A DNA stretch of 64,000 nucleotides from Hyphomonas adhaerens MHS-3. Lineage in GTDB: Bacteria; Pseudomonadota; Alphaproteobacteria; Caulobacterales; Hyphomonadaceae. Below are positions 1 to 64,000 of this stretch, piece after piece; the stretch's first letter is position 1, and each line of letters starts with the position of its first letter. The stretch spans positions 1 through 64,000 of the forward strand of contig NZ_ARYH01000002.1 in the NCBI RefSeq assembly GCF_000685235.1, given 5' to 3'. Below the pieces are notes generated by a model. It ran no database searches, was not told the DNA's origin, and saw only the letters and a list, made by a program, of their open reading frames with translations. Position numbers and translations under genes: made by a program.

Positions 1-32
1 AAAAGGCCGCCCAAACAGGGCGGCCTTTTTTT
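1..32. terminator. Rho-independent terminator of an upstream gene
   Basis: A perfect 8-bp GC stem (GGCCGCCC at 5-12 with GGGCGGCC at 18-25) closes a five-base loop. It is flanked by AAAA on the left and a run of seven T on the right. The flanks make it usable from either strand; the T run favours plus-strand termination of a gene left of the window. Confidence 0.9.
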
Positions 33-73
33 GTTTTTATGGTTCGGGCGTCAAAAACAGCGTTTCGCTGACG

Positions 74-97
74 CTCCCCGCTTGCGGTGGCGGGGAG
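74..97. other. GC-rich hairpin before tRNA-Trp
   Basis: CTCCCCGC (74-81) pairs perfectly with GCGGGGAG (90-97) around an eight-base loop, and TTT follows. It could be a second terminator, a processing signal ahead of the tRNA or a copy of a dispersed intergenic hairpin. The window holds no second copy that I can see. Confidence 0.4.
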
Positions 98-124
98 TTT
101 GGGGCAAACCCTCACCTCGCCTGA

Positions 125-200
125 AGGGGTATAGCTCAGTTGGTAGAGCATCGGTCTCCAAAACCGAGGGTCGCGGGTTCGAGTCCTGCTGCCCCTGCCA
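125..200 (+). tRNA. tRNA-Trp (anticodon CCA)
   Basis: The 76-base sequence folds as a cloverleaf. The acceptor stem is AGGGGTA (125-131) with TGCCCCT (190-196), including one T-G wobble. A D-arm with TAGCTCAGTTGGTAGAGC follows. The anticodon stem TCGGT/ACCGA carries a loop CTCCAAA that reads CCA, and the T-loop is GGTTCGAGTCC. The discriminator G and the CCA end are encoded. In many proteobacteria this tRNA precedes secE-nusG; here the next gene is tex. Confidence 0.97.
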
Positions 201-228
201 GGCAAATTTCCGAAAATCAGAGCCTGGT

Positions 229-252
229 GCACACCGCGTTCGCGGCGTGTGC
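229..252 (+). terminator. Possible terminator hairpin after tRNA-Trp
   Basis: GCACAC-CGCG (229-238) pairs with CGCG-GC-GTGTGC (241-252), leaving a two-base bulge on the 3' side. The tract after it (GTATTCTTCT) is only moderately T-rich, so termination here is plausible but weak. Confidence 0.4.
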
Positions 253-391
253 GTATTCTTCTGTGCAATCCGCAAAATATTTGTCCCGCCGCGTCCAAGC
301 GTAAACGAGGTGTGAACGATTTCCGGTGAATTGATCGGGTCCTGCGCCGTCAGGCGTATCCGTCAATTCCAGCCAGAAAGGCGCTCGCTTC

Positions 392-2671
<2,280 letters not shown>

Positions 2672-2726
2672 GGGTGGACGCCGCCCGGCCCATGCGGCCT
2701 AATGACCTCCATATCGGGAGGCACAG

Positions 2727-4343
2727 TTGAACGGTTCGGCAGATCTGGACGGCGAGTACGACTACATCATTGTGGGCGCAGGCTCAGCTGGCTGCGTTGT
2801 GGCCAACCGGCTCTCTGAATCCGGTAAGCGGCGTGTACTGCTGCTGGAAGCGGGCGGACGGGACAACTGGATCTGGTTCCACATTCCGGTGGGATATTTG
2901 TTTGCCATCGGGAATCCGCGATCCGACTGGATGTTCGAGACGGTAACGGAGCCTGGCCTCAACGGCAGGAAACTGAACTATCCGCGTGGAAAGGTGCTGG
3001 GCGGCTCGTCTGCCATTAACGCCATGATCTCCATGCGCGGACAGGCGGCGGATTATGACCATTGGAAAAGTCTCGGCCTGCCGGGCTGGGGCTGGGAGGA
3101 TGTCCTGCCGGTGTTCCGCCGGATTGAAGATCACTTCCTGGGCGAGAGCGAAGCGCACGGCACAGGTGGTGAGTGGCGCGTCGAGGCGCCCCGCGTGCGC
3201 TGGGGCATTCTGGATGCCGTTCGCGAGGCGGCTCGGGAGATGGGCGTTGAGCCGGTTGATGATTTCAATACCGGGAATAACGAAGGCTCCTCCTATTTTC
3301 ATGTGAACCAGAAGAAGGGCCTGCGCTGGTCTGCGGCACGAGGGTTCCTGAAGCCAGCTCTGGCGCGGCAGAACCTGCGTGTCGAGACGGGGTGCCTGAC
3401 GGACAGACTGGTTCTGGAAGATGGGCGGGCCGTGGCAGTTGATTTCCTTCAGGATGGCCAGCGTCGGCGGGCGCACTGCAAGGGGGAGGTCGTCCTCTGT
3501 GCTGGCGCAATCGGGTCGGTGCAAATTCTTCAACGCTCCGGTATCGGGCCGGGGGAGGTATTGAAGGAGGCGGGCATTGCGGTGCAGGTTGACCGGCCGG
3601 GCGTTGGCCGGAACCTGCAGGACCATTTGCAGCAGCGCGCGATTTACAGGGTCTCCGGCGCGCGGACGCTGAATGAGACCTATCACAATCTTTTCAGGCG
3701 AGGGCTGATGGGGCTGGACTATGCGTTGCGCCGGCGGGGTCCGCTCACCATGGCGCCGTCGCAACTGGGCATTTTTATGCGCTCAGACCCTGACCAGACG
3801 CGGGCGAATATCGAATTCCACGTCCAGCCGCTGTCGCTCGACAAATTTGGCGACCCGTTGCACCGGTTTCCGGCCATCACGGTGAGCGCCTGCAACTTGC
3901 GGCCAACCTCGAGGGGAGAGGTCCGGATTTCTTCGGCCGATCCTGCAGCGAAGCCCGTTATCGCGCCAAGTTATCTGTCTACTGAGGAGGACCGGAAGGT
4001 CGCGGCGGACGCTATTCGGGTCACGCGGAGACTTATGCGCCAGGCGGCGATGGCGCCGTTTGATCCGGAGGAATTCCTGCCCGGTCCGGCTGTCGGCGAT
4101 GACGATGCGGCGCTGGCGCAGGCGGCTGGAGACATCGGAACGACGATATTTCATCCCGTCGGTACGGCCCGGATGGGGCGTCAGGATGATCCGATGGCCG
4201 TGGTGGACAAGGATTTGCGTGTCGCAGGCGTGGAGGGCCTCCGCGTGATCGATGCATCCGTTATGCCCACGATCACGTCCGGCAATACAAATACGCCGAC
4301 AATCATGATTGCAGACAAGGTCGCCCGGGAGATGACGGCATGA
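2727..4343 (+). CDS. GMC-family FAD-dependent oxidoreductase (choline dehydrogenase-like)
   Basis: GMC enzymes oxidise an alcohol to an aldehyde or lactone using FAD. The N-terminus has the dinucleotide-binding motif DYIIVGAGSAGCVVANRL followed by LLLEAGG. The GMC signature PRGKVLGGSSAINAM follows. The C-terminal active-site pair is His476 (HPVGTARMG) and Asn520 (SGNTNTPT), the 44-residue spacing typical of the family. Length (538 aa) is normal. The start is TTG, supported by GGGAGG five bases upstream; no better ATG exists. The stop overlaps the alpha-glucosidase start as ATGA, so the two are probably translated together. This suggests a sugar or sugar-alcohol substrate rather than choline, but sequence alone does not fix the substrate. 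Confidence 0.9.
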   Translation: MNGSADLDGEYDYIIVGAGSAGCVVANRLSESGKRRVLLLEAGGRDNWIWFHIPVGYLFAIGNPRSDWMFETVTEPGLNGRKLNYPRGKVLGGSSAINAMISMRGQAADYDHWKSLGLPGWGWEDVLPVFRRIEDHFLGESEAHGTGGEWRVEAPRVRWGILDAVREAAREMGVEPVDDFNTGNNEGSSYFHVNQKKGLRWSAARGFLKPALARQNLRVETGCLTDRLVLEDGRAVAVDFLQDGQRRRAHCKGEVVLCAGAIGSVQILQRSGIGPGEVLKEAGIAVQVDRPGVGRNLQDHLQQRAIYRVSGARTLNETYHNLFRRGLMGLDYALRRRGPLTMAPSQLGIFMRSDPDQTRANIEFHVQPLSLDKFGDPLHRFPAITVSACNLRPTSRGEVRISSADPAAKPVIAPSYLSTEEDRKVAADAIRVTRRLMRQAAMAPFDPEEFLPGPAVGDDDAALAQAAGDIGTTIFHPVGTARMGRQDDPMAVVDKDLRVAGVEGLRVIDASVMPTITSGNTNTPTIMIADKVAREMTA

Positions 4344-5944
4344 GCGAGTCAGAACGACCCTGGTGGCGCGGCGCCGTCCTGTACCAGATCTATCCGCGGT
4401 CCTATCTCGATACCAATGGGGATGGCATAGGCGATCTGCCGGGGATTACGCAGAAGCTGGATTATATCGCCTCGCTCGGCGTGGATGGCATCTGGATCTC
4501 TCCTTTCTTCGCGTCGCCGATGAAGGATTTCGGCTATGATGTCTCAGACTATTGTGCCGTCGATCCGATCTTCGGCGCGCTGGAAGACTTTGACCAGCTT
4601 CTGGACCGTGCGCATGGATATGGGCTGAAGGTGATTATCGATCAGGTCTACGCTCACACATCGGATGAACATGCCTGGTTCACGGAATCCCGCCAGAGCC
4701 GGAATAATCCGAAGGCGGACTGGTATGTGTGGCAGGATCCGAAACCGGACGGGACACCGCCGAATAATTGGCAGGCCGTATTCGGCGGCGCCGCGTGGAC
4801 ATGGGATGCCCGGCGCCAGCAATATTTCTTGCATAATTTTCTACCCGAACAGCCGCAGCTGAATGTGCACAATCCGGACGTTCAGGACGCCTTGCTGGCG
4901 ACAGCGCGTTTCTGGCTGGACCGGGGCGTGGACGGCTTCCGGCTGGATGCGATCAACTTCGCCATGCACGACAGGGCCTTCCGCGACAATCCGCCGTGGG
5001 ATCCGGCGGGCAGAACGATCTCCCGTCCGTTTGATCTGCAACGGCGGGAGTTTAATCAGTCCCAGCCGGAGGTTCCGGAATTCCTGAAGCGCGTTCGCGA
5101 ACTGACAGACGAATACGGTGACCGCTACACCGTTGCCGAAGTCGCGAGTGACAACCCCTTGCCGACAATGCGGTCTTATACTCAGGGGGATGACCGGCTG
5201 ACCGCAGCCTACAGTTTCGATTTCCTGTATGCGCAGACATTGACGGCCAAACGCGTTCGCAGGTCGCAAGGCAACTGGACCGGATCACTGGAAGAGGGAT
5301 GGCCGTCTTGGGAGTTTTCGAACCATGACGCGCCGCGCTGCGTCAGCCGATGGTATGATGGGCCGGACAGGCCCCGGTTTGCGAAACTCACAAACGCGCT
5401 GCTGCTTTGCCTGCGGGGAAATCCGATCCTGTATCAGGGGGAGGAGCTGGGCCTGACGCAGGTGGATGTGCCGTTCGAGGCGCTGCAGGACCCGGAAGCC
5501 ATCGCGAACTGGCCGCGGACGCTGGGGCGCGACGGCGCGCGGACGCCGATGCCCTGGGAAGAAGGTGCCCCGAATGCAGGTTTCTCGCAGGCCAAACCCT
5601 GGTTGCCGGTGGGCGCGGACCATCCCCGCCTGTCGGTTGGTGTGCAGGAGGAAGACCGGGAATCTGTCTTGAACTTCACGCGAAGATTACTGGATATCCG
5701 CAAGGGGAGCCCGGCCCTGAAATGGGGGGATGTCTCTTTTGTCGAAAGTCCGGAGCCGTTGCTCATCATGGTCCGCTCCTCCGACACTGAAACGGTGACC
5801 TGTCTCTTCAATCTCGGTGCTTCTTCCGTCGAGATTCCGGAAGCGGTTCAATTGGACGGCACCGTTCTGATTCAGTCCGAAGGGCTGGAGACGCCGCTGG
5901 GCAGGGATTTGCCGCCATATTCATTCGTGATCCTGAGGCGCTGA
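4340..5944 (+). CDS. GH13 alpha-glucosidase
   Basis: This is a retaining glycoside hydrolase of family 13, oligo-1,6-glucosidase/alpha-glucosidase type, that would release glucose from short alpha-glucosides. The N-terminal block WWRGAVLYQIYPRSY and the first conserved region (DQVYAHTSDEH) are typical. The catalytic residues are readable: nucleophile Asp203 in GFRLDAINF, acid/base Glu267 in TVAEVASDNP and transition-state Asp330 in SNHDAPR. The 534-residue length fits. I see no signal peptide, so the enzyme is probably cytoplasmic and acts on imported oligosaccharides. It overlaps the GMC gene by four bases and lies just upstream of the glucose-oxidising operon, which would consume its product. 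The exact linkage preference cannot be read. Confidence 0.93.
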   Translation: MSESERPWWRGAVLYQIYPRSYLDTNGDGIGDLPGITQKLDYIASLGVDGIWISPFFASPMKDFGYDVSDYCAVDPIFGALEDFDQLLDRAHGYGLKVIIDQVYAHTSDEHAWFTESRQSRNNPKADWYVWQDPKPDGTPPNNWQAVFGGAAWTWDARRQQYFLHNFLPEQPQLNVHNPDVQDALLATARFWLDRGVDGFRLDAINFAMHDRAFRDNPPWDPAGRTISRPFDLQRREFNQSQPEVPEFLKRVRELTDEYGDRYTVAEVASDNPLPTMRSYTQGDDRLTAAYSFDFLYAQTLTAKRVRRSQGNWTGSLEEGWPSWEFSNHDAPRCVSRWYDGPDRPRFAKLTNALLLCLRGNPILYQGEELGLTQVDVPFEALQDPEAIANWPRTLGRDGARTPMPWEEGAPNAGFSQAKPWLPVGADHPRLSVGVQEEDRESVLNFTRRLLDIRKGSPALKWGDVSFVESPEPLLIMVRSSDTETVTCLFNLGASSVEIPEAVQLDGTVLIQSEGLETPLGRDLPPYSFVILRR

Positions 5945-5993
5945 CCCATCAGGCGAGTTCTGCTTGTCATGACGGTCCGCCGTCCGCTAATAG

Positions 5994-6013
5994 AAAAGAC
6001 AACGTTGTAATTT
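5994..6013. promoter_or_regulatory. LacI-type palindrome upstream of zwf
   Basis: ACAACGTTGT at 5999-6008 is a perfect 10-bp palindrome centred on CG. Mismatched GA/AA steps and then AAA/TTT arms extend the symmetry to 20 bp. A central CG within an A/T-flanked dyad is typical of LacI/GalR-family operators. It lies in the 281-bp gap before zwf, about 220 bases from the start codon, so it would act near an upstream promoter. The regulator is not in the window. Confidence 0.4.
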
Positions 6014-6225
6014 TTCCCGACATGAATTCAGAGAGGTTCTGATTGGTCCCGCAAATATCGCTTCGCTGCAAGAAACTGCGTGACTTCATCGGGGGTGATT
6101 GCGTGCAAATCTACTGAAAGATTGGGCGAATGAGGGATCGTGGGAGAAACCTCGCACCAAAATTTCTCAGCGCTTCCGGAATGCACTAACAAGAATACCG
6201 AACATCCGCGTGAAAGGAGCGCGAC

Positions 6226-7695
6226 ATGGCCAAATTCATACCGGTCGATCCCTTCGACATCGTTATTTTCGGGGGAACGGGTGACCTGTCCCGCCGGAAG
6301 CTCCTGCCGGCGCTCTTCCACAGGTGGCTCGACGGCCAGATTCCCGAGAATAGTGCCATCGTCGGAACGGCCCGGTCCGATCTCGACGACAAGGCCTATC
6401 GTGCAATGGCGCGTGACGCATGTGAGAAGGCCACAGGTGAAAACTGGGACGACAAGGAATGGAAAAAGTTCGAGAAGCTGATCCATTACGTCTCGATTGA
6501 CGCGACCAGCGCCAAAGCCGACTGGCCGACGCTGAAATCCAAACTGACCATGGATGGTGAGCGGGCCTGCGTTTTCTATCTGGCGACCGCGCCCAGCCTG
6601 TATGTCGCCATCTGCAACGCGCTCGGCCGGGAAGGTCTGGCGGAAGGGAACACCCGCGTTGTGCTTGAGAAGCCGATCGGGACGGATCTCGAATCGGCCC
6701 GGGCGATCAATGATGGGGTCGGCGCCGTATTCTCCGAACGCCAAGTGTTCCGCATCGACCATTATCTTGGCAAGGAAACGGTCCAGAATCTGATGGTTTT
6801 GCGGTTCGGCAATATCCTGTTCGAGCCGCTCTGGTCACGAAACTATATCGATCACGTCCAGATCACGGTCGCGGAAGACCTCGGCCTGGAGGGACGTGCC
6901 GACTACTATGACCGCTCCGGTGCTTTGCGTGACATGGTGCAGAACCATATGCTGCAGCTGCTTTGCCTCACGGCGATGGAACCGCCGAACCAGCTGGAGG
7001 ATGATGACGTCCGCACAGAGAAGATCAAGGTGCTCAATGCGCTGATGCCGATTCACGGAGAAGCTGCGAAAAAGCAAACTGTGCGTGGCCAGTACAAGGC
7101 GGGCATGAAGGGGGGAGAAGCTGTCCGGGGCTATGCGGATGAGCTATCCGGCGAAGACAAGAGCGATACCGAGACCTTTGTTGCGATCAAGGCCGGGATC
7201 GACAATTGGCGGTGGGCCGGCGTGCCGTTTTATTTGCGCACCGGCAAGCGGATGTCTCACCGTCATTCCGATATTGTGATCCAGTTCAAGAAAACGCCGC
7301 ATTCCCTGTTTGGCGAAGGTAATGATATGGCGAACAGGCTGGTGATCCGCCTGCAGCCGGACGAAGGTGTGCGCCTGTTCGTGCAGATCAAGGAGCCCGG
7401 ACCCGGCGGCCTGCGCGTCAAGTCCATGCCGCTGAACCTTTCTTATGCGGAGAGTTTCACGGTGCGCTATCCAGATGCCTATGAGCGCCTGCTGATGGAT
7501 GTGGTGCGCGGCAACCTGTCCCTGTTCATGCGCAAGGATGAAGTTGAAGCTGCCTGGGCGTGGGTCGACTCTCTCATCGAGGCCTGGGAGCAGGCCGGCG
7601 ATGCACCAGAGCCGTATCCGGCTGGGAGCGATGGCCCACTGGCCGCGGCCATGCTGATGGACCGTGACGACCGGGCCTGGTGGGAAGGATTGTAG
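6226..7695 (+). CDS. zwf: Glucose-6-phosphate 1-dehydrogenase
   Basis: Zwf oxidises glucose-6-phosphate to 6-phosphogluconolactone with NAD(P)+, the entry to the Entner-Doudoroff and pentose phosphate routes. The N-terminal nucleotide-binding motif is GGTGDLSRRKLLPAL. The active-site signature RIDHYLGKE lies at residues 176-184 and includes the catalytic His179 and the substrate-binding lysine. The 489-residue length is standard. The ATG start has AAAGGAG about eight bases upstream. It is the first gene of a five-gene run in which spacing to pgl is four bases, so co-transcription is very likely. The 281-bp leader contains the LacI-type dyad described separately. Confidence 0.98.
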   Translation: MAKFIPVDPFDIVIFGGTGDLSRRKLLPALFHRWLDGQIPENSAIVGTARSDLDDKAYRAMARDACEKATGENWDDKEWKKFEKLIHYVSIDATSAKADWPTLKSKLTMDGERACVFYLATAPSLYVAICNALGREGLAEGNTRVVLEKPIGTDLESARAINDGVGAVFSERQVFRIDHYLGKETVQNLMVLRFGNILFEPLWSRNYIDHVQITVAEDLGLEGRADYYDRSGALRDMVQNHMLQLLCLTAMEPPNQLEDDDVRTEKIKVLNALMPIHGEAAKKQTVRGQYKAGMKGGEAVRGYADELSGEDKSDTETFVAIKAGIDNWRWAGVPFYLRTGKRMSHRHSDIVIQFKKTPHSLFGEGNDMANRLVIRLQPDEGVRLFVQIKEPGPGGLRVKSMPLNLSYAESFTVRYPDAYERLLMDVVRGNLSLFMRKDEVEAAWAWVDSLIEAWEQAGDAPEPYPAGSDGPLAAAMLMDRDDRAWWEGL

Positions 7696-7699
7696 ACGG

Positions 7700-8410
7700 A
7701 TGAAGCATGAGCTGACCCGCTTCGACACGCGCGATGCCGCGCTGGATTTCGCCGCTAGATTTGTTGCTGGCGGGCTTGAGCGTGCCATCACTGACCGGGG
7801 GCGTGCAGATTTCATGACGTCCGGCGGTTCTACGCCGGGGCCGTTGTTTGACCGGCTTTCGGATTGGGACCTGCCATGGGAATGCGTGAGTGTCGGTCTG
7901 GTGGATGAACGCTGGGTGCCGCTGAACCACGATTTTTCCAATGAGGCGCTGGTTCGGACGCGTCTGCTGAAGGGGCGTGCGGGGGCGGCAGGGCTCATCC
8001 CGATGAAGACCAGCGCAGCCGAGCCCGGCGAAGTGGTGGCAGACAGAAACGCAGCTTATGCACCGCATTGCGCGCCGGCAGATGTGCTGCTGCTCGGAAT
8101 GGGCGGCGACGGACACACGGCGAGCTGGTTTCCCGGGTCCAAAGGACTGGAGGCCGCGCTGGCGCCCGCGAACGATGAAACAATTGCAGCGATTGATGCA
8201 ACCGGTTGCCCCGGTGCGGGGTTGAATACTCAGCGGCTGACACTAACCGGACCGGCGGTCACGTCCGCGCGCATGGCGTTGATGTTGCTGTTCGGTGATG
8301 AGAAGCTGGACATTCTGGAGCGCGCGCTCGTGTCAGACCCGCTCGACATGCCGGTCCGTTACGCCATCGATAAACTCGGTCCGCGTCTCACAATCATATG
8401 GGCACCCTAG
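7700..8410 (+). CDS. pgl: 6-phosphogluconolactonase
   Basis: Pgl hydrolyses 6-phosphogluconolactone, the Zwf product, to 6-phosphogluconate. The 236-residue protein shows the family landmarks FMTSGGSTPGPLFD (sugar-phosphate loop) and VSVGLVDERWVPLNHDFSN. Near the middle is the block LLGMGGDGHTASWFPGS, and ARMALMLLFGDEKL comes near the end. I chose the ATG at 7700 because GGAAGGA lies ten bases upstream and the protein then begins where homologues do; an in-frame ATG 36 bases earlier would overlap zwf. The stop codon abuts the edd start directly. Confidence 0.95.
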   Translation: MKHELTRFDTRDAALDFAARFVAGGLERAITDRGRADFMTSGGSTPGPLFDRLSDWDLPWECVSVGLVDERWVPLNHDFSNEALVRTRLLKGRAGAAGLIPMKTSAAEPGEVVADRNAAYAPHCAPADVLLLGMGGDGHTASWFPGSKGLEAALAPANDETIAAIDATGCPGAGLNTQRLTLTGPAVTSARMALMLLFGDEKLDILERALVSDPLDMPVRYAIDKLGPRLTIIWAP

Positions 8411-10243
8411 ATGACCAAACTGCACCCGAAAATCGCCGAAGTGACAGAACGCATTCGTCTGAGATCTGCAGAGCCACGCGCAGCCTATCTTGAAATGATC
8501 CGTTCACGGCGCCCGAAAGGGTTTGCCCGCCAGCGGCTCACAGAAGGAAACCTGGCGCACGCATCGGCCGGGTGCGCCGTGATAGAAAAGACCCATCTTC
8601 TCGGCGCTGGCTGGCCGAACATCGGTATCATCACAGCCTATAATGATATGCTGTCGGCGCATGCGCCGTTCGAGCACTATCCGGAACTCATCCGCGAAGG
8701 CGCGCGCGAAGTGAATGCCGTGGCCCAGGTGGCTGGCGGTGTTCCGGCGATGTGCGATGGGGTCACGCAAGGCCAGCAGGGAATGGAGCTGTCGCTGTTT
8801 TCGCGGGATGTCATCGCGATGGCATCTGCGGTGGGCCTCAGCCATGATGTCTTCGACGCGGCCCTGCATCTCGGGGTCTGTGACAAGATCGTTCCCGGTC
8901 TTGTCATTGCGGCGCTGCGCTTTGGCTGGATACCGTCCATATTCGTCCCGGCCGGACCGATGCCGTCAGGCCTTCCGAATCCCGAAAAGATCCGTATCCG
9001 GCAGTTGTTCGCCGAAGGCAAGGTGGATCGCAGCGCATTGCTGGAAGCGGAGGCGGAAAGCTACCACGCGCAGGGCACCTGCACATTCTACGGAACGGCC
9101 AACTCCAATCAGATGCTGATGGAGGTCATGGGTTTCCACCTTCCGGGCGCGGCGTTCACCAATCCCGGCACGCCGCTTCGTACGGCGCTGACAAAGGCTG
9201 CTGCGCACCGTGCGGCCGAGATCACGGCGCAGGGAGATAATTATTTGCCCGCGGGCGAAATCATAGATGAGCGCTCCATCGTCAACGGCATCGTCGGGCT
9301 GATGGCGACCGGCGGGTCCACCAATCATGCGCTCCACATCCCGGCCATGGCCGCTGCGGCCGGCCTTGTCGTGACGCTGGAGGACTTTGAAGATATCAGC
9401 CACGTCACGCCCTTGCTGACCCGGATCTATCCGAATGGCCCCGCAGACGTGAATCATTTCCACGCGGCGGGTGGCATGGGGTTCATTGTACGTGAACTCC
9501 TTGGGGCGGGTCTGCTCAATGGTGACGCACAAGGCGTGGCAGGGCCAATCTCTGATTACTCTCATGAGCCGTTCCTGGATGGTGACAAGGTGGCGTGGCG
9601 CCCGGCACCGGAGGAAAGCGGCGACCTGGAGATCATCCGGCCTGCCAGCGATCCATTTTCTTCTGATGGGGGGCTTCGATTGATGACGGGTCCGCTGGGG
9701 CGTGGGGTTTCCAAGGTCTCTGCCGTCAAACCGGAGAAACGGGTGCTCGAGGCGCCGGCCATGGTATTCGAATCCCAGGAGGCTCTGAAGGAAGCGTTCG
9801 AGGCGGGCCGCCTGGATCGCGACTTTGTCGCTGTTGTCCGCTTTCAGGGGCCGGCGGCAAACGGCATGCCGGAACTTCATAGTCTGACGCCGCCTCTGGG
9901 GGTCTTGCAGGACAGGGGATTCAAGGTGGCACTGGTGACAGATGGCCGAATGTCAGGGGCCAGCGGCAAGGTGCCGTCGGCAATTCATGTCAGCCCGGAA
10001 GCCGCGCGCGGCGGCCCGCTCGCGCGCGTCCGTGATGGCGACATGATCGTTTTCGATGCGGAAAACGGAACGCTCGATATCAAAGTCGACCCGTCAGAAT
10101 TTGCGGCACGTGAACCGGCCGAGTTCCGGCCGAATACGTCCTCGGTTGGGTTGGGCCGCGAGATGTTTTCCTATTTCCGCCAGATGAGCGGAACTGCGGA
10201 TACGGGTGCAAGCCAGTTCGATTTCGTTGCCGAGGGGGACTGA
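8411..10243 (+). CDS. edd: Phosphogluconate dehydratase
   Basis: Edd converts 6-phosphogluconate to 2-keto-3-deoxy-6-phosphogluconate (KDPG), the committing step of the Entner-Doudoroff pathway. At 610 residues it matches the ILVD/EDD family. Iron-sulfur ligand segments are visible as [28 protein letters not shown] and [15 protein letters not shown]. The C-terminal [21 protein letters not shown] block is also characteristic. It begins on the base after the pgl stop, which implies translational coupling. No gnd gene is present in this cluster, so the local design is Entner-Doudoroff only. Confidence 0.97.
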
Positions 10244-10246
10244 TCG

Positions 10247-11209
10247 TTGAGTGAAGATGTTTTGGTGGGAGATGTCGGCGGAACACATGTCCGCTTTGCC
10301 ATCGCCCGCCGGCAGGACGGCAGGATTGTCGCCGATAATTTCGAGAAATTTGCGGGCGATGATTTCGCCCGGTTTGACGACGTGTTGCGTGCCTATCTGG
10401 ACCGGACACATGCGCGTGTCGGCCAGGCTTGTTTCGCCATGGCGGGCCCTGTGCAGCACGGCAGCGTGACGCTTACCAATCGCGGCTGGCATGTTTCCGA
10501 ACAGGAATTGCAGGCCGGGTTCGGCTTCGACGACGTTCGTCTCATCAATGATTTCACGGCGATGGCGCGCGCGGTACCCGAGTTCGAACACTGCAGTTTC
10601 GAATCGATCCTGCCGGGAGAACCGGAACCGGAAGCCCCAAAGATTGTTGCAGGGCCGGGAACCGGGTTCGGGGTCGCGACGCTGTTCCATGACTGCGGCA
10701 ACTGGCATGTGCTGACCGGAGAGGGCGGACACATCGCCTTTGCCCCCCGCACAGACCTTGAATGGCAATTGAACAAGATCCTGCTTCAGAAATTCGGATA
10801 CGTGTCGAACGAACTTGTGTCGTCCGGCACGGGACTGGCGCCGGTGCATGAAGCTTTCTGCGAAATATATGACCGTCCGGTTGAGGATCTGTCGCCTGCC
10901 GAAATGCGGAAGCGCGCAGATGAAGGCGATCAGATGTTCTACCAGCTCATCCTCATTCGCGCCTGTACGGTGATGGGCGCTGTGGGCGATCTCACGCTGG
11001 CCAATGGCGCATTGGGCGGCGTCGTGCTGGCGGGCGGCGTGACGGAACGGATTGTCGATTTCCTCAAAACGCCCGAAGCCATTGAACGCTTTCGAGAGCG
11101 CGGACCAATGAGCGGTTTTCTCGAGAAATGCCCGGTCGTGCTAATGCATGATCCGGAAGCGCCGTTGATCGGCGCGGCGGCCTACTACGATCAGGAGCTA
11201 CGGACATGA
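10247..11209 (+). CDS. glk: Glucokinase
   Basis: Glucokinase phosphorylates free glucose with ATP and feeds Zwf. The phosphate-binding motif VGDVGGTHVRFAI near residues 7-19 and the second motif AGPGTGFGVA place it in the Pfam glucokinase family rather than the ROK family. Length (320 aa) is normal. The start is TTG, preceded by GAGGGGG at 10232-10238 inside the end of edd. The gene overlaps eda by four bases (ATGA). Its place beside a predicted alpha-glucosidase and the Entner-Doudoroff enzymes fits a route from intracellular glucose. Confidence 0.95.
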   Translation: MSEDVLVGDVGGTHVRFAIARRQDGRIVADNFEKFAGDDFARFDDVLRAYLDRTHARVGQACFAMAGPVQHGSVTLTNRGWHVSEQELQAGFGFDDVRLINDFTAMARAVPEFEHCSFESILPGEPEPEAPKIVAGPGTGFGVATLFHDCGNWHVLTGEGGHIAFAPRTDLEWQLNKILLQKFGYVSNELVSSGTGLAPVHEAFCEIYDRPVEDLSPAEMRKRADEGDQMFYQLILIRACTVMGAVGDLTLANGALGGVVLAGGVTERIVDFLKTPEAIERFRERGPMSGFLEKCPVVLMHDPEAPLIGAAAYYDQELRT

Positions 11210-11847
11210 CCTTCTCCCTCACGGAGCTGAAGCGCGCGGCCGCCAAGGCACCGGTTGTGCCGGTACTTGTGATCGGATCCGTGGAACAGGCCGCGCCGCT
11301 GGCGAAGGCGCTGCAGGATGGCGGTTTGACCATCGCGGAAGTGACGCTCCGGACGCCGGCGGGGATTGAGGCGATTGCGGCGATGAAGGCGGCGGTGCCG
11401 GAGCTGCTGGTCGGCGCTGGAACGGTGCTGACGGGAGAGGATGTGCGCAATTCGGTGGAGGCGGGGGCGGACTTCCTGGTCTCGCCGGGGATGAGCCCCG
11501 GGCTGCTGAACGCGCTGGGCAAGTATAAGCCGTTGATGATTCCAGGCGTGGCGACCGCCAGCGAGGCGATGTGCCGCCACGAGGAAGGCTTTGAAATGCT
11601 GAAGCTTTTTCCAGCCAGCGTGGCCGGCGGCATACCGGCGCTGAAGGCGCTGGCCGGGCCATTACCGCATCTTCAGTTCATGCCGACGGGCGGTATCGGT
11701 GCCGGCGAAGCCAATGATTACCTAGCCTTGCCGAACGTTCTGGCGGTTGGCGGATCATGGATCGCGACGCGGGCTGACGTCGATTCCGGCGACTGGGCAG
11801 GCATCTCGCGCAAGGCCAGGGAGGCACTTAGCGCGATCAGCTCATGA
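11206..11847 (+). CDS. eda: KDPG aldolase (2-dehydro-3-deoxyphosphogluconate aldolase)
   Basis: Eda cleaves KDPG to pyruvate and glyceraldehyde-3-phosphate, completing the Entner-Doudoroff pathway. It is a class I aldolase of 213 residues. The catalytic glutamate is Glu45 in IAEVTLRT and the Schiff-base lysine is Lys133 in MLKLFPAS, with the phosphate-binding MPTGGIG near the end. It starts inside the glk stop codon and is the last gene of the operon. The following gene, purB, converges on it from the other strand only 41 bases away, and I see no clear terminator in that gap. Confidence 0.97.
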   Translation: MTFSLTELKRAAAKAPVVPVLVIGSVEQAAPLAKALQDGGLTIAEVTLRTPAGIEAIAAMKAAVPELLVGAGTVLTGEDVRNSVEAGADFLVSPGMSPGLLNALGKYKPLMIPGVATASEAMCRHEEGFEMLKLFPASVAGGIPALKALAGPLPHLQFMPTGGIGAGEANDYLALPNVLAVGGSWIATRADVDSGDWAGISRKAREALSAISS

Positions 11848-11888
11848 CGATACCGGACCAGGCCGGACTTATGTGGACTGTCAGATGA

Positions 11889-13187
11889 CTATGAGCGACC
11901 GAAAACGCGCTCGAAAATCGTGTCGACCTGCTTGAAGTGATAGTCGAGGTCAAAGAGGTCCTCGAGCTGTTCCTTCGTCAGTTTCGCCATCACTTCCTCA
12001 TCCTTCTGGAGCAGGTCCAGAAGCGGGCCTTCGCCGCCCCAGGTCTTCATCGCATTGCGCTGGACCATCCGGTAGGAATCTTCCCGGCTGTTACCGGCTT
12101 CGACGAGGGCCAGCAGGATGCGCTGCGAATTGTGCAGGCCGCCCATGGAGTTCAGCGTCTTCAGCATCCGCTCCGGATAGACGACGAGATTTTCCACGAC
12201 CCCGGCCAGGCGGTGCAGGGCAAAGTCGAGGTGGACGGTGGCGTCCGGGCCGATGCCGCGTTCGACGGAGGAGTGCGAGATATCGCGTTCATGCCAGAGG
12301 GCAACGTTTTCGAGGGCCGGCGTCACGGCGGAGCGCACGAGGCGGGCAAGGCCGGTCAGGTTCTCGGTCAGCACCGGGTTGCGCTTGTGCGGCATGGCCG
12401 AGGAGCCTTTCTGGCCAGCCGAGAAGTATTCTTCGGCTTCCAGCACTTCCGTGCGCTGAAGGTGGCGCACTTCCGTGGCAAGGCGTTCGACGGAAGACGC
12501 AATCACGCCCAGCACGGCGAAGTACATGGCGTGACGGTCGCGCGGGATGACCTGCGTCGAGACGGGCTCGATGGCGAGGCCCAGCTTCTCGGCAACGTGG
12601 GCTTCGATTTTCGGGTCGATATTGGCGAAGGTGCCGACCGCGCCGGAAATGGCGCAGGTGGCGACTTCTTCCCTGGCGATCAGCAGGCGCGTGCGGGCCC
12701 GCTGGAATTCGGCATGGAAGGTGGCCAGCTTGACGCCGAACGTGGTCGGTTCGGCATGGATGCCATGGCTGCGCCCGATGGTCGGGGTCAGCTTGTGTTC
12801 GAAGGCCCGCTTTTCGAGGGCCGCGAGCACGCGGTCGATTCCGGTCAGCAACAGGTCAGCGGCGCGCACCATCTGCACGTTCAGGCAGGTGTCGAGCACG
12901 TCGGATGAGGTCATGCCGAGGTGCAGGAAGCGGGCAGGTTCACCGACATGTTCGGCGACATTGGTCAGGAACGCGATGACGTCGTGTTTCACTTCCCGTT
13001 CGATCTCGTCGATCCGGTCCACTTCGAACGCGGCCTTCTCGCGGACGGCGGCTGTGGTGCCTTCCGGGATGATGCCGAGATTTTCCATGGCTTCGGCGGC
13101 GAGGGTCTCGATTTCGAGCCAGATACCGAAGCGGGATTCAGGTGACCAGATGGCCGCCATTTCGGGACGGGTATAACGGGGGATCAT
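11889..13187 (-). CDS. purB: Adenylosuccinate lyase
   Basis: PurB acts twice in purine synthesis, releasing fumarate from SAICAR and from adenylosuccinate. The 432-residue protein begins with the usual MIPRYTRPEMAAIWSPE. It carries the lyase superfamily signature GSSAMPHKRNPV, and the active-site His and Ser segments (HLGMTSSDVLDT, RSHGIHAEPTTFG) are intact. It is the only minus-strand gene in the first 54 kb and lies alone between the Entner-Doudoroff operon and a divergent exported-protein gene. The 231-bp gap upstream (13188-13418) must hold divergent promoters, but I could not identify convincing hexamers. Confidence 0.98.
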   Translation of the reverse strand: MIPRYTRPEMAAIWSPESRFGIWLEIETLAAEAMENLGIIPEGTTAAVREKAAFEVDRIDEIEREVKHDVIAFLTNVAEHVGEPARFLHLGMTSSDVLDTCLNVQMVRAADLLLTGIDRVLAALEKRAFEHKLTPTIGRSHGIHAEPTTFGVKLATFHAEFQRARTRLLIAREEVATCAISGAVGTFANIDPKIEAHVAEKLGLAIEPVSTQVIPRDRHAMYFAVLGVIASSVERLATEVRHLQRTEVLEAEEYFSAGQKGSSAMPHKRNPVLTENLTGLARLVRSAVTPALENVALWHERDISHSSVERGIGPDATVHLDFALHRLAGVVENLVVYPERMLKTLNSMGGLHNSQRILLALVEAGNSREDSYRMVQRNAMKTWGGEGPLLDLLQKDEEVMAKLTKEQLEDLFDLDYHFKQVDTIFERVFGRS

Positions 13188-13418
13188 GCGCGCATTCCTG
13201 CTAGTTCCGGCCTGTTTGTACGGGCCTGCTTGTTCGCGCCCCTAATACGCCGAACCGCCTGGTTTGCCACCCCCTGTGACAGGTCGTCCCGGCGCAGGGG
13301 ACGTGGAGAATGCTGCGGTGGTCTGGCGAACGGAGTGGCCGCTGGTTTCCGGGTAGGCTAGGTTGATGGCAGTCTGCCGTTTCCAGAAAAGGGGCGGCTT
13401 TCAGGAAGGGGACATGGA

Positions 13419-14375
13419 ATGAGCAGAATTCTCACCCTGTCGGCTGTTTCGCTGGTGCTGGTGGGCACCGCGGCAGCGCAAGGGACCGGGGAATCCCCGC
13501 CCGATGCCGAACCCGGGGCCTGTTATGCGCGGGTGCTGATCCCTGAAACCTATGAAATCCAGACCGAACAGGTTCTCGACCAGCCGGAACATACAAGGGC
13601 CCGTGTGATCCCCGCCACATATGAAACGGTTGTGCAGCGTGTGCTGGTGAAGGAGCAGTCGCTCACCTACCGGGTCGTGCCGCCCGTCTACGAGATCGAG
13701 ACCGAACAGCTCCTCATTGTGCCGGAACAGACCGAAACAGTCGTGATTCCTGCAGAATACGAGACATTTCCCGAACAGGTCATGGTCCGTCCGGCTTATA
13801 TAACCTGGAAGCCGGGCGCCGGGCTTAATGGCCAGCTGCAACCGGGAGAAGAGCGTGTCGCGCCCGCGTCCGGCGACGTGCCGCGCCGCGTCGAAGTCCC
13901 GGCCCAGTACGATACGGTGAGCCGAACGCGCCTGAAATCGCCCGAGCGCGTCGAAACACGCGTGATTCCCGCCCGAATCCGCACGGTTGAGCGTCAGGTC
14001 CTGCGGGAACCGGCCCGTGTGGTCGAGGAGATCGTTCCGGCCGAATACGAGGAGGTTGAAGTCCAACGCCTTGTGACGCCGGAACAACAGGAGACGATCG
14101 TCGTGCCGGCGACCTACAAGACCGTCGAGAAACGCACCGTGACCGGCGGCGGGACGGTGGAATGGCAGGAAGTGCTGTGCGATTCCAGCGCGACACAGCC
14201 CAGGATCGCCGAAGTCCAGCGGGCCCTGGCCGCGAAGGGCTACAACGTACAGTCTGATGGCGTTATCGGCCCGGCGACTCAGAATGCGATGGAAGACTGG
14301 CAGGAAAAGAACGGCCTGCCGGTGGGATACCTGACCATTGGCACCCTTGAGTCGCTTGGGGTTTCGCCCGAGTAG
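13419..14375 (+). CDS. Exported eight-repeat protein with C-terminal peptidoglycan-binding domain
   Basis: I do not recognise a named gene. Residues 1-21 form a signal peptide ending in TAAAQ. Residues about 39-250 contain eight degenerate repeats of roughly 23 residues, each with a core like VIPA-x-YETV-x-x-QVLV-x-PE. Repeat four is longer, with an inserted loop (KPGAGLNGQLQPGEERVAP). Residues about 260-318 resemble a PG_binding_1 domain (VQRALAAKGYNVQSDGVIG, TQNAMEDWQ). The only cysteines are Cys35 and Cys254, on either side of the repeats. Strong AGGAAGGGG precedes the ATG. The layout suggests a periplasmic, wall-bound beta-rich rod or spacer. Similar PAxYETV repeats occur, as I recall, in some OmpA-linked envelope proteins; the function is unknown. 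Confidence 0.8.
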   Translation: MSRILTLSAVSLVLVGTAAAQGTGESPPDAEPGACYARVLIPETYEIQTEQVLDQPEHTRARVIPATYETVVQRVLVKEQSLTYRVVPPVYEIETEQLLIVPEQTETVVIPAEYETFPEQVMVRPAYITWKPGAGLNGQLQPGEERVAPASGDVPRRVEVPAQYDTVSRTRLKSPERVETRVIPARIRTVERQVLREPARVVEEIVPAEYEEVEVQRLVTPEQQETIVVPATYKTVEKRTVTGGGTVEWQEVLCDSSATQPRIAEVQRALAAKGYNVQSDGVIGPATQNAMEDWQEKNGLPVGYLTIGTLESLGVSPE

Positions 14376-14573
14376 CGGGAATTTGGGGGCAGAGCTGCCT
14401 TCCGGACGGGCAATGCAGGGCTCAGGCCGTGACGCACAGCCGCACATCTGCCCCCGTGAGGTGGCCGAAAGCAGACTTTAAGATAAGTCTCACCGTTATG
14501 TGGCGTGGATGTGTTGCGTGGATGGCAAAACCGTCCTAATCCGGCGCCAGCACAGGCTAGGAGGCCCTCTCTC
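14376..14573 (+). promoter_or_regulatory. Upstream region of the nuo operon with two inverted repeats
   Basis: This 198-bp gap should carry the nuo promoter. Two dyads are visible. GGGGGCAGA (14385-14393) is complementary over nine bases to TCTGCCCCC (14447-14455), enclosing 53 bases. AGACTT (14473-14478) mirrors AAGTCT (14485-14490) with a six-base spacer. Neither is followed by a T run, so the first is unlikely to be a simple terminator for the preceding gene. The nuoA ribosome-binding site AGGAGG lies at 14559-14564. I could not assign -35/-10 hexamers confidently. Confidence 0.45.
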
Positions 14574-14948
14574 ATGTCGGACATCGAACGGCTGGCGCTC
14601 GACTATCTACCGGTGATCATCTTTCTGGTGCTCGGTGCCGTGATTTCGGGCCTTTTCATCGTTGGTTCATTGCTGCTCGCACCATCCGAGCCCGACCCCG
14701 AGAAGAACTCCGCCTATGAGTGCGGTTTCAACGCTTTCGACGACGCCCGTATGAAGTTTGACGTCCGGTTCTACCTGGTCGCCATTCTGTTCATCATCTT
14801 TGACCTCGAAGTGGCCTTCCTGTTCCCCTGGGCAATCAGCCTCGGCAAGATCGGCCTGCTTGGTTTCTGGTCGATGGTCGTCTTCCTGGGCGTTCTGACC
14901 GTTGGCTTCATCTACGAATGGCGCCGCGGCGCGCTGGAGTGGGAATAA
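14574..14948 (+). CDS. nuoA: NADH-quinone oxidoreductase subunit A
   Basis: NuoA is a small membrane subunit of complex I near the quinone site. The 124-residue product has three hydrophobic segments. The hallmark loop [20 protein letters not shown] lies between the first and second segments, followed by [16 protein letters not shown] chose the ATG at 14574 because AGGAGG sits nine bases upstream; a start 69 bases earlier would add a non-conserved tail. The stop TAA overlaps the nuoB ATG by one base. It is the first gene of the complete nuoA-N cluster. Confidence 0.96.
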
Positions 14949-15517
14949 TGGCCGGAGACTTCAAGACATATGCTCTCGGCGGCGCCCGTTCGGGCGTCGA
15001 AGGCGGTTTCAAGCCCGGGCAGGACGATCCGTTCTATTCCGGCCTGTCCGACCAGCTGGCGGACAAGGGCTATTTCACGGCCGCGGCTGACGACCTGATT
15101 TCCTGGGCGCGGACCGGCTCGCTGATGTGGATGACCTTCGGTCTCGCCTGCTGCGCCGTTGAAATGATGCACGCGGGTAACCCGCGCTACGACCTTGAGC
15201 GTTTCGGCATGGCGCCGCGCGGCTCACCCCGCCAGTCGGATGTGATGATCGTTGCCGGCACGCTGACCAACAAAATGGCCCCGGCGCTGCGCAAGGTCTA
15301 CGACCAGATGCCGGAGCCGCGTTACGTGATCTCCATGGGCAGCTGCGCCAATGGCGGCGGCTATTACCACTACAGCTACAGCGTTGTGCGCGGCTGTGAC
15401 CGGATCGTGCCGGTCGATATCTATATTCCGGGCTGTCCGCCCACCGCTGAGGCTCTCGTGTACGGCTTCCTGCAGCTGCAGAAGAAGATCCGCCGGGAAG
15501 GCTCGCTGGAGCGCTAG
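14948..15517 (+). CDS. nuoB: NADH-quinone oxidoreductase subunit B
   Basis: NuoB carries cluster N2, the last iron-sulfur centre before quinone. The 189-residue protein shows the N2 ligands as the adjacent cysteines in [14 protein letters not shown], then [16 protein letters not shown] and [14 protein letters not shown]. The ATG overlaps the nuoA stop (TAATG). An in-frame ATG 30 bases upstream would lie inside nuoA and is not needed. The protein is peripheral, in the Q-module with NuoCD. Confidence 0.97.
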
Positions 15518-15526
15518 GGGAAAGAC

Positions 15527-16147
15527 ATGCTGAACCAGGATGCCATCGACGCCCTCAAGGATCTCGGCGAGCATATTTCTGCTGCGCGCGCGGATGCGGT
15601 GAAGAGCTTCCACATCAATATGGACGAGCTGGTCGTGATGGCCGAGCGCGATCATATCGTCGGGCTGCTGCGCTTCCTGCGCGAAGATCCGCAATGCGAT
15701 TTCGAGACGCTGATCGATATCTGCGGTGTCGACTATCCGGAGCGCGGTGAGCGTTTCGAAGTGGTCTACCACCTCCTGTCCATGCACCTGAACCACCGGG
15801 TGCGGGTGCGTGTGTCGACCGACGAGGACACGGCCGTGCCGAGCGCCTGCGCTGTCTGGCCGGCCGCCAACTGGTTCGAGCGCGAAGCCTTCGACATGTA
15901 TGGCATCCAGTTCGCCGATCACCCGGACCTGCGCCGGATCCTCACCGACTATGGCTTTGAGGGCTATCCGCTGCGCAAGGACTTCCCGCTGACCGGGAAT
16001 TACGAAGTCCGCTACGACGACCTCGAAAAGAAAGTGGTCTACGAGCCGGTGCAGCTGGTTCAGGAGTTCCGTAATTTTGACTTCCTCTCCCCGTGGGAGG
16101 GCATCACGTCCCAGATCCCGGGCGACGAGAAAGCGACGGAGTCGTAA
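15527..16147 (+). CDS. nuoC: NADH-quinone oxidoreductase subunit C
   Basis: NuoC is the 30-kDa subunit of the connecting arm of complex I. The 206-residue protein has the family signature [20 protein letters not shown], followed by [20 protein letters not shown]. It is separate from nuoD, as in other alphaproteobacteria and mitochondria and unlike the fused nuoCD of enterobacteria. The ATG is preceded by AGGGGAAAG just after the nuoB stop, and nuoD follows four bases after its own stop. Confidence 0.97.
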
Positions 16148-16151
16148 GACA

Positions 16152-17357
16152 ATGGCTGACACCGCTCACATCTCCGAAATGGAAGACCGCAAGTTCACGC
16201 TGAACTTCGGGCCTCAGCACCCGGCCGCCCACGGCGTGCTGCGCATGATCCTCGACCTCGATGGCGAGATCGTCACGCGCGTTGATCCGCATATCGGCCT
16301 GCTGCATCGCGGCACCGAGAAGCTGATCGAATACAAGACCTTCCTGCAGGGCATGCCGTATTTCGACCGGCTGGATTACTGCGCGCCGATGAATCAGGAG
16401 CACGCCTGGTGCCTGTCCATCGAAAAGCTGCTGGGCATTGAAGCGCCGCGCCGCGGCAGCCTGATCCGCGTGCTTTATTCCGAGCTGGGCCGCATCATGT
16501 CCCACTTGCTGAACATCGGCTCGCAGGTGCTGGACGTTGGCGCGCTGACGCCGATCACTTGGGCGTTCGAGGAGCGGGAAAAGCTCTGCGTCTTCTACGA
16601 ACGCGCCTCCGGCAGCCGGATGCACGCGGCGTTCTTCCGTCCTGGCGGTGTCCACCAGGACCTGCCGCAGGCGCTGCTCGACGATATTTCGGAATGGTGC
16701 GAGCAATTCCCCGGCAAGCTGGACCAGCTTGAAGGGCTCGTCACCGAAAACCGCATCTTCAAGCAACGGAATGTCGACATCGGCATCGTGGACGAGAAGA
16801 CGATCATGGACTGGGGCTTCTCCGGCGTGATGGTTCGCGGGTCCGGCTATGCCTGGGACCTGCGCCGCGCTCAGCCCTATGAGTGCTACTCCGAACTCGA
16901 CTTCAAGATTCCGGTCGGCAAGAACGGCGACAATTACGACCGCTATGTCTGCCGCATGGAAGAGATGCGCGAGTCGACCAAGATCATGCAGCAATGCATC
17001 GAGATCATGAATCGCGAAGGGCCGGGGCCGGTCCTGCTGAAGGGGTCGAAAGTCTCGCCGCCGCGCCGTGCCGAGATGAAAAACTCCATGGAAGCGCTGA
17101 TTCATCACTTCAAGCTGTACACGGAAGGCTTCCACGTTCCGGAAGGCGAATGCTACGCCGCCATCGAAGCGCCGAAGGGCGAATTCGGTGTGTACCTTGT
17201 CTCTGATGGCACCAACCGGCCGTATCGCGCGAAGATTCGCGCGCCGGGCTATCCGCACCTTCAGGCGATGGACCATTTGTGCCGCGGGTACATGCTGGCT
17301 GACGTGTCCGCGATCCTCGGTTCGCTCGACATCGTGTTCGGGGAGATCGACCGCTGA
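16152..17357 (+). CDS. nuoD: NADH-quinone oxidoreductase subunit D
   Basis: NuoD is the 49-kDa subunit and lines the quinone cavity with NuoB. The 401-residue protein starts [18 protein letters not shown]. It contains [13 protein letters not shown] and [18 protein letters not shown], whose histidine is near the quinone head group. [12 protein letters not shown] and the C-terminal DIVFGEIDR are also typical. I chose the ATG at 16152; the open frame extends 75 bases upstream through nuoC with basic, non-conserved sequence. Its TGA overlaps the ATG of a 23-codon micro-ORF (TGATG). Confidence 0.97.
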
Positions 17358-17428
17358 TGTCCGCAGGAAAAGTCATTCATCCGGCCAAGGATGAAGCAAA
17401 AACGTTTTATGCAGGAAGGATCGAGTAG
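17357..17428 (+). CDS. 23-residue micro-ORF coupled between nuoD and nuoE
   Basis: The frame opens with an ATG that shares one base with the nuoD stop (TGATG), preceded by GGGGAG at 17340-17345. It runs [13 protein letters not shown]...AGRIE for 23 codons and ends in TAG, which shares one base with the nuoE GTG (TAGTG). The nuoE ribosome-binding site AGGAAGGA (17413-17420) lies inside it. I recognise no family. The sequence is soluble and basic-leaning, with no membrane segment. It could be a short accessory peptide or a coupling leader whose translation delivers ribosomes to nuoE; the start-stop geometry is visible, the function is inference. Confidence 0.5.
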   Translation: MSAGKVIHPAKDEAKTFYAGRIE

Positions 17429-18516
17429 TGGCACTGCGCCGTTTTGATCTTGAGGCTGGTGGCGATACGTTCGCCTTCAAGCCGGAAACGGAAGAGAAGA
17501 TTGCCTTCTGGCGGAACAAGTATCCGGCGGAAAAGCAGCGTTCGGCCGTCATCCCCATGCTGTGGCTTGCCCAGAAGGACAATAATGGCTGGCTGTCCGA
17601 GCCGGCCATGCGCGAAGTCGCGGACCGGCTGGAAATGCCGTATATCCGCGTCTACGAAGTCGCGACCTTCTACACGATGTTCCGCCTCCAGCCGGTCGGC
17701 AAATTCCACGTCCAGCTTTGCGGCACGACACCGTGCCAGCTGCGCGGGGCCGAGAAGCTGAAGGAAGTCTGCCAGCAGGAAATCGGCGACATCATGTATG
17801 TCACCGACGATGGCCGCCTGTCCTGGGAAGAGGTCGAGTGCCTCGGTGCCTGTGTGAATGCGCCGATGGTGCAGATCAATGACGACTATTACGAAGACCT
17901 GACGCCAGAGACGCTGTCGCAAATTCTCGGCAAGCTCAAGAATGGCGTCGATGTTGCGCCGGGTCCGCAGATTGACCGCGTAAACAGCGCGCCGGAAGGT
18001 GGCGCGACCACGCTGACCGATCCGGCCCTCTTCGATGGCAGCAAGAACGCCATCACCAAGCTGCCGAACCTGCCATCCGACGAGCCTGAGCCTTCAGAAG
18101 CTGAAGCTGCCGGCAAGCCCGAGGCCGCAGCCCCGACCAATACAAAACGCGAAGAGCCGGTCGCCTCCAACACGAAGACGACCCTTATTGATGCCGCCAA
18201 GAAGGTTGAAACGGGCGTGCGCCCGGAGGCCGTGACGATTGACCCGGCATCCTATGACGATCTCAAGCGCATCAAGGGCGTCGGCCCGAAGAATGAAGAC
18301 GCGCTCAACGAGCTTGGCATCTATACTTTCAAGCAGATTGCTGAGTGGACGCCGGAAAATGTCGACTGGGTCGAAGACTTCATGAGCTTTCCCGGGCGGA
18401 TCGAACGCGAAGACTGGATTGCCCAGGCAAAAACGCTCTCCGAGGGCGGCGAAACGGAATTCTCCAAGCGCGTGGATGCGGGCGATGTCCCCTCCAGCCA
18501 GGAAGATGAGGACTAA
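17428..18516 (+). CDS. nuoE: NADH-quinone oxidoreductase subunit E with C-terminal helix-hairpin-helix extension
   Basis: NuoE, the 24-kDa subunit of the NADH-input module, binds the [2Fe-2S] cluster N1a. Ligands are Cys98, Cys103, Cys138 and Cys142 (CGTTPC and CLGAC) in a thioredoxin-like fold that ends near residue 175. The product is 362 residues, well over the usual length. A low-complexity Ala/Glu/Pro linker (about 185-265) leads to an HhH-like module: DDLKRIKGVGPKNEDALNEL at 277-296, then GRIEREDWIAQA. Such modules occur in several alphaproteobacterial NuoE proteins, as I recall. The start is GTG with AGGAAGGA seven bases upstream, overlapping the micro-ORF stop by one base. Confidence 0.93.
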   Translation: MALRRFDLEAGGDTFAFKPETEEKIAFWRNKYPAEKQRSAVIPMLWLAQKDNNGWLSEPAMREVADRLEMPYIRVYEVATFYTMFRLQPVGKFHVQLCGTTPCQLRGAEKLKEVCQQEIGDIMYVTDDGRLSWEEVECLGACVNAPMVQINDDYYEDLTPETLSQILGKLKNGVDVAPGPQIDRVNSAPEGGATTLTDPALFDGSKNAITKLPNLPSDEPEPSEAEAAGKPEAAAPTNTKREEPVASNTKTTLIDAAKKVETGVRPEAVTIDPASYDDLKRIKGVGPKNEDALNELGIYTFKQIAEWTPENVDWVEDFMSFPGRIEREDWIAQAKTLSEGGETEFSKRVDAGDVPSSQEDED

Positions 18517-18519
18517 GCG

Positions 18520-19824
18520 ATGTTGCAGGACAAGGATCGCATCTTCACGAACCTGTACGGTCTTCATTCGCCCGAACTCGACGCGGCGAAGAAGCGCGGT
18601 GCATGGCACCTGACCCGGGAAATCCTGGAACAGGGACCGGACTGGATCTGCGACCAGATCAAGGCATCCGGCCTGCGCGGCCGTGGCGGTGCTGGTTTCC
18701 CGACCGGCCTGAAATGGACGTTTATGCCGAAGGAAGTGCGTGACCGTCCGCACTATCTCGTCGTCAATGCCGACGAGTCCGAGCCCGGCACGTGCAAAGA
18801 CCGCGAAATCATGCGTCACGATCCGCATCTGCTGATCGAAGGCTGCATGATCGCCTCTCGCGCGATGCGGGCGCACAAATGCTATGTCTATCTGCGCGGT
18901 GAATACATCAATGAGCGTCACGCGCTCGAAAAGGCCGTCAAGGAAGCCTATGAGGCGAAGCTGATTGGCAAGGACAATGTGAACGGCTGGGATTTCGATC
19001 TCTACGTCCACCACGGCGCCGGGGCTTATATCTGCGGCGAGGAAACGGCTCTGCTCGAAAGCCTTGAGGGCAAGAAGGGCCAGCCGCGCCTGAAGCCGCC
19101 ATTCCCGGCCAATGCCGGTCTCTATGGCTGCCCGACCACTGTAAACAACGTCGAGTCGATTGCTGTTGCCGGCACGATCCTGCGCCGAGGCGCCGAATGG
19201 TTTGCCGGTTTCGGGCGCCCGAACAATACCGGCACCAAGCTGTTCTGCATCTCCGGCCACGTGAACAAGCCGTGCAATGTTGAAGAAGAGATGTCGATCA
19301 CCTTCCGTGATCTGATCGACACGCATTGCGGCGGTATCCGTGGTGGCTGGGAAAACCTGAAAGCCGTGATCCCCGGTGGGTCGTCGGTGCCGATGGTTCC
19401 GGCCGAACAGATCATGGACGCCTATATGGACTTCGACACGCTGCGTGACCTGAAGTCCGGCCTCGGCACGGCGGCTGTCATCGTGATGGACAAGGACGCT
19501 GACCTGATCAAGGCGATTGCCCGTCTCGCTTATTTCTACAAGCACGAATCCTGCGGCCAGTGCACGCCGTGCCGCGAAGGCACCGGCTGGATGTGGCGCG
19601 TCATGGAACGCATGGCGAAGGGCGAAGCCGAGCATGACGAGATCGACACGCTGCTGGACGTGACCAAGCAGGTGGAAGGTCACACGATCTGTGCCCTCGG
19701 CGACGCAGCGGCCTGGCCGATCCAGGGCCTGATCCGCCACTTCCGTCCAGAAATCGAAGACCGCATCAACCAGTACAGACTGCCGCGCGCCATGGTGCAG
19801 GGCGCAGTCGTTGCGGCGGAGTAG
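18520..19824 (+). CDS. nuoF: NADH-quinone oxidoreductase subunit F
   Basis: NuoF binds NADH, FMN and the [4Fe-4S] cluster N3, and is where electrons enter complex I. The 434-residue protein has [13 protein letters not shown] and [15 protein letters not shown] for the nucleotides, and [13 protein letters not shown]. The N3 ligands are in [15 protein letters not shown] (about residue 345) and [14 protein letters not shown]. The ATG lies three bases after the nuoE stop. It is peripheral and cytoplasmic, paired with NuoE. Confidence 0.98.
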
Positions 19825-19830
19825 GGGTCC

Positions 19831-21906
19831 ATGTCCGATCTGTTCAAAATCAATGTCGACGGCAAGGAAATCGAGGTTCCGAAATCCTACACGCTGATGC
19901 AGGCGTGTGAGGAGGCTGGCGCCGAGATTCCGCGCTTCTGCTATCACGAGCGCCTGTCGGTCGCCGGTAATTGCCGCATGTGCCTCGTCGAATGGGAAGG
20001 CGCGCCGAAGCCGATTGCGTCCTGCGCCCAGACGGTCGGCGACATGCGCCCGAACCGCGATGGCTCCGCACCGAATATCCGCACCAAAGGGCCTTACGTC
20101 GAGAAGGCCCGCAACGGGGTGATGGAATTCCTGCTCATCAACCACCCGCTGGATTGCCCGATCTGCGACCAGGGCGGCGAGTGTGACCTGCAGGACCAGG
20201 CCGTGGCCTATGGCCGTTCCGGCAGCCGCTACGAAGAAAACAAGCGCGCCGTCGAAGACAAGAATATGGGCCCGCTGGTCAAGACGATCATGACCCGCTG
20301 CATCCAGTGCACGCGCTGCGTCCGCTTCGTGGCCGAAGTCGGCGGCGTGGAAGAGATCGGTATGATCTCGCGCGGTGAGAGCGCCGAGATCACGACCTAT
20401 CTCGAGAAAAATCTGACGTCTGAGCTTTCGGGCAATGTGATCGACCTTTGCCCGGTCGGCGCGCTGACTTCGAAGCCTTATGCGTTCAATGCGCGCCCGT
20501 GGGAGCTGCGCAAGACGTCTTCCGTCGACGTGATGGACGCCATGGGCGCTTCAATCCGTGTCGATGCCAAGGGCGATGGCGTGATGCGCATCATGCCGGA
20601 AGTGAACGAGGACATTAACGAGGAGTGGCTGTCCGACAAATCCCGTTTCGTGTGGGATGGTCTGGCCCGCCAGCGTCTCGACAAGCCGTATGTCCGTGTC
20701 GATGGCCGCCTGAAGCCGGCCTCCTGGGGCGAAGCGTTCGAAGCCGTCAAAGCGGCGCTGTCCAAGCCCGCTGAAAAGATCGGCGTTGTTGCCGGAGACC
20801 TGATCGAAGTCGAACAGGCCAAGGCTGCGCTGGACCTGTTCCGCTCGCTCGGCATTCAGAACACCGACTGCCGCCCGGCTGGCGCGAAGTATGGCACCGA
20901 CGGCGTGCGCGAGCATTACATCCTGAACCCGACACTGGCCGGTGTGGAAGAGGCTGATGCGCTGCTGCTCGTCGGCGTCAATCCGCGCACGGAAGCCGCT
21001 GTCTGGAACGCCCGTATCCGCAAGACCTGGCTCTGGGCTGACCTGAAAGTCGCCCTGATCGGTGACGCGGCGGATCTGACCTATGATTATACCCATCTCG
21101 GCAACAGTGCAGACGCGCTGAACAAGGCCGAAACCGCCGAGTTCCTGAAAGGCGCCAAGCGACCGATGATCGTGCTCGGCGAAGGGGCCCTGGTGCGCGA
21201 CGATGGCGACGCCGTGCTGGCCGCCGCGATCAAGCTCGCCAATGAGACTGGCGCGATTGCGGACGACTGGGCAGGCTTCGGCGTGCTCCACAATGCAGCC
21301 GGCCGCGTTGGCGCGCTGGACACTGGTTTCGTGCCGGGTGAAGGCGGCGAAGCAACGGCGGGTATCCTCGGCGGCGGAATGGAGACCATCGTGCTTCTCG
21401 GCGCCGACGAAGTCGACCTCTCCAAGACGGCCGGTGCGACGGTCATCTATGTCGGCTCGCACGGCGATGCGGGCGCAAGCCGCGCAGACGTCATCCTGCC
21501 GTCGGCCGCTTACACAGAAATGACCGCAACCTTCGTGAACACCGAAGGCCGCGTGCAGGTCACGTCCAGAGCGGTCCAGCCGAAAGGCGAGGCCCGCGAA
21601 GGCTGGGCAATCTTCCGTGCGCTGTCTGACGTGATGGGCAAGACACTGCCGTACGATACGGTTGACGCCCTGCGTGAAGGCCTGCGGGAAAATGAAGCAT
21701 TTGCGGGGATTGGCTATGCGCCGGGCGCGGCTGGCGCTGAGGCACTCAAGGCCGTTCCGGAAGGCGCTGGCAGCCTTTCCAGCGCCCCGTTCAAGCCGGT
21801 GATCGGAGACTTCTATCTGACCAATCCGATCGCCCGGGCATCGAAAACCATGGCGGAATGCTCTGCGCTGGCGACAGCGCTGGACACTCCGGTAGCAGCG
21901 GAGTAG
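19831..21906 (+). CDS. nuoG: NADH-quinone oxidoreductase subunit G
   Basis: NuoG is the 75-kDa subunit that wires electrons from NuoEF to NuoI. The N-terminal ferredoxin-like part has the [2Fe-2S] ligands in [20 protein letters not shown]. The His-Cys cluster lies in [18 protein letters not shown] and the four-Cys cluster in [12 protein letters not shown] with a later [11 protein letters not shown]. The rest is a molybdopterin-oxidoreductase-like domain without a cofactor role in this family. Its 691-residue length matches alphaproteobacterial and mitochondrial forms rather than the longer E. coli protein. The ATG lies six bases after nuoF. Confidence 0.97.
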
Positions 21907-21916
21907 GGCGGGCGCC

Positions 21917-23008
21917 ATGAGTAACTACATCGAGTCTATGGGACAGTTCTGGGGCCCCTTGATGGTCCTCGGCCAGATCGGCTTGTTTACGCTGGTCCTG
22001 CTTCTCTCGATCGCATTCCTTCTGCTGTTCGACCGCAAGGTCTGGGCAGGCGTGATGATGCGGAAAGGCCCGAACGTGGTCGGCCCGTTCGGCCTGCTCC
22101 AGTCCTTCGCGGACTTCGGCAAGTTCCTGTTGAAAGAGATCGTCATCCCGGCGGGCGCGAACAAGTTCGTGTTCCTGTTTGCGCCGATCCTGACCTGTAC
22201 GCTGGCCTTCGCAGCCTGGTCGGCGATCCCGGTTGCACCCGGTACGGTCAGCGGCACGAGCTGGGTGATCTCGAACCTCAATGTCGGGATCCTTTACCTG
22301 TTCGCCATCAGCTCCCTCGGTGTCTACGGCATCATCATGGGCGGCTGGGCCTCGAACTCGAAATATCCGTTCCTCGGCGCGCTGCGGTCCGCCGCTCAGA
22401 TGGTCTCCTATGAGGTGTCCATCGGCTTTGTGATCATCACCGTGATCCTGATGGTCGGATCCATGAACCTGACCGACATCGTGAACAATCAGGACGGCGG
22501 CTTCTGGAACTGGCACGTTTTCAGCTTCCAGAACTTCCCGCTGATCGTGGTCATGGTGCCGATGTTCGTCATCTTCTTCGTCTCGGCCCTCGCTGAAACG
22601 AACCGGCCGCCGTTCGACCTGCCGGAAGCGGAGTCGGAACTCGTTGCCGGCTATCAGGTCGAGTATGGCTCCACGCCCTACCTGCTCTTCATGCTGGGCG
22701 AATACCTGAACATCGTTCTGATGTGTTCGATGATGACCATCCTGTTCCTGGGCGGCTGGCACGGCCCGGTTGCCCTGGGGGATGAATTTGTCCGCGACCA
22801 TCCGTTCCTGACCAGCTTCTCGGGGCTGTTCTGGTTCATGTTCAAAACCTTCTTCTTCTTCTTCCTCTTCGCCATGGTGAAGGCCATCGTGCCGCGCTAC
22901 CGCTATGACCAGCTGATGCGCCTTGGCTGGAAGATCTTCCTGCCGACATCGCTCTTCGCCGTTCTCGTGGTTGCAGGCTATGTCGCTTATACGGGAGTGC
23001 AGTCATGA
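21917..23008 (+). CDS. nuoH: NADH-quinone oxidoreductase subunit H
   Basis: NuoH is the membrane subunit at the junction with the Q-module and forms the quinone entry site. The 363-residue protein has about eight hydrophobic segments. The conserved loop [20 protein letters not shown] supplies the acidic and proline residues of the E-channel, and [17 protein letters not shown] lies near the N-terminus. The stop overlaps the nuoI ATG (ATGA). The start ATG follows nuoG after a ten-base gap. Confidence 0.97.
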
Positions 23009-23490
23009 GCCTCGCGCAGACCATCCGCGGCGCGCTGCTGACCGATTTCCTCGGGGCCTTCTGGCTGGCCACGCTGGAAATGTTCCGCCGCAAGGCCACC
23101 GTGAATTATCCGTTCGAGAAGAACCCGCTGTCGCCGCGTTTTCGCGGAGAGCATGCCCTGCGCCGCTACGCATCCGGCGAAGAACGTTGCATCGCCTGCA
23201 AGCTGTGTGAAGCCATCTGCCCGGCACAGGCGATCACGATCGAGGCCGAGCCGCGCGCTGACGGCGCGCGCCGCACGACACGCTACGACATCGACATGGT
23301 GAAGTGCATCTATTGCGGTTTCTGTCAGGAAGCCTGCCCGGTGGATGCCATCGTCGAAGGGCCGAACTTCGAGTTCGCGACCGAAACCCGCGAGGAACTG
23401 TTCTACGACAAGGACCGCCTGCTCGCGAACGGCGACCGGTGGGAACGTCTCATCGCAAAGAATTTGGAACTGGATGCGCCTTATCGCTAA
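23005..23490 (+). CDS. nuoI: NADH-quinone oxidoreductase subunit I
   Basis: NuoI carries two [4Fe-4S] clusters (N6a and N6b) that lead to N2 on NuoB. Both ferredoxin motifs are complete: [16 protein letters not shown] and [19 protein letters not shown]. At 161 residues it has the alphaproteobacterial TYKY length. The ATG overlaps the nuoH stop. A 64-base gap separates it from nuoJ, the largest inside the operon; it contains a weak 5-bp hairpin (GGGAC/GTCCC) but no T run. Confidence 0.97.
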
Positions 23491-23554
23491 GGCGCGCCGC
23501 TAAAGAGTAACCGGGACGCATGATTGTCCCAAACACAAGAGGGGTCAGAGGGCT

Positions 23555-24148
23555 GTGGCACTGATCGCATTCTACCTGATGGCTGCGGTGACACTCGTGT
23601 CAGCGCTAATGGTCATCATGGCGCGGAACCCCGTCCACTCCGTGCTGTGGCTGATCCTGACATTTTTCTCCGCGGCGGGGCTGTTCGTCCTGATTGGCGC
23701 GGAGTTTATCGCCATGCTTCTGGTCGTCGTTTATGTCGGCGCCGTCGCGGTGCTGTTCCTGTTCGTCGTCATGATGCTGGATGTCGACTTCGTCGAGCTG
23801 AAGGATGGCACGCTACGCTATTGGCCGTTCGCGATGCTGGTCGGCATTGTCTTTGCGGCCGAGATCTTCATGGCGTCCGTGATGGGTGTGCATTCGCGGC
23901 CGGATGCCTTTGACGCCGCGCCGGGCGCGGACACCAATGCCGAAGCCATCGGACAGGTGATGTACACCGAATACCTGCTGCTGTTCCAGCTGGCCGGTAT
24001 CGTGCTGTTGATCGCGATGATCGGCGCCATTGTCCTGACCCTGCGCCACCGCCCGGAAGTGAAACGCCAGAACATTGCCAAGCAGACATCGCGCCGCCGC
24101 GGCGATGCCTATGAACTGAAGGACCCCAAGCCGGGGCAGGGGATCTGA
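23555..24148 (+). CDS. nuoJ: NADH-quinone oxidoreductase subunit J
   Basis: NuoJ is a five-helix membrane subunit next to NuoH and NuoK; its third helix takes part in coupling. The 197-residue product has the conserved [20 protein letters not shown], followed by [20 protein letters not shown]. The C-terminal tail ([17 protein letters not shown]) is polar. The start is GTG, with AAGAGGGG at 23537-23544 ten bases upstream; no in-frame ATG would preserve the first helix. nuoK begins five bases after the stop. Confidence 0.95.
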
Positions 24149-24153
24149 TACCT

Positions 24154-24462
24154 ATGGAACTCGGGCTTTCCCATTATCTCGCGGTGTCGGCCGCCCTGTT
24201 CACGATCGGGGTGGTAGGCATCTTCGTGAACCGGAAGAACATCATCGTCATCCTGATGGCGATCGAGCTGATCCTGCTTTCGGTGAACCTCAACCTGGTC
24301 GCCTTTTCGGTCTTCTCCGGCACGATTGCCGGGCAGATCTTCGCCATGCTCGTGCTGACTGTCGCTGCCGCCGAGGCCGCCGTCGGTCTTGCCATCCTAG
24401 TCGTCTACTTCCGGAACCGCGGTGACATCGCGGTCGAGAACGTAGACCTGATGAAGGGCTAG
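24154..24462 (+). CDS. nuoK: NADH-quinone oxidoreductase subunit K
   Basis: NuoK is the three-helix, 102-residue homologue of MrpC and ND4L. Two conserved membrane glutamates are visible, in [13 protein letters not shown] and in [13 protein letters not shown]. These carry protons between the E-channel and the antiporter-like subunits. The ATG follows nuoJ by five bases and nuoL follows by six, consistent with one transcript. Confidence 0.97.
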
Positions 24463-24468
24463 GCCGGT

Positions 24469-26604
24469 ATGCTTTCTGACGCACTTCTCATCTTCATCGT
24501 CCTTGCGCCCGGCCTCGTGGCGCTGACAGGTCTGGTTCACAAGTTCATTGGCGACAAGATCGTCATGTACGCCACAACCGGTGTCGTCCTGACAGCGGGC
24601 GCGCTGTCCCTGTTGCAACTGTTCTCCTATGCGGCAGGACTCGGCAGCCATGGCGCCGATGCACACGCTGCGGCCGAACATGGCCACGCCGTGACCCAGC
24701 ACATCATCACGCTGATGCCCTGGATCAATGTTGGCGAGTTCCATGCCAACTGGGCCATCCGGGTCGACACATTGTCGATCGTCATGATGGCCGTGATCAC
24801 GGGCGTGTCTGGCCTCGTTCACCTCTATTCCTGGGGCTACATGAGCGAGGACCCGCACAAGGCGCGCTTCTTCGCTTACCTGTCGCTCTTCACCTTCGCC
24901 ATGCTGATGCTGGTGACCGCCGACAACTTCATCCAGCTCTTCTTCGGCTGGGAAGGCGTGGGCCTCGCTTCATACCTGCTGATTGGCTTCTGGTACCAGA
25001 ACAAGGCGCCGAACGACGCGTCCATCAAGGCCTTCGTCACCAACCGTGTGGGCGATTTCGGCCTCGCGCTCGGCATCATGGCGGTGTTCTGCATCTATGG
25101 CACCGTTGAGTTTGCGCCCTTCATGGAAGCGCTGCGCGAGAATACCATGGTGACGCCGATTGCCTTTGCCGATCCGGCACCGGCCCGCGAAGTCATCATG
25201 ACCTTCCTTGGCCAACGCGTCTGGGCCGTCGAAGTAATTGGCGTGCTGCTGTTCATCGGCGCGATGGGCAAGTCGGCCCAGTTCTTCCTCCACGTCTGGC
25301 TGCCGGACGCCATGGAAGGCCCGACGCCGGTCTCCGCCCTGATCCACGCCGCAACCATGGTCACCGCAGGTGTCTATCTCGTCTGCCTTCTGTCACCGCT
25401 GTATGAGTACACGCTCGTCGCGGCCGGCATGATCACCGTGGTTGGCGCGGTGACTGCGCTCTACGCCGCTACCGTCGGTATGGCGCAGAACGACATCAAG
25501 CGGGTGATTGCCTATTCGACCTGTTCGCAGCTCGGCTACATGTTCTTCGCGGCTGGGGTCGGTGCCTATGAGGCCGCGATGTTCCACCTCTTCACGCACG
25601 CCTTCTTCAAGGCGCTTCTGTTCCTTGGCGCAGGCTCGGTGATCCACGGCATGCACCACGAGCAGGACATGCGGAAGATGGGCGGTCTCGCGAAATTCAT
25701 GCCGCTGACTTATGCGGCCATGATGATCGGTACGATCGCCATCATCGGCCTTGGTGTTCCGCACACGAAACTTGGCTTTGCCGGCTTCTTCTCGAAGGAT
25801 GCGATCCTGGAAAGCGCCTTTGCGGGCGGTATGGAGCACGTTGCCTTCGGCCAGATGGCTTTCTGGTTCGGTATCGTCGCGGCCTTCCTGACCAGCTTCT
25901 ACTCCTGGCGCCTCATCTACATGACGTTCCACGGACCGAAGGTATGGGAAGGCGCCCATGACGACGATCATGCCCACGCGCATGATGCCCATGACGATCA
26001 CGCGCACGACGATCACGGCCATGGCCATGATCACACACCGCATGAGAGCCCGCTGGTCATGCTGATCCCGCTTGGTTTGCTGAGCCTCGGTGCGATTTTC
26101 TCGGGCTTCTTCTTCTACAATTACTTCGTCGACCATTCGAACGAAGCATTCTGGGCGGGGGCGATCTATCGCGCTTCGGAGAACCATGTCCTCCATGCCC
26201 GCCACGAAGTGCCGGAGTGGGTGATCTATGCCCCGCTGATCGTCACGCTGGGCGGTCTCCTGCTGGCAACAATGACCTACCTCTTCAATCGCGGCGTCGG
26301 GAAGCGTATCGCCGACAGTGGCGGACCGCTCTATTCGCTGTTCTACAACAAGTGGTACTTCGACGAGATCTACAACGCGACGCTGGTGCGGGGCGCGGCC
26401 TTCCTCGGCAATATCTTCTGGAAAGCCGACAAGAAGGTCATCGACGCGGCTGGTGCTGACGGCATGACCGCGCTGACACTGCTGAGTGCCCGGCGACTGT
26501 CGATCCTGCACACAGGTCGTCTGTATCATTATGCATTCATTATTATTGGCGCAGCCCTCGTCTTCGGGGCGCTCATGTGGCTGAACGCCGGAGGGGCACA
26601 CTAA
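24469..26604 (+). CDS. nuoL: NADH-quinone oxidoreductase subunit L with His-rich loop
   Basis: NuoL is the distal antiporter-like proton channel of complex I with the long lateral helix. The 711-residue protein shows [39 protein letters not shown] and [14 protein letters not shown]. Residues 497-525 form a hydrophilic loop with 12 histidines and 9 aspartates in 29 residues, between two membrane segments. A shorter His-containing loop ([17 protein letters not shown]) occurs early, around residues 60-76. The stop TAA overlaps the nuoM ATG. Confidence 0.97.
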
Positions 26605-28100
26605 TGGGCGGGTTTCCCATTCTATCGGCGCTGACCTTCCTGCCGCTGGTTGGCGCACTGATCATCATGGCCGTGCGGGCAGCTACGGCTGGCAGCAGTT
26701 CGTCCGAGAATGCCAATGAGGGGCGCACCGCGCTCCTGGCTGGCCTCGTCATTACGGGCGCGACGTTCCTCGTCTCGCTGGCGGCGTTCTTCTATTACGA
26801 TCCGTCGACGCCGGGCTATCAACTGGTCGAGCAGCACGTCTGGTACCAGTCGATCAGCTACAAGCTGGGCGTTGATGGCCTGTCGCTGCCGCTGATCCTG
26901 CTGACGACGTTCCTGACACCGATCTGCCTGCTGGCGAGCTGGAATTCGATCCACACACGGGTGACGGAATATGTCGTCGCCTTCCTGGTACTCGAAACCT
27001 TCATGATCGGCGTGTTTACCGCGCTCGACCTGGTCCTGTTCTATATCTTCTTCGAGGCCGGCCTGATCCCGATGTTCCTGATCATCGGTATCTGGGGCGG
27101 CAAGGACAAGATCTACGCCGCGTTCAAGTTCTTCCTCTACACGCTGCTCGGCTCGCTCCTGATGCTGGTTGCGGTCGTGTACATGTACATCACGGCTGGC
27201 AGCTCTGACTTTGAGGTGCTGGAGAAGTTCGCCTTCGATCCTCACGTCCAGACCTGGCTGTGGCTGGCTTTCATCGCTTCCTTTGCGGTGAAACTGCCGA
27301 TGTGGCCGGTGCACACCTGGTTGCCGGATGCGCACGTTCAGGCCCCGACGGCAGGCTCCGTCATTCTGGCGGGCGTCCTGCTGAAGATGGGCGGCTACGG
27401 CTTCCTGCGCTTCTCGCTGCCGATGTTCCCGGATGCGAGCCACCTGTTCCAGCCGGCAATGTTTGCGCTGGCCGTTGCGGCGATTGTCTACACATCACTC
27501 GTTGCCTGGCGTCAGACTGACATGAAGAAGCTGATCGCTTACTCGTCGGTTGCGCACATGGGTTTTGTAACGCTTGGCGTCTTCTCGTTCACCGAGGTCG
27601 GCGTGCAGGGCGCTATCTTCCAGATGATCAGCCACGGCTTCATCTCTGCGGCTCTCTTCCTGATCGTCGGCGTCGTTTACGACCGGATGCACACGCGGGA
27701 GATCGCCGCTTATGGCGGCTTGGTCCACCGCATGCCGGTCTATGCGACCTTGTTCATGCTGTTCACCATGGCCAATGTCGGCCTTCCGGGCACATCCGGC
27801 TTCATCGGTGAGATCCTCACCATGGTCGGCGGCTTCCAGGCGTCCACCTGGGCAGCAGCTGGCGCCGCGCTCGGCGTGATCTTCTCGGCTGTTTACATGC
27901 TGACGCTCTACCGGCGCACCGTGTTCGGCCAGATTACCAATCCGGAACTGAATGACATCAAGGACATGAACCGGATCGAACTTGTAACAATCGTCCCGTT
28001 GGCGCTGCTGACGCTGCTTTTCGGCGTCGCGCCCAACCTGATCTTTAACCTGACCGAGGGCGCTGCGAAGAGCATTCTCTCGATGATGGCCGGAGGCTGA
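26604..28100 (+). CDS. nuoM: NADH-quinone oxidoreductase subunit M
   Basis: NuoM is the middle antiporter-like subunit of complex I. The 498-residue product has about fourteen hydrophobic helices. The conserved blocks are [39 protein letters not shown] and [19 protein letters not shown]. The ATG at 26604 overlaps the nuoL stop by one base (TAATG). An in-frame start 27 bases earlier would lie inside nuoL and add a charged stretch, so it is unlikely. Confidence 0.97.
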
Positions 28101-28106
28101 TCGCCC

Positions 28107-29531
28107 ATGCTCGACTTCACTGCCATGACCCTGGCGATCGGGCCGGAACTCTGGCTCGCCGCCACAGGCCTTCTGGGCGTGCTGCTGGGCGCGCTTCTCA
28201 AGGACCGTTTCAACGGTCTGTCGTTCAAGTTCGGCGCGCTGGTCCTGTTCGTTGCTGCGGGGATCGCGGCCATGACCTATCAGGGCGGCGAGGCGTTCAA
28301 CGGCCTCGTGGAATCCAACAGTTTCGTCAACTTCGCCAAGATCGTTTCATTCATCGTGGGTGGTCTCGCCCTGGTCATGTCCGAGGGATTCCTCAAGCGT
28401 CATGAAACCGCGCGGTATGAGTATGCGTTGCTGACGATCTTCGCGTCGCTTGGCATGGGCATCATCCTGTCGGCTGCGAACCTGATGACGCTCTACATGG
28501 GCATCGAGACGCTCAGCCTGTCATCCTATGTGCTTGCTGCATTCCATCGGGACTCTGCACGTTCCTCCGAAGCCGGCCTGAAATATGTGATCCTCGGATC
28601 ACTCGCTTCAGGCATGCTGCTGTATGGCGCATCGCTGGTCTACGGTTTCTCCGGAACGACCTTCTACGCCGGCATTGCAGCGGCTGAGCCGTCGGTTGGC
28701 CTGATGTTCGGAATGGTGCTGATGATTGTCGGACTTGCCTTCAAGGTCTCGGCCGCCCCGATGCACGTCTGGACGCCGGATGTTTATGAAGGAGCCCCGA
28801 CACCGGTCGGTGCCTTCTTCGGCGCTGCGCCGAAAATGGCCGCCATGGTCGTGTTTGCAAATGTGATGTTCCAGCTCTTCGGTGAAGCGATGGACCAGTG
28901 GCAGCTGATCATCACGATCATCGCTGGCCTCTCGATGCTGATCGGTGCTTTCGGCGGTCTGACGCAGACCAATATCAAACGCCTTCTGGGGTACTCCTCG
29001 ATCGCGAACGTCGGTTATGCGCTGGTAGCCGTTGCGGCTGGCAAGGATCTGGGCGCTGGTCCGTTGCTGACCTTCATGACGCTTTACGTCGTCTCGTCGC
29101 TCGGCCTGTTTGCAGCTGTGCTGGCCATGCGCCGTCAGGGCGGCATGGTGGAAGGAATTTCCGAACTTGGTGGCCTGATGACCAAGCGCCCGTGGCTGGC
29201 GATTGCGCTGTCCGTCCTGATCTGGTCGGTTGCCGGCCTGCCGCCCTTCGGTGGCTTCCTCGGCAAATGGGTTGTGCTGGAAGCGGGCGTTGGCGCGGGG
29301 CTCTATCCGCTGGCAATCATCCTGGTGCTCTCATCGGTGGTGTCGCTTGGCTACTATCTGCGCCTGATCAAGATCATGTGGTTCGATGAGCCGACCGAAC
29401 GGTTTGAAGCGATTGACGGGTCTGTCACTCTGGTTGTGCTGGCATCGTCGCTGTTCGTAATCGTGTTCATGGTCTTCTTCTTCCTGCTTAGCGGGTGGGC
29501 GAATCAGGCTGCGCTGGGGATCATGGCTTGA
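28107..29531 (+). CDS. nuoN: NADH-quinone oxidoreductase subunit N
   Basis: NuoN is the proximal antiporter-like subunit, homologous to ND2. The 474-residue protein shows [40 protein letters not shown] and [19 protein letters not shown]. It closes the complex I gene set; all fourteen subunits A to N are present in the canonical order. Its stop overlaps the proposed birA start by two bases. Confidence 0.97.
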
Positions 29532-30265
29532 ACCAAGCCTGGCCCGTCCATCGCCTCGACACGATAGACAGCACCAACACCGAGGCCCGGCGGCGCGCCC
29601 AGGCAGGCGTGTTCGAAAACTGCTGGATTCTGGCGGACGAGCAGACCGCGGGCCGGGGCAGGCTGCAGCGGCACTGGGCTTCGCCCAAGGGGAACATCTT
29701 CTCGTCAGCGCTTTTCCGTGAGCCGGGCGGCATTCAGGTTGCGGCGCGGATCCCGTTTGCGGCGGCCCTGGCGGTCAGCGACACCGCGCTGGAGTATGCG
29801 CCCGGTGCCGATGTGCGCGTCAAATGGCCGAATGACGTACGTGTGAACAAAGCCAAACTTTCCGGGATTCTGATCGAAACCGGGCAGGATGAGCAGGGGC
29901 TCTGGGTGATCGCTGGCATGGGCGTGAACGTGGCGCAGGTGCCGCCGGAGGCTGGCCAGGCGGCCACATGCCTTGCGGAACTCGCAGGCGGCAAAGCCCT
30001 TGATCATATTGAAGTATTCGGTTCCCTGACCCGCCATTTCATGACCCGCCTGGCGCAGGCGCGTGACGGCTTCGGGCCGGTCCGGACGGATTGGCTGAAG
30101 CGTGCCGAAGGGCTTGGCGGCCAGGTCCGAGTGTCACCGGGCGGCGTACCCGTTGAGGGCATCTTTGAGGACATGGCCCCCGATGGCGGGCTGATCCTCA
30201 GATTGCCGGACGGATCGCGACAGACCATAAGGGCTGGCGATGTACATCTTATCGGAGAGGTCTGA
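29528..30265 (+). CDS. birA: Biotin--[acetyl-CoA-carboxylase] ligase
   Basis: BirA activates biotin as biotinyl-AMP and transfers it to the carboxyl-carrier protein. The 245-residue product has the catalytic core: [31 protein letters not shown] (biotin/ATP loop), [16 protein letters not shown] and the C-terminal [15 protein letters not shown]. It lacks an N-terminal DNA-binding domain, so it should be an enzyme only. The start is set at TTG 29528, which overlaps the nuoN stop; a GTG at 29495 would lengthen it into nuoN without family support. A birA gene after nuoN is a common alphaproteobacterial arrangement. Confidence 0.94.
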
Positions 30266-30270
30266 CGCGC

Positions 30271-31038
30271 ATGCTGCTTGCTATCGACGTTGGCAACACG
30301 AACACGGTTTTCGGTATCCATGATGACAACACATGGGTGAACCAGTGGCGCAGTGCCACGGATCCGACCAAGACTGCAGATGACCACGCCGCCTGGCTGT
30401 GGCGGCTTGCGGATATGCACGGCGCTGATCTCAGCCAGATCAATGGCTGTGTGATCTCCACCGTTGTGCCGCAGGCCGTCTTCAATTTCCGGAACCTCGC
30501 CCGCCGCTACCTGCATGTCGAACCGATGTTCATCGGCGACCCTGATCTCAAGACCGGCATGGAAATCCGCATCAGCCGGCCGGAACAGGTGGGGGCGGAC
30601 CGCATTGTCAGCGCCCTCGGTGCGCACAAGCAGTATTCCGGAAACCTGATTGTGATCGACAGCGGCACGGCAACCACATTCGACGTGGTTGCAGAAGACG
30701 GCGCGTTCGAAGGCGGTATCATTTCACCGGGGGTCAACCTCTCTGTGAAGGCCCTGCACGATGCCGCTGCGCAGCTGCCGCGCATCGCCATCCAGCGTCC
30801 GGCGCATGTGATTGGCCACGACACGATTTCAGCGATGCAATCCGGTGTGTTCTGGGGATACATCGACCTGATCGACGGACTCGTGAACCGGATCAAGAAA
30901 GAGTATGGCAAGCCAATGAGCGTGGTCGCCACAGGCGGTGTCGCGGCCTTGTTTGAAGGCGCGAGCGAAACCATCGACCACTACGATCAGGATCTCCTTA
31001 TTCGGGGCCTCCTGGAAATTTACCGCCTCAACAAATAG
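30271..31038 (+). CDS. coaX: Type III pantothenate kinase
   Basis: CoaX phosphorylates pantothenate, the first step of coenzyme A synthesis, and unlike type I kinases is not feedback-inhibited by CoA. The 255-residue protein begins [19 protein letters not shown], the phosphate-1 motif of the ASKHA fold. Further motifs are [29 protein letters not shown] and [15 protein letters not shown]. It follows birA by five bases and precedes rnj by six. Confidence 0.96.
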
Positions 31039-31044
31039 GGTCTC

Positions 31045-32733
31045 ATGTCCGATACAGCCCACTCCAAGGACGAACTCGTCTTCCTGCCGCTCGGCGGTTG
31101 CGGCGAAATCGGCATGAACCTCAATGCCTACGGCTATGGCCCGCCGCATGCGCGCCGCTGGATTCTTGCGGATCTCGGCGTCACCTTCGGCAGCGACGAT
31201 GAACCGGGCATCGATCTGATTTGTGCCGACCCGGACTATCTGATCGGCGAGCACATCGATGCCGTGTTCCTGACCCACGCCCATGAAGACCATATCGGTG
31301 CCGTGGGCCTGATTTATCCGCGTCTTCAGATAAACGCCCCCATCTATGCAACGCCCTTCACGGCGGAGCTGGTCCGTTCAAAGATGGAAGAGCGCGGTGT
31401 CGATACGGCCGCACTCAAGACGATCTCAATGGGAAGCAAGGTGCAGGCCGGACCGTTCGAGGTGACCTACGTCACCCTGACACACTCCATTCCCGAGCCG
31501 AACGCCCTGGCAATCCGCACGCCCGCCGGGATTGTCCTGCACACCGGCGACTGGAAGATTGATCCGGACCCGCAAATTGGTTCGGCGACGGACGTTTCCG
31601 GACTCACTGCGCTGGGCGATGAAGGCGTGCTCGCCATGGTCTGCGATTCCACGAATGTCTTCGAGGAGGGGGAGGCCGGATCTGAAGAAACCGTCCGTCA
31701 GGGACTGGTGGAACTGATCGCGGAGCAGAAGACCGGAGCCGTTGCCGTCACGACGTTCGCCTCGAATGTGGCGCGCGTGAAATCCATCATCGATGCGGCA
31801 ATGCAAGCGGACCGGCATGTGTGTCTTGTCGGGCGCAGCATGCACAAGATCACGAATGCGGCGAAAGCCGTGGGGATCCTTCCGCCAAATCTGGAATTTG
31901 TAGACGAGAGCGAGGCAGGGCATTTCCCGCCGGAACACATTCTGTATCTTTGCACCGGCAGCCAGGGGGAGCCGCGGGCAGCGCTGTCCCGCATTGCACG
32001 CGGGGACCACAGACATGTGATCCTGCGCGAAGGCGACACGGTCATTTTTTCGTCGCGCCAGATCCCGGGCAACGAAAAAGGCATTTTCGCGCTTCAGAAC
32101 GGGCTCGCGGACAAAGGCATCCGGGTGATCACCCCCCGCATGGTGCCACAGAAGATTCACGTCTCCGGCCACCCGTGCCGTGACGAGTTGCGCCGCATGT
32201 ACCAGTGGGTCCGTCCGCGGATTTCCGTGCCTGTGCATGGCGAACGCCGGCATATCATGGAGCACGCCGCCTATGCGCGCTCGCTCCAGGTGCCGGAGGC
32301 GATTACGCCGCGAAACGGCAGCCTGGTACGCCTTGCGCCGGGGGCGGCCGAGATTCTGGACGAGGTGCCGAATGGCCGCCTGGTCCTTGATGGCAACCAA
32401 TTGGTGCCGGAAGGCGCGCAGGGGATTCAGGAACGCCGCAAGCTCTCGTGGAACGGGGTGCTTTTTGCCTCTGTATCCCTCGATGAGCAGGGAAATGTCG
32501 TGGATGGACCGGTCGTTGTGGCAAAAGGCTTTTCCGAGCCGGACGGGCGGCTTGCGGATGAAAGCCTTGAAACTCTGGAAGAGGCAGCCGACATAGCAAT
32601 AAGCGGCCTGAAACGGAAAAACCGCTTCGATGACGACGCTGTGGAGCGTGCGATCGGCCGCGCGCTTCGAAAGGCCGCAGAGACAGCCTATGGCAGGCGT
32701 CCGATGATCGAAGTCGTTGTTTTGAGGACCTGA
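31045..32733 (+). CDS. rnj: Ribonuclease J
   Basis: RNase J is a metallo-beta-lactamase/beta-CASP nuclease with endo- and 5'-3' exonuclease activity on RNA. The zinc motif THAHEDHIGAVGLIYP lies around residues 73-88. Later motifs are VLHTGDWKIDPDP, CTGSQGEPRAALSRIA and HVSGHPCRDELRRMY. The 562-residue length matches the family. Alphaproteobacteria commonly have this enzyme alongside RNase E. It sits between coaX and mce, each only five or six bases away. Confidence 0.96.
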   Translation: MSDTAHSKDELVFLPLGGCGEIGMNLNAYGYGPPHARRWILADLGVTFGSDDEPGIDLICADPDYLIGEHIDAVFLTHAHEDHIGAVGLIYPRLQINAPIYATPFTAELVRSKMEERGVDTAALKTISMGSKVQAGPFEVTYVTLTHSIPEPNALAIRTPAGIVLHTGDWKIDPDPQIGSATDVSGLTALGDEGVLAMVCDSTNVFEEGEAGSEETVRQGLVELIAEQKTGAVAVTTFASNVARVKSIIDAAMQADRHVCLVGRSMHKITNAAKAVGILPPNLEFVDESEAGHFPPEHILYLCTGSQGEPRAALSRIARGDHRHVILREGDTVIFSSRQIPGNEKGIFALQNGLADKGIRVITPRMVPQKIHVSGHPCRDELRRMYQWVRPRISVPVHGERRHIMEHAAYARSLQVPEAITPRNGSLVRLAPGAAEILDEVPNGRLVLDGNQLVPEGAQGIQERRKLSWNGVLFASVSLDEQGNVVDGPVVVAKGFSEPDGRLADESLETLEEAADIAISGLKRKNRFDDDAVERAIGRALRKAAETAYGRRPMIEVVVLRT

Positions 32734-32738
32734 GTATC

Positions 32739-33167
32739 ATGAGTGAATTCAAGATCGGACCATTGAACCATGTCGGCGTGGCCGTGCCGGATCTGGAAGA
32801 AGCCTGCGAAACTTACCGCACGCTTTATGGCGCGACGGACATCACCACCCCTTTCGACATGCCCGAGCAGGGCGTCAAAGTCTGTTTCGTGAACCTGCCG
32901 AACAGCCAGATCGAACTGATCGAACCGCTGAACGAAGAATCCCCGATCCATAATTTCATCCAGAAGAACCCCAAGGGCGGGCAGCACCATGTCTGCTTCG
33001 AAGTTGACGATATCAACGAGGCCGTCGACGAGATGGGCAAGCGCGGCGCAACCGTTCTTGGCAAGCCCCGCATCGGTGCTCACGGCACGATGATCGTCTT
33101 CGTTCACCCGAAAAATTCAAACGGCGTTCTGATCGAACTGATGGAAAGCCCGGAAGGCGCACACTAA
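32739..33167 (+). CDS. mce: Methylmalonyl-CoA epimerase
   Basis: The epimerase interconverts (R)- and (S)-methylmalonyl-CoA in propionyl-CoA metabolism. The 142-residue vicinal-oxygen-chelate protein has paired beta-alpha-beta modules. Metal-ligand candidates are the histidine in PLNHVGVAVPDL, the histidine in GGQHHVCFEVDD and the glutamate in GVLIELME. The mutase genes are not in the window. The stop shares a base with the next ATG (TAATG). Confidence 0.94.
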   Translation: MSEFKIGPLNHVGVAVPDLEEACETYRTLYGATDITTPFDMPEQGVKVCFVNLPNSQIELIEPLNEESPIHNFIQKNPKGGQHHVCFEVDDINEAVDEMGKRGATVLGKPRIGAHGTMIVFVHPKNSNGVLIELMESPEGAH

Positions 33168-33400
33168 TGCAGTTCATGAGCGGGCTGGTCGTTTTCACGA
33201 TCGCCTGGTGGGTCGCCTTTTTCGCATTTCTTCCCATTGGCGTCCGGAGCCAGTGGGAAGATGGCTCGACTGTTGAGGGCACGGAAGAAGCGGCTCCCAA
33301 GGAACATATGGTTGGGAAGAAGGCGCTCTGGTCCACCGGTGTGGCCTGTGTGATCACAGCCATCGCAGCCGTGGTCGTGCCACAGCTGCTTGCGCAATAG
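33167..33400 (+). CDS. DUF1467 family membrane protein
   Basis: This 77-residue protein has two hydrophobic segments, residues about 5-23 and 54-73. They flank a polar loop that begins PIGVRSQWEDG and contains acidic residues (VEGTEEAAPKEH). The pattern and the position between mce and proS match the alphaproteobacterial DUF1467 family, whose function is unknown. The ATG overlaps the mce stop by one base, so the two are translationally coupled. Confidence 0.88.
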   Translation: MQFMSGLVVFTIAWWVAFFAFLPIGVRSQWEDGSTVEGTEEAAPKEHMVGKKALWSTGVACVITAIAAVVVPQLLAQ

Positions 33401-33452
33401 GCGCCGCTGCGGCTAGGTGAGCCGCGTTTTACAACAAGTCCCCGGGGATTCG

Positions 33453-34772
33453 ATGCGGCTTTCCAGATACTTCCTGCCCGTTTCCAAGGAAGCGCCGGCA
33501 GATGCGGCCATTGTCTCGCACAAGCTGATGCTGCGCACCGGCATGGTGCGCCAGAACGGGGCGGGCATCTATACATGGCTGCCGCTGGGTCTGCGCGTCC
33601 TGAAGAAGATCGAACAGATCGTGCGGGACGAGATGAACCGCGCCGGGGCCGTCGAACTCCTGATGCCGACGCTGCAGCAGGCCGACCTCTGGCGGGAGTC
33701 CGGCCGCTATGACGATTATGGCAAGGAAATGCTGCGCATTCAGGACCGGCATGACCGTGACATGCTTTACGGCCCGACGAATGAGGAGCTGATTACGGAC
33801 GTCTTCCGCTCCTATGTGAAGAGTTACAAACAGCTGCCGCTGAACCTGTATCACCAGCAGTGGAAGTTCCGCGATGAAGTGCGTCCGCGTTTCGGCGTGA
33901 TGCGGGGCCGCGAATTCCTGATGAAGGACGCCTATTCCTTCGATCTGACGGAAGACGATGCCCGCGTCTCCTATCGCAAGATGTTCTGTGCTTACCTGAA
34001 CGCCTTCAGCCGCATGGGCCTGACTGCTGTTCCGATGCGGGCCGACACCGGCCCGATCGGCGGGGATCTCAGCCACGAATTCATCATCCTGGCCGATACG
34101 GGCGAGAGCGCCGTTTTCTGCGACAAGGCTCTGCTGGATATGGATCCGCCGGGCCTTGGTCTGGATTTCGATGCGGACCTGACTGCGGAAGTCGAAAAGC
34201 GCACGCAATACTATGCGGCGACGGATGAGATGCACGACGAAGCGGCCTTCGCAGCGATCCCGGAAGACCGTCAGGTCTCCGCGCGCGGGATCGAAGTCGG
34301 TCACATCTTCAATTTCGGAACCAAGTATTCCAAGCCGATGAACGCGGTGGTTCAGGGACCGGATGGCCAGATGGTGCCGGTCCAGATGGGCAGCTACGGC
34401 ATCGGCGTCTCACGCCTCGTCGGCGGCATCATCGAAGCCAGCCATGACGACAACGGCATCGTCTGGCCGGAGGGGGTGGCGCCGTTCCATGTCGGTCTGA
34501 TCAACATGCGCGTGGGCGACGAAGGTTGCGACGAGGCGTGTGGCGATCTTTACGACCAGCTCGAAGCCGCTGGCATCGAAACGCTGTATGACGAAACCGA
34601 CGATCGTGCGGGCGCCAAATTCGCCCGGATGGATCTTATCGGCCTGCCGTGGCAGCTGGTGATTGGCCCGAAAGGTCTTGAAAAGGGCATAGTTGAAGTC
34701 AAGAATCGCAAGACCGGCGAGAAGGTGGAACTGCCCTTCGCCGATGTCGTTGCAAAGGTTACGCCCGCATGA
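33453..34772 (+). CDS. proS: Prolyl-tRNA synthetase, alphaproteobacterial short type
   Basis: ProS charges tRNA-Pro. The protein is 439 residues from [16 protein letters not shown], the usual alphaproteobacterial N-terminus. It lacks the editing insertion of the roughly 570-residue bacterial form. Class II motifs include MRTGMVRQ-like [40 protein letters not shown] and [18 protein letters not shown] chose the ATG at 33453, with GGGGA five bases upstream; a GTG 36 bases earlier is possible but adds unconserved residues. The lolC start overlaps its stop (ATGA). Confidence 0.96.
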
Positions 34773-36055
34773 GTCAGGCCGCTGCGCCATTCGGACGTCT
34801 CGAACGGACCCTGGCCTGGCGGTACCTGCGCGCCAAGCGCGAGCATGGCGGCGCGAGCCTGATCTCGATCATCTCCTTCGTCGGCATTTTCTTTGCCGTC
34901 GCGGCGCTGATCATCACCATGTCGATCATGAGCGGCTTTCGCGCGACGTTGCTGGACGCGCTGCTGGGCGGCCAGCCGCATGTTTATGCCGTGGTCAATC
35001 AGTACACAGAGGCCGAAGCCGAATCGATTGCGGACAAGATTCGCGAGATCCCGGGCGTCACGAGCGCGTCGCCCTATATTGAGGAATACGTGCTCGTCAC
35101 CGCCAATGGCCGCAAGACCGGCGCGGTTGTCCGCGCGATGCGGAATGAAGACCTGTCGACCCTGCCGTTCCTGCAGGATCACGGGCAGGCGGCCATTGAT
35201 GCCGGGTTCGGTGTGGGCCGGAACGGTGGCAACACGATCATGATGGGGGCTTTCCTGGCGGCCGGCCGGGAAGGGCTGGGCGTCATTCCGGGCGACAAGA
35301 TCGAGATCATTACCACCGGCACGAATGCCAGTGTCATGGGCGCCACCCCGCGGTCAAAGGCCTACACGGTCGGTGAAATCTTCTCGACGGGAAGTGTCGA
35401 GCTCGACATGGCCTACATCTTCATGCCGATGGACCAGGCGCAGATCCTGTTCCAGTCCAAGGATCACTACCAGATGCTGGATATCCGGCTGAAGGATCCC
35501 GACAAGACGCAGGAAGCCATGCAGGCCATCGCGCAGGCCACCGGGAATGCCGTGCGGATGTATGACTGGAAGAGCCAGCGCGCGGCCTACCTCAACGCCC
35601 TCAAAGTGGAGCGGACCATGGTGCGCCTGCTGGTTATGGTGATCATGGGGATTGCCACGCTGAACATCATCGTCGGCGTCGTGATGCTGGTGAAGAACAA
35701 GACCCGGGACATCGCGATCCTGCGCACGATCGGCCTTGGCCGGGGGGGTGTGCTGCGCGTGTTCCTGATGGTCGGGACCGTGCTCGGCTCGCTGGGCGCG
35801 ATGCTGGGCATGACGGTCGGCGTCCTGTTCATCCTGAACATCGGCGCCATCGAAGCCCTCATCAACCTGTTCATGGATGGCGGCAAAGTCTTTGACGCGG
35901 AAACCTATGGGCTCGCCCATCTGCCAGCCATTCTCGACTGGGGCGATGTCTTCAGCACGGGCCTCTATGCGCTGGCCATGTCAGCCGGCGTCTCGCTTAT
36001 CCCGGCCTGGTGGGCGTCCCGTCAGGATCCGGTTAGTGCGCTGAGGTTCGAGTGA
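34769..36055 (+). CDS. lolC: Lipoprotein-releasing ABC transporter permease (LolC/LolE type)
   Basis: This inner-membrane subunit extracts mature lipoproteins and hands them to LolA. The 428-residue protein has the MacB/LolC layout. One membrane helix ([20 protein letters not shown]) follows the basic N-terminal [19 protein letters not shown] large periplasmic domain comes next, then three helices in the C-terminal third with [20 protein letters not shown] as the coupling segment. Only one permease gene accompanies lolD, which suggests a homodimer, as in other alphaproteobacteria. It overlaps proS by four bases and lolD by one. Confidence 0.93.
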
Positions 36056-36744
36056 TGACGGTCCCGGTGCTTGAACTTCTCGGCATCAAGCGCGTCTACA
36101 AGACGGCAGCGGGGGAGCTGAACGTCCTGTCCGACGCGGATCTGAAGCTGCAGGCGGGCGAACTGGTTGGCCTGATCGGTCCGTCCGGATCCGGCAAGTC
36201 GACCCTGCTGCATACGGCTGGCCTGCTGGAGCGGCCGGAGGCGGGCGCCGTCCTGCTGGATGGCATCGACTGCCTGAAGCTGGACGACAAGGCGCGCACA
36301 GCGATGCGCCGGTCGAAGATTGGCTTTGTCTATCAGTTCCATCACCTGCTGCCGGAGTTCAACGCGGCGGACAATGTGGCCATGCCGCTGATGATCGCGG
36401 GCGTCAGCCGCAAGGCGGCGCGCGAAACGGCCCTCGAACTGCTCGCCGAAATGGGGCTCGATCACCGGGCGGATCACCAGCCGGGCCAGATGTCCGGCGG
36501 GGAGCAGCAGCGCGTTGCAATTGCCCGCGCGCTGGCCAACACGCCGCGCCTTGTGATCGCGGACGAGCCGACCGGCAACCTCGATCCGGCGACAACGGCG
36601 CGGGTCTTCGCCACCTTCATCAAGATGGCGCGCGAAGAGGGGGCATCGGTCTTGGTGGCCACCCACAATCACGCCCTGACGACCCATATGGACCGCGTTC
36701 TCACGCTGGAAGACGGCAAACTGGTTCCCTACGAACCGGAATAA
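36055..36744 (+). CDS. lolD: Lipoprotein-releasing ABC transporter ATPase
   Basis: LolD powers lipoprotein release. The 229-residue ATPase has Walker A GPSGSGKST, the Q-loop FVYQFHHLLPEF, the ABC signature MSGGEQQR, and Walker B LVIADEPTGNLD. A switch histidine lies in VATHNHAL. The LolD-specific FQFHHLLPEF-like region is present. I chose the ATG that shares a base with the lolC stop (TGATG); a GTG three bases earlier is equally usable. It is the last gene of the uninterrupted nuo-to-lol run; 78 bases separate it from dnaE. Confidence 0.96.
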   Translation: MTVPVLELLGIKRVYKTAAGELNVLSDADLKLQAGELVGLIGPSGSGKSTLLHTAGLLERPEAGAVLLDGIDCLKLDDKARTAMRRSKIGFVYQFHHLLPEFNAADNVAMPLMIAGVSRKAARETALELLAEMGLDHRADHQPGQMSGGEQQRVAIARALANTPRLVIADEPTGNLDPATTARVFATFIKMAREEGASVLVATHNHALTTHMDRVLTLEDGKLVPYEPE

Positions 36745-36822
36745 GCTGTGAAAACCGGGTATTGCTGTCTGGTCTGGCAGGGCCTGCCCATGCAGTTTAT
36801 CCTCCCCTGAGGAGAGATTGCC

Positions 36823-39800
36823 TTGACCGAGTCGCCTTTCATCCATCTTGCCGTCCGGTCCAGCTATTCGCTGCTGGAAAGCATGATTTCGCCCAAGGAC
36901 GTGCAGGCCTGGTGCGAAGAGCATCTCGGGCCGGCGGTGGCGATTACTGACCGGAACAATTTGTTCGGTGCGCTTGAAATCTCGCTCACGCTTTCGGGCG
37001 CCGGAATCCAGCCGATCATGGCCTGCTGTTTCGATGTGGTGGAAGACGTCCCGCGGGCCGAACCATCACGCCTGTCGATCTACGCCCAGAACGAGACCGG
37101 CTATCGCCGCCTGATGTACCTGTCTTCGCGCGCCTATCTGGACGCGGCCGATGGTGTGCCGAAACTGTCCCGGTCGCTCGTCATGGAACAGACCGATGGA
37201 TTGATCGTGCTGACCGGGGGCGCCGAAGGGGAAGCGGCGAAACACCTTCTCAAGGGCCGCGTCGCGGATGCGCGGACGGAACTGTCCACATTGGCCAATG
37301 CCTATCCGGGGCGGTGCTATGTCGAGATCACCCGCCATGGCACGCCGGAAGAGCGGGCGGTCGAAGAAGGCCTGATCGATCTCGCCTACGAATTGGACCT
37401 GCCGCTGGTCGCGACGCATGACGCCCGCTTCATGAAAGAGAGTGATGCGCAGGCGCATGACGCCATGATGTGTATTTCCAACGGAGAATATCTCGGCCAG
37501 CCGGACCGCAAACAGGTCAGCGCCCAGCAATACCTGAAAACCCCATCGGAAATGCGGCTGCTGTTCGCAGACCTGCCGGAAGCCATCGAAAATACGGTCG
37601 AGATTGCGCGGCGCTGTTCCGTCAAAGCCGAGAAACACGCGCCGATCCTGCCGAACTTCTCGAATGAAGGGCGGTCGGAGTCCGAGGAATTGCGCAAACA
37701 GGCCCTGGAAGGCCTCGAACTGCGCCTCAAGGAAGCAGACCAGCTTTATGCTGACCGCGAGACGTATTTCGAGCGGCTGGACTACGAGCTGGGCATCATC
37801 GAACGGATGGGGTTTCCCGGTTACTTCCTGATCGTTTCGGACTTTATCAAATGGGCCAAGGAACACGGCATTCCGGTCGGTCCGGGCCGGGGCTCGGGCG
37901 CCGGGTCGGTTGTTGCCTGGGTGCTGCTGATCACAGACCTTGATCCGCTGCGGTTCGATCTTCTGTTCGAGCGCTTCCTGAACCCCGAACGTGTCTCGAT
38001 GCCTGACTTCGATGTCGACTTCTGTCAGGAGCGGCGCGGCGAAGTGATCCGTTATGTCCGCGACAAGTATGGCGCGGACTCTGTGGCCATGATCATCACC
38101 TTCGGTACGCTTCAGGCGAAGGCTGTTGTGCGCGATGTCGGCCGGGTGATGCAGATGCCGTATGGCCAGGTCGACCGGCTGGCCAAACTGATCCCGTTCA
38201 ATCCGGCCAATCCGCCGAAGCTTCAGGACGCGATCGACGACGAGCCGAAATTCTATGAGGAGATGGACGCCGACGAGCGCGTCGGCGAACTCCTCAAGAT
38301 CGCGCTCAAACTCGAAGGCAAGTACAGGAACGCCGGCACACACGCTGCCGGTGTCGTGATCGGCGACCGGCCGCTGGTCGAGCTGGTGCCACTGTACAAC
38401 GATCCGCGGGCTGATCTTCCGGCGACCCAGTTCAACATGAAATATGCCGAGACGGCCGGACTGGTGAAGTTCGACTTCCTTGGCCTGAAAACCCTGACCG
38501 TGATCGACCGGGCGCTGAAATTCATCCGCCGCGACGGGCAGGATGTCGGACCGGAATGGAAGAGCCTGGACGATCAGTCCACCTACGACATGATGGGCAG
38601 CGGTGACACGCTGGGGGTCTTCCAGCTGGAAGGCGCGGGCATGCGGGACACGCTGAAAAAGGTGCGCCCGCACAGCCTGGAAGACGTGATCGCCATCATC
38701 TCGCTCTATCGTCCGGGCCCGATGGAGAACATCCCTGTCTATATTGAAGGCAAGGAGAACCCCGAAGGCGTTCAGTATGCCCACCCGGACCTGAAACCCG
38801 TGCTGGAAGCCACCTACGGCGTGCCGGTTTATCAGGAACAGGTCATGCGGATGGCGCAGGAAATCGCCGGCTATTCGCTCGGCGACGCTGACCTGCTGCG
38901 CCGTGCCATGGGTAAGAAAAAAGTCGAGGAGATGGTCGCCCAGCGCCAGCGCTTCGTGGAAGGCGCCGCGGCGAACAAGGATATGGCCGCGCCGCTTGCG
39001 AACGAAATCTTCGATACGATGGAGAAGTTCGCGGGCTACGGCTTCAACAAGTCTCACGCCGCTGCTTATGCGCTGATCGGGTACCACACCGGCTATCTGA
39101 AGCGGCATTTCCCGGTTGAGTTCCTGGCCGCTTCGATGAGCCTCGATCTCGGCAACACCGACAAGCTCGCCGCCTTCTTCCAGGAAGCCAAGCGGCTGAA
39201 GATTCCGGTGATTGCGCCGGACGTGAATTCCTCGACTGCCGATTTCGATGTGCGCGACGGGTCCATTGTCTACGCCCTCGGCGCGCTGAAGGGCGTCGGC
39301 CTCGAAGCGATGAAGCATGTCGTGGCCATCCGTGAGAAGGACGGCCCGTTCAAGGACATCTACGATTTTGCCGAACGGGTTGATCCCAAGCATGTGAACA
39401 AGAAGGCGTTCGAATCCCTCTCCAAGGCGGGGGCGTTCGATTGTTTCGACAAAAACCGGGCCCGCGTGCTGGCGGGTGCGCCGATGCTGGCCCAGATGGC
39501 GGCCAGCGCGGCGGAAGACCGGATGGGCGGGCAGGGCGGCCTGTTCGGCGATGCCGAGCCGGCCCTGCGGCCCGTGCTGCCTTCGGCCAAGGCGTGGAAC
39601 GGCCAGCAGAAACTGGACGAGGAGTTCCGCTCCATCGGGTTCTATTTCTCCGGCCACCCGCTGGACGATGTGCTCTCCGGTCTCGACCGGGAGCGGGTGA
39701 CGCTGGCGATGGAAATCGAGGAGCGGGCAGCGGACGGAAAACCTATCGAAATGATTGGTATCGTGCGCCTGCGGTCCGACAAGCCCGCCCGGAACGGCGG

Positions 39801-40245
39801 CAAGTTTGCCTTCCTCACCCTGTCTGACCCGACGGGGGAGGTGGAGATGATGGTCTTCCCGGAAACCCTGTCTCAGAATTACGAGTTGCTGCAGGTAGGC
39901 AATGCCGTGGCGGTGACGGTCGGGGTGAAGCGAAACGGGGAAGAGATCCGGCTCAATGCCGAACGGGTCCTGCCGCTGGAATCGGCGCGCCTCAGCCGGG
40001 GCATGGGGGCGCTGAAAATACGCCTCGCCGTGGGGGCGAATCCGGCGGAGATCGCCGGTGTGGTCCACCACCTCGCCAAACTGCCCGACGCCGAGCGCGG
40101 AGATATCCTGGTCGAAGTGCCGCTGGACGATGGCCGCATGGTCATCCTGAAACTGCCGGCGACCTATACGATCAACCTGAAAGCCCAGCGGGCGCTCAAG
40201 GATGTGCCGGGCGTCGAGCGGGTGGAGCCTCTGAAAGCCGCCTGA
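36823..40245 (+). CDS. dnaE: DNA polymerase III alpha subunit
   Basis: DnaE is the replicative DNA polymerase catalytic subunit. The 1140-residue protein starts with the PHP domain (FIHLAVRSSYSLLESMI). The C-family polymerase core follows, with catalytic acidic residues at Asp395, Asp397 and Asp399 (PDFDVDFCQERR). The loop VGPGRGSGAGSVVAW precedes them. Helix-hairpin-helix (ALGALKGVGLEAM) and OB-fold regions (EMIGIVRLRSDKPARNGGKF) occupy the C-terminal third. The start is TTG with GAGGAGAG six to seven bases upstream. Its place before rpsB recurs in other alphaproteobacteria. Confidence 0.97.
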   Translation: MTESPFIHLAVRSSYSLLESMISPKDVQAWCEEHLGPAVAITDRNNLFGALEISLTLSGAGIQPIMACCFDVVEDVPRAEPSRLSIYAQNETGYRRLMYLSSRAYLDAADGVPKLSRSLVMEQTDGLIVLTGGAEGEAAKHLLKGRVADARTELSTLANAYPGRCYVEITRHGTPEERAVEEGLIDLAYELDLPLVATHDARFMKESDAQAHDAMMCISNGEYLGQPDRKQVSAQQYLKTPSEMRLLFADLPEAIENTVEIARRCSVKAEKHAPILPNFSNEGRSESEELRKQALEGLELRLKEADQLYADRETYFERLDYELGIIERMGFPGYFLIVSDFIKWAKEHGIPVGPGRGSGAGSVVAWVLLITDLDPLRFDLLFERFLNPERVSMPDFDVDFCQERRGEVIRYVRDKYGADSVAMIITFGTLQAKAVVRDVGRVMQMPYGQVDRLAKLIPFNPANPPKLQDAIDDEPKFYEEMDADERVGELLKIALKLEGKYRNAGTHAAGVVIGDRPLVELVPLYNDPRADLPATQFNMKYAETAGLVKFDFLGLKTLTVIDRALKFIRRDGQDVGPEWKSLDDQSTYDMMGSGDTLGVFQLEGAGMRDTLKKVRPHSLEDVIAIISLYRPGPMENIPVYIEGKENPEGVQYAHPDLKPVLEATYGVPVYQEQVMRMAQEIAGYSLGDADLLRRAMGKKKVEEMVAQRQRFVEGAAANKDMAAPLANEIFDTMEKFAGYGFNKSHAAAYALIGYHTGYLKRHFPVEFLAASMSLDLGNTDKLAAFFQEAKRLKIPVIAPDVNSSTADFDVRDGSIVYALGALKGVGLEAMKHVVAIREKDGPFKDIYDFAERVDPKHVNKKAFESLSKAGAFDCFDKNRARVLAGAPMLAQMAASAAEDRMGGQGGLFGDAEPALRPVLPSAKAWNGQQKLDEEFRSIGFYFSGHPLDDVLSGLDRERVTLAMEIEERAADGKPIEMIGIVRLRSDKPARNGGKFAFLTLSDPTGEVEMMVFPETLSQNYELLQVGNAVAVTVGVKRNGEEIRLNAERVLPLESARLSRGMGALKIRLAVGANPAEIAGVVHHLAKLPDAERGDILVEVPLDDGRMVILKLPATYTINLKAQRALKDVPGVERVEPLKAA

Positions 40246-40347
40246 AGCGCGTCTGTGATCATGCCCGGCTCAACCCTGATCATGGCCTGGTCCGGTATGG
40301 TCATCATATGGTCATCGGAAGTCCTGCCAAAACAGGCGTCAGACCGC

Positions 40348-40375
40348 TTGCCCGACAGGGGAAATTCTGTATAAG
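40348..40375 (+). promoter_or_regulatory. Candidate sigma-70 promoter of rpsB operon
   Basis: TTGCCC (40348-40353), preceded by C, and TATAAG (40370-40375) are separated by 16 bases, close to the alphaproteobacterial housekeeping pattern. Transcription would start near 40382, giving a leader of about 90 bases that begins just before the structured element. A 9-bp direct repeat ATGGTCATC lies upstream at 40297-40305 and 40308-40316. Confidence 0.55.
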
Positions 40376-40395
40376 CCGCCTCATCTTAAACCAGT

Positions 40396-40465
40396 TCACG
40401 GGTGCATCCGGTGCTGCGGGCCATAAGGGTCCAAAGTTCCACCCGTGACGGCCAACCGGATGGAG
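40396..40465 (+). promoter_or_regulatory. Predicted pseudoknot leader over the rpsB ribosome-binding site
   Basis: Stem 1 pairs TCACGGGTG (40396-40404) with CACCCGTGA (40440-40448), nine perfect base pairs. Stem 2 pairs CATCCGGT (40405-40412), which lies inside the stem 1 loop, with ACCGGATG (40455-40462), eight perfect base pairs, so the two form an H-type pseudoknot. A small hairpin GGGCC/GGTCC (40418-40422 with 40428-40432) sits in the loop. Stem 2 ends on the first base of the Shine-Dalgarno GGAG (40462-40465), seven bases before the rpsB ATG. This is what a repressible leader bound by protein S2 could look like; the pairing is seen, the function is inferred. Confidence 0.7.
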
Positions 40466-40472
40466 ACAATCG

Positions 40473-41267
40473 ATGGCCCTACCTGACTTCACCATGCGTC
40501 AGCTGCTCGAAGCTGGCGTTCACTTCGGTCACCAAACCCACCGCTGGAACCCGCGTATGAAGCCGTATATCTACGGCGACCGCTCCGGCATTCACATCAT
40601 GGACCTGTCGAAGACTGTGCCGGCGCTGCACCAGTCATTGCTGTTCGTGCGTGATACGGTGGCCAAGGGCGGCCGCGTGCTGTTCGTCGGCACCAAGCGC
40701 CAGGCCCAGGAGCCGGTTGCTGAAGCCGCACAGCGCTGCGCCCAGTACTACATGAACCACCGCTGGCTCGGCGGCACGCTGACCAACTGGTCCACCGTGT
40801 CCAACTCGATCAAACAGCTGCGCGAACTGAACGCCATGTTCGAAAGCGGTGGCGGTTCCGGTCTGACCAAGAAAGAGCTGCTCGATCTGGAGCGTCGCCG
40901 CGAGAAACTGCAAAAGTCTCTGGGCGGTATCGCTGACATGGGCGGCCTGCCGTCGGCCATGATCGTGATCGACACCAACAAGGAAGCCATCGCTGTTCAG
41001 GAAGCCCGCAAGCTGGGCATCCCGGTTGTGGCTGTCCTGGATACGAACTGCGATCCGGCGGATGCCGACTACGGCTTCCCGGGCAATGACGACGCTGCAC
41101 GCGCCATCTCGCTTTACTGCAACCTGTTCGCCGATGCCGTCCTCGACGGTCTCGCAGAATCCTCCGCCGGCCTCGGCATGGACCTGGGTGAGCTGGAAGA
41201 TGTGACGGGCGTTGTGGAAGCTGACGTTGCTGCAGCAGATCAAACGGCTGACGAAACCGGCGCATAA
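40473..41267 (+). CDS. rpsB: 30S ribosomal protein S2
   Basis: S2 joins the small subunit late and is needed for S1 binding. The 264-residue protein has the signature [20 protein letters not shown] at the N-terminus and [20 protein letters not shown] further on. The last 30 residues are acidic ([20 protein letters not shown]), a tail found in many alphaproteobacterial S2 proteins. It is the first gene of a long envelope and translation cluster and is probably autoregulated through the leader described above. tsf follows after 37 bases. Confidence 0.98.
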
Positions 41268-41304
41268 GCCGCGCCGGTACAATCGAGACTGAGGGAATAC
41301 AGCT

Positions 41305-42210
41305 ATGGCTGAGATTACAGCTGCGCTTGTGAAGGCGCTCCGTGAAAAAACGGGCGCTGGTATGATGGACGCAAAAAAAGCGCTCGTCGAAAACAATGGT
41401 GATGAAGCTGCGGCCACTGAGTGGCTGCGTGCGAAGGGCCTGTCCAAGGCTGCCAAGAAGTCCGGCCGGACGGCCGCTGACGGCCTGGTGGCGGTTCAGG
41501 TGTCCGAAGACGGCAAGTCCGGCGCCATTGTCGAACTCAACGCCGAAACGGACTTCGTTGCCCGTAACGAGAAGTTCCAGTCCGCTCTGGCTGGTATCAC
41601 CAAAGCCGCCCTGGGCACCGACGGTTCCGTCGAAGCTCTGGCTGGCGCCCCGTCGCCGGATGGCGAAGGTACGGTTGATGACCTGATCAAGCGTCTGATC
41701 GCCACGATCGGTGAGAACATGACCCTGCGCCGTTCGGCCAAGCTGACGGCCGATGGCAAAGTGGCCTCCTACATCCACAACGCCGAAGCCCCGGGCATGG
41801 GCAAGGTGGGTGTGCTGGTCGCGCTCGACGGTTCCGGTGATCTGGACGATATCGGCCGCAAGGTCGCGATGCACATCGCTGCGACGTCGCCGGCTGCGGC
41901 TACGACCGATGAGCTGGATCCGGCCATCGTCGAAGCTGAAAAGCGCGTTCTGACCGAGCAGGCTCGTGAAAGCGGCAAGCCGGACAATGTCATCGAGAAG
42001 ATGATCGTTGGCCGCATGCAGAAGTTCTACAAGGAAGTCGTGCTCGTCGAGCAGCCTTTCGTCATGAACCCCGACCAGACGGTTGGTGAGTTCCTCAAAG
42101 GCGAAGGCGCGACGCTGAAGGGCTTCGTCAACTTCAAACTCGGTGAAGGCATCGAGAAAGAAGAAGACAACTTCGCAGACGAAGTCGCATCCATGACAAA
42201 AGGCGCCTGA
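41305..42210 (+). CDS. tsf: Elongation factor Ts
   Basis: EF-Ts recharges EF-Tu by exchanging GDP for GTP. The 301-residue protein begins [20 protein letters not shown] and contains the first signature [18 protein letters not shown]. The second signature is present as [15 protein letters not shown]. Its place after rpsB is nearly universal in bacteria. The gene is followed by a hairpin with a short T tract that may reduce transcription into pyrH. Confidence 0.98.
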
Positions 42211-42248
42211 TCAGGCTTGCCTTTCTGCCCTTCAGGGGCTTTGAACAT

Positions 42249-42283
42249 CCCGGTCGCCCATGACAGGCGGCCGGGAATCTTTT
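42249..42283 (+). terminator. Possible partial terminator between tsf and pyrH
   Basis: CCCGGTCGCC (42249-42258) pairs with GGCGGCCGGG (42266-42275) over ten base pairs with one T-G wobble and a seven-base loop. The tract that follows is AATCTTTT, which is imperfect. Because the downstream genes run on in the same direction, it probably sets a lower level for pyrH onward instead of ending the operon, or it precedes a separate pyrH promoter. Confidence 0.6.
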
Positions 42284-42320
42284 AGGAGGCCATAAGGCTT
42301 CCAGCGAAGGGAAAAATAAG

Positions 42321-43076
42321 ATGCCGAGCGGGGAACCCGAGACAAGCGAGCTAAAGTACAAACGCGTACTGCTGAAGTTGTCGGGGGAAGCTCTGATGGG
42401 CCCCGGCCAGTTCGGAATCGATATCCCGACCTGCGAGAAATTTGCCAAGGCAATCAAGGAAGCCCGGGAAGCCGGCGCTGAGGTCTGCCTTGTCATCGGA
42501 GGCGGCAACATCTTCCGTGGTGTCGCCGGAGCGGCAAAAGGCATGGACCGCGCCCAGGCAGACTCCATGGGCATGCTGGCCACCGTCATGAACGCGCTCG
42601 CCATGCAGAGTGTCCTGGAGAACATGGACGTGCCGACGCGTGTCCTGTCGGCCATTCACATGGAAGCCATCTGCGAGCCCTATATTCGCCGCCGGGCCCA
42701 GCGACACATGGAGAAGGGCCGGATCGTCATCTTTGCCGCCGGTATCGGCAACCCGTTCTTCACCACCGACACAGGCGCAGCCCTGCGCGCCATCGAAATG
42801 AACTGCGACGCCCTTCTGAAGGGGACTCAGGTGGACGGTGTTTACACCGCCGATCCGAAGCTGGACGCGACGGCCACGCGATACGACGATGTGTCCTATC
42901 AGGAATTGCTGGTCAAAGACCTTCGTGTGATGGACTCTTCAGCGGTCAGTCTGATGCGTGACAACAACATCCCGATCGTGGTGTTCTCGCTGAAGGAAGA
43001 AGGGTCGCTACTGAAAGTGCTGCACGGTCAGGGCACCTCGACGACAATTGCGAACAAGGGAGCGTCTTCCAAATGA
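42321..43076 (+). CDS. pyrH: UMP kinase
   Basis: PyrH makes UDP from UMP and belongs to the amino-acid kinase fold. The 251-residue protein has [38 protein letters not shown] and the [11 protein letters not shown] block near the C-terminus. The ATG lies about ten bases after AAGG. The frr ATG overlaps its stop by four bases, and the order tsf-pyrH-frr-uppS is the standard bacterial one. Confidence 0.97.
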
Positions 43077-43627
43077 GCTACGACAAGAAAGATCTCGAAC
43101 GCCGCATGGAAGGCGCGTTGACATCGCTCTCTACGGAATTTGGCGGTCTGCGTACCGGCCGGGCTTCGGTGAACCTGCTCGATTCGATCATGGTGCCGGC
43201 TTACGGCTCGACTGTTCCGCTGAACCAGGTTGCGTCTGTGACGGTGACCGATACGCGGATGCTGTCCGTAAATGTCTGGGACAAGACTGTCGTCGGTGCT
43301 GCAGATCGCGCAATCCGGGAGTCTGGCCTGGGGCTCAATCCGGTTGTTGATGGGCAGAATCTTCGCCTGCCGATTCCACCGCTGAACGAGGAGCGGCGCA
43401 AGGAACTCCAGAAGGTCGCCGGCAAATACGCCGAATCCGCGCGTGTGGCGATCCGCAACATCCGCCGGGATGGCATGGACAGCCTCAAGGCGATGGAAAA
43501 AGACGGCGAGATCAGTGAAGACCGCCATCACGCCCTGTCCGATGAAGTCCAGAAGCTGACGGACACCTACGTCGCCAAAGTCGACGAGGCCCTGAAGGCC
43601 AAGGAAGCGGAGATCATGCAGGTCTGA
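43073..43627 (+). CDS. frr: Ribosome recycling factor
   Basis: RRF, with EF-G, splits ribosomes after termination. The 184-residue protein shows [35 protein letters not shown] and the C-terminal helical pair. Length is typical. It overlaps both neighbours: ATGA with pyrH and TGATG with uppS, so all three are likely translated together. Confidence 0.98.
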
Positions 43628-44388
43628 TGTCCGGCGAACCCGCCCCCGCTTCAGAGGGCGCCGGGGCACACGGGCTGCCGGGGCCGCAGCATGTTGCCAT
43701 CATCATGGATGGCAATGGCCGCTGGGCGAAGGCCAGGGGCCTGCCGCGTGCAGCGGGTCATGAGCGCGGGGTAGAGGCCTTGCGCCGGACCGTCGAAGCT
43801 GCACCGGAACTCGGCATCCGATATCTGACGGTCTTTTCGTTCTCGACCGAAAACTGGCGCCGGCCGGCGGCAGAGGTCAGCGCACTGTTCGGCCTTCTGA
43901 AGGCTTACGTGCAGCGTGACCTCGGACGTCTGAAACGGGAAGGCGTGCGAATCCGGGTCCTTGGGCGCCGGGAGGGGCTGCCGAAGGATATTGCCGACCT
44001 CGTGGACAAAGCCGAACGCGAAACGGCCGAGAATTCCGATTTCTACCTCAACATCGCCTTCAACTATGGCGGCCGGGAAGAGATACTCCGCGCGGCCCAG
44101 AGATTGTCTGCTGCAATCCAGAGCGGTGAAGTGGAGACAGAATCTGTCGACGAAGCGACGTTTGAGAGGTTCCTCGACACGGATGGCATTCCGGATCCGG
44201 ACTTGCTGATCCGGACCAGCGGGGAATACCGCTTGTCCAATTTCCTGCTCTGGCAGGCCGCCTATGCGGAGCTGATCTTCACTGATGTGCTCTGGCCCGA
44301 CTTCGACAAATCGTCCCTGGAACACGCGATTTCGGATTTCAGAAACCGGGAACGCCGGTTCGGTGCTGTTACATCGGAGCCGCGCTGA
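43627..44388 (+). CDS. uppS: Undecaprenyl diphosphate synthase
   Basis: UppS makes the C55 lipid carrier for peptidoglycan and O-antigen. The 253-residue protein carries all family motifs: [19 protein letters not shown] with the catalytic Asp, [13 protein letters not shown], and the C-terminal [18 protein letters not shown]. It begins on the last base of the frr stop and ends on the first base of cdsA, both TGATG overlaps. Localisation is the cytoplasmic face of the inner membrane. Confidence 0.97.
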
Positions 44389-45212
44389 TGGGTGATTGGA
44401 CTCCCCGGGAGCTCAGGTTTTCAAATCTGGGGCTGCGGCTGATGTCTTCAGCCATCCTGATCCCGCTCGGAATTGCGGCTGTCTGGTCCGGTGGCTGGGG
44501 ATTGGCGGTCGCCTGCGCGGCGGCGGCTGGCGTCATGGCATGGGAATGGGGACACATCAGCGGCTTCATAAAGCCGGCTCTGCTGGTCGTATTCGCTGCC
44601 CTCGCATGCCTTGCGCTTCCCATCGGCAATACCGGCGTTGCGCTGGGCGTTATTCTGGCCGGGATTGTCTTTGCGGCCATGACGGCAAAAGGCGGGTGGA
44701 ACCACCGGGGAAGTGCGGTCTTTGGCCTGATCTACGTGACATTGCTGCCGGCCTCTCTGTGGCTCTTGCGTGAAGGGCCTTGGGACGGGCGGTCTGCAGC
44801 GCTCTATTTCATGTCATTCGTCTGGGCGTCCGATGCGGCGGCTTACTTCACCGGCCGGGGACTTGGCGGCCCGCGGCTCTTGCCGAAGGAAAGCCCGAAC
44901 AAGACCTGGAGCGGTGCGATTGGGGCGGTCATTGCCTGCATTGTTTGCGGTGTTGCGGCGGCAGATATTCAGCGCGTGCCTTTCGCGGGCTGGATCCTGG
45001 CGGGCATCTCCATTTCTGTTGTCGCGCAATTGGGTGACCTGTTTGAAAGCGGACTGAAGCGCCGTTTTCAGGTCAAGGATTCCGGATCGATCCTGCCGGG
45101 ACATGGTGGGGTGATGGACCGTGTGGACGGCCTCGGCGCGGTCGCCTTCATCACCGTGCTGGCTTTCTACATTGCCCCGGACCTGCCCGATATGCTTGGG
45201 CTCTCTGCATGA
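44388..45212 (+). CDS. cdsA: Phosphatidate cytidylyltransferase
   Basis: CdsA makes CDP-diacylglycerol, the precursor of all phospholipids. The 274-residue integral membrane protein has around seven hydrophobic segments. The C-terminal signature is complete: ESGLKRRFQVKDSGSILPGH followed by GGVMDRVDGLGA. The N-terminal residues [11 protein letters not shown] are cytoplasmic and polar. The stop overlaps the dxr ATG. Confidence 0.96.
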   Translation: MGDWTPRELRFSNLGLRLMSSAILIPLGIAAVWSGGWGLAVACAAAAGVMAWEWGHISGFIKPALLVVFAALACLALPIGNTGVALGVILAGIVFAAMTAKGGWNHRGSAVFGLIYVTLLPASLWLLREGPWDGRSAALYFMSFVWASDAAAYFTGRGLGGPRLLPKESPNKTWSGAIGAVIACIVCGVAAADIQRVPFAGWILAGISISVVAQLGDLFESGLKRRFQVKDSGSILPGHGGVMDRVDGLGAVAFITVLAFYIAPDLPDMLGLSA

Positions 45213-46420
45213 CCTCCAAACGCACCGTTTCTGTGATGGGATCGACCGGGTCCATTGGATGCTCGGCAATCGATGTGATCCGTCACGCGAACAAAAGCCG
45301 TGATGGCGGTTTCGAGGTTGTCGCGCTGACGGCTGGCGGAAACGCAGAAATGCTGGCCGACCAGGCGCTGGAATGCCGCCCCCAGATTGCGGTCATTGCA
45401 GATGAGCGCCAGCTGCCTGTTCTGAGAGACCGGCTGGCCGGAAGCGGTATTGAGGTCGCTGGAGGGCGCGCTGCTGTGACGGAAGCGGCGACGCGGCCAG
45501 CCAGAGTCCTGGCGGCCATTGTGGGCGCGGCCGGACTGGAGTCGACACTGGCGGCCGTCCAGGCTGGCAATGATGTGGCGATTGCCAACAAGGAAAGCGT
45601 CGTTTGCGGTGGGCGGCTTATCCTCTCGGAAGCAAAAAAGGCCGGGGTGACGGTCCTGCCTGTCGATTCAGAGCATAGCGCGATCCATCAATGCCTGGGA
45701 GACGGCCGGGCGCTTGAACGGCTGACCATCACGGCCTCTGGCGGCCCGTTCCGGACCGCGACCATGGACGAGATGCGCGTGGCCAGCCCCAAAGCCGCCG
45801 CCGCCCACCCGAACTGGGCCATGGGTATCAAGAATTCCATCGACAGTGCCACCTTGATGAACAAGGCGCTGGAGTTCATCGAAGCAGCCTATCTTTTCGA
45901 CGTTCCAGCCGAACAGATCGATGTGATCATTCACCCGCAATCCATCATTCATGGCATGGCGCATTTCACGGATGGATCGGTCATCGCCCAGTTGGGCGCT
46001 CCGGATATGCGGACACCCATATCTTACGCGCTTGGCTGGCCGGATCGTGTTGCAACGACAGTGGATCGGCTCGATCTCGTGAGCCTGGCAAAACTCGACT
46101 TTGAGGCCGTGGACAGCGCCAAATTTCCCGCCGTTGACCTTGCGCGGGAGGCTTTTGCCGCCGGGCCCGGCGCCACGACGGTATTAAATTGCGCTAATGA
46201 AGCCGCCGTTTCTGCATTTATTGCGGGCCAATGCGGGTTTCTGGACATAAGCTTGGTGGTAAAGGAAGTGTTGAGTCGCTTCCTTTCCGGCAATATGGCC
46301 GGGATGGCATGCAGTTCGCTAGAAGAGATCGGCCAGCTGGACCGGTACGCGCGTGCAGCGGCTGAAGATGTGTTGACGCGGGCCCCGGGTGGTGGGGCGG
46401 AGGGTAGAACGCTTGGGTGA
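45209..46420 (+). CDS. dxr: 1-deoxy-D-xylulose 5-phosphate reductoisomerase
   Basis: Dxr makes MEP in the non-mevalonate isoprenoid pathway that feeds UppS. The 403-residue enzyme starts with the NADPH motif VSVMGSTGSIGCSAID. Active-site segments are AIANKESVVCGG and VLPVDSEHSAIHQCL, with NWAMGIKNSIDSATLMNKAL later. The reading frame ends in Gly-rich sequence (RAPGGGAEGRTLG) where rseP begins by an overlap of eight bases. Confidence 0.97.
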   Translation: MTSKRTVSVMGSTGSIGCSAIDVIRHANKSRDGGFEVVALTAGGNAEMLADQALECRPQIAVIADERQLPVLRDRLAGSGIEVAGGRAAVTEAATRPARVLAAIVGAAGLESTLAAVQAGNDVAIANKESVVCGGRLILSEAKKAGVTVLPVDSEHSAIHQCLGDGRALERLTITASGGPFRTATMDEMRVASPKAAAAHPNWAMGIKNSIDSATLMNKALEFIEAAYLFDVPAEQIDVIIHPQSIIHGMAHFTDGSVIAQLGAPDMRTPISYALGWPDRVATTVDRLDLVSLAKLDFEAVDSAKFPAVDLAREAFAAGPGATTVLNCANEAAVSAFIAGQCGFLDISLVVKEVLSRFLSGNMAGMACSSLEEIGQLDRYARAAAEDVLTRAPGGGAEGRTLG

Positions 46421-47582
46421 GTTGCTGAGCCAAGGTCCTTTGTTTCTGGCTTGCCTCATCTTCATGATGGGCATCGTCGTAATTGTCCACGAATACGGTC
46501 ACTACCTTGCCGGCCGTGCGTTTGGCGCCGCAGTCGAGTCATTTTCTATCGGCTTTGGAAGCCCGATTTACGAACGGAAAGACAAGCGCGGAACGCGCTG
46601 GCGCATCAACTGGATTCCCCTCGGCGGCTTCGTGAAGTTTGCAGGCGAGGCGCAAACAGCTGGCGACATCGGCAAGATTGAAGGCGGCCTGGTCGGGCGG
46701 CCTTATCCGGACCTGAGCGTCGGTCAGCGTTCCATCGTCAGCCTTGCCGGGCCTCTCGCCAATTTCGTTCTCGCCAGTGTGATATTTGCCCTGATGATCG
46801 GCACGTTCGGGCGTCCGAATGTCGAGATCGGCGTCTATGCCGTCAATGACGGAGCTCCCGCCGCAATGGCAGGAATGGAGGCCGGTGACATTGTTGTTTC
46901 GGCCAATGGCAAACCTGTGAAGATGGCCAGCGATATTCAGCTGGCTGTGATGCTCAATCCGGGCACACCCGTGAATTTCGTCGTCCGCCGCGATGATGTG
47001 GAGCGGACTCTTGTGATTACGCCCAAGGAGATGGTGCGTGAGAACGAAGTCGGCCAGATGGTGCCACAGGGCACAATTGGCGTGAGTCTGGCCAGTGTCA
47101 GCGTTCAGGCGCCCACCCGCTACAATCCGGTGGAGGCAGTCGGGCAGGGTGTCATCCAGACCGGAAAGACAATTGAACAGACTGTCACCATGCTAAGCCG
47201 GATCATAACCGGACGCATGTCCGTCCATACCATGTCCGGCCCTGTCGGGATCGGAGACGTATCACGCCGAATCGTGAACCGCGTCTGGTCGCAGGAAGAT
47301 GTCTCCGTTGGTACCCGAATATCGGAGCTGTTCTGGATGCTCCTGGGTATGTGCGCTTCGATCTCGGTGGGGATCGGCTTTTTCAATCTGTTGCCGCTGC
47401 CGGTGCTGGATGGCGGACACCTTGTATTTAATGCATACGAAGCCCTGACCGGTCGTCACTTGCCGGAAAAAGTGCAGGAGGTGAGCCTGACATTCGGTCT
47501 CATCCTGTTATTGGGGATGGTCGTCGTCATTACGTGGGGCGATGTCATCGAAACCGGCCTGTTTGGCAGCGGGAGCGGCTAA
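46413..47582 (+). CDS. rseP: Site-2 protease RseP, zinc metalloprotease
   Basis: RseP cleaves membrane-spanning anti-sigma factors and signal peptides. The 389-residue membrane protein has the zinc motif HEYGHYLAG in its first helix and the second active-site motif NLLPLPVLDGGHL near the C-terminus. One PDZ domain lies between them (MAGMEAGDIVVSANGKPVKM). I chose the TTG at 46413 because GGAGGG lies eight bases upstream at 46399-46404; a GTG 24 bases earlier has no good site. It overlaps dxr by eight bases. Confidence 0.94.
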   Translation: MGELLSQGPLFLACLIFMMGIVVIVHEYGHYLAGRAFGAAVESFSIGFGSPIYERKDKRGTRWRINWIPLGGFVKFAGEAQTAGDIGKIEGGLVGRPYPDLSVGQRSIVSLAGPLANFVLASVIFALMIGTFGRPNVEIGVYAVNDGAPAAMAGMEAGDIVVSANGKPVKMASDIQLAVMLNPGTPVNFVVRRDDVERTLVITPKEMVRENEVGQMVPQGTIGVSLASVSVQAPTRYNPVEAVGQGVIQTGKTIEQTVTMLSRIITGRMSVHTMSGPVGIGDVSRRIVNRVWSQEDVSVGTRISELFWMLLGMCASISVGIGFFNLLPLPVLDGGHLVFNAYEALTGRHLPEKVQEVSLTFGLILLLGMVVVITWGDVIETGLFGSGSG

Positions 47583-47622
47583 GCTGGCCGGATCAGGGAC
47601 TAATCAGAGAGTTAATTCGACG

Positions 47623-50184
47623 ATGCGTAAGTTTCTTGCAGCGACCTTCATGGCGACCAGCGTCTTCGCGCTTCAGTGCGTGATCGGCGTATCCGGTTCG
47701 GCACAGGCGCAGGAAGACAACCGGTATGGCGGAACGATCCGTTCTATCGTTGTCGAGGGAAACCGGCGTATCGAAGCGCGTACGGTCCAGTCGTACCTGT
47801 TGCTGGAACCCGGTGACGCGTTCGATCCGAATCGCATCGACCTGTCCCTGAAGACCCTGTTTGCGACCAATCTTTTTGCGGACGTCTCCATCGACCGCCT
47901 CGGGGATGACCTCATCGTCCGCGTTGTTGAGAACCCGATCATCAACCGCGTGATTTTCGAGGGCAACAAGGCGCTCAAGGAAGACAAGCTCAAGGAAGAA
48001 ATCCAGGCAGAGCCGCGCGGTATCTTCACCGCTGCCCGGGTACAGAGCGATGTACAGCGCATTCTTGAACTCTATCGCCAGTCCGGCCGCTTCGCCGTCA
48101 AGGTCGAACCGCAATACAAACCGCTCGAGCAGAACCGTGTTGATCTGATCTTCCAGATCACCGAAGGCCCCGTTACCGGCGTTCGAGCGATCAACTTCAT
48201 TGGGAATGAAGCCTATACGGACTCCCGCCTGCGCAGTGAGATCGTCACCAAGCAATCCCGTTTCTGGCGCTTTTTCAGCTCCAACGACAATTACGATCCC
48301 GGACGGCTGGAATACGACCGGGATCAGTTGCGCCAGTTCTATCAGAATAATGGGTACTATGATTTCCGCGTGACCTCGGCCGTTGCCGAACTGACGCCGG
48401 ACCAGAAAGACTTCTACATCACCATGACGGTCGATGAGGGACGTCAGTATGATTTTGGTGAGGTCAAGGTCGAGACCGCTCTTGAGAAGCTGAACGCGCA
48501 GGCGCTCCAGGCAGCGGTTCCGATTCAGGAAGGGGCGCTGTTCAAGGGCGACCTGATCGAAAGCACCATCGATTCTCTCACATATGCGGCCGGTATCGCT
48601 GGCTACGCCTTTGTAGACATCCGCCCGCAATTGGATGTGAACCCGGACACAGGCCGGATCGACGTCACGTTCGTCGTGGATGAAGGTCCGCGCGTTTATA
48701 TCGACCGCATCAACATCGTCGGAAACACGCAGACGCTCGACCGCGTGATCCGCCGGGAACTCAGAATTTCCGAAGGCGATGCCTTCAACCGGATTCTTCT
48801 GGACCGTTCCAAGAACCGTGTTCGCGCGCTTGGCTACTTCAAGGAAGTCGAGATCGAGGAAGTCCCGACGGATGAGCCGGACCGCACGATCGTCAATGTG
48901 AGCGTGCAGGAACAGCCGACTGGCGAACTTTCGTTTGCAGCAGGTTTCTCTTCGGTCGATTCCTACCTCCTCGACCTTTCCGCGAGTCAACGGAACCTGC
49001 GCGGACGCGGTCAGTCGGTGGTCGCGCGTATCTCGACCTCCAGCCGCCAGCAGGTCGTGGATCTTCGCTTTACCGAGCCGCGTTTCCTGGACCGAAATCT
49101 CTCCGCCGGCATCGACATCTTCGCCACACGGCAAGACTTCGGCGACATTTCCTATTTCACCAGTGACACCTATGGGGCCGGGCTGCGGGTCGGCTTCCCG
49201 CTGACAGAGCGGCTGCAGCTGGGACTTAGCTATCGTCTGCAATATGACGATATCGACGTGACCGACCAACCCTACCTGATTGATCTCGCCACGGGTCTGC
49301 CGTCGAGCCGCACCATACAGACGGGCGGTCAGGATACGCCCAATGATACAACTGACGATACTTTCCGGCGTGCAGGGCCAAGCGATGCCATCGACGGACA
49401 GGAAATCGTTCTGGACCGTTGCGACCCTTCATACCTTTTCCGCGAGACAATCTGCCGTTCGGAACGCTCTGACCTATCCAGCATTTTGGGCTACCAGCTG
49501 TACTGGGATCGCAAGAATGATCCGATTACCCCAACTCGCGGGTTCGATATGTCGCTCAGCCAGGATCTGGCCGGTATTGGCGGCGATGTCCATTATCTGC
49601 GAACGGAAACGACAGCGTCCTTCTATCGCGGCATCTGGAAAGGTGTCGTGGCCAGTGCGCGCCTGTCCGGAGGGTATGTCTTCCCACTTGAAAACGGCGA
49701 AGGAATCCGGATCAACAATCGTTTCTTCCGTGGTGGTTCAACCTTCCGCGGATTTGATGTTGCCGGTCTCGGACCGCGGGAAATCCTTCGCGTGATCGAT
49801 CCGGTCACGGGCGAACTCGTGACCACACGGCGCCTGAATGCTCAGGGCGGGAACCTTTACTATCAGGGTACGTTCGAACTCAGCCTGCCCAACGTTTTCC
49901 CGGAAGAGTATGGCATCAAAAGTGCCTTGTTCGTGGATGCGGGTTCCCTGGGAACGCTGCGCGGACCCGACAAGGCTCCGACGATTTATACGACAGACCC
50001 TCAAACGGGGCTGCCGGCTGTGCGGCTTACCAAGGACGCAGCCGCGCTGCGGGCGGCAGCAGGTCTCAGTGTCTTCTGGAACTCGCCGTTTGGTCCGATC
50101 CGCTTCGACTTCTCTCAAATCCTCCGCAAAGAGGATTATGACCGGACAGAGACGTTCCGGTTCTCGACTTCAACACGCTTCTAA
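47623..50184 (+). CDS. bamA: Outer membrane protein assembly factor BamA
   Basis: BamA is the core of the machine that inserts beta-barrels into the outer membrane. Residues 1-30 form a signal peptide ending SAQAQ. Five POTRA domains follow (first: GGTIRSIVVEGNRRIEART). A C-terminal 16-strand barrel begins after about residue 440. The lid motif is FRGF in STFRGFDVAGLG near residue 706, and the protein ends in aromatic residue F, as barrel substrates do. A loop insertion carries the only two mature cysteines, Cys600 and Cys611. The ATG at 47623 has only a weak ribosome-binding site, so coupling to rseP is possible. Length is 853. Confidence 0.96.
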   Translation: MRKFLAATFMATSVFALQCVIGVSGSAQAQEDNRYGGTIRSIVVEGNRRIEARTVQSYLLLEPGDAFDPNRIDLSLKTLFATNLFADVSIDRLGDDLIVRVVENPIINRVIFEGNKALKEDKLKEEIQAEPRGIFTAARVQSDVQRILELYRQSGRFAVKVEPQYKPLEQNRVDLIFQITEGPVTGVRAINFIGNEAYTDSRLRSEIVTKQSRFWRFFSSNDNYDPGRLEYDRDQLRQFYQNNGYYDFRVTSAVAELTPDQKDFYITMTVDEGRQYDFGEVKVETALEKLNAQALQAAVPIQEGALFKGDLIESTIDSLTYAAGIAGYAFVDIRPQLDVNPDTGRIDVTFVVDEGPRVYIDRINIVGNTQTLDRVIRRELRISEGDAFNRILLDRSKNRVRALGYFKEVEIEEVPTDEPDRTIVNVSVQEQPTGELSFAAGFSSVDSYLLDLSASQRNLRGRGQSVVARISTSSRQQVVDLRFTEPRFLDRNLSAGIDIFATRQDFGDISYFTSDTYGAGLRVGFPLTERLQLGLSYRLQYDDIDVTDQPYLIDLATGLPSSRTIQTGGQDTPNDTTDDTFRRAGPSDAIDGQEIVLDRCDPSYLFRETICRSERSDLSSILGYQLYWDRKNDPITPTRGFDMSLSQDLAGIGGDVHYLRTETTASFYRGIWKGVVASARLSGGYVFPLENGEGIRINNRFFRGGSTFRGFDVAGLGPREILRVIDPVTGELVTTRRLNAQGGNLYYQGTFELSLPNVFPEEYGIKSALFVDAGSLGTLRGPDKAPTIYTTDPQTGLPAVRLTKDAAALRAAAGLSVFWNSPFGPIRFDFSQILRKEDYDRTETFRFSTSTRF

Positions 50185-50211
50185 TCGCAAGCCCCCAGAA
50201 TGGAGACTAGC

Positions 50212-50808
50212 ATGTCCCACCTCAAGAAAATCCTGTGTGCCTTCGCATTGCTTATCGGCAGTGCCGCTTTCACGGCCCCGGTGGCCGCGGCACAAGGCAG
50301 CAATGTTATCGCCATTGATGAAGTGAAGATCCTTCGCGACAGCAAGGCTGGCAAGGATATGGCGACAAAACTCAACAACATCGAAACACAGATGAACGGC
50401 GAGCTGACACCGGAACGGAACACGCTGCAAACCGAAGGCCAGGCACTGGACGCCAAACTGGCCGGCAAGACCCGCGAGCAGGTGAATGGCGATACCGCTC
50501 TGGTTTCAGAGTTGAATGGCTATCAGGCAAAAGCGAACGCTTTCGCTGCGAAAGCGAAACGGGCGTCGCAGGAATTCTCGCTGACCGAGCGTGTTGCGCT
50601 GGCGACCTTCAACAAGGCCCTTGAACCGGTCCTGCTTCAGGTCATTCAGGAAAAGAATGCCGATGTCGTCGTGTCCAAGAGTTCGGTGGTCTATTCCGCT
50701 GACAAGATCGATGCGACCGATCTTGTGATCCAGAAGCTGGATGCGGCTACACCGACCCTGACCGTGACCCGCCAGAAAATTCCGGATCAACCGGCAAATC
50801 CGCAGTAA
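50212..50808 (+). CDS. skp: OmpH/Skp-family periplasmic chaperone
   Basis: Skp-type chaperones hold unfolded outer-membrane proteins on the way to BamA. The 198-residue protein has a signal peptide (LKKILCAFALLIGSAAFTAP...AAA) and a mature region rich in Ala, Lys, Glu and Gln that should form long helices (residues about 40-135). It begins with SNVIAIDEVKILRDS. The ATG at 50212 has GGAG seven bases upstream; an in-frame ATG 12 bases earlier is less likely. Its position after bamA is conserved. The C-terminal tail is Pro/Gln-rich. Confidence 0.9.
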   Translation: MSHLKKILCAFALLIGSAAFTAPVAAAQGSNVIAIDEVKILRDSKAGKDMATKLNNIETQMNGELTPERNTLQTEGQALDAKLAGKTREQVNGDTALVSELNGYQAKANAFAAKAKRASQEFSLTERVALATFNKALEPVLLQVIQEKNADVVVSKSSVVYSADKIDATDLVIQKLDAATPTLTVTRQKIPDQPANPQ

Positions 50809-50820
50809 CGGAGCATAATC

Positions 50821-51837
50821 GTGACGGTTGATCCGCGGTTCTACGCGCCATTAGGGGCTTTGACGCTCGGCCAGATAGCGGAATTGACCGATGCGGTAAT
50901 GGAAGGCGACGGCGATCTGCCTGTGTCGGGCATCGCCTCCGCCGCCAATGCCCAGGCAGGCGATCTCGCCTTCCTGGACGGTAACGGCAAGTCCGTCCCC
51001 GAGATCTCGGCGAATGCCGGGATTTTCGTGACCAATGAAGCCAATCTTCAATATGTCCCTGAAGGTGCATCGAAGTTGGTGACTCGCTTCCCGCGCTATG
51101 CCCACTCCGTGGCGGCACTGGCGATGTACAAGCCCCGCCATCTGGACTGGACGGGTGAGGCCCGGATTTCACCTGATGCTCAGGTGCATGAGGGGGCGCA
51201 TGTTTCGCCGGGGGCGGTTATCGGCCCTGGGGCAGTTGTTGGTGAAGGCAGTTGGATCGGCCCCAACGCTTCGTTGGGTCCGGGCGTTCAGGTCGGGCGG
51301 CACTGTCAGATCGGGGCCAATACAAGCGTATTCTGCGCATTGCTCGGAGATCATGTGACCTTGCTGGCGGGCGCGCGTATCGGCGAAGCCGGATTTGGCG
51401 TGCTTGCTGCGCCAGACGGACAGCGCGATGCGCCGCATTTCGGGCGTGTGATCTTGCAGGATCACGTCTCAATTGGCGCAAATACCTGTATCGACCGCGG
51501 CGTCTTCGAGGATACGATTATGGGCGAGCGCACCAAGATCGATAATCTCAGCCAGATCGCTCACAATGTCGTTTTTGGGCGTTCTGTTATCATGGCGGCG
51601 TTTGGGGGCATCTCAGGCTCCGTCAGGGTTGGCAATCACGCCATGATCGGTGGGCGGGTTGGTATTGCCGACCATGTCAGGGTCGGTGATGGTGTTAGCC
51701 TGGCGGCCTCCTCGGGCCTGTTCCGGAATATCGAGGATGGTGAAACCTGGGGCGGCACGCCTGCAAAGCCGATCCGCCAGTGGATGCGTGAAGTCGCCTG
51801 GTTGCAGAAACAGGCAAACCCGAAGAAAAATAACTGA
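50821..51837 (+). CDS. lpxD: UDP-3-O-acylglucosamine N-acyltransferase
   Basis: LpxD adds the second acyl chain in lipid A synthesis. The 338-residue protein has an N-terminal uridine-binding domain and a left-handed beta-helix with hexapeptide repeats from about residue 115 ([20 protein letters not shown]). The segment [20 protein letters not shown] is characteristic. The start is GTG, with GGAG seven bases upstream. The gene normally followed by fabZ is here followed by lpxA after 38 bases. Confidence 0.95.
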
Positions 51838-51875
51838 ACGGCGCACTTTCCGCGCCGGCATTCAGAGACGCAGCC

Positions 51876-52667
51876 ATGCCGACACAAATACATCCTACCG
51901 CGTTCGTTGAAGACGGCGCCCAGCTTGGCACGGATGTCACGATTGGTCCGTTCTGCCATGTCAGCGCAAACGCGGTGATTGGCGATGGGTGCAGTCTGCA
52001 CTCCCATGCTGTCGTGACTGGGCACACAAGCGTCGGACGGAACAGCGTCCTGTTTCCACACGCGACATTGGGGTGCAGCCCGCAGGTCATCGGCTTTGAG
52101 AGCACGCCTGATTCCCGCCTCGAAGTGGGCGAGAATTGTACGTTCCGCGAATACGCCACTGCCCACGCCGGCATGCCGAAGTTCGGTGGCCTGACGAAAG
52201 TCGGCGACCACTGCTACATTATGATCGGCGCGCACATCGCCCATGACAATGTCATCGGAAATCATGTCGTGATGGCGAATAATGTGTCGCTGGCCGGCCA
52301 TATCGAAGTGGGAGACCATGTCTGGTTCGGTGGACTCGCCGCAGTTCATCAGTTCTCCCGTATCGGCCGCAATGCATTCGTTGGCGGTGGCGCGATCGTG
52401 GTGGAAGACATCATTCCCTTCGGATCGGTCGTCGGAAACCATGCCAAACTGTCCGGCCTCAACATGGTTGGGCTGAAACGGCGTGGATTCGATAAAAGCC
52501 AGCTGATGCAGATCCGCAGCGCCTACAAGGCCGTCTTTTTTGGGGATGGTTTGTTCAAGGAGCGTCTTGCAAAGGCAGCGGCCGATTTCGCAGATCAACC
52601 GCTCGCAATGGAGCTGATTTCCTTTATCCAGGCTGGTGGAGACCGGCCGATCTGCAAGCCGGCCTGA
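51876..52667 (+). CDS. lpxA: UDP-N-acetylglucosamine acyltransferase
   Basis: LpxA carries out the first step of lipid A synthesis, transferring a 3-hydroxyacyl chain from ACP to UDP-GlcNAc. The 263-residue protein is a hexapeptide beta-helix. It begins IHPTAFVEDGAQLGTDVTIG and contains IMIGAHIAHDNVIGNHVVMA, which has the catalytic histidine region. The C-terminal helical domain starts with NMVGLKRRGFDKSQLMQIR. It is followed directly by lpxI after three bases. Confidence 0.97.
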   Translation: MPTQIHPTAFVEDGAQLGTDVTIGPFCHVSANAVIGDGCSLHSHAVVTGHTSVGRNSVLFPHATLGCSPQVIGFESTPDSRLEVGENCTFREYATAHAGMPKFGGLTKVGDHCYIMIGAHIAHDNVIGNHVVMANNVSLAGHIEVGDHVWFGGLAAVHQFSRIGRNAFVGGGAIVVEDIIPFGSVVGNHAKLSGLNMVGLKRRGFDKSQLMQIRSAYKAVFFGDGLFKERLAKAAADFADQPLAMELISFIQAGGDRPICKPA

Positions 52668-52670
52668 GCC

Positions 52671-53516
52671 ATGACAGAACCTCTGGGACTGATCGCGGGC
52701 CTGGGAGACCTTCCGGTCGCCATAGCGAGCAATGCTGTCGCAAGCGGGCAGGGCGTTTATGTGCTGCGCCTCAAGGGGTTCGAAGAGCCAGCGCTGGCCG
52801 AATATCCCGGCGCAGTGGTTGGCTTGGGCGAGATCGGCGGTGTCATCGACCGGCTGAAGGCGGCAGGCTGCAGGGACATCGTGTTTGCAGGCATCGTGAA
52901 CCGGCCGAACTTCAAGGACCTGAAGCTGGACATGCGCGGCGCCATGCTGTTGCCCAAAGTGGTTTCCGAGGCCCGCAAGGGTGACGATGCCTTGCTGAAA
53001 GTGCTCGTCAGAGAGTTCGAGAAGCAAGGTTTCAACGTGATTGGCAGCGAAGAGGCAAACAAGGCTTTGCTGGCGCCGGCCGGGCTGATTGCCGGTCCCC
53101 ATCCAACGGAAGAGAATCTGGCAGACATCCGGCATGCCGCAAAGGTGGCATCAGCGACCGGCGCGCTGGACATCGGGCAGGGGTGCGTGGTCTGCGATGG
53201 TCTTGTCCTGGCCGTCGAGGCACAGGAAGGCACAGATGAGATGCTCAGGCGTTGCGCCACGCTGCCGGCAGCGATCCGAGGCAAGCCTGGAGCGCGACGG
53301 GGTGTGCTTGCAAAGCGGCCGAAGCCGGCTCAGGAACGCCGCATCGATCTGCCGACAACCGGTGTGTCCACCGTGGAGCTCGTCGCTGCCGCAGGCCTTG
53401 CCGGTCTCGCCGTTGAGGCGGGTGGGGCTTTGCTGCTCCGCCGGGCTGAAATGGAAGCGGCCGCGGACCGTCTTGGCGTGTTCATTTATGGTTTTTCACC
53501 GGATGAAGCCTCGTGA
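52671..53516 (+). CDS. lpxI: UDP-2,3-diacylglucosamine pyrophosphatase LpxI
   Basis: LpxI cleaves UDP-2,3-diacylglucosamine to lipid X and UMP. It replaces the unrelated LpxH in alphaproteobacteria. The 281-residue DUF1009 protein begins with GLIAGLGDLPVAIASNAVAS. Its second domain has LDIGQGCVVCDGLVLAVEAQ, then EGTDEMLRRCA and KPGARRGVLAKRPKPAQERR. It sits between lpxA and lpxB exactly where its function is needed. The stop overlaps the lpxB GTG. Confidence 0.95.
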   Translation: MTEPLGLIAGLGDLPVAIASNAVASGQGVYVLRLKGFEEPALAEYPGAVVGLGEIGGVIDRLKAAGCRDIVFAGIVNRPNFKDLKLDMRGAMLLPKVVSEARKGDDALLKVLVREFEKQGFNVIGSEEANKALLAPAGLIAGPHPTEENLADIRHAAKVASATGALDIGQGCVVCDGLVLAVEAQEGTDEMLRRCATLPAAIRGKPGARRGVLAKRPKPAQERRIDLPTTGVSTVELVAAAGLAGLAVEAGGALLLRRAEMEAAADRLGVFIYGFSPDEAS

Positions 53517-54691
53517 GCGCTCTGCGTTTATTCATGGTCGCGGGCGAGGCATCGGGCGATCTTCTGGCCCGGGAAGTGGTTCAGGCGATCCGGCGGGAAA
53601 CGGACGATGTGGAGTTCGCCGGTATCGGAGGGCAGGAGCTTGCCTCTGTCGGCATCCACTCGCCGTTTGATATTTCGTCTCTTTCGATTCTCGGCTTTGC
53701 CGAAGGCATCAGGGCCTATGGCACGGTTGTGAAATTGGCCGATGCGGCCGCCGATGCGATTGTCGCGTTCAAGCCTGACGCCGTTGTCCTTGTGGACTCC
53801 TGGGGGTTCATGCTCCGGGTCGCGCAGCGTGTTCGTACGCGGGCACCTGAAATCAAACTGATCAAACTCATTGGTCCGCAGGTCTGGGCGACGCGGCCGG
53901 GACGGGCAAAGACTCTTGCGCAAACGGTCGACTACCTGCTCTGCATGCACGATATGGAAGTGCCATATTATGAGCCGTACGGCCTGCCGACGACTGTGAT
54001 CGGGAATCCCGCCCTGTCGCGAAACAGGCCCGGAGATGGACAAAGGTTCCGCGCCGCGCGGGGCATGGCTCAAGACGAGAAAATCTGCCTTGTCTTGCCT
54101 GGTAGCCGCCGAAGCGAGCTCGCAAAGGTCGCCCCTGCGCTCCTTGAGGCGGCCAAACTGGTTTCGAGCGCGGTTCCGGGCGTGAGGATCATCGTTTCGC
54201 CGTCAGGGAATATGGCGGAAGCGTTTGATGAAGCGTTTCCGGACGTGTCTGGCTGGGCTGAAGTTCTGCACGCCCCTGAGGAACGCTACGATGCCATGGC
54301 CGCGGCAGATCTGGCGCTCGCTTGCTCGGGTACGGTAACCAGCGAGTTGGCCATGCAGGGAACACCTATGATCGTGGCGTACCGGACAGGCTGGTTGACC
54401 TGGGCGCTTGCGCGGGGGCTGCTGTATAAGAAACGCCACATTACGCTTCTGAACATCGTCTCGGACGATCAGGAAATCGTTCCGGAATTTGTTCAGACGC
54501 GGCAAAAGCCCGACCTTATTGCGGAAACAGCGATTCAGTGGCTTAGCGAGCCGAAGCGTTTGCAAGCACAGAAGGAAGCCCAGCAGGCCGCATTGGTTCG
54601 GATGCAGGTTGGCGGTCACTCATCGGCTGAGATTGCCGCCGCGACCATATTGTCAGTGGCCCGGGGTCAGGTTGTGCTCACGCAGGAATGA
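53513..54691 (+). CDS. lpxB: Lipid-A-disaccharide synthase
   Basis: LpxB (glycosyltransferase family 19) joins lipid X to UDP-2,3-diacylglucosamine. The 392-residue protein starts LRLFMVAGEASGDLLAREVV and has GPQVWATRPGRAKTLAQTVD. The conserved LACSGTVTSELAMQGTPMIV is also present. The start is GTG in the overlap GTGA with lpxI. It is the last gene of the plus-strand cluster; the final 39 bases overlap the end of the next gene on the other strand, so no room remains for a separate terminator. Confidence 0.96.
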   Translation: MSALRLFMVAGEASGDLLAREVVQAIRRETDDVEFAGIGGQELASVGIHSPFDISSLSILGFAEGIRAYGTVVKLADAAADAIVAFKPDAVVLVDSWGFMLRVAQRVRTRAPEIKLIKLIGPQVWATRPGRAKTLAQTVDYLLCMHDMEVPYYEPYGLPTTVIGNPALSRNRPGDGQRFRAARGMAQDEKICLVLPGSRRSELAKVAPALLEAAKLVSSAVPGVRIIVSPSGNMAEAFDEAFPDVSGWAEVLHAPEERYDAMAAADLALACSGTVTSELAMQGTPMIVAYRTGWLTWALARGLLYKKRHITLLNIVSDDQEIVPEFVQTRQKPDLIAETAIQWLSEPKRLQAQKEAQQAALVRMQVGGHSSAEIAAATILSVARGQVVLTQE

Positions 54692-55801
54692 GAAATCGAT
54701 TTTCTTTTTCAAGTGCCACAACCAGCCGGCCTCCAGTGCAACACCAAATTTCTCTGCCACAGCCCGCTGACTACCCAGGCTGATCAATTTCAGATAGTCA
54801 GATTGCGGATGGAATTCAGAGAGCCCGGAATTTTGCGCATATCGACCGATATTTTCCGCTATGACGGGACCGGCCCTCACGGCAAACACACCCGCAGGCT
54901 CTAGTGGTTTCGCTTTGAAATAAGATGTGTCGCCTGCTGCCCAGATATGAGGATGGCTTGTCGAGCGCAGGCTTGCATCGACTTCCACGCGCCCGTCGAC
55001 CGTGTTGAGGCCAGACTGCCCAATCCAGCCGTGCGGTGCTGACCCGGCGCAATTGACGACAAGGGATGTCTCGAGGCTTTCGCCTGAAGTGAGGAGGACG
55101 GTACCATCTTGTATGGTCTGAATGCGCGTTTGCAGTATCAGATTGATGTTCGCCCGGCGCATGGCGCGGGCAAGCTTTCTGCGAAGGGCGGGTGAACTGG
55201 ATCCGGCGATGTCAGAGCCTGCATCAACAAGATGGATGCTCGGGGCAGCGATGCCTTCCTGTTGAAGACGGTAGTGAATGGCGAGCCCGACTTCGATTCC
55301 GGCCAATCCGGCCCCGACAACAATGATCGACGGCGGCGCTGATCCGGCTTTGATCTCGGCGAGCGCCTTCTGCCATCTGTCCAGGAAAGGTCCGATAGGA
55401 CGGATAGGACCGATTACGTCGAGGGCGTCAGGAACATCCAGTGGCCGAATGCCAGACCCGATGTCCAGGCTCGCCAGATCAAACGTAACCCGCTTGCCGG
55501 ACTCAAGACGGGCTGTGCGGGAATCGGGCTCGATCGACACGAGCCTGTCCTGAACGAACTGAACGTTCGCTGCGTCGCAAAGTGGCTGCAACGGAACGCC
55601 AATGGAATCAGCCTTCCAATGGCCGGCAATGACGCCAGGAAGCGCCCCGCTGTACAAATTATGTGTGGTCGGCGAGACGAGAGTCAGCCGGATATCGGCA
55701 GGCAAAGTCTGTTTTGCAAGTTGGCGCAACGCGACCGCATGGGCATGGCCGCCTCCGGCCAACAGAATATGTCGTGGGTCGCCGCTCAGCGCGCCCACCA
55801 T
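54653..55801 (-). CDS. NADH-dehydrogenase-like FAD oxidoreductase (SelD N-terminal-like family)
   Basis: This 382-residue protein has the two-dinucleotide-fold layout of type II NADH dehydrogenases. An FAD motif HILLAGGGHAHAVALRQLAK lies near residues 11-30, an NAD(P)H motif IIVVGAGLAGIEVGLAIHYR near 160-178, and HPHIWAAGDTSYF closes the FAD site. The GGGHAHA start and the TLVSPTTHNLYSGALPGVIA segment resemble the family found fused to the N-terminus of selenophosphate synthase SelD in some bacteria. No SelD part is present here. It begins inside the end of rlmJ (16-base overlap), so the two share a transcript. Electron acceptor and role are unknown. Confidence 0.78.
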   Translation of the reverse strand: MVGALSGDPRHILLAGGGHAHAVALRQLAKQTLPADIRLTLVSPTTHNLYSGALPGVIAGHWKADSIGVPLQPLCDAANVQFVQDRLVSIEPDSRTARLESGKRVTFDLASLDIGSGIRPLDVPDALDVIGPIRPIGPFLDRWQKALAEIKAGSAPPSIIVVGAGLAGIEVGLAIHYRLQQEGIAAPSIHLVDAGSDIAGSSSPALRRKLARAMRRANINLILQTRIQTIQDGTVLLTSGESLETSLVVNCAGSAPHGWIGQSGLNTVDGRVEVDASLRSTSHPHIWAAGDTSYFKAKPLEPAGVFAVRAGPVIAENIGRYAQNSGLSEFHPQSDYLKLISLGSQRAVAEKFGVALEAGWLWHLKKKIDFSFLREHNLTPGH

Positions 55802-56568
55802 GATTGCAGGGAGCTGGCAATATTCAGTGACGTTTCGCGTGCGGCTGCTGGTGCGCGGTAGGCGACGATGGCTGAGCCTTCAAGTGCGCCTTCATCCAAT
55901 GGATCCATCGGCCAGCGCGCCCCCGCCACGAAGCAGTCATCAAATTCTGTCAGGTACTCGCCGAACTCGATTTCCCGTCCGTCCTTGAAAAGCGGCAGCC
56001 AGAGGACAAGCATGCCATTCGGCCAGCGCTTGAGGGCTCGAGGTGTCCACAAGGCAAGAGCGTCAATGTCGCGGCTGGTTTCATAGCTGGGGTCGACGAA
56101 ACAGACGATCTGTTCGTTGCTCCGTGGCGAGAGTTTCAGGGCGCCGGAATAGCCGTCTGCATGTTTGATCTGCAGGCGCGGGTCATTGCCAACGGCCTTC
56201 ACCAGCTCCTTGTGTTCTGTCGGATGCTTTTCAAAGAACACCATGCGGGCCGATGCGGGCAGCAAATGCTGGGCGAGAGCGGGAGAGCCTGGATAATCAC
56301 CTGTGCCGCGCCCGCTGACGACGTCCAGCCACGGCCGAACCGGCTTGGGCGCACCGTCATTGAGGAGCGAAAGGACGCCATCCAGCGCTTCGCCGCCCTT
56401 TGTCGCCTGTGCGCCATCAAGGTCATACCGTCCGCGTCCGGAGTGCGTTTCGACGTATAGGCAATTCGGGGATTGTTTTGCGACAGCACTCAGAATGGTG
56501 TGAAGCACGGCATGTTTGAGCACGTCCGCACGATTGCCTGCGTGAAATCCGTGCTGATATGAAAGCAT
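55786..56568 (-). CDS. rlmJ: 23S rRNA (adenine(2030)-N6)-methyltransferase
   Basis: RlmJ methylates A2030 in 23S rRNA using SAM. The 260-residue product starts MLSYQHGFHAGNRADVLKHA, the standard N-terminus; I therefore used the internal ATG at 56568 and not an earlier start that adds 43 non-conserved residues. Other landmarks are YVETHSGRGRYDL and FVDPSYETSRDID. The catalytic motif usually reads DPPY; here it reads DPSY, a mild change. It is the promoter-proximal partner of the flavoprotein gene downstream. Confidence 0.92.
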   Translation of the reverse strand: MLSYQHGFHAGNRADVLKHAVLHTILSAVAKQSPNCLYVETHSGRGRYDLDGAQATKGGEALDGVLSLLNDGAPKPVRPWLDVVSGRGTGDYPGSPALAQHLLPASARMVFFEKHPTEHKELVKAVGNDPRLQIKHADGYSGALKLSPRSNEQIVCFVDPSYETSRDIDALALWTPRALKRWPNGMLVLWLPLFKDGREIEFGEYLTEFDDCFVAGARWPMDPLDEGALEGSAIVAYRAPAAARETSLNIASSLQSWWAR

Positions 56569-56593
56569 GCCTGAAAGGTTCCGGTAGAAGGGG

Positions 56594-56621
56594 CCACCCG
56601 CCCCGGAGTTGGGGCGGGTGG
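56594..56621. other. Perfect 11-bp hairpin between the M28 peptidase and rlmJ
   Basis: CCACCCGCCCC (56594-56604) pairs without mismatch with GGGGCGGGTGG (56611-56621), leaving a six-base loop. It lies just after the peptidase stop on the minus strand. The downstream tract on that strand is CCCCTTCTACC, so it is not a classical T-tailed terminator. It may protect the mRNA 3' end or help Rho-dependent termination. Confidence 0.55.
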
Positions 56622-56630
56622 CGGGAAGAG

Positions 56631-58370
56631 TTATTTCTCGCCGAGGCTGGCCTTGCGGACAGCTTCGAACTCGTTGCCGGGATACCAGGTCGGCCACTTG
56701 TCGGAACCGGCGATGGATTTGCCGACTTCATAAAGCGCCGTGACATCTTCCACGTTACCGGCCAGGTCCCAATCGTCGGAATATTCGTCCATGGGCTTGT
56801 GGTAGCGTTGTTCGTTGTAGGCCTGTGCGATGGCCTTACCCGCTGCGACGCCGCCGTCCAGTTTGTCTTCGCCGCCATCGGCATACAGCATCGGCACGCC
56901 GCGCTTGGCCAGTGAAATATGGTCTGAACGGTAGAACGATCCTGCTTCGGGTCTCGGATCCGGTTTCACCACACGGTCCTGTGTGGCCAGGTAGTCGGTC
57001 AGCATGTCTTCCAGCTCAGACGCGCCATAGCCGACGACGACCATGTCGTGGGTACGGCCAACTGGCAGGGAACCGTCCATGTTGATACCCGCCACAATCT
57101 GGTTCAGCGGCACTGTGGGGTGCTGGGCGAAATATTCAGAGCCAAGAAGCCCGGATTCTTCCAGCGTCACCGACAGGAACATCACCGAACGATCGGTTGG
57201 CTCGGCGGCCATGGATTCTGCAATTTCCAGAAGGGCCGCGGCGCCTGTCGCGTTGTCCACGGCGCCGTTGAAGATCTGGTCCTGATAGAAGTCTTCGCCC
57301 GGCGCGCCGGTTTTTTCCCCGGACTTCTTGCCGAGGTGGTCCCAGTGCGCAGTATAAAGAACGTACTCGTCCGGCACAGTCTTGCCGGGAAGGACCCCGA
57401 TGACATTGTGACTGCTCAGCGGTTCGATGGTTTGGGTAATTTCACCCTGCGCTTTGATGCCGGACAGAGGCACGGGCTTGAAGCCACGTTCCTTGGCGGC
57501 GTTTTTCAGCGTCTCATAATCAAGACCAGCGGCCTTGAAGAGTTCTTCTGCCTTGTCGCGGGTGATCCAGGCTTCCATCGTGGTGCGGTCTTCGCCGCCA
57601 TTGGCCCGAACGAGATCAGACTGCGCGCCCGACCAGGAGTTCGCCACCACGTCCCAGCCATAGGCGGCAGGGGCCGTCTCGTGGACAACGATGGCTGCCG
57701 CAGCGTGCTGGCGGGCAGCTTCCTCATATTTGTAGGTCCAACGGCCATAATAGGTCATGGCCTTGCCATTGAAGAGTTCCGGATCCTGTGTGGCAAATCC
57801 CGGGTCGTTCACAAGGATGATCACCGTTTTGCCGGTGAAGTCCTGATCGTCGTAGTCGTTCCAGTCATACTCCGGAGCAACCGCGCCATAGCCAACAAAA
57901 ACGACGTCGCTCGGATCGAAGGAGAGTTCGGTCGCATTCTGGCGCTTGGTCCAGACTACGGCATTGTCTTTCAGCTTGGTCGGGATTTCCGTACCGTCTT
58001 CGGACGTGAAGCTCAGATAGGAATTTGAAGGATCGATGGTCTGGTTCACCATCTTCACTTCCTGGAGATAGCTGCCGTTTTCACCGCCCGGCTCAAGGCC
58101 GATACGGTTCATCTCGGCGGCGATCCACTCTGCAGCGGCTTCACCTGTCGGCGTCCCGGGACCGCGACCTTCAAACGTATCATCGGCCAGCGTCTTGATG
58201 CGGACCGCCAGGTCGCTTGCGGTGATATCTGCCACCGTATCTTCAGGAAGCGGCAACAGCAGTTCCGGCGCGGGCGCAGCTTCCTTCGTGTCTGAGGTGT
58301 CCACCTTGCCGGCCTGATCGCCACAGGCGGCCAACGCAAGCAACGATGCTGCCAGGAACAGCTGCTTCAT
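56631..58370 (-). CDS. M28-family zinc metallopeptidase, predicted lipoprotein
   Basis: The 579-residue product has a lipoprotein signal (FLAASLLALAACGDQ) with lipid attachment at Cys16, so it should be envelope-anchored. A PA-type insert is followed by the M28 catalytic core. Zinc-ligand segments are YTAHWDHLG, NGAVDNATGAAALLE, LEESGLLGSEYFAQH and FYRSDHISLAKRGVP. M28 enzymes are usually aminopeptidases or carboxypeptidases; the specificity is not readable. I chose the ATG at 58370 because GGGAGA lies upstream and the signal peptide then starts cleanly; the open frame extends 60 bases further. The protein is predicted to feed on extracellular or periplasmic peptides. Confidence 0.9.
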   Translation of the reverse strand: MKQLFLAASLLALAACGDQAGKVDTSDTKEAAPAPELLLPLPEDTVADITASDLAVRIKTLADDTFEGRGPGTPTGEAAAEWIAAEMNRIGLEPGGENGSYLQEVKMVNQTIDPSNSYLSFTSEDGTEIPTKLKDNAVVWTKRQNATELSFDPSDVVFVGYGAVAPEYDWNDYDDQDFTGKTVIILVNDPGFATQDPELFNGKAMTYYGRWTYKYEEAARQHAAAAIVVHETAPAAYGWDVVANSWSGAQSDLVRANGGEDRTTMEAWITRDKAEELFKAAGLDYETLKNAAKERGFKPVPLSGIKAQGEITQTIEPLSSHNVIGVLPGKTVPDEYVLYTAHWDHLGKKSGEKTGAPGEDFYQDQIFNGAVDNATGAAALLEIAESMAAEPTDRSVMFLSVTLEESGLLGSEYFAQHPTVPLNQIVAGINMDGSLPVGRTHDMVVVGYGASELEDMLTDYLATQDRVVKPDPRPEAGSFYRSDHISLAKRGVPMLYADGGEDKLDGGVAAGKAIAQAYNEQRYHKPMDEYSDDWDLAGNVEDVTALYEVGKSIAGSDKWPTWYPGNEFEAVRKASLGEK

Positions 58371-58439
58371 GAGATTCTCCCTAAAATTCCGCAATTGTGG
58401 GGATGTTGCACGTGCCCGGGCAGGGGGCAAGCTTGTGCC

Positions 58440-59336
58440 TCATGGAAGCGGAATCCATTCATCCTTGTCGCCAGGAACCGTCGGAAACCGGTCAGATCCA
58501 CCTGAACCAGCCGAATTTTGCCAATCCTGTTTTGCCTGTTCGATCAGTGCCTGATCGCTGGCGACAAAATTCCATTCGATTTTACGCGGCCCATCCATGA
58601 CGGCGCCACCACAGATGACCCCCTTTGTGCCGGGCGCCAGCCGTATCGCGACATCCGCGCCGTCCGAAAGCACAAGCATCTGGCCTTCTTCGAAGGTTTG
58701 GCCTTCGATTTCGGCGCTGCCGTTCACGAGATAAATCGCGCGCTCCTCAGCAAGCGCACCCGGAACGATCAGGTTGGCGCCATCATCGGCCTCGAATGCC
58801 ACATAGAGGATCGGCCAGGGGAATTGGACCGGTGAGACATGTCCGAAGGCTTCGCCGGCGAGCACCCGCATACGCGCGCCCTGACGCTCGAATTCGGGCA
58901 GGGTGTCTGCCGCGTGATGGACGAACGCGGGAGGAACGCCTTCATGAGTCTTCGGCAGGGCGACCCATGTTTGCAAACCATGCATGGTCTGGCCTGCTTC
59001 CCGCTCCGGCGCAGGCGTGCGTTCCGAATGGACGATGCCGTGACCGGCCGTCATCCAGTTTACGGCGCCCGGGCGAATCACAAGGTCGGTCCCGAGGGAG
59101 TCCCGATGTTCGATCGCTCCCTCGAACAGGTAGGTGACGGTCGACAGTCCGATATGCGGATGCGGGCGCACATCGAACCCTTCGCCGGGCGCGTACGCCA
59201 CGGGCCCGAAATGATCGAAAAACACAAAGGGGCCAACCATGCGTTGGGCATGAAAGGGGAGAACCCGGCGCACACGAAACCCGCCTCCGAGGTCGCGTAC
59301 TCTCGGTTCAATTCTCCGCGAGATAAGATCGCTCAT
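58440..59336 (-). CDS. Pirin family protein
   Basis: Pirins are bicupin iron proteins; some have quercetinase activity and others bind regulators, so the role is uncertain. The 298-residue product has RVRRVLPFHAQRMVGPFVFF and the metal-ligand segment VRPHPHIGLSTVTYLFEGAI. EHRDSLGTD and a conserved W-MTAGHGIVHSE follow. The C-terminal cupin is intact. AAGGAG lies eight bases before the ATG. It is transcribed away from the glycosylase gene across a 47-bp gap. Confidence 0.93.
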   Translation of the reverse strand: MSDLISRRIEPRVRDLGGGFRVRRVLPFHAQRMVGPFVFFDHFGPVAYAPGEGFDVRPHPHIGLSTVTYLFEGAIEHRDSLGTDLVIRPGAVNWMTAGHGIVHSERTPAPEREAGQTMHGLQTWVALPKTHEGVPPAFVHHAADTLPEFERQGARMRVLAGEAFGHVSPVQFPWPILYVAFEADDGANLIVPGALAEERAIYLVNGSAEIEGQTFEEGQMLVLSDGADVAIRLAPGTKGVICGGAVMDGPRKIEWNFVASDQALIEQAKQDWQNSAGSGGSDRFPTVPGDKDEWIPLP

Positions 59337-59358
59337 GCCGAAAACTCCTTTTCGCGGC

Positions 59359-59378
59359 CATATTCACCCTCAAATATG
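59359..59378. promoter_or_regulatory. Inverted repeat in the divergent pirin/glycosylase gap
   Basis: CATATT (59359-59364) and AATATG (59373-59378) are exact complements spaced by eight bases. They sit in the middle of a 47-bp gap between two divergent genes, the only A/T-rich patch there. They may be the two -10 elements of back-to-back promoters or an operator. Confidence 0.35.
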
Positions 59379-59383
59379 ATCTC

Positions 59384-59980
59384 ATGAGTGATGATCTCCA
59401 GTCCCTGATTGAAGATATGCGTCAGTGCCGCCTGTGTGAGGCGGAAATGGAGCGCGCACCGAACCCGATTTTCCAACTCTCAGACAGTGCCCGGATTCTG
59501 GTAGCCGGGCAGGCCCCAGGCAATCTGGCGGATACGACCGGCACGCCGTTCAATGATCCTTCCGGGGATCGCCTGCGTGACTGGATGGGCGTTTCGCGGG
59601 AGGAATTCTACGACCGATCGAAGCTCGCCATCCTGCCCATGGGCCTGTGTTTTCCTGGATATGATGCGAAGGGCGGAGACATTCCTCCCATGAAACGTTG
59701 CGCGGACGTGTGGCGGCAACAGGTGTTGGATCTGCTTCCCCGGATTGAGGTGGTTCTGTTGGTCGGCGGATACGCCCAGCGCTGGCATCTTGGGCGCCGG
59801 GTGGAAAAGACACTGACGGCAACAGTGGCGAACTGGAAATCGTATACGAGTGACCGCATGTTCACACTGCCGCACCCAAGCTGGAGGAATACCGCATGGT
59901 TGAAGCGCAACCCATGGTTCGAGGCAGACGTGCTGCCCGACCTGAGACGCGCGATCCGTTCGGCCTTGTCCGGAAGTTGA
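59384..59980 (+). CDS. Uracil-DNA glycosylase family protein with Fe-S layout
   Basis: The 198-residue protein resembles the iron-sulfur uracil-DNA glycosylases (families 4/5). The first motif is LVAGQAPGNLADTTGTPFND and the last is LPHPSWRNT. Cysteines occur at 15, 18, 89 and 106, the CX2C...CX16C spacing expected for a [4Fe-4S] cluster. It would remove uracil or related damaged bases from DNA. The exact subfamily and substrate are not certain. The next gene's likely start lies 85 bases inside its 3' end. Confidence 0.85.
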   Translation: MSDDLQSLIEDMRQCRLCEAEMERAPNPIFQLSDSARILVAGQAPGNLADTTGTPFNDPSGDRLRDWMGVSREEFYDRSKLAILPMGLCFPGYDAKGGDIPPMKRCADVWRQQVLDLLPRIEVVLLVGGYAQRWHLGRRVEKTLTATVANWKSYTSDRMFTLPHPSWRNTAWLKRNPWFEADVLPDLRRAIRSALSGS

Positions 59981-60957
59981 CGGTGCTCGCAATGATCGCC
60001 GTCAGCGCTTGTGCAACACCCAAGGTTCAGGAGCCACTCTCCATGACGCAAAACGTGACGCCGGAGCTGCAAGTGGATCAGAACACATTTGTATCGTTCG
60101 ATGGCGCCCAGCTCGGCCTGACATACTGGGAGGGGCAGGAGAGCGAAGCCGCTGCGGGGCATGTCGTCGTCGGTCTGCATGGCATGAACGACTATGCGAA
60201 CGCATTTCACATGGCGGCACCTTACTGGGCGTCGAACGGTGTCGACGTATACGCTTACGATCAGCGCGGCTTCGGGCGCTCGCCTGAGAGGGGAATCTGG
60301 CCAGACGAAGAACTGATGCGGGAAGACCTGCGCACCGCTGTGGATCTCGTCCGGAAACGTCATCCCGATTCGACCATCACGGTGGTCGGTATCTCTATGG
60401 GGGCAGCAGTCGCCATGTCGGCATTCGGGTCGGACCGTCCGCCCGCCGCAGACCAGTTCATCGCATCGGGGCCGGGCCTGCGCGGCTGGGGGGCGATGAA
60501 TGTATCCTACCGGACCAGTCTCTGGCTGTCGGCTCACATACGGCCAGGCTGGGTTGTTCAGCCGCCCCGGCGGTTTGTCCGCATTGAACCGTCTGACAAT
60601 GTCGAGATGTTGCAGCGGACCTGGTCAGACCCTTTGATGATGCCGACCAACCGCATTGATCAGGTCTATGGTCTCGTGTCGCTGATGGAGCGGGCCCACG
60701 AACGCGCTCCGGACCTGCCACAGGGCCTGCCCACGCTCATGTCCTACGGGGCCAATGACTATGTGGTGCCGGTGAGGGGCGTGCAACGAACCGCCAAAGT
60801 GCTGCCGTCGCATGTCCGGACCGTCTATTACGAGAAAGGCTACCACATGCTTTTACGAGACCTTCAGGCCCGGACCGTGCATGATGATTATCTGGCATTT
60901 ATGCTGGATCCGACGGGGGAATTGCCCAGCAGGGCCAATGAATGGCCATTTCGCTGA
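59896..60957 (+). CDS. Alpha/beta hydrolase, monoacylglycerol-lipase-like
   Basis: The hydrolase fold has an oxyanion segment VVGLHGMNDYANAF, the nucleophile elbow VGISMGAAVAM, a catalytic-Asp candidate in YGANDYVVPVRG and a His in EKGYHMLLRDL. DQRGFGRSPERGIWPD resembles lysophospholipase or monoacylglycerol lipase. A lipobox-like VLAMIAVSACATP suggests an anchored protein. The start is uncertain: ATG 59896 has GGAGG eight bases upstream and would give a basic n-region; a TTG at 59977, overlapping the preceding stop, would give a shorter signal. Lipid-ester substrate is a family-level guess. Confidence 0.8.
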   Translation: MVEAQPMVRGRRAARPETRDPFGLVRKLTVLAMIAVSACATPKVQEPLSMTQNVTPELQVDQNTFVSFDGAQLGLTYWEGQESEAAAGHVVVGLHGMNDYANAFHMAAPYWASNGVDVYAYDQRGFGRSPERGIWPDEELMREDLRTAVDLVRKRHPDSTITVVGISMGAAVAMSAFGSDRPPAADQFIASGPGLRGWGAMNVSYRTSLWLSAHIRPGWVVQPPRRFVRIEPSDNVEMLQRTWSDPLMMPTNRIDQVYGLVSLMERAHERAPDLPQGLPTLMSYGANDYVVPVRGVQRTAKVLPSHVRTVYYEKGYHMLLRDLQARTVHDDYLAFMLDPTGELPSRANEWPFR

Positions 60958-60979
60958 AGCTTTCCACAGCCCATCGCCT

Positions 60980-61009
60980 CTTGCAGTACTGCCTGCGTGG
61001 ACAAATATC
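60980..61009 (+). promoter_or_regulatory. Candidate clpP promoter
   Basis: CTTGCAG places a TTGCAG -35 element at 60981-60986. AATATC at 61004-61009 follows after 17 bases. The expected start falls near 61016, at the beginning of the perfect dyad. The CTTG start of the -35 suits both housekeeping and RpoH-type alphaproteobacterial promoters. Confidence 0.4.
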
Positions 61010-61015
61010 AGCCAT

Positions 61016-61033
61016 TCTGCCAGTTCTGGCAGA
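61016..61033. promoter_or_regulatory. Perfect 18-bp dyad before clpP
   Basis: TCTGCCAGTTCTGGCAGA has two perfectly complementary 8-base arms around a central TT. It starts where transcription of clpP is predicted to begin. A T-rich stretch (CCTTTTTTC) follows about ten bases later, so it could also act in RNA as a weak early terminator. It differs from CIRCE, the alphaproteobacterial LexA box and the CtrA box. Confidence 0.5.
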
Positions 61034-61070
61034 GTAGAGATTCCTTTTTTCGACGCCCGAGGCCCGACTT

Positions 61071-61694
61071 ATGTCAAATCCGTACCAGACTGCCCTCAAC
61101 CTAGTCCCCATGGTGGTGGAGCAGACCAGCCGTGGCGAGCGGGCCTTCGACATCTTCTCGCGCCTTTTGAAGGAGCGGATCATTTTCGTCACCGGCGGAA
61201 TAGATGACAGCATGGCCGCGCTGATCACGTCTCAGCTGCTGTTTCTTGAATCGGAAAACCCGAAAAAAGAGATCGCCATGTATATCAACAGCCCGGGCGG
61301 CTACGTTTCATCCGGACTGGCAATTTATGACACAATGCAGTTCATCCGCTGCCCGGTTTCCACGGTTTGCATCGGCCAGGCAGCGTCCATGGGGTCGCTT
61401 CTGCTGGCTTCCGGGGAAAAAGGCGCGCGATTCGCGCTGCCGAATGCCCGTGTCATGCTTCACCAGCCATCTGGCGGCTACTCCGGTGTCGCAACCGATA
61501 TTGAGCGTCACGCCGAGGAAATCATTGATCTTAAGCGGCGCCTGAACAAGATTTACGTTAAACATACCGGTCAGGAATACGACGTTATCGAGCGGAAACT
61601 GGATCGGGACACCTTCCTCACAGCCGAGGAGGCCATGGAATTCGGCATCGTCGACAAGGTGTTCGAGCGCCGGGCTGCCGAGGATGAGAAATAG
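61071..61694 (+). CDS. clpP: ATP-dependent Clp protease proteolytic subunit
   Basis: ClpP forms the double heptameric protease barrel used by ClpX and ClpA. The 207-residue protein has the catalytic triad Ser106 ([10 protein letters not shown]), His131 ([11 protein letters not shown]) and Asp180 ([10 protein letters not shown]), with the spacing of the E. coli enzyme. [15 protein letters not shown] is present. In this class ClpP is essential for the cell cycle because ClpXP removes CtrA. A candidate promoter and a perfect dyad precede it; clpX follows after 125 bases with its own probable control region. Confidence 0.98.
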
Positions 61695-61716
61695 ACTGCG
61701 CCATCCCGCGTATTGC

Positions 61717-61740
61717 GGCCTGACACTTGCAGTGCAGGCC
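61717..61740 (+). terminator. Hairpin after clpP
   Basis: GGCCTG (61717-61722) and CACT (61724-61727) pair with AGTG (61731-61734) and CAGGCC (61735-61740), ten pairs with one bulged A and a three-base loop. No T run follows directly, so termination would be partial; it may also separate the clpP and clpX messages. Confidence 0.4.
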
Positions 61741-61780
61741 AATGCCCATATTGTTCTGTTAAGGAACTGGGTTTGGGCGC

Positions 61781-61803
61781 TTAAAACCACGTTAAGCCTT
61801 AAC
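61781..61803. promoter_or_regulatory. CtrA-type box before clpX
   Basis: TTAA (61781-61784) and TTAA (61792-61795) are separated by exactly seven bases, the spacing of the CtrA site TTAA-N7-TTAA. A third half-site, TTAAC, follows at 61799-61803 and makes GTTAAG-C-CTTAAC a perfect inverted repeat (61791-61803). The element ends 16 bases before the clpX start codon, so a bound regulator would block the translation-start region or a nearby promoter. Confidence 0.5.
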
Positions 61804-61819
61804 CGGCATTGAGGACAGC

Positions 61820-63082
61820 ATGACCAAACAAAACGGCTCAGGCGACTCCAAGAACACGCTTTACTGCTCGTTCTGCGGCAAAAGCCAGCATGAGGTGAAG
61901 AAGCTCATCGCTGGACCGACCGTGTTCATCTGCGATGAATGCGTTGAACTCTGCATGGACATCATTCGCGAGGAAAACAAAACCTCGCTGGTCCGCTCTC
62001 GCGAGGGTGTGCCCACACCGCAGGAAATCTGCGATGTGCTGGACGACTACGTGATCGGGCAGACCTATGCAAAGCGCATCCTGTCGGTCGCCGTACACAA
62101 CCATTACAAGCGCCTCTCCCATGCCGGGAAAACCGATGGGGTGGAACTGTCCAAGTCCAACATCATGCTGGTCGGGCCAACGGGTTGCGGTAAGACGCTG
62201 CTGGCTCAGACGCTGGCGCGCATCCTGGACGTGCCGTTCACGATGGCAGACGCCACGACCCTCACCGAAGCCGGCTATGTCGGCGAGGATGTCGAGAACA
62301 TCGTGCTGAAACTGCTTCAGTCCGCCGATTACAATGTGGAACGTGCGCAGCGCGGCATCGTGTATATCGACGAGATCGACAAGATTTCCCGCAAGTCGGA
62401 CAACCCGTCCATCACACGCGACGTGTCGGGCGAGGGTGTCCAGCAGGCGCTTCTGAAGATCATGGAAGGCACCGTGGCAGCGGTTCCGCCGCAAGGTGGC
62501 CGCAAGCATCCGCAGCAGGAATTCCTGCAGGTGGACACCACGAACATCCTGTTCATCGTTGGCGGTGCCTTTGCGGGCCTCGACAAGATCATCTCCGCAC
62601 GCGGCGAAGCAGCGTCCATTGGTTTCGGTGCGGCCGTGAAAGATGCTGAAGCTCGCGGTGTCGGCGAAGTTCTGCGCGAAGTCGAGCCGGAAGACCTGCA
62701 GCGTTTCGGTCTCATTCCGGAATTCATCGGCCGTCTGCCGGTGATCGCGACCCTGGAAGACCTTGATGAGGCGGCTCTGATCCAGATCCTCACTGAGCCG
62801 AAGAACGCCCTGCTGAAGCAGTACCAGCGTCTCTTCGACATGGAGAACGTGCAGCTGACCTTCACACCGGATGCCCTTACGGCTGTGGCGCGCCGCGCCA
62901 TTCTCCGCAAGACCGGTGCTCGGGGCCTTCGTTCCATCATGGAGGGCATCCTGCTCGACACGATGTTCGAGCTGCCGAACCTGCGTGGTGTCGAGGAAGT
63001 CGTGATCAGTGGGGAAGTGGTCGATGGGCAGGCGGAACCGCTTTACGTTCACGCCAAGAAGAGCCAGCCCGAAGCCGGCTGA
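61820..63082 (+). CDS. clpX: ATP-dependent Clp protease ATP-binding subunit ClpX
   Basis: ClpX unfolds tagged or recognised proteins and threads them into ClpP. The 420-residue protein has the N-terminal zinc-binding domain ([15 protein letters not shown], then [13 protein letters not shown]). Walker A is GPTGCGKT, Walker B lies in YIDEID, and the pore-region sequence GYVGEDVEN is present. AAA+ sensor regions and [16 protein letters not shown] close the protein. Its own upstream region has a CtrA-type box. A strong terminator follows, so clpX ends its transcript here; lon is not next to it in this window. Confidence 0.98.
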
Positions 63083-63115
63083 TCAGACAACACCGCTCTC
63101 TAAATACCCAATTCA

Positions 63116-63148
63116 AAACACCCCGGCCAGCAGGCTGGGGTGTTTGCG
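63116..63148 (+). terminator. Rho-independent terminator of clpX
   Basis: AAACACCCCGGCC (63116-63128) pairs with GGCTGGGGTGTTT (63133-63145) over 13 base pairs, one of them G-T, closed by the tetraloop AGCA. The stem itself ends in TTT and the sequence continues GCGTTTG. The A run on the left makes it usable from both strands. Confidence 0.85.
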
Positions 63149-63214
63149 TTTGTAGAGGAAATGCAAGGAGGGGAGCGCTCCGGTGTCCTATGGTTTTTGT
63201 GTCTCAAACGGTAA

Positions 63215-63240
63215 GGGCCGGCACCTCCCGGTGCCGGCCC
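63215..63240 (-). terminator. Candidate terminator of glnA
   Basis: GGGCCGGCACC (63215-63225) pairs perfectly with GGTGCCGGCCC (63230-63240) around the loop TCCC. It lies 43 bases past the glnA stop on the minus strand. The tract beyond it on that strand is TTACCGTTT, only partly T-rich. Confidence 0.6.
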
Positions 63241-63282
63241 CGCCTTCCCCCGTGTGTCGGGTGAACTGATCGGACTGAGCGA

Positions 63283-64000
63283 TCAGTATTTGTAGTACAT
63301 GTCGAACTCGACCGGATGCGGGTGAAGTTCGTATTTCATGTTTTCTTCCATCTTCAGGTCGATGTAGCCATCGATCTGGTCGTCGTCGAAGACGCCGCCC
63401 TTCTTGAGGAATTCACGGTCAGCATCGAGGGCCGCGAGGGCGTCACGCAGCGAACCGCAGACCTGCGGAATGGTTTTCGCTTCTTCCGGCGGAAGATCGT
63501 AGAGGTCCTTGTCCATGGCGTCGCCCGGATGGATCTTGTTCTCGATGCCGTCGAGGCCAGCCATGAGCAGGGCAGCGAAGGCGAGATAGGGGTTTGCCAT
63601 CGGATCCGGGAAGCGGGTTTCGATACGCTTGGCTTTCGGGTTGTCGCCGAAAGGAATACGGATCGATGCCGAACGGTTACGCGCCGAATAGGCCAGCATC
63701 ACGGGAGCTTCATAGCCTGGCACCAGACGCTTGTAGCTGTTCGTGGACGGGTTGGTCAGCGCGTTCAGGGCGCGGGCGTGCTTGATGATCCCGCCGATGT
63801 AGTAGAGGCAGGTCTCGGACAGGCCGGCATACTGGTCACCGGCGAAAAGAGGCTTGCCGCCGTTCCAGATGGACTGGTGCACGTGCATGCCGGAGCCATT
63901 GTCCTTGTACATTGGCTTGGGCATGAAGGTTGCCGTCTTGCCATACGAATGCGCCACGTTCTGAACGACGTATTTGTAGAGCTGAAGGCGGTCGGCCATC
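63283..64000 (-). CDS. glnA: Type I glutamine synthetase, C-terminal part
   Basis: GlnA condenses glutamate and ammonia to glutamine. Only about 239 C-terminal residues lie in the window; the reading frame runs past its right edge. The catalytic segments [25 protein letters not shown] and [10 protein letters not shown] are intact. The adenylylation loop is present with its tyrosine ([12 protein letters not shown]), so the enzyme is of the GSI-beta type controlled by GlnE. The protein ends [10 protein letters not shown]. The N-terminus, start and upstream control are outside. Confidence 0.96.

Follow-up and report, generated by a model that had tools for sequence, protein, structure and literature searches.

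The 64-kb stretch of DNA analysed here (the window) carries on its forward strand, to which all coordinates below refer, the rpsB gene for ribosomal protein S2 (264 aa, 40473–41267; identified from its translation, a homologue being present in 101 of the 105 genomes sampled from the window's family). The S2 protein is 97% identical to that of Hyphomonas sp. CY54-11-8, the top match among named records, and a Hyphomonas is the most likely source of the window. The second gene of the operon, at 41305–42210, we take from its translation and the gene order to be tsf, encoding elongation factor Ts. Upstream, an ORF that is presumably dnaE-like stops at 40245, at a distance of 150 nt from the structure described below, and is followed by a predicted sigma-70-type promoter (40348–40375) consisting of TTGCCC (40348–40353), a 16-nt spacer and TATAAG (40370–40375). 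A loose form of this pattern, a TTG box and a TAT/CAT[AG] box 15–18 nt apart, is present in 88 of 88 family leaders tested (counted without a shuffled control), and the spacer is 16 nt long in 70 of the 88. With the promoter in this position, the transcript would be expected to start near 40382–40384, upstream of the whole structure, and thus to include all of it. In Magnetospirillum, the measured rpsB transcript starts given in Table 1 of PMC9549626 lie 6–7 nt upstream of the Rfam 'rpsB' match.

The 77-base leader (40396–40472), which abuts the rpsB start, contains exactly two Watson–Crick stems of 6 bp or more. P1 joins TCACGGGTG (40396–40404) to CACCCGTGA (40440–40448) through 9 bp, and a pseudoknot stem joins CATCCGGT (40405–40412, core 40407–40412) to ACCGGATG (40455–40462, core 40455–40460) through 8 bp. 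The two stems are interleaved, with 0 nt separating their 5′ strands. The stem search therefore bears out the original prediction of two perfect interleaved stems of 9 and 8 bp at this site, and its view that they are unlikely to arise by chance is supported as well: any 8/8 interleaved pair appeared in 2 of 20,000 dinucleotide-preserving shuffles, and across the window 12 of 63,923 77-base positions hold such a pair, all of them at the rpsB leader. When folding is restricted to nested pairs, the seven central pairs of P1 form with a probability of at least 0.98 and the end pairs with 0.71–0.81 and 0.39. A two-pair outer clamp, CC (40391–40392) with GG (40450–40451), extends P1, so that the element begins about 5 nt upstream of 40396; both clamp pairs are C–G in 81 of 81 family rows and, being invariant, are without covariation support. 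The leader also holds a hairpin, P3 (40418–40432; 40418–40422 paired with 40428–40432), which is variable in length and sequence.

The Shine–Dalgarno sequence (SD), GGAG at 40462–40465, shares its first base with the outermost pseudoknot pair. The prediction that the second stem ends on this GGAG holds for that one base, G40462; the rest of the motif lies outside the stem. In H-type geometry, a loop 1 of zero nucleotides is hardly able to bridge all 8 bp of stem 2 while stem 1 retains its 9 bp; the likelier fold is therefore a knot of 6 bp in which 40405–40406 serve as loop 1. Direct pairing of the SD in the window, which depends on the single G at 40462, is thus sterically doubtful and partly supported. 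As a separate observation, the knot strand and the SD together create an out-of-frame ATG at 40460–40462 (GGATGGAG), which opens a short ORF spanning the rpsB start in Hyphomonas-type leaders.

Of the 105 family genomes, 101 have an S2 match, and conservation within the family was assessed in the leaders of 90 of these; the other 11, including partial genes, were left out. The signature CCGGTG with a downstream AACCGG is present in 90 of the 90, in 88 by script and in two (L088 and L090) by eye; these two start with TTG, and the signature script and the promoter counts cover the remaining 88. In an alignment of the 81 distinct family leaders (A1), both-side changes occur at 9 of 9 P1 pairs, with 91.2% of cells paired, and at 5 of 5 P3 pairs, with 84.4% of cells paired. 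The whole-structure covariation score is 0.315 versus 0.145 in shuffled alignments, none of 500 shuffles matches the paired share or the covariation score of A1, and every slid register scores far below the true one. The search for compensatory changes that had been proposed as a check on the prediction thus supports the first stem at every pair.

For the second stem, the same check gave a divided result. The five knot core pairs form in every one of the 81 A1 rows and never vary, so that all covariation in the knot core comes from other families; compensatory changes are absent from the core within the family and present across sister families and the Gammaproteobacteria, as set out below. 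The two outer pairs are less constant: 56 rows have letters at the outermost, which reaches 40462, and 40 of them form it, while 47 of 81 rows form the second-outermost. The outermost pair is C–G in Hyphomonas and a few other leaders, and has one clear compensated case in the family, a U–A pair in L040. A further helix, P2, can be made out in Ponticaulis-type leaders such as L072; the Hyphomonas and Henriciella types lack it.

The original prediction had left open whether the structure is catalogued, and in kind it is. The rpsB motif of Meyer et al. 2009, as laid out in the account of the motif in PMC2704228, consists of P1, variable P2 and P3 helices, and a pseudoknot in which the J2-3 strand pairs with a 3′ extension that follows P1; the motif is present in most Alphaproteobacteria, and P2 is absent in some lineages. 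The element in the window shares with that account its position directly upstream of rpsB (40396–40472 abutting the start at 40473), a long covarying P1, a junction strand that forms a pseudoknot with the 3′ extension, and a P3 hairpin, and its lack of P2 is permitted by the same description. In each of the 90 family leaders examined, the gene that follows is rpsB. The main text of PMC2704228 contains 0 occurrences of the term 'Shine-Dalgarno', and the adjacency of knot and SD is not discussed there under that name.

The motif has an Rfam entry, RF01815; its model scores no match at the window's element, with nothing at E ≤ 10 in 40000–40800 and the gathering cut-off of 40 bits missed. Under stricter filters and at E ≤ 0.001, RF01815 matched none of the 105 family genomes, while 90 of the 90 leaders examined carry the element, and under lax filters at 15 family loci only the Ponticaulis-type leader L072 was matched, at 29.2 bits, below the cut-off. 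Across the class, 172 of 289 genomes matched at E ≤ 0.001, 73 of them above the cut-off; across the order, 34 of 200 genomes matched, none in the window's family or in the sister family f215. A model built from the leaders of the window's family alone (R1) matched 34 of 289 class genomes, and at least 20 of the 33 non-self matches coincide with RF01815 among the matches listed. An rpsB start is found at 26 of the 30 R1 loci retrieved, the window's own included, and at 46 of the 50 class loci obtained from R1 and RF01815; the loci without one (L107, L108, L110 and L114) are probably false R1 matches. The window leader is an unannotated, locally divergent form of a known element, one that fits the published architecture but not the scored model, and the structure is in all likelihood real, conserved and functional.

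Other matches obtained in these searches stand apart from the element. A second R1 match in the window (30811–30905, 13.2 bits, E 0.022) is probably due to chance. The t44 RNA model (RF00127) was rejected as a description of the window, where it found no match; the positive control, the E. coli leader (L091), scored 83.5 bits. The control genome of Thermotoga maritima gave an RF00127 match at E ≤ 0.001, apparently below the cut-off, which may hint that an S2 leader is more widespread.

Evidence for the knot core beyond the family comes from a wider set of leaders, taken from the class, from named alphaproteobacterial records, from Gammaproteobacteria, from E. coli and from four other families of the window's order. 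Of the 60 order leaders retrieved, 58 entered the core and helix searches (L324 and L325 have other start codons) and 57 the knot-strand analysis, which is without L276. The core test covered 268 distinct leaders of 303, sorted into ten 3′ core classes that were chosen after the data were seen; leaders of the ATCGG class were searched for the complement of TCGGA. The complement of a leader's own 3′ core is present upstream in 262 of the 268. By class, the pairings are CCGGU:ACCGG (206 of 208 leaders), GGGGU:ACCCC (23 of 23, the class to which the E. coli core belongs), CCGGC:GCCGG and UCGGU:ACCGA (8 of 8 each), UCCGA:UCGGA (7 of 7), UCAGU:ACUGA (3 of 3), CUGGC:GCCAG and UUCGU:ACGAA (2 of 2 each), UUAGU:ACUAA (one leader, L316) and CGGGU:ACCCG (2 of 5, the other three, L158, L162 and L168, having a U–G wobble in the fifth pair). 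Of the other three leaders without their own complement, L099 and L276 have a broken final core pair, and L156, with the knot GGGGU:ACCCC, had been given the wrong 3′ core. The changes UCAGU:ACUGA, UUAGU:ACUAA, UCGGU:ACCGA and UUCGU:ACGAA are of the f215 type.

Complements belonging to another class are scarce in some classes, CCGGT being present in 1 of 23 ACCCC leaders and GGGGT in 27 of 208 ACCGG leaders, but they are not always rare: CGGGT is present in 53 of 208 ACCGG leaders, GGGGT and TTCGT in 6 of 8 GCCGG leaders, and CCGGT in 4 of 7 ATCGG and 2 of 2 ACGAA leaders. Of 184 alphaproteobacterial leaders, 181 contain CCGGT and 182 contain ACCGG. A hand-anchored alignment (A2) holds 85 of 90 distinct 16-mers; the five dropped (L042, L138, L235, L267/L268 and L282) had been anchored by the script at a CCGGC in another part of the leader. 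A2 has both-side changes in 7 of 8 pairs and a covariation score of 0.302 versus 0.112 in shuffles, with 0 of 500 reaching it, and no excess of further pair types (18 versus 18.3 in shuffles, 358 of 500 being as high). Because A2 was anchored partly by complementarity, the own-complement count carries more weight than the paired percentage of this alignment. An unsupervised longest-helix search with swapped controls did not separate true from swapped leaders, a failure that we think arises from SD-complementary CCUU runs giving equally long helices, and a pattern derived from two Parvularculaceae leaders matched 0 of 278 class genomes.

Two side observations emerged from the wider set. Six leaders (L269, L271–L273, L281 and L251) with the core UUCCGA:UCGGAA are judged to be of Caulobacteraceae type from the Brevundimonas record among them (L251); downstream of the 5′ knot strand such leaders carry GGTCCTTTT or GTCCTTT, complementary to the SD region AAAAAGGA, and an alternative anti-SD helix is possible there. 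Records titled Acidobacteria bacterium (L178) and Nocardioides marinus (L221) contain rpsB genes and leaders of alphaproteobacterial type, and look mislabelled.

The distance between knot and SD was measured in 214 distinct leaders minus L251, which has no 3′ anchor, leaving 184 from Alphaproteobacteria and 29 from Gammaproteobacteria; the SD-like motif came from a permissive priority list, of which the first entry present was used, and a single alphaproteobacterial leader had none. The knot core ends 1–3 nt before the SD-like motif in 166 of the 184 alphaproteobacterial leaders, whereas the knot ends 3–15 nt before it in the 29 gammaproteobacterial leaders, E. coli among them. The original idea that the knot hides the ribosome-binding site (RBS) is thus sustained in one respect, the core abutting the SD, and weakened in another, pairing of the SD itself in the window being confined to one poorly conserved outer pair.

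The sister family f215 (leaders L313–L323 and L326), similar to two named records of Parvularculaceae, L192 and L197, has a different arrangement at this point. In f215 and in these two records the pseudoknot strand runs into or up to the SD, as in ACCGAAGGAG, and the f215 partner strand carries CUU or UCCU, which could pair further into an AAGGAG-type SD, crossing a mismatch or bulge in several leaders. On this pattern of complementarity, f215 is the best candidate for direct SD pairing, which appears better supported there than in the window. We tentatively suggest that the knot may be placed to exclude the 30S subunit from the SD in Alphaproteobacteria, Hyphomonas and its sister families being the clearest cases, with outright SD pairing in f215. 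If so, the repression step would differ from that in E. coli, and rewiring of the same S2-binding core would have turned a remote control of initiation into a direct one.

What S2 does at such a leader is known from E. coli. A review (PMC10931766) states in its treatment of this operon that S2, aided by S1, represses rpsB–tsf through the leader, in agreement with what the original prediction had taken as established. The same treatment describes the mechanism as unclear and places the RBS outside the operator, so that SD occlusion is not the established mechanism even in E. coli. The titles and abstracts listed in searches of open-access papers, a body from which subscription papers are mostly missing, yielded no experiment on an alphaproteobacterial rpsB leader, and for this reason S2 binding and repression are transferred here from E. 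coli. Eckert and Weinberg 2020 (PMC7247131) has 0 occurrences of uS2 and a single mention of rpsB, in an entry for a Bacteroidia L13 leader. By analogy with E. coli, control of the window's leader by S2 is a reasonable inference.

We consider that the window leader is probably a compact, P2-less rpsB motif in which an S2-stabilised knot blocks initiation at the adjoining SD. S2 in excess over assembling 30S subunits, probably together with S1, would bind the unit formed by P1 and the pseudoknot and stabilise the knot; the 30S subunit would then be denied the adjoining SD, and translation of rpsB would fall, followed by that of tsf through coupling. When S2 is scarce, the short knot would breathe or be displaced by an incoming 30S subunit, and translation would proceed. 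The two outer pairs that reach G462 would be optional, lengthening the knot in Hyphomonas and a few relatives, and would lie outside the core of the mechanism.

A related but rather unlikely reading has S2 bound to P1 and P3, with repression coming about through entrapment of the 30S subunit or recruitment of S1 elsewhere; the knot would then be no more than a binding platform that never covers the SD. The uninvolved RBS of the E. coli operator (PMC10931766) would fit such a platform, as would the spacing in the 29 gammaproteobacterial leaders and the poor conservation of the two SD-touching outer pairs in the window, but the 1–3-nt spacing in 166 of 184 alphaproteobacterial leaders and the SD-pairing strands of f215 argue against it. 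Retention of the structure for basal expression, through mRNA stability or 30S standby and positioning and with no S2 binding in this lineage, is improbable. Contacts with the ribosome or S1 could account for the strong conservation of CCGGT and ACCGG in the core, and repression in E. coli also requires S1 (PMC10931766); yet the same architecture stands before rpsB in E. coli, where repression by S2 has been shown, and the knot is retained before the same gene though its core sequence changes.

The two remaining explanations fare much worse. Termination or attenuation of the dnaE-like gene by the hairpin would suit an ORF that ends 150 nt before the structure, but P1 is followed by no T run (CGGCCAACCGGATGG), on which ground a terminator was rejected, and the predicted promoter sits between that ORF and the structure, leaving this role very improbable. 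Chance pairing, which a GC-rich leader might favour, was rejected on the 2 of 20,000 shuffles and is further contradicted by the compensatory changes; we regard its probability as negligible.

The wider comparison provides clear compensatory evidence for the rpsB-leader pseudoknot, both within one bacterial order and against the Gammaproteobacteria. RF01815 misses the sampled genomes of the window's family, and the model would need reseeding to include them. The contrast in structure, with 1–3 nt from knot to SD in most of the alphaproteobacterial leaders measured and 3–15 nt in those of Gammaproteobacteria, makes the mechanism of S2 repression testable.

Pseudoknots at the RBS that compete with initiation are familiar from the S4 leader of the alpha operon and the S15 leader of rpsO; those leaders belong to unrelated genes and have unrelated structures, and no homology with them is claimed. 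The nearer comparison is with the rpsB motif as published (PMC2704228, in its account of the motif), from which the window leader differs in being without P2, in having 0 nt between P1 and the knot strand, and in a knot that can reach 8 bp versus five. The t44 leader of E. coli rpsB (RF00127) lies before the same gene and has the same layout of P1 and pseudoknot, with the core GGGGU:ACCCC at the equivalent place; its 5-nt core ends 24 nt before the start codon, whereas that of the window ends 13 nt before it, adjoining the SD.
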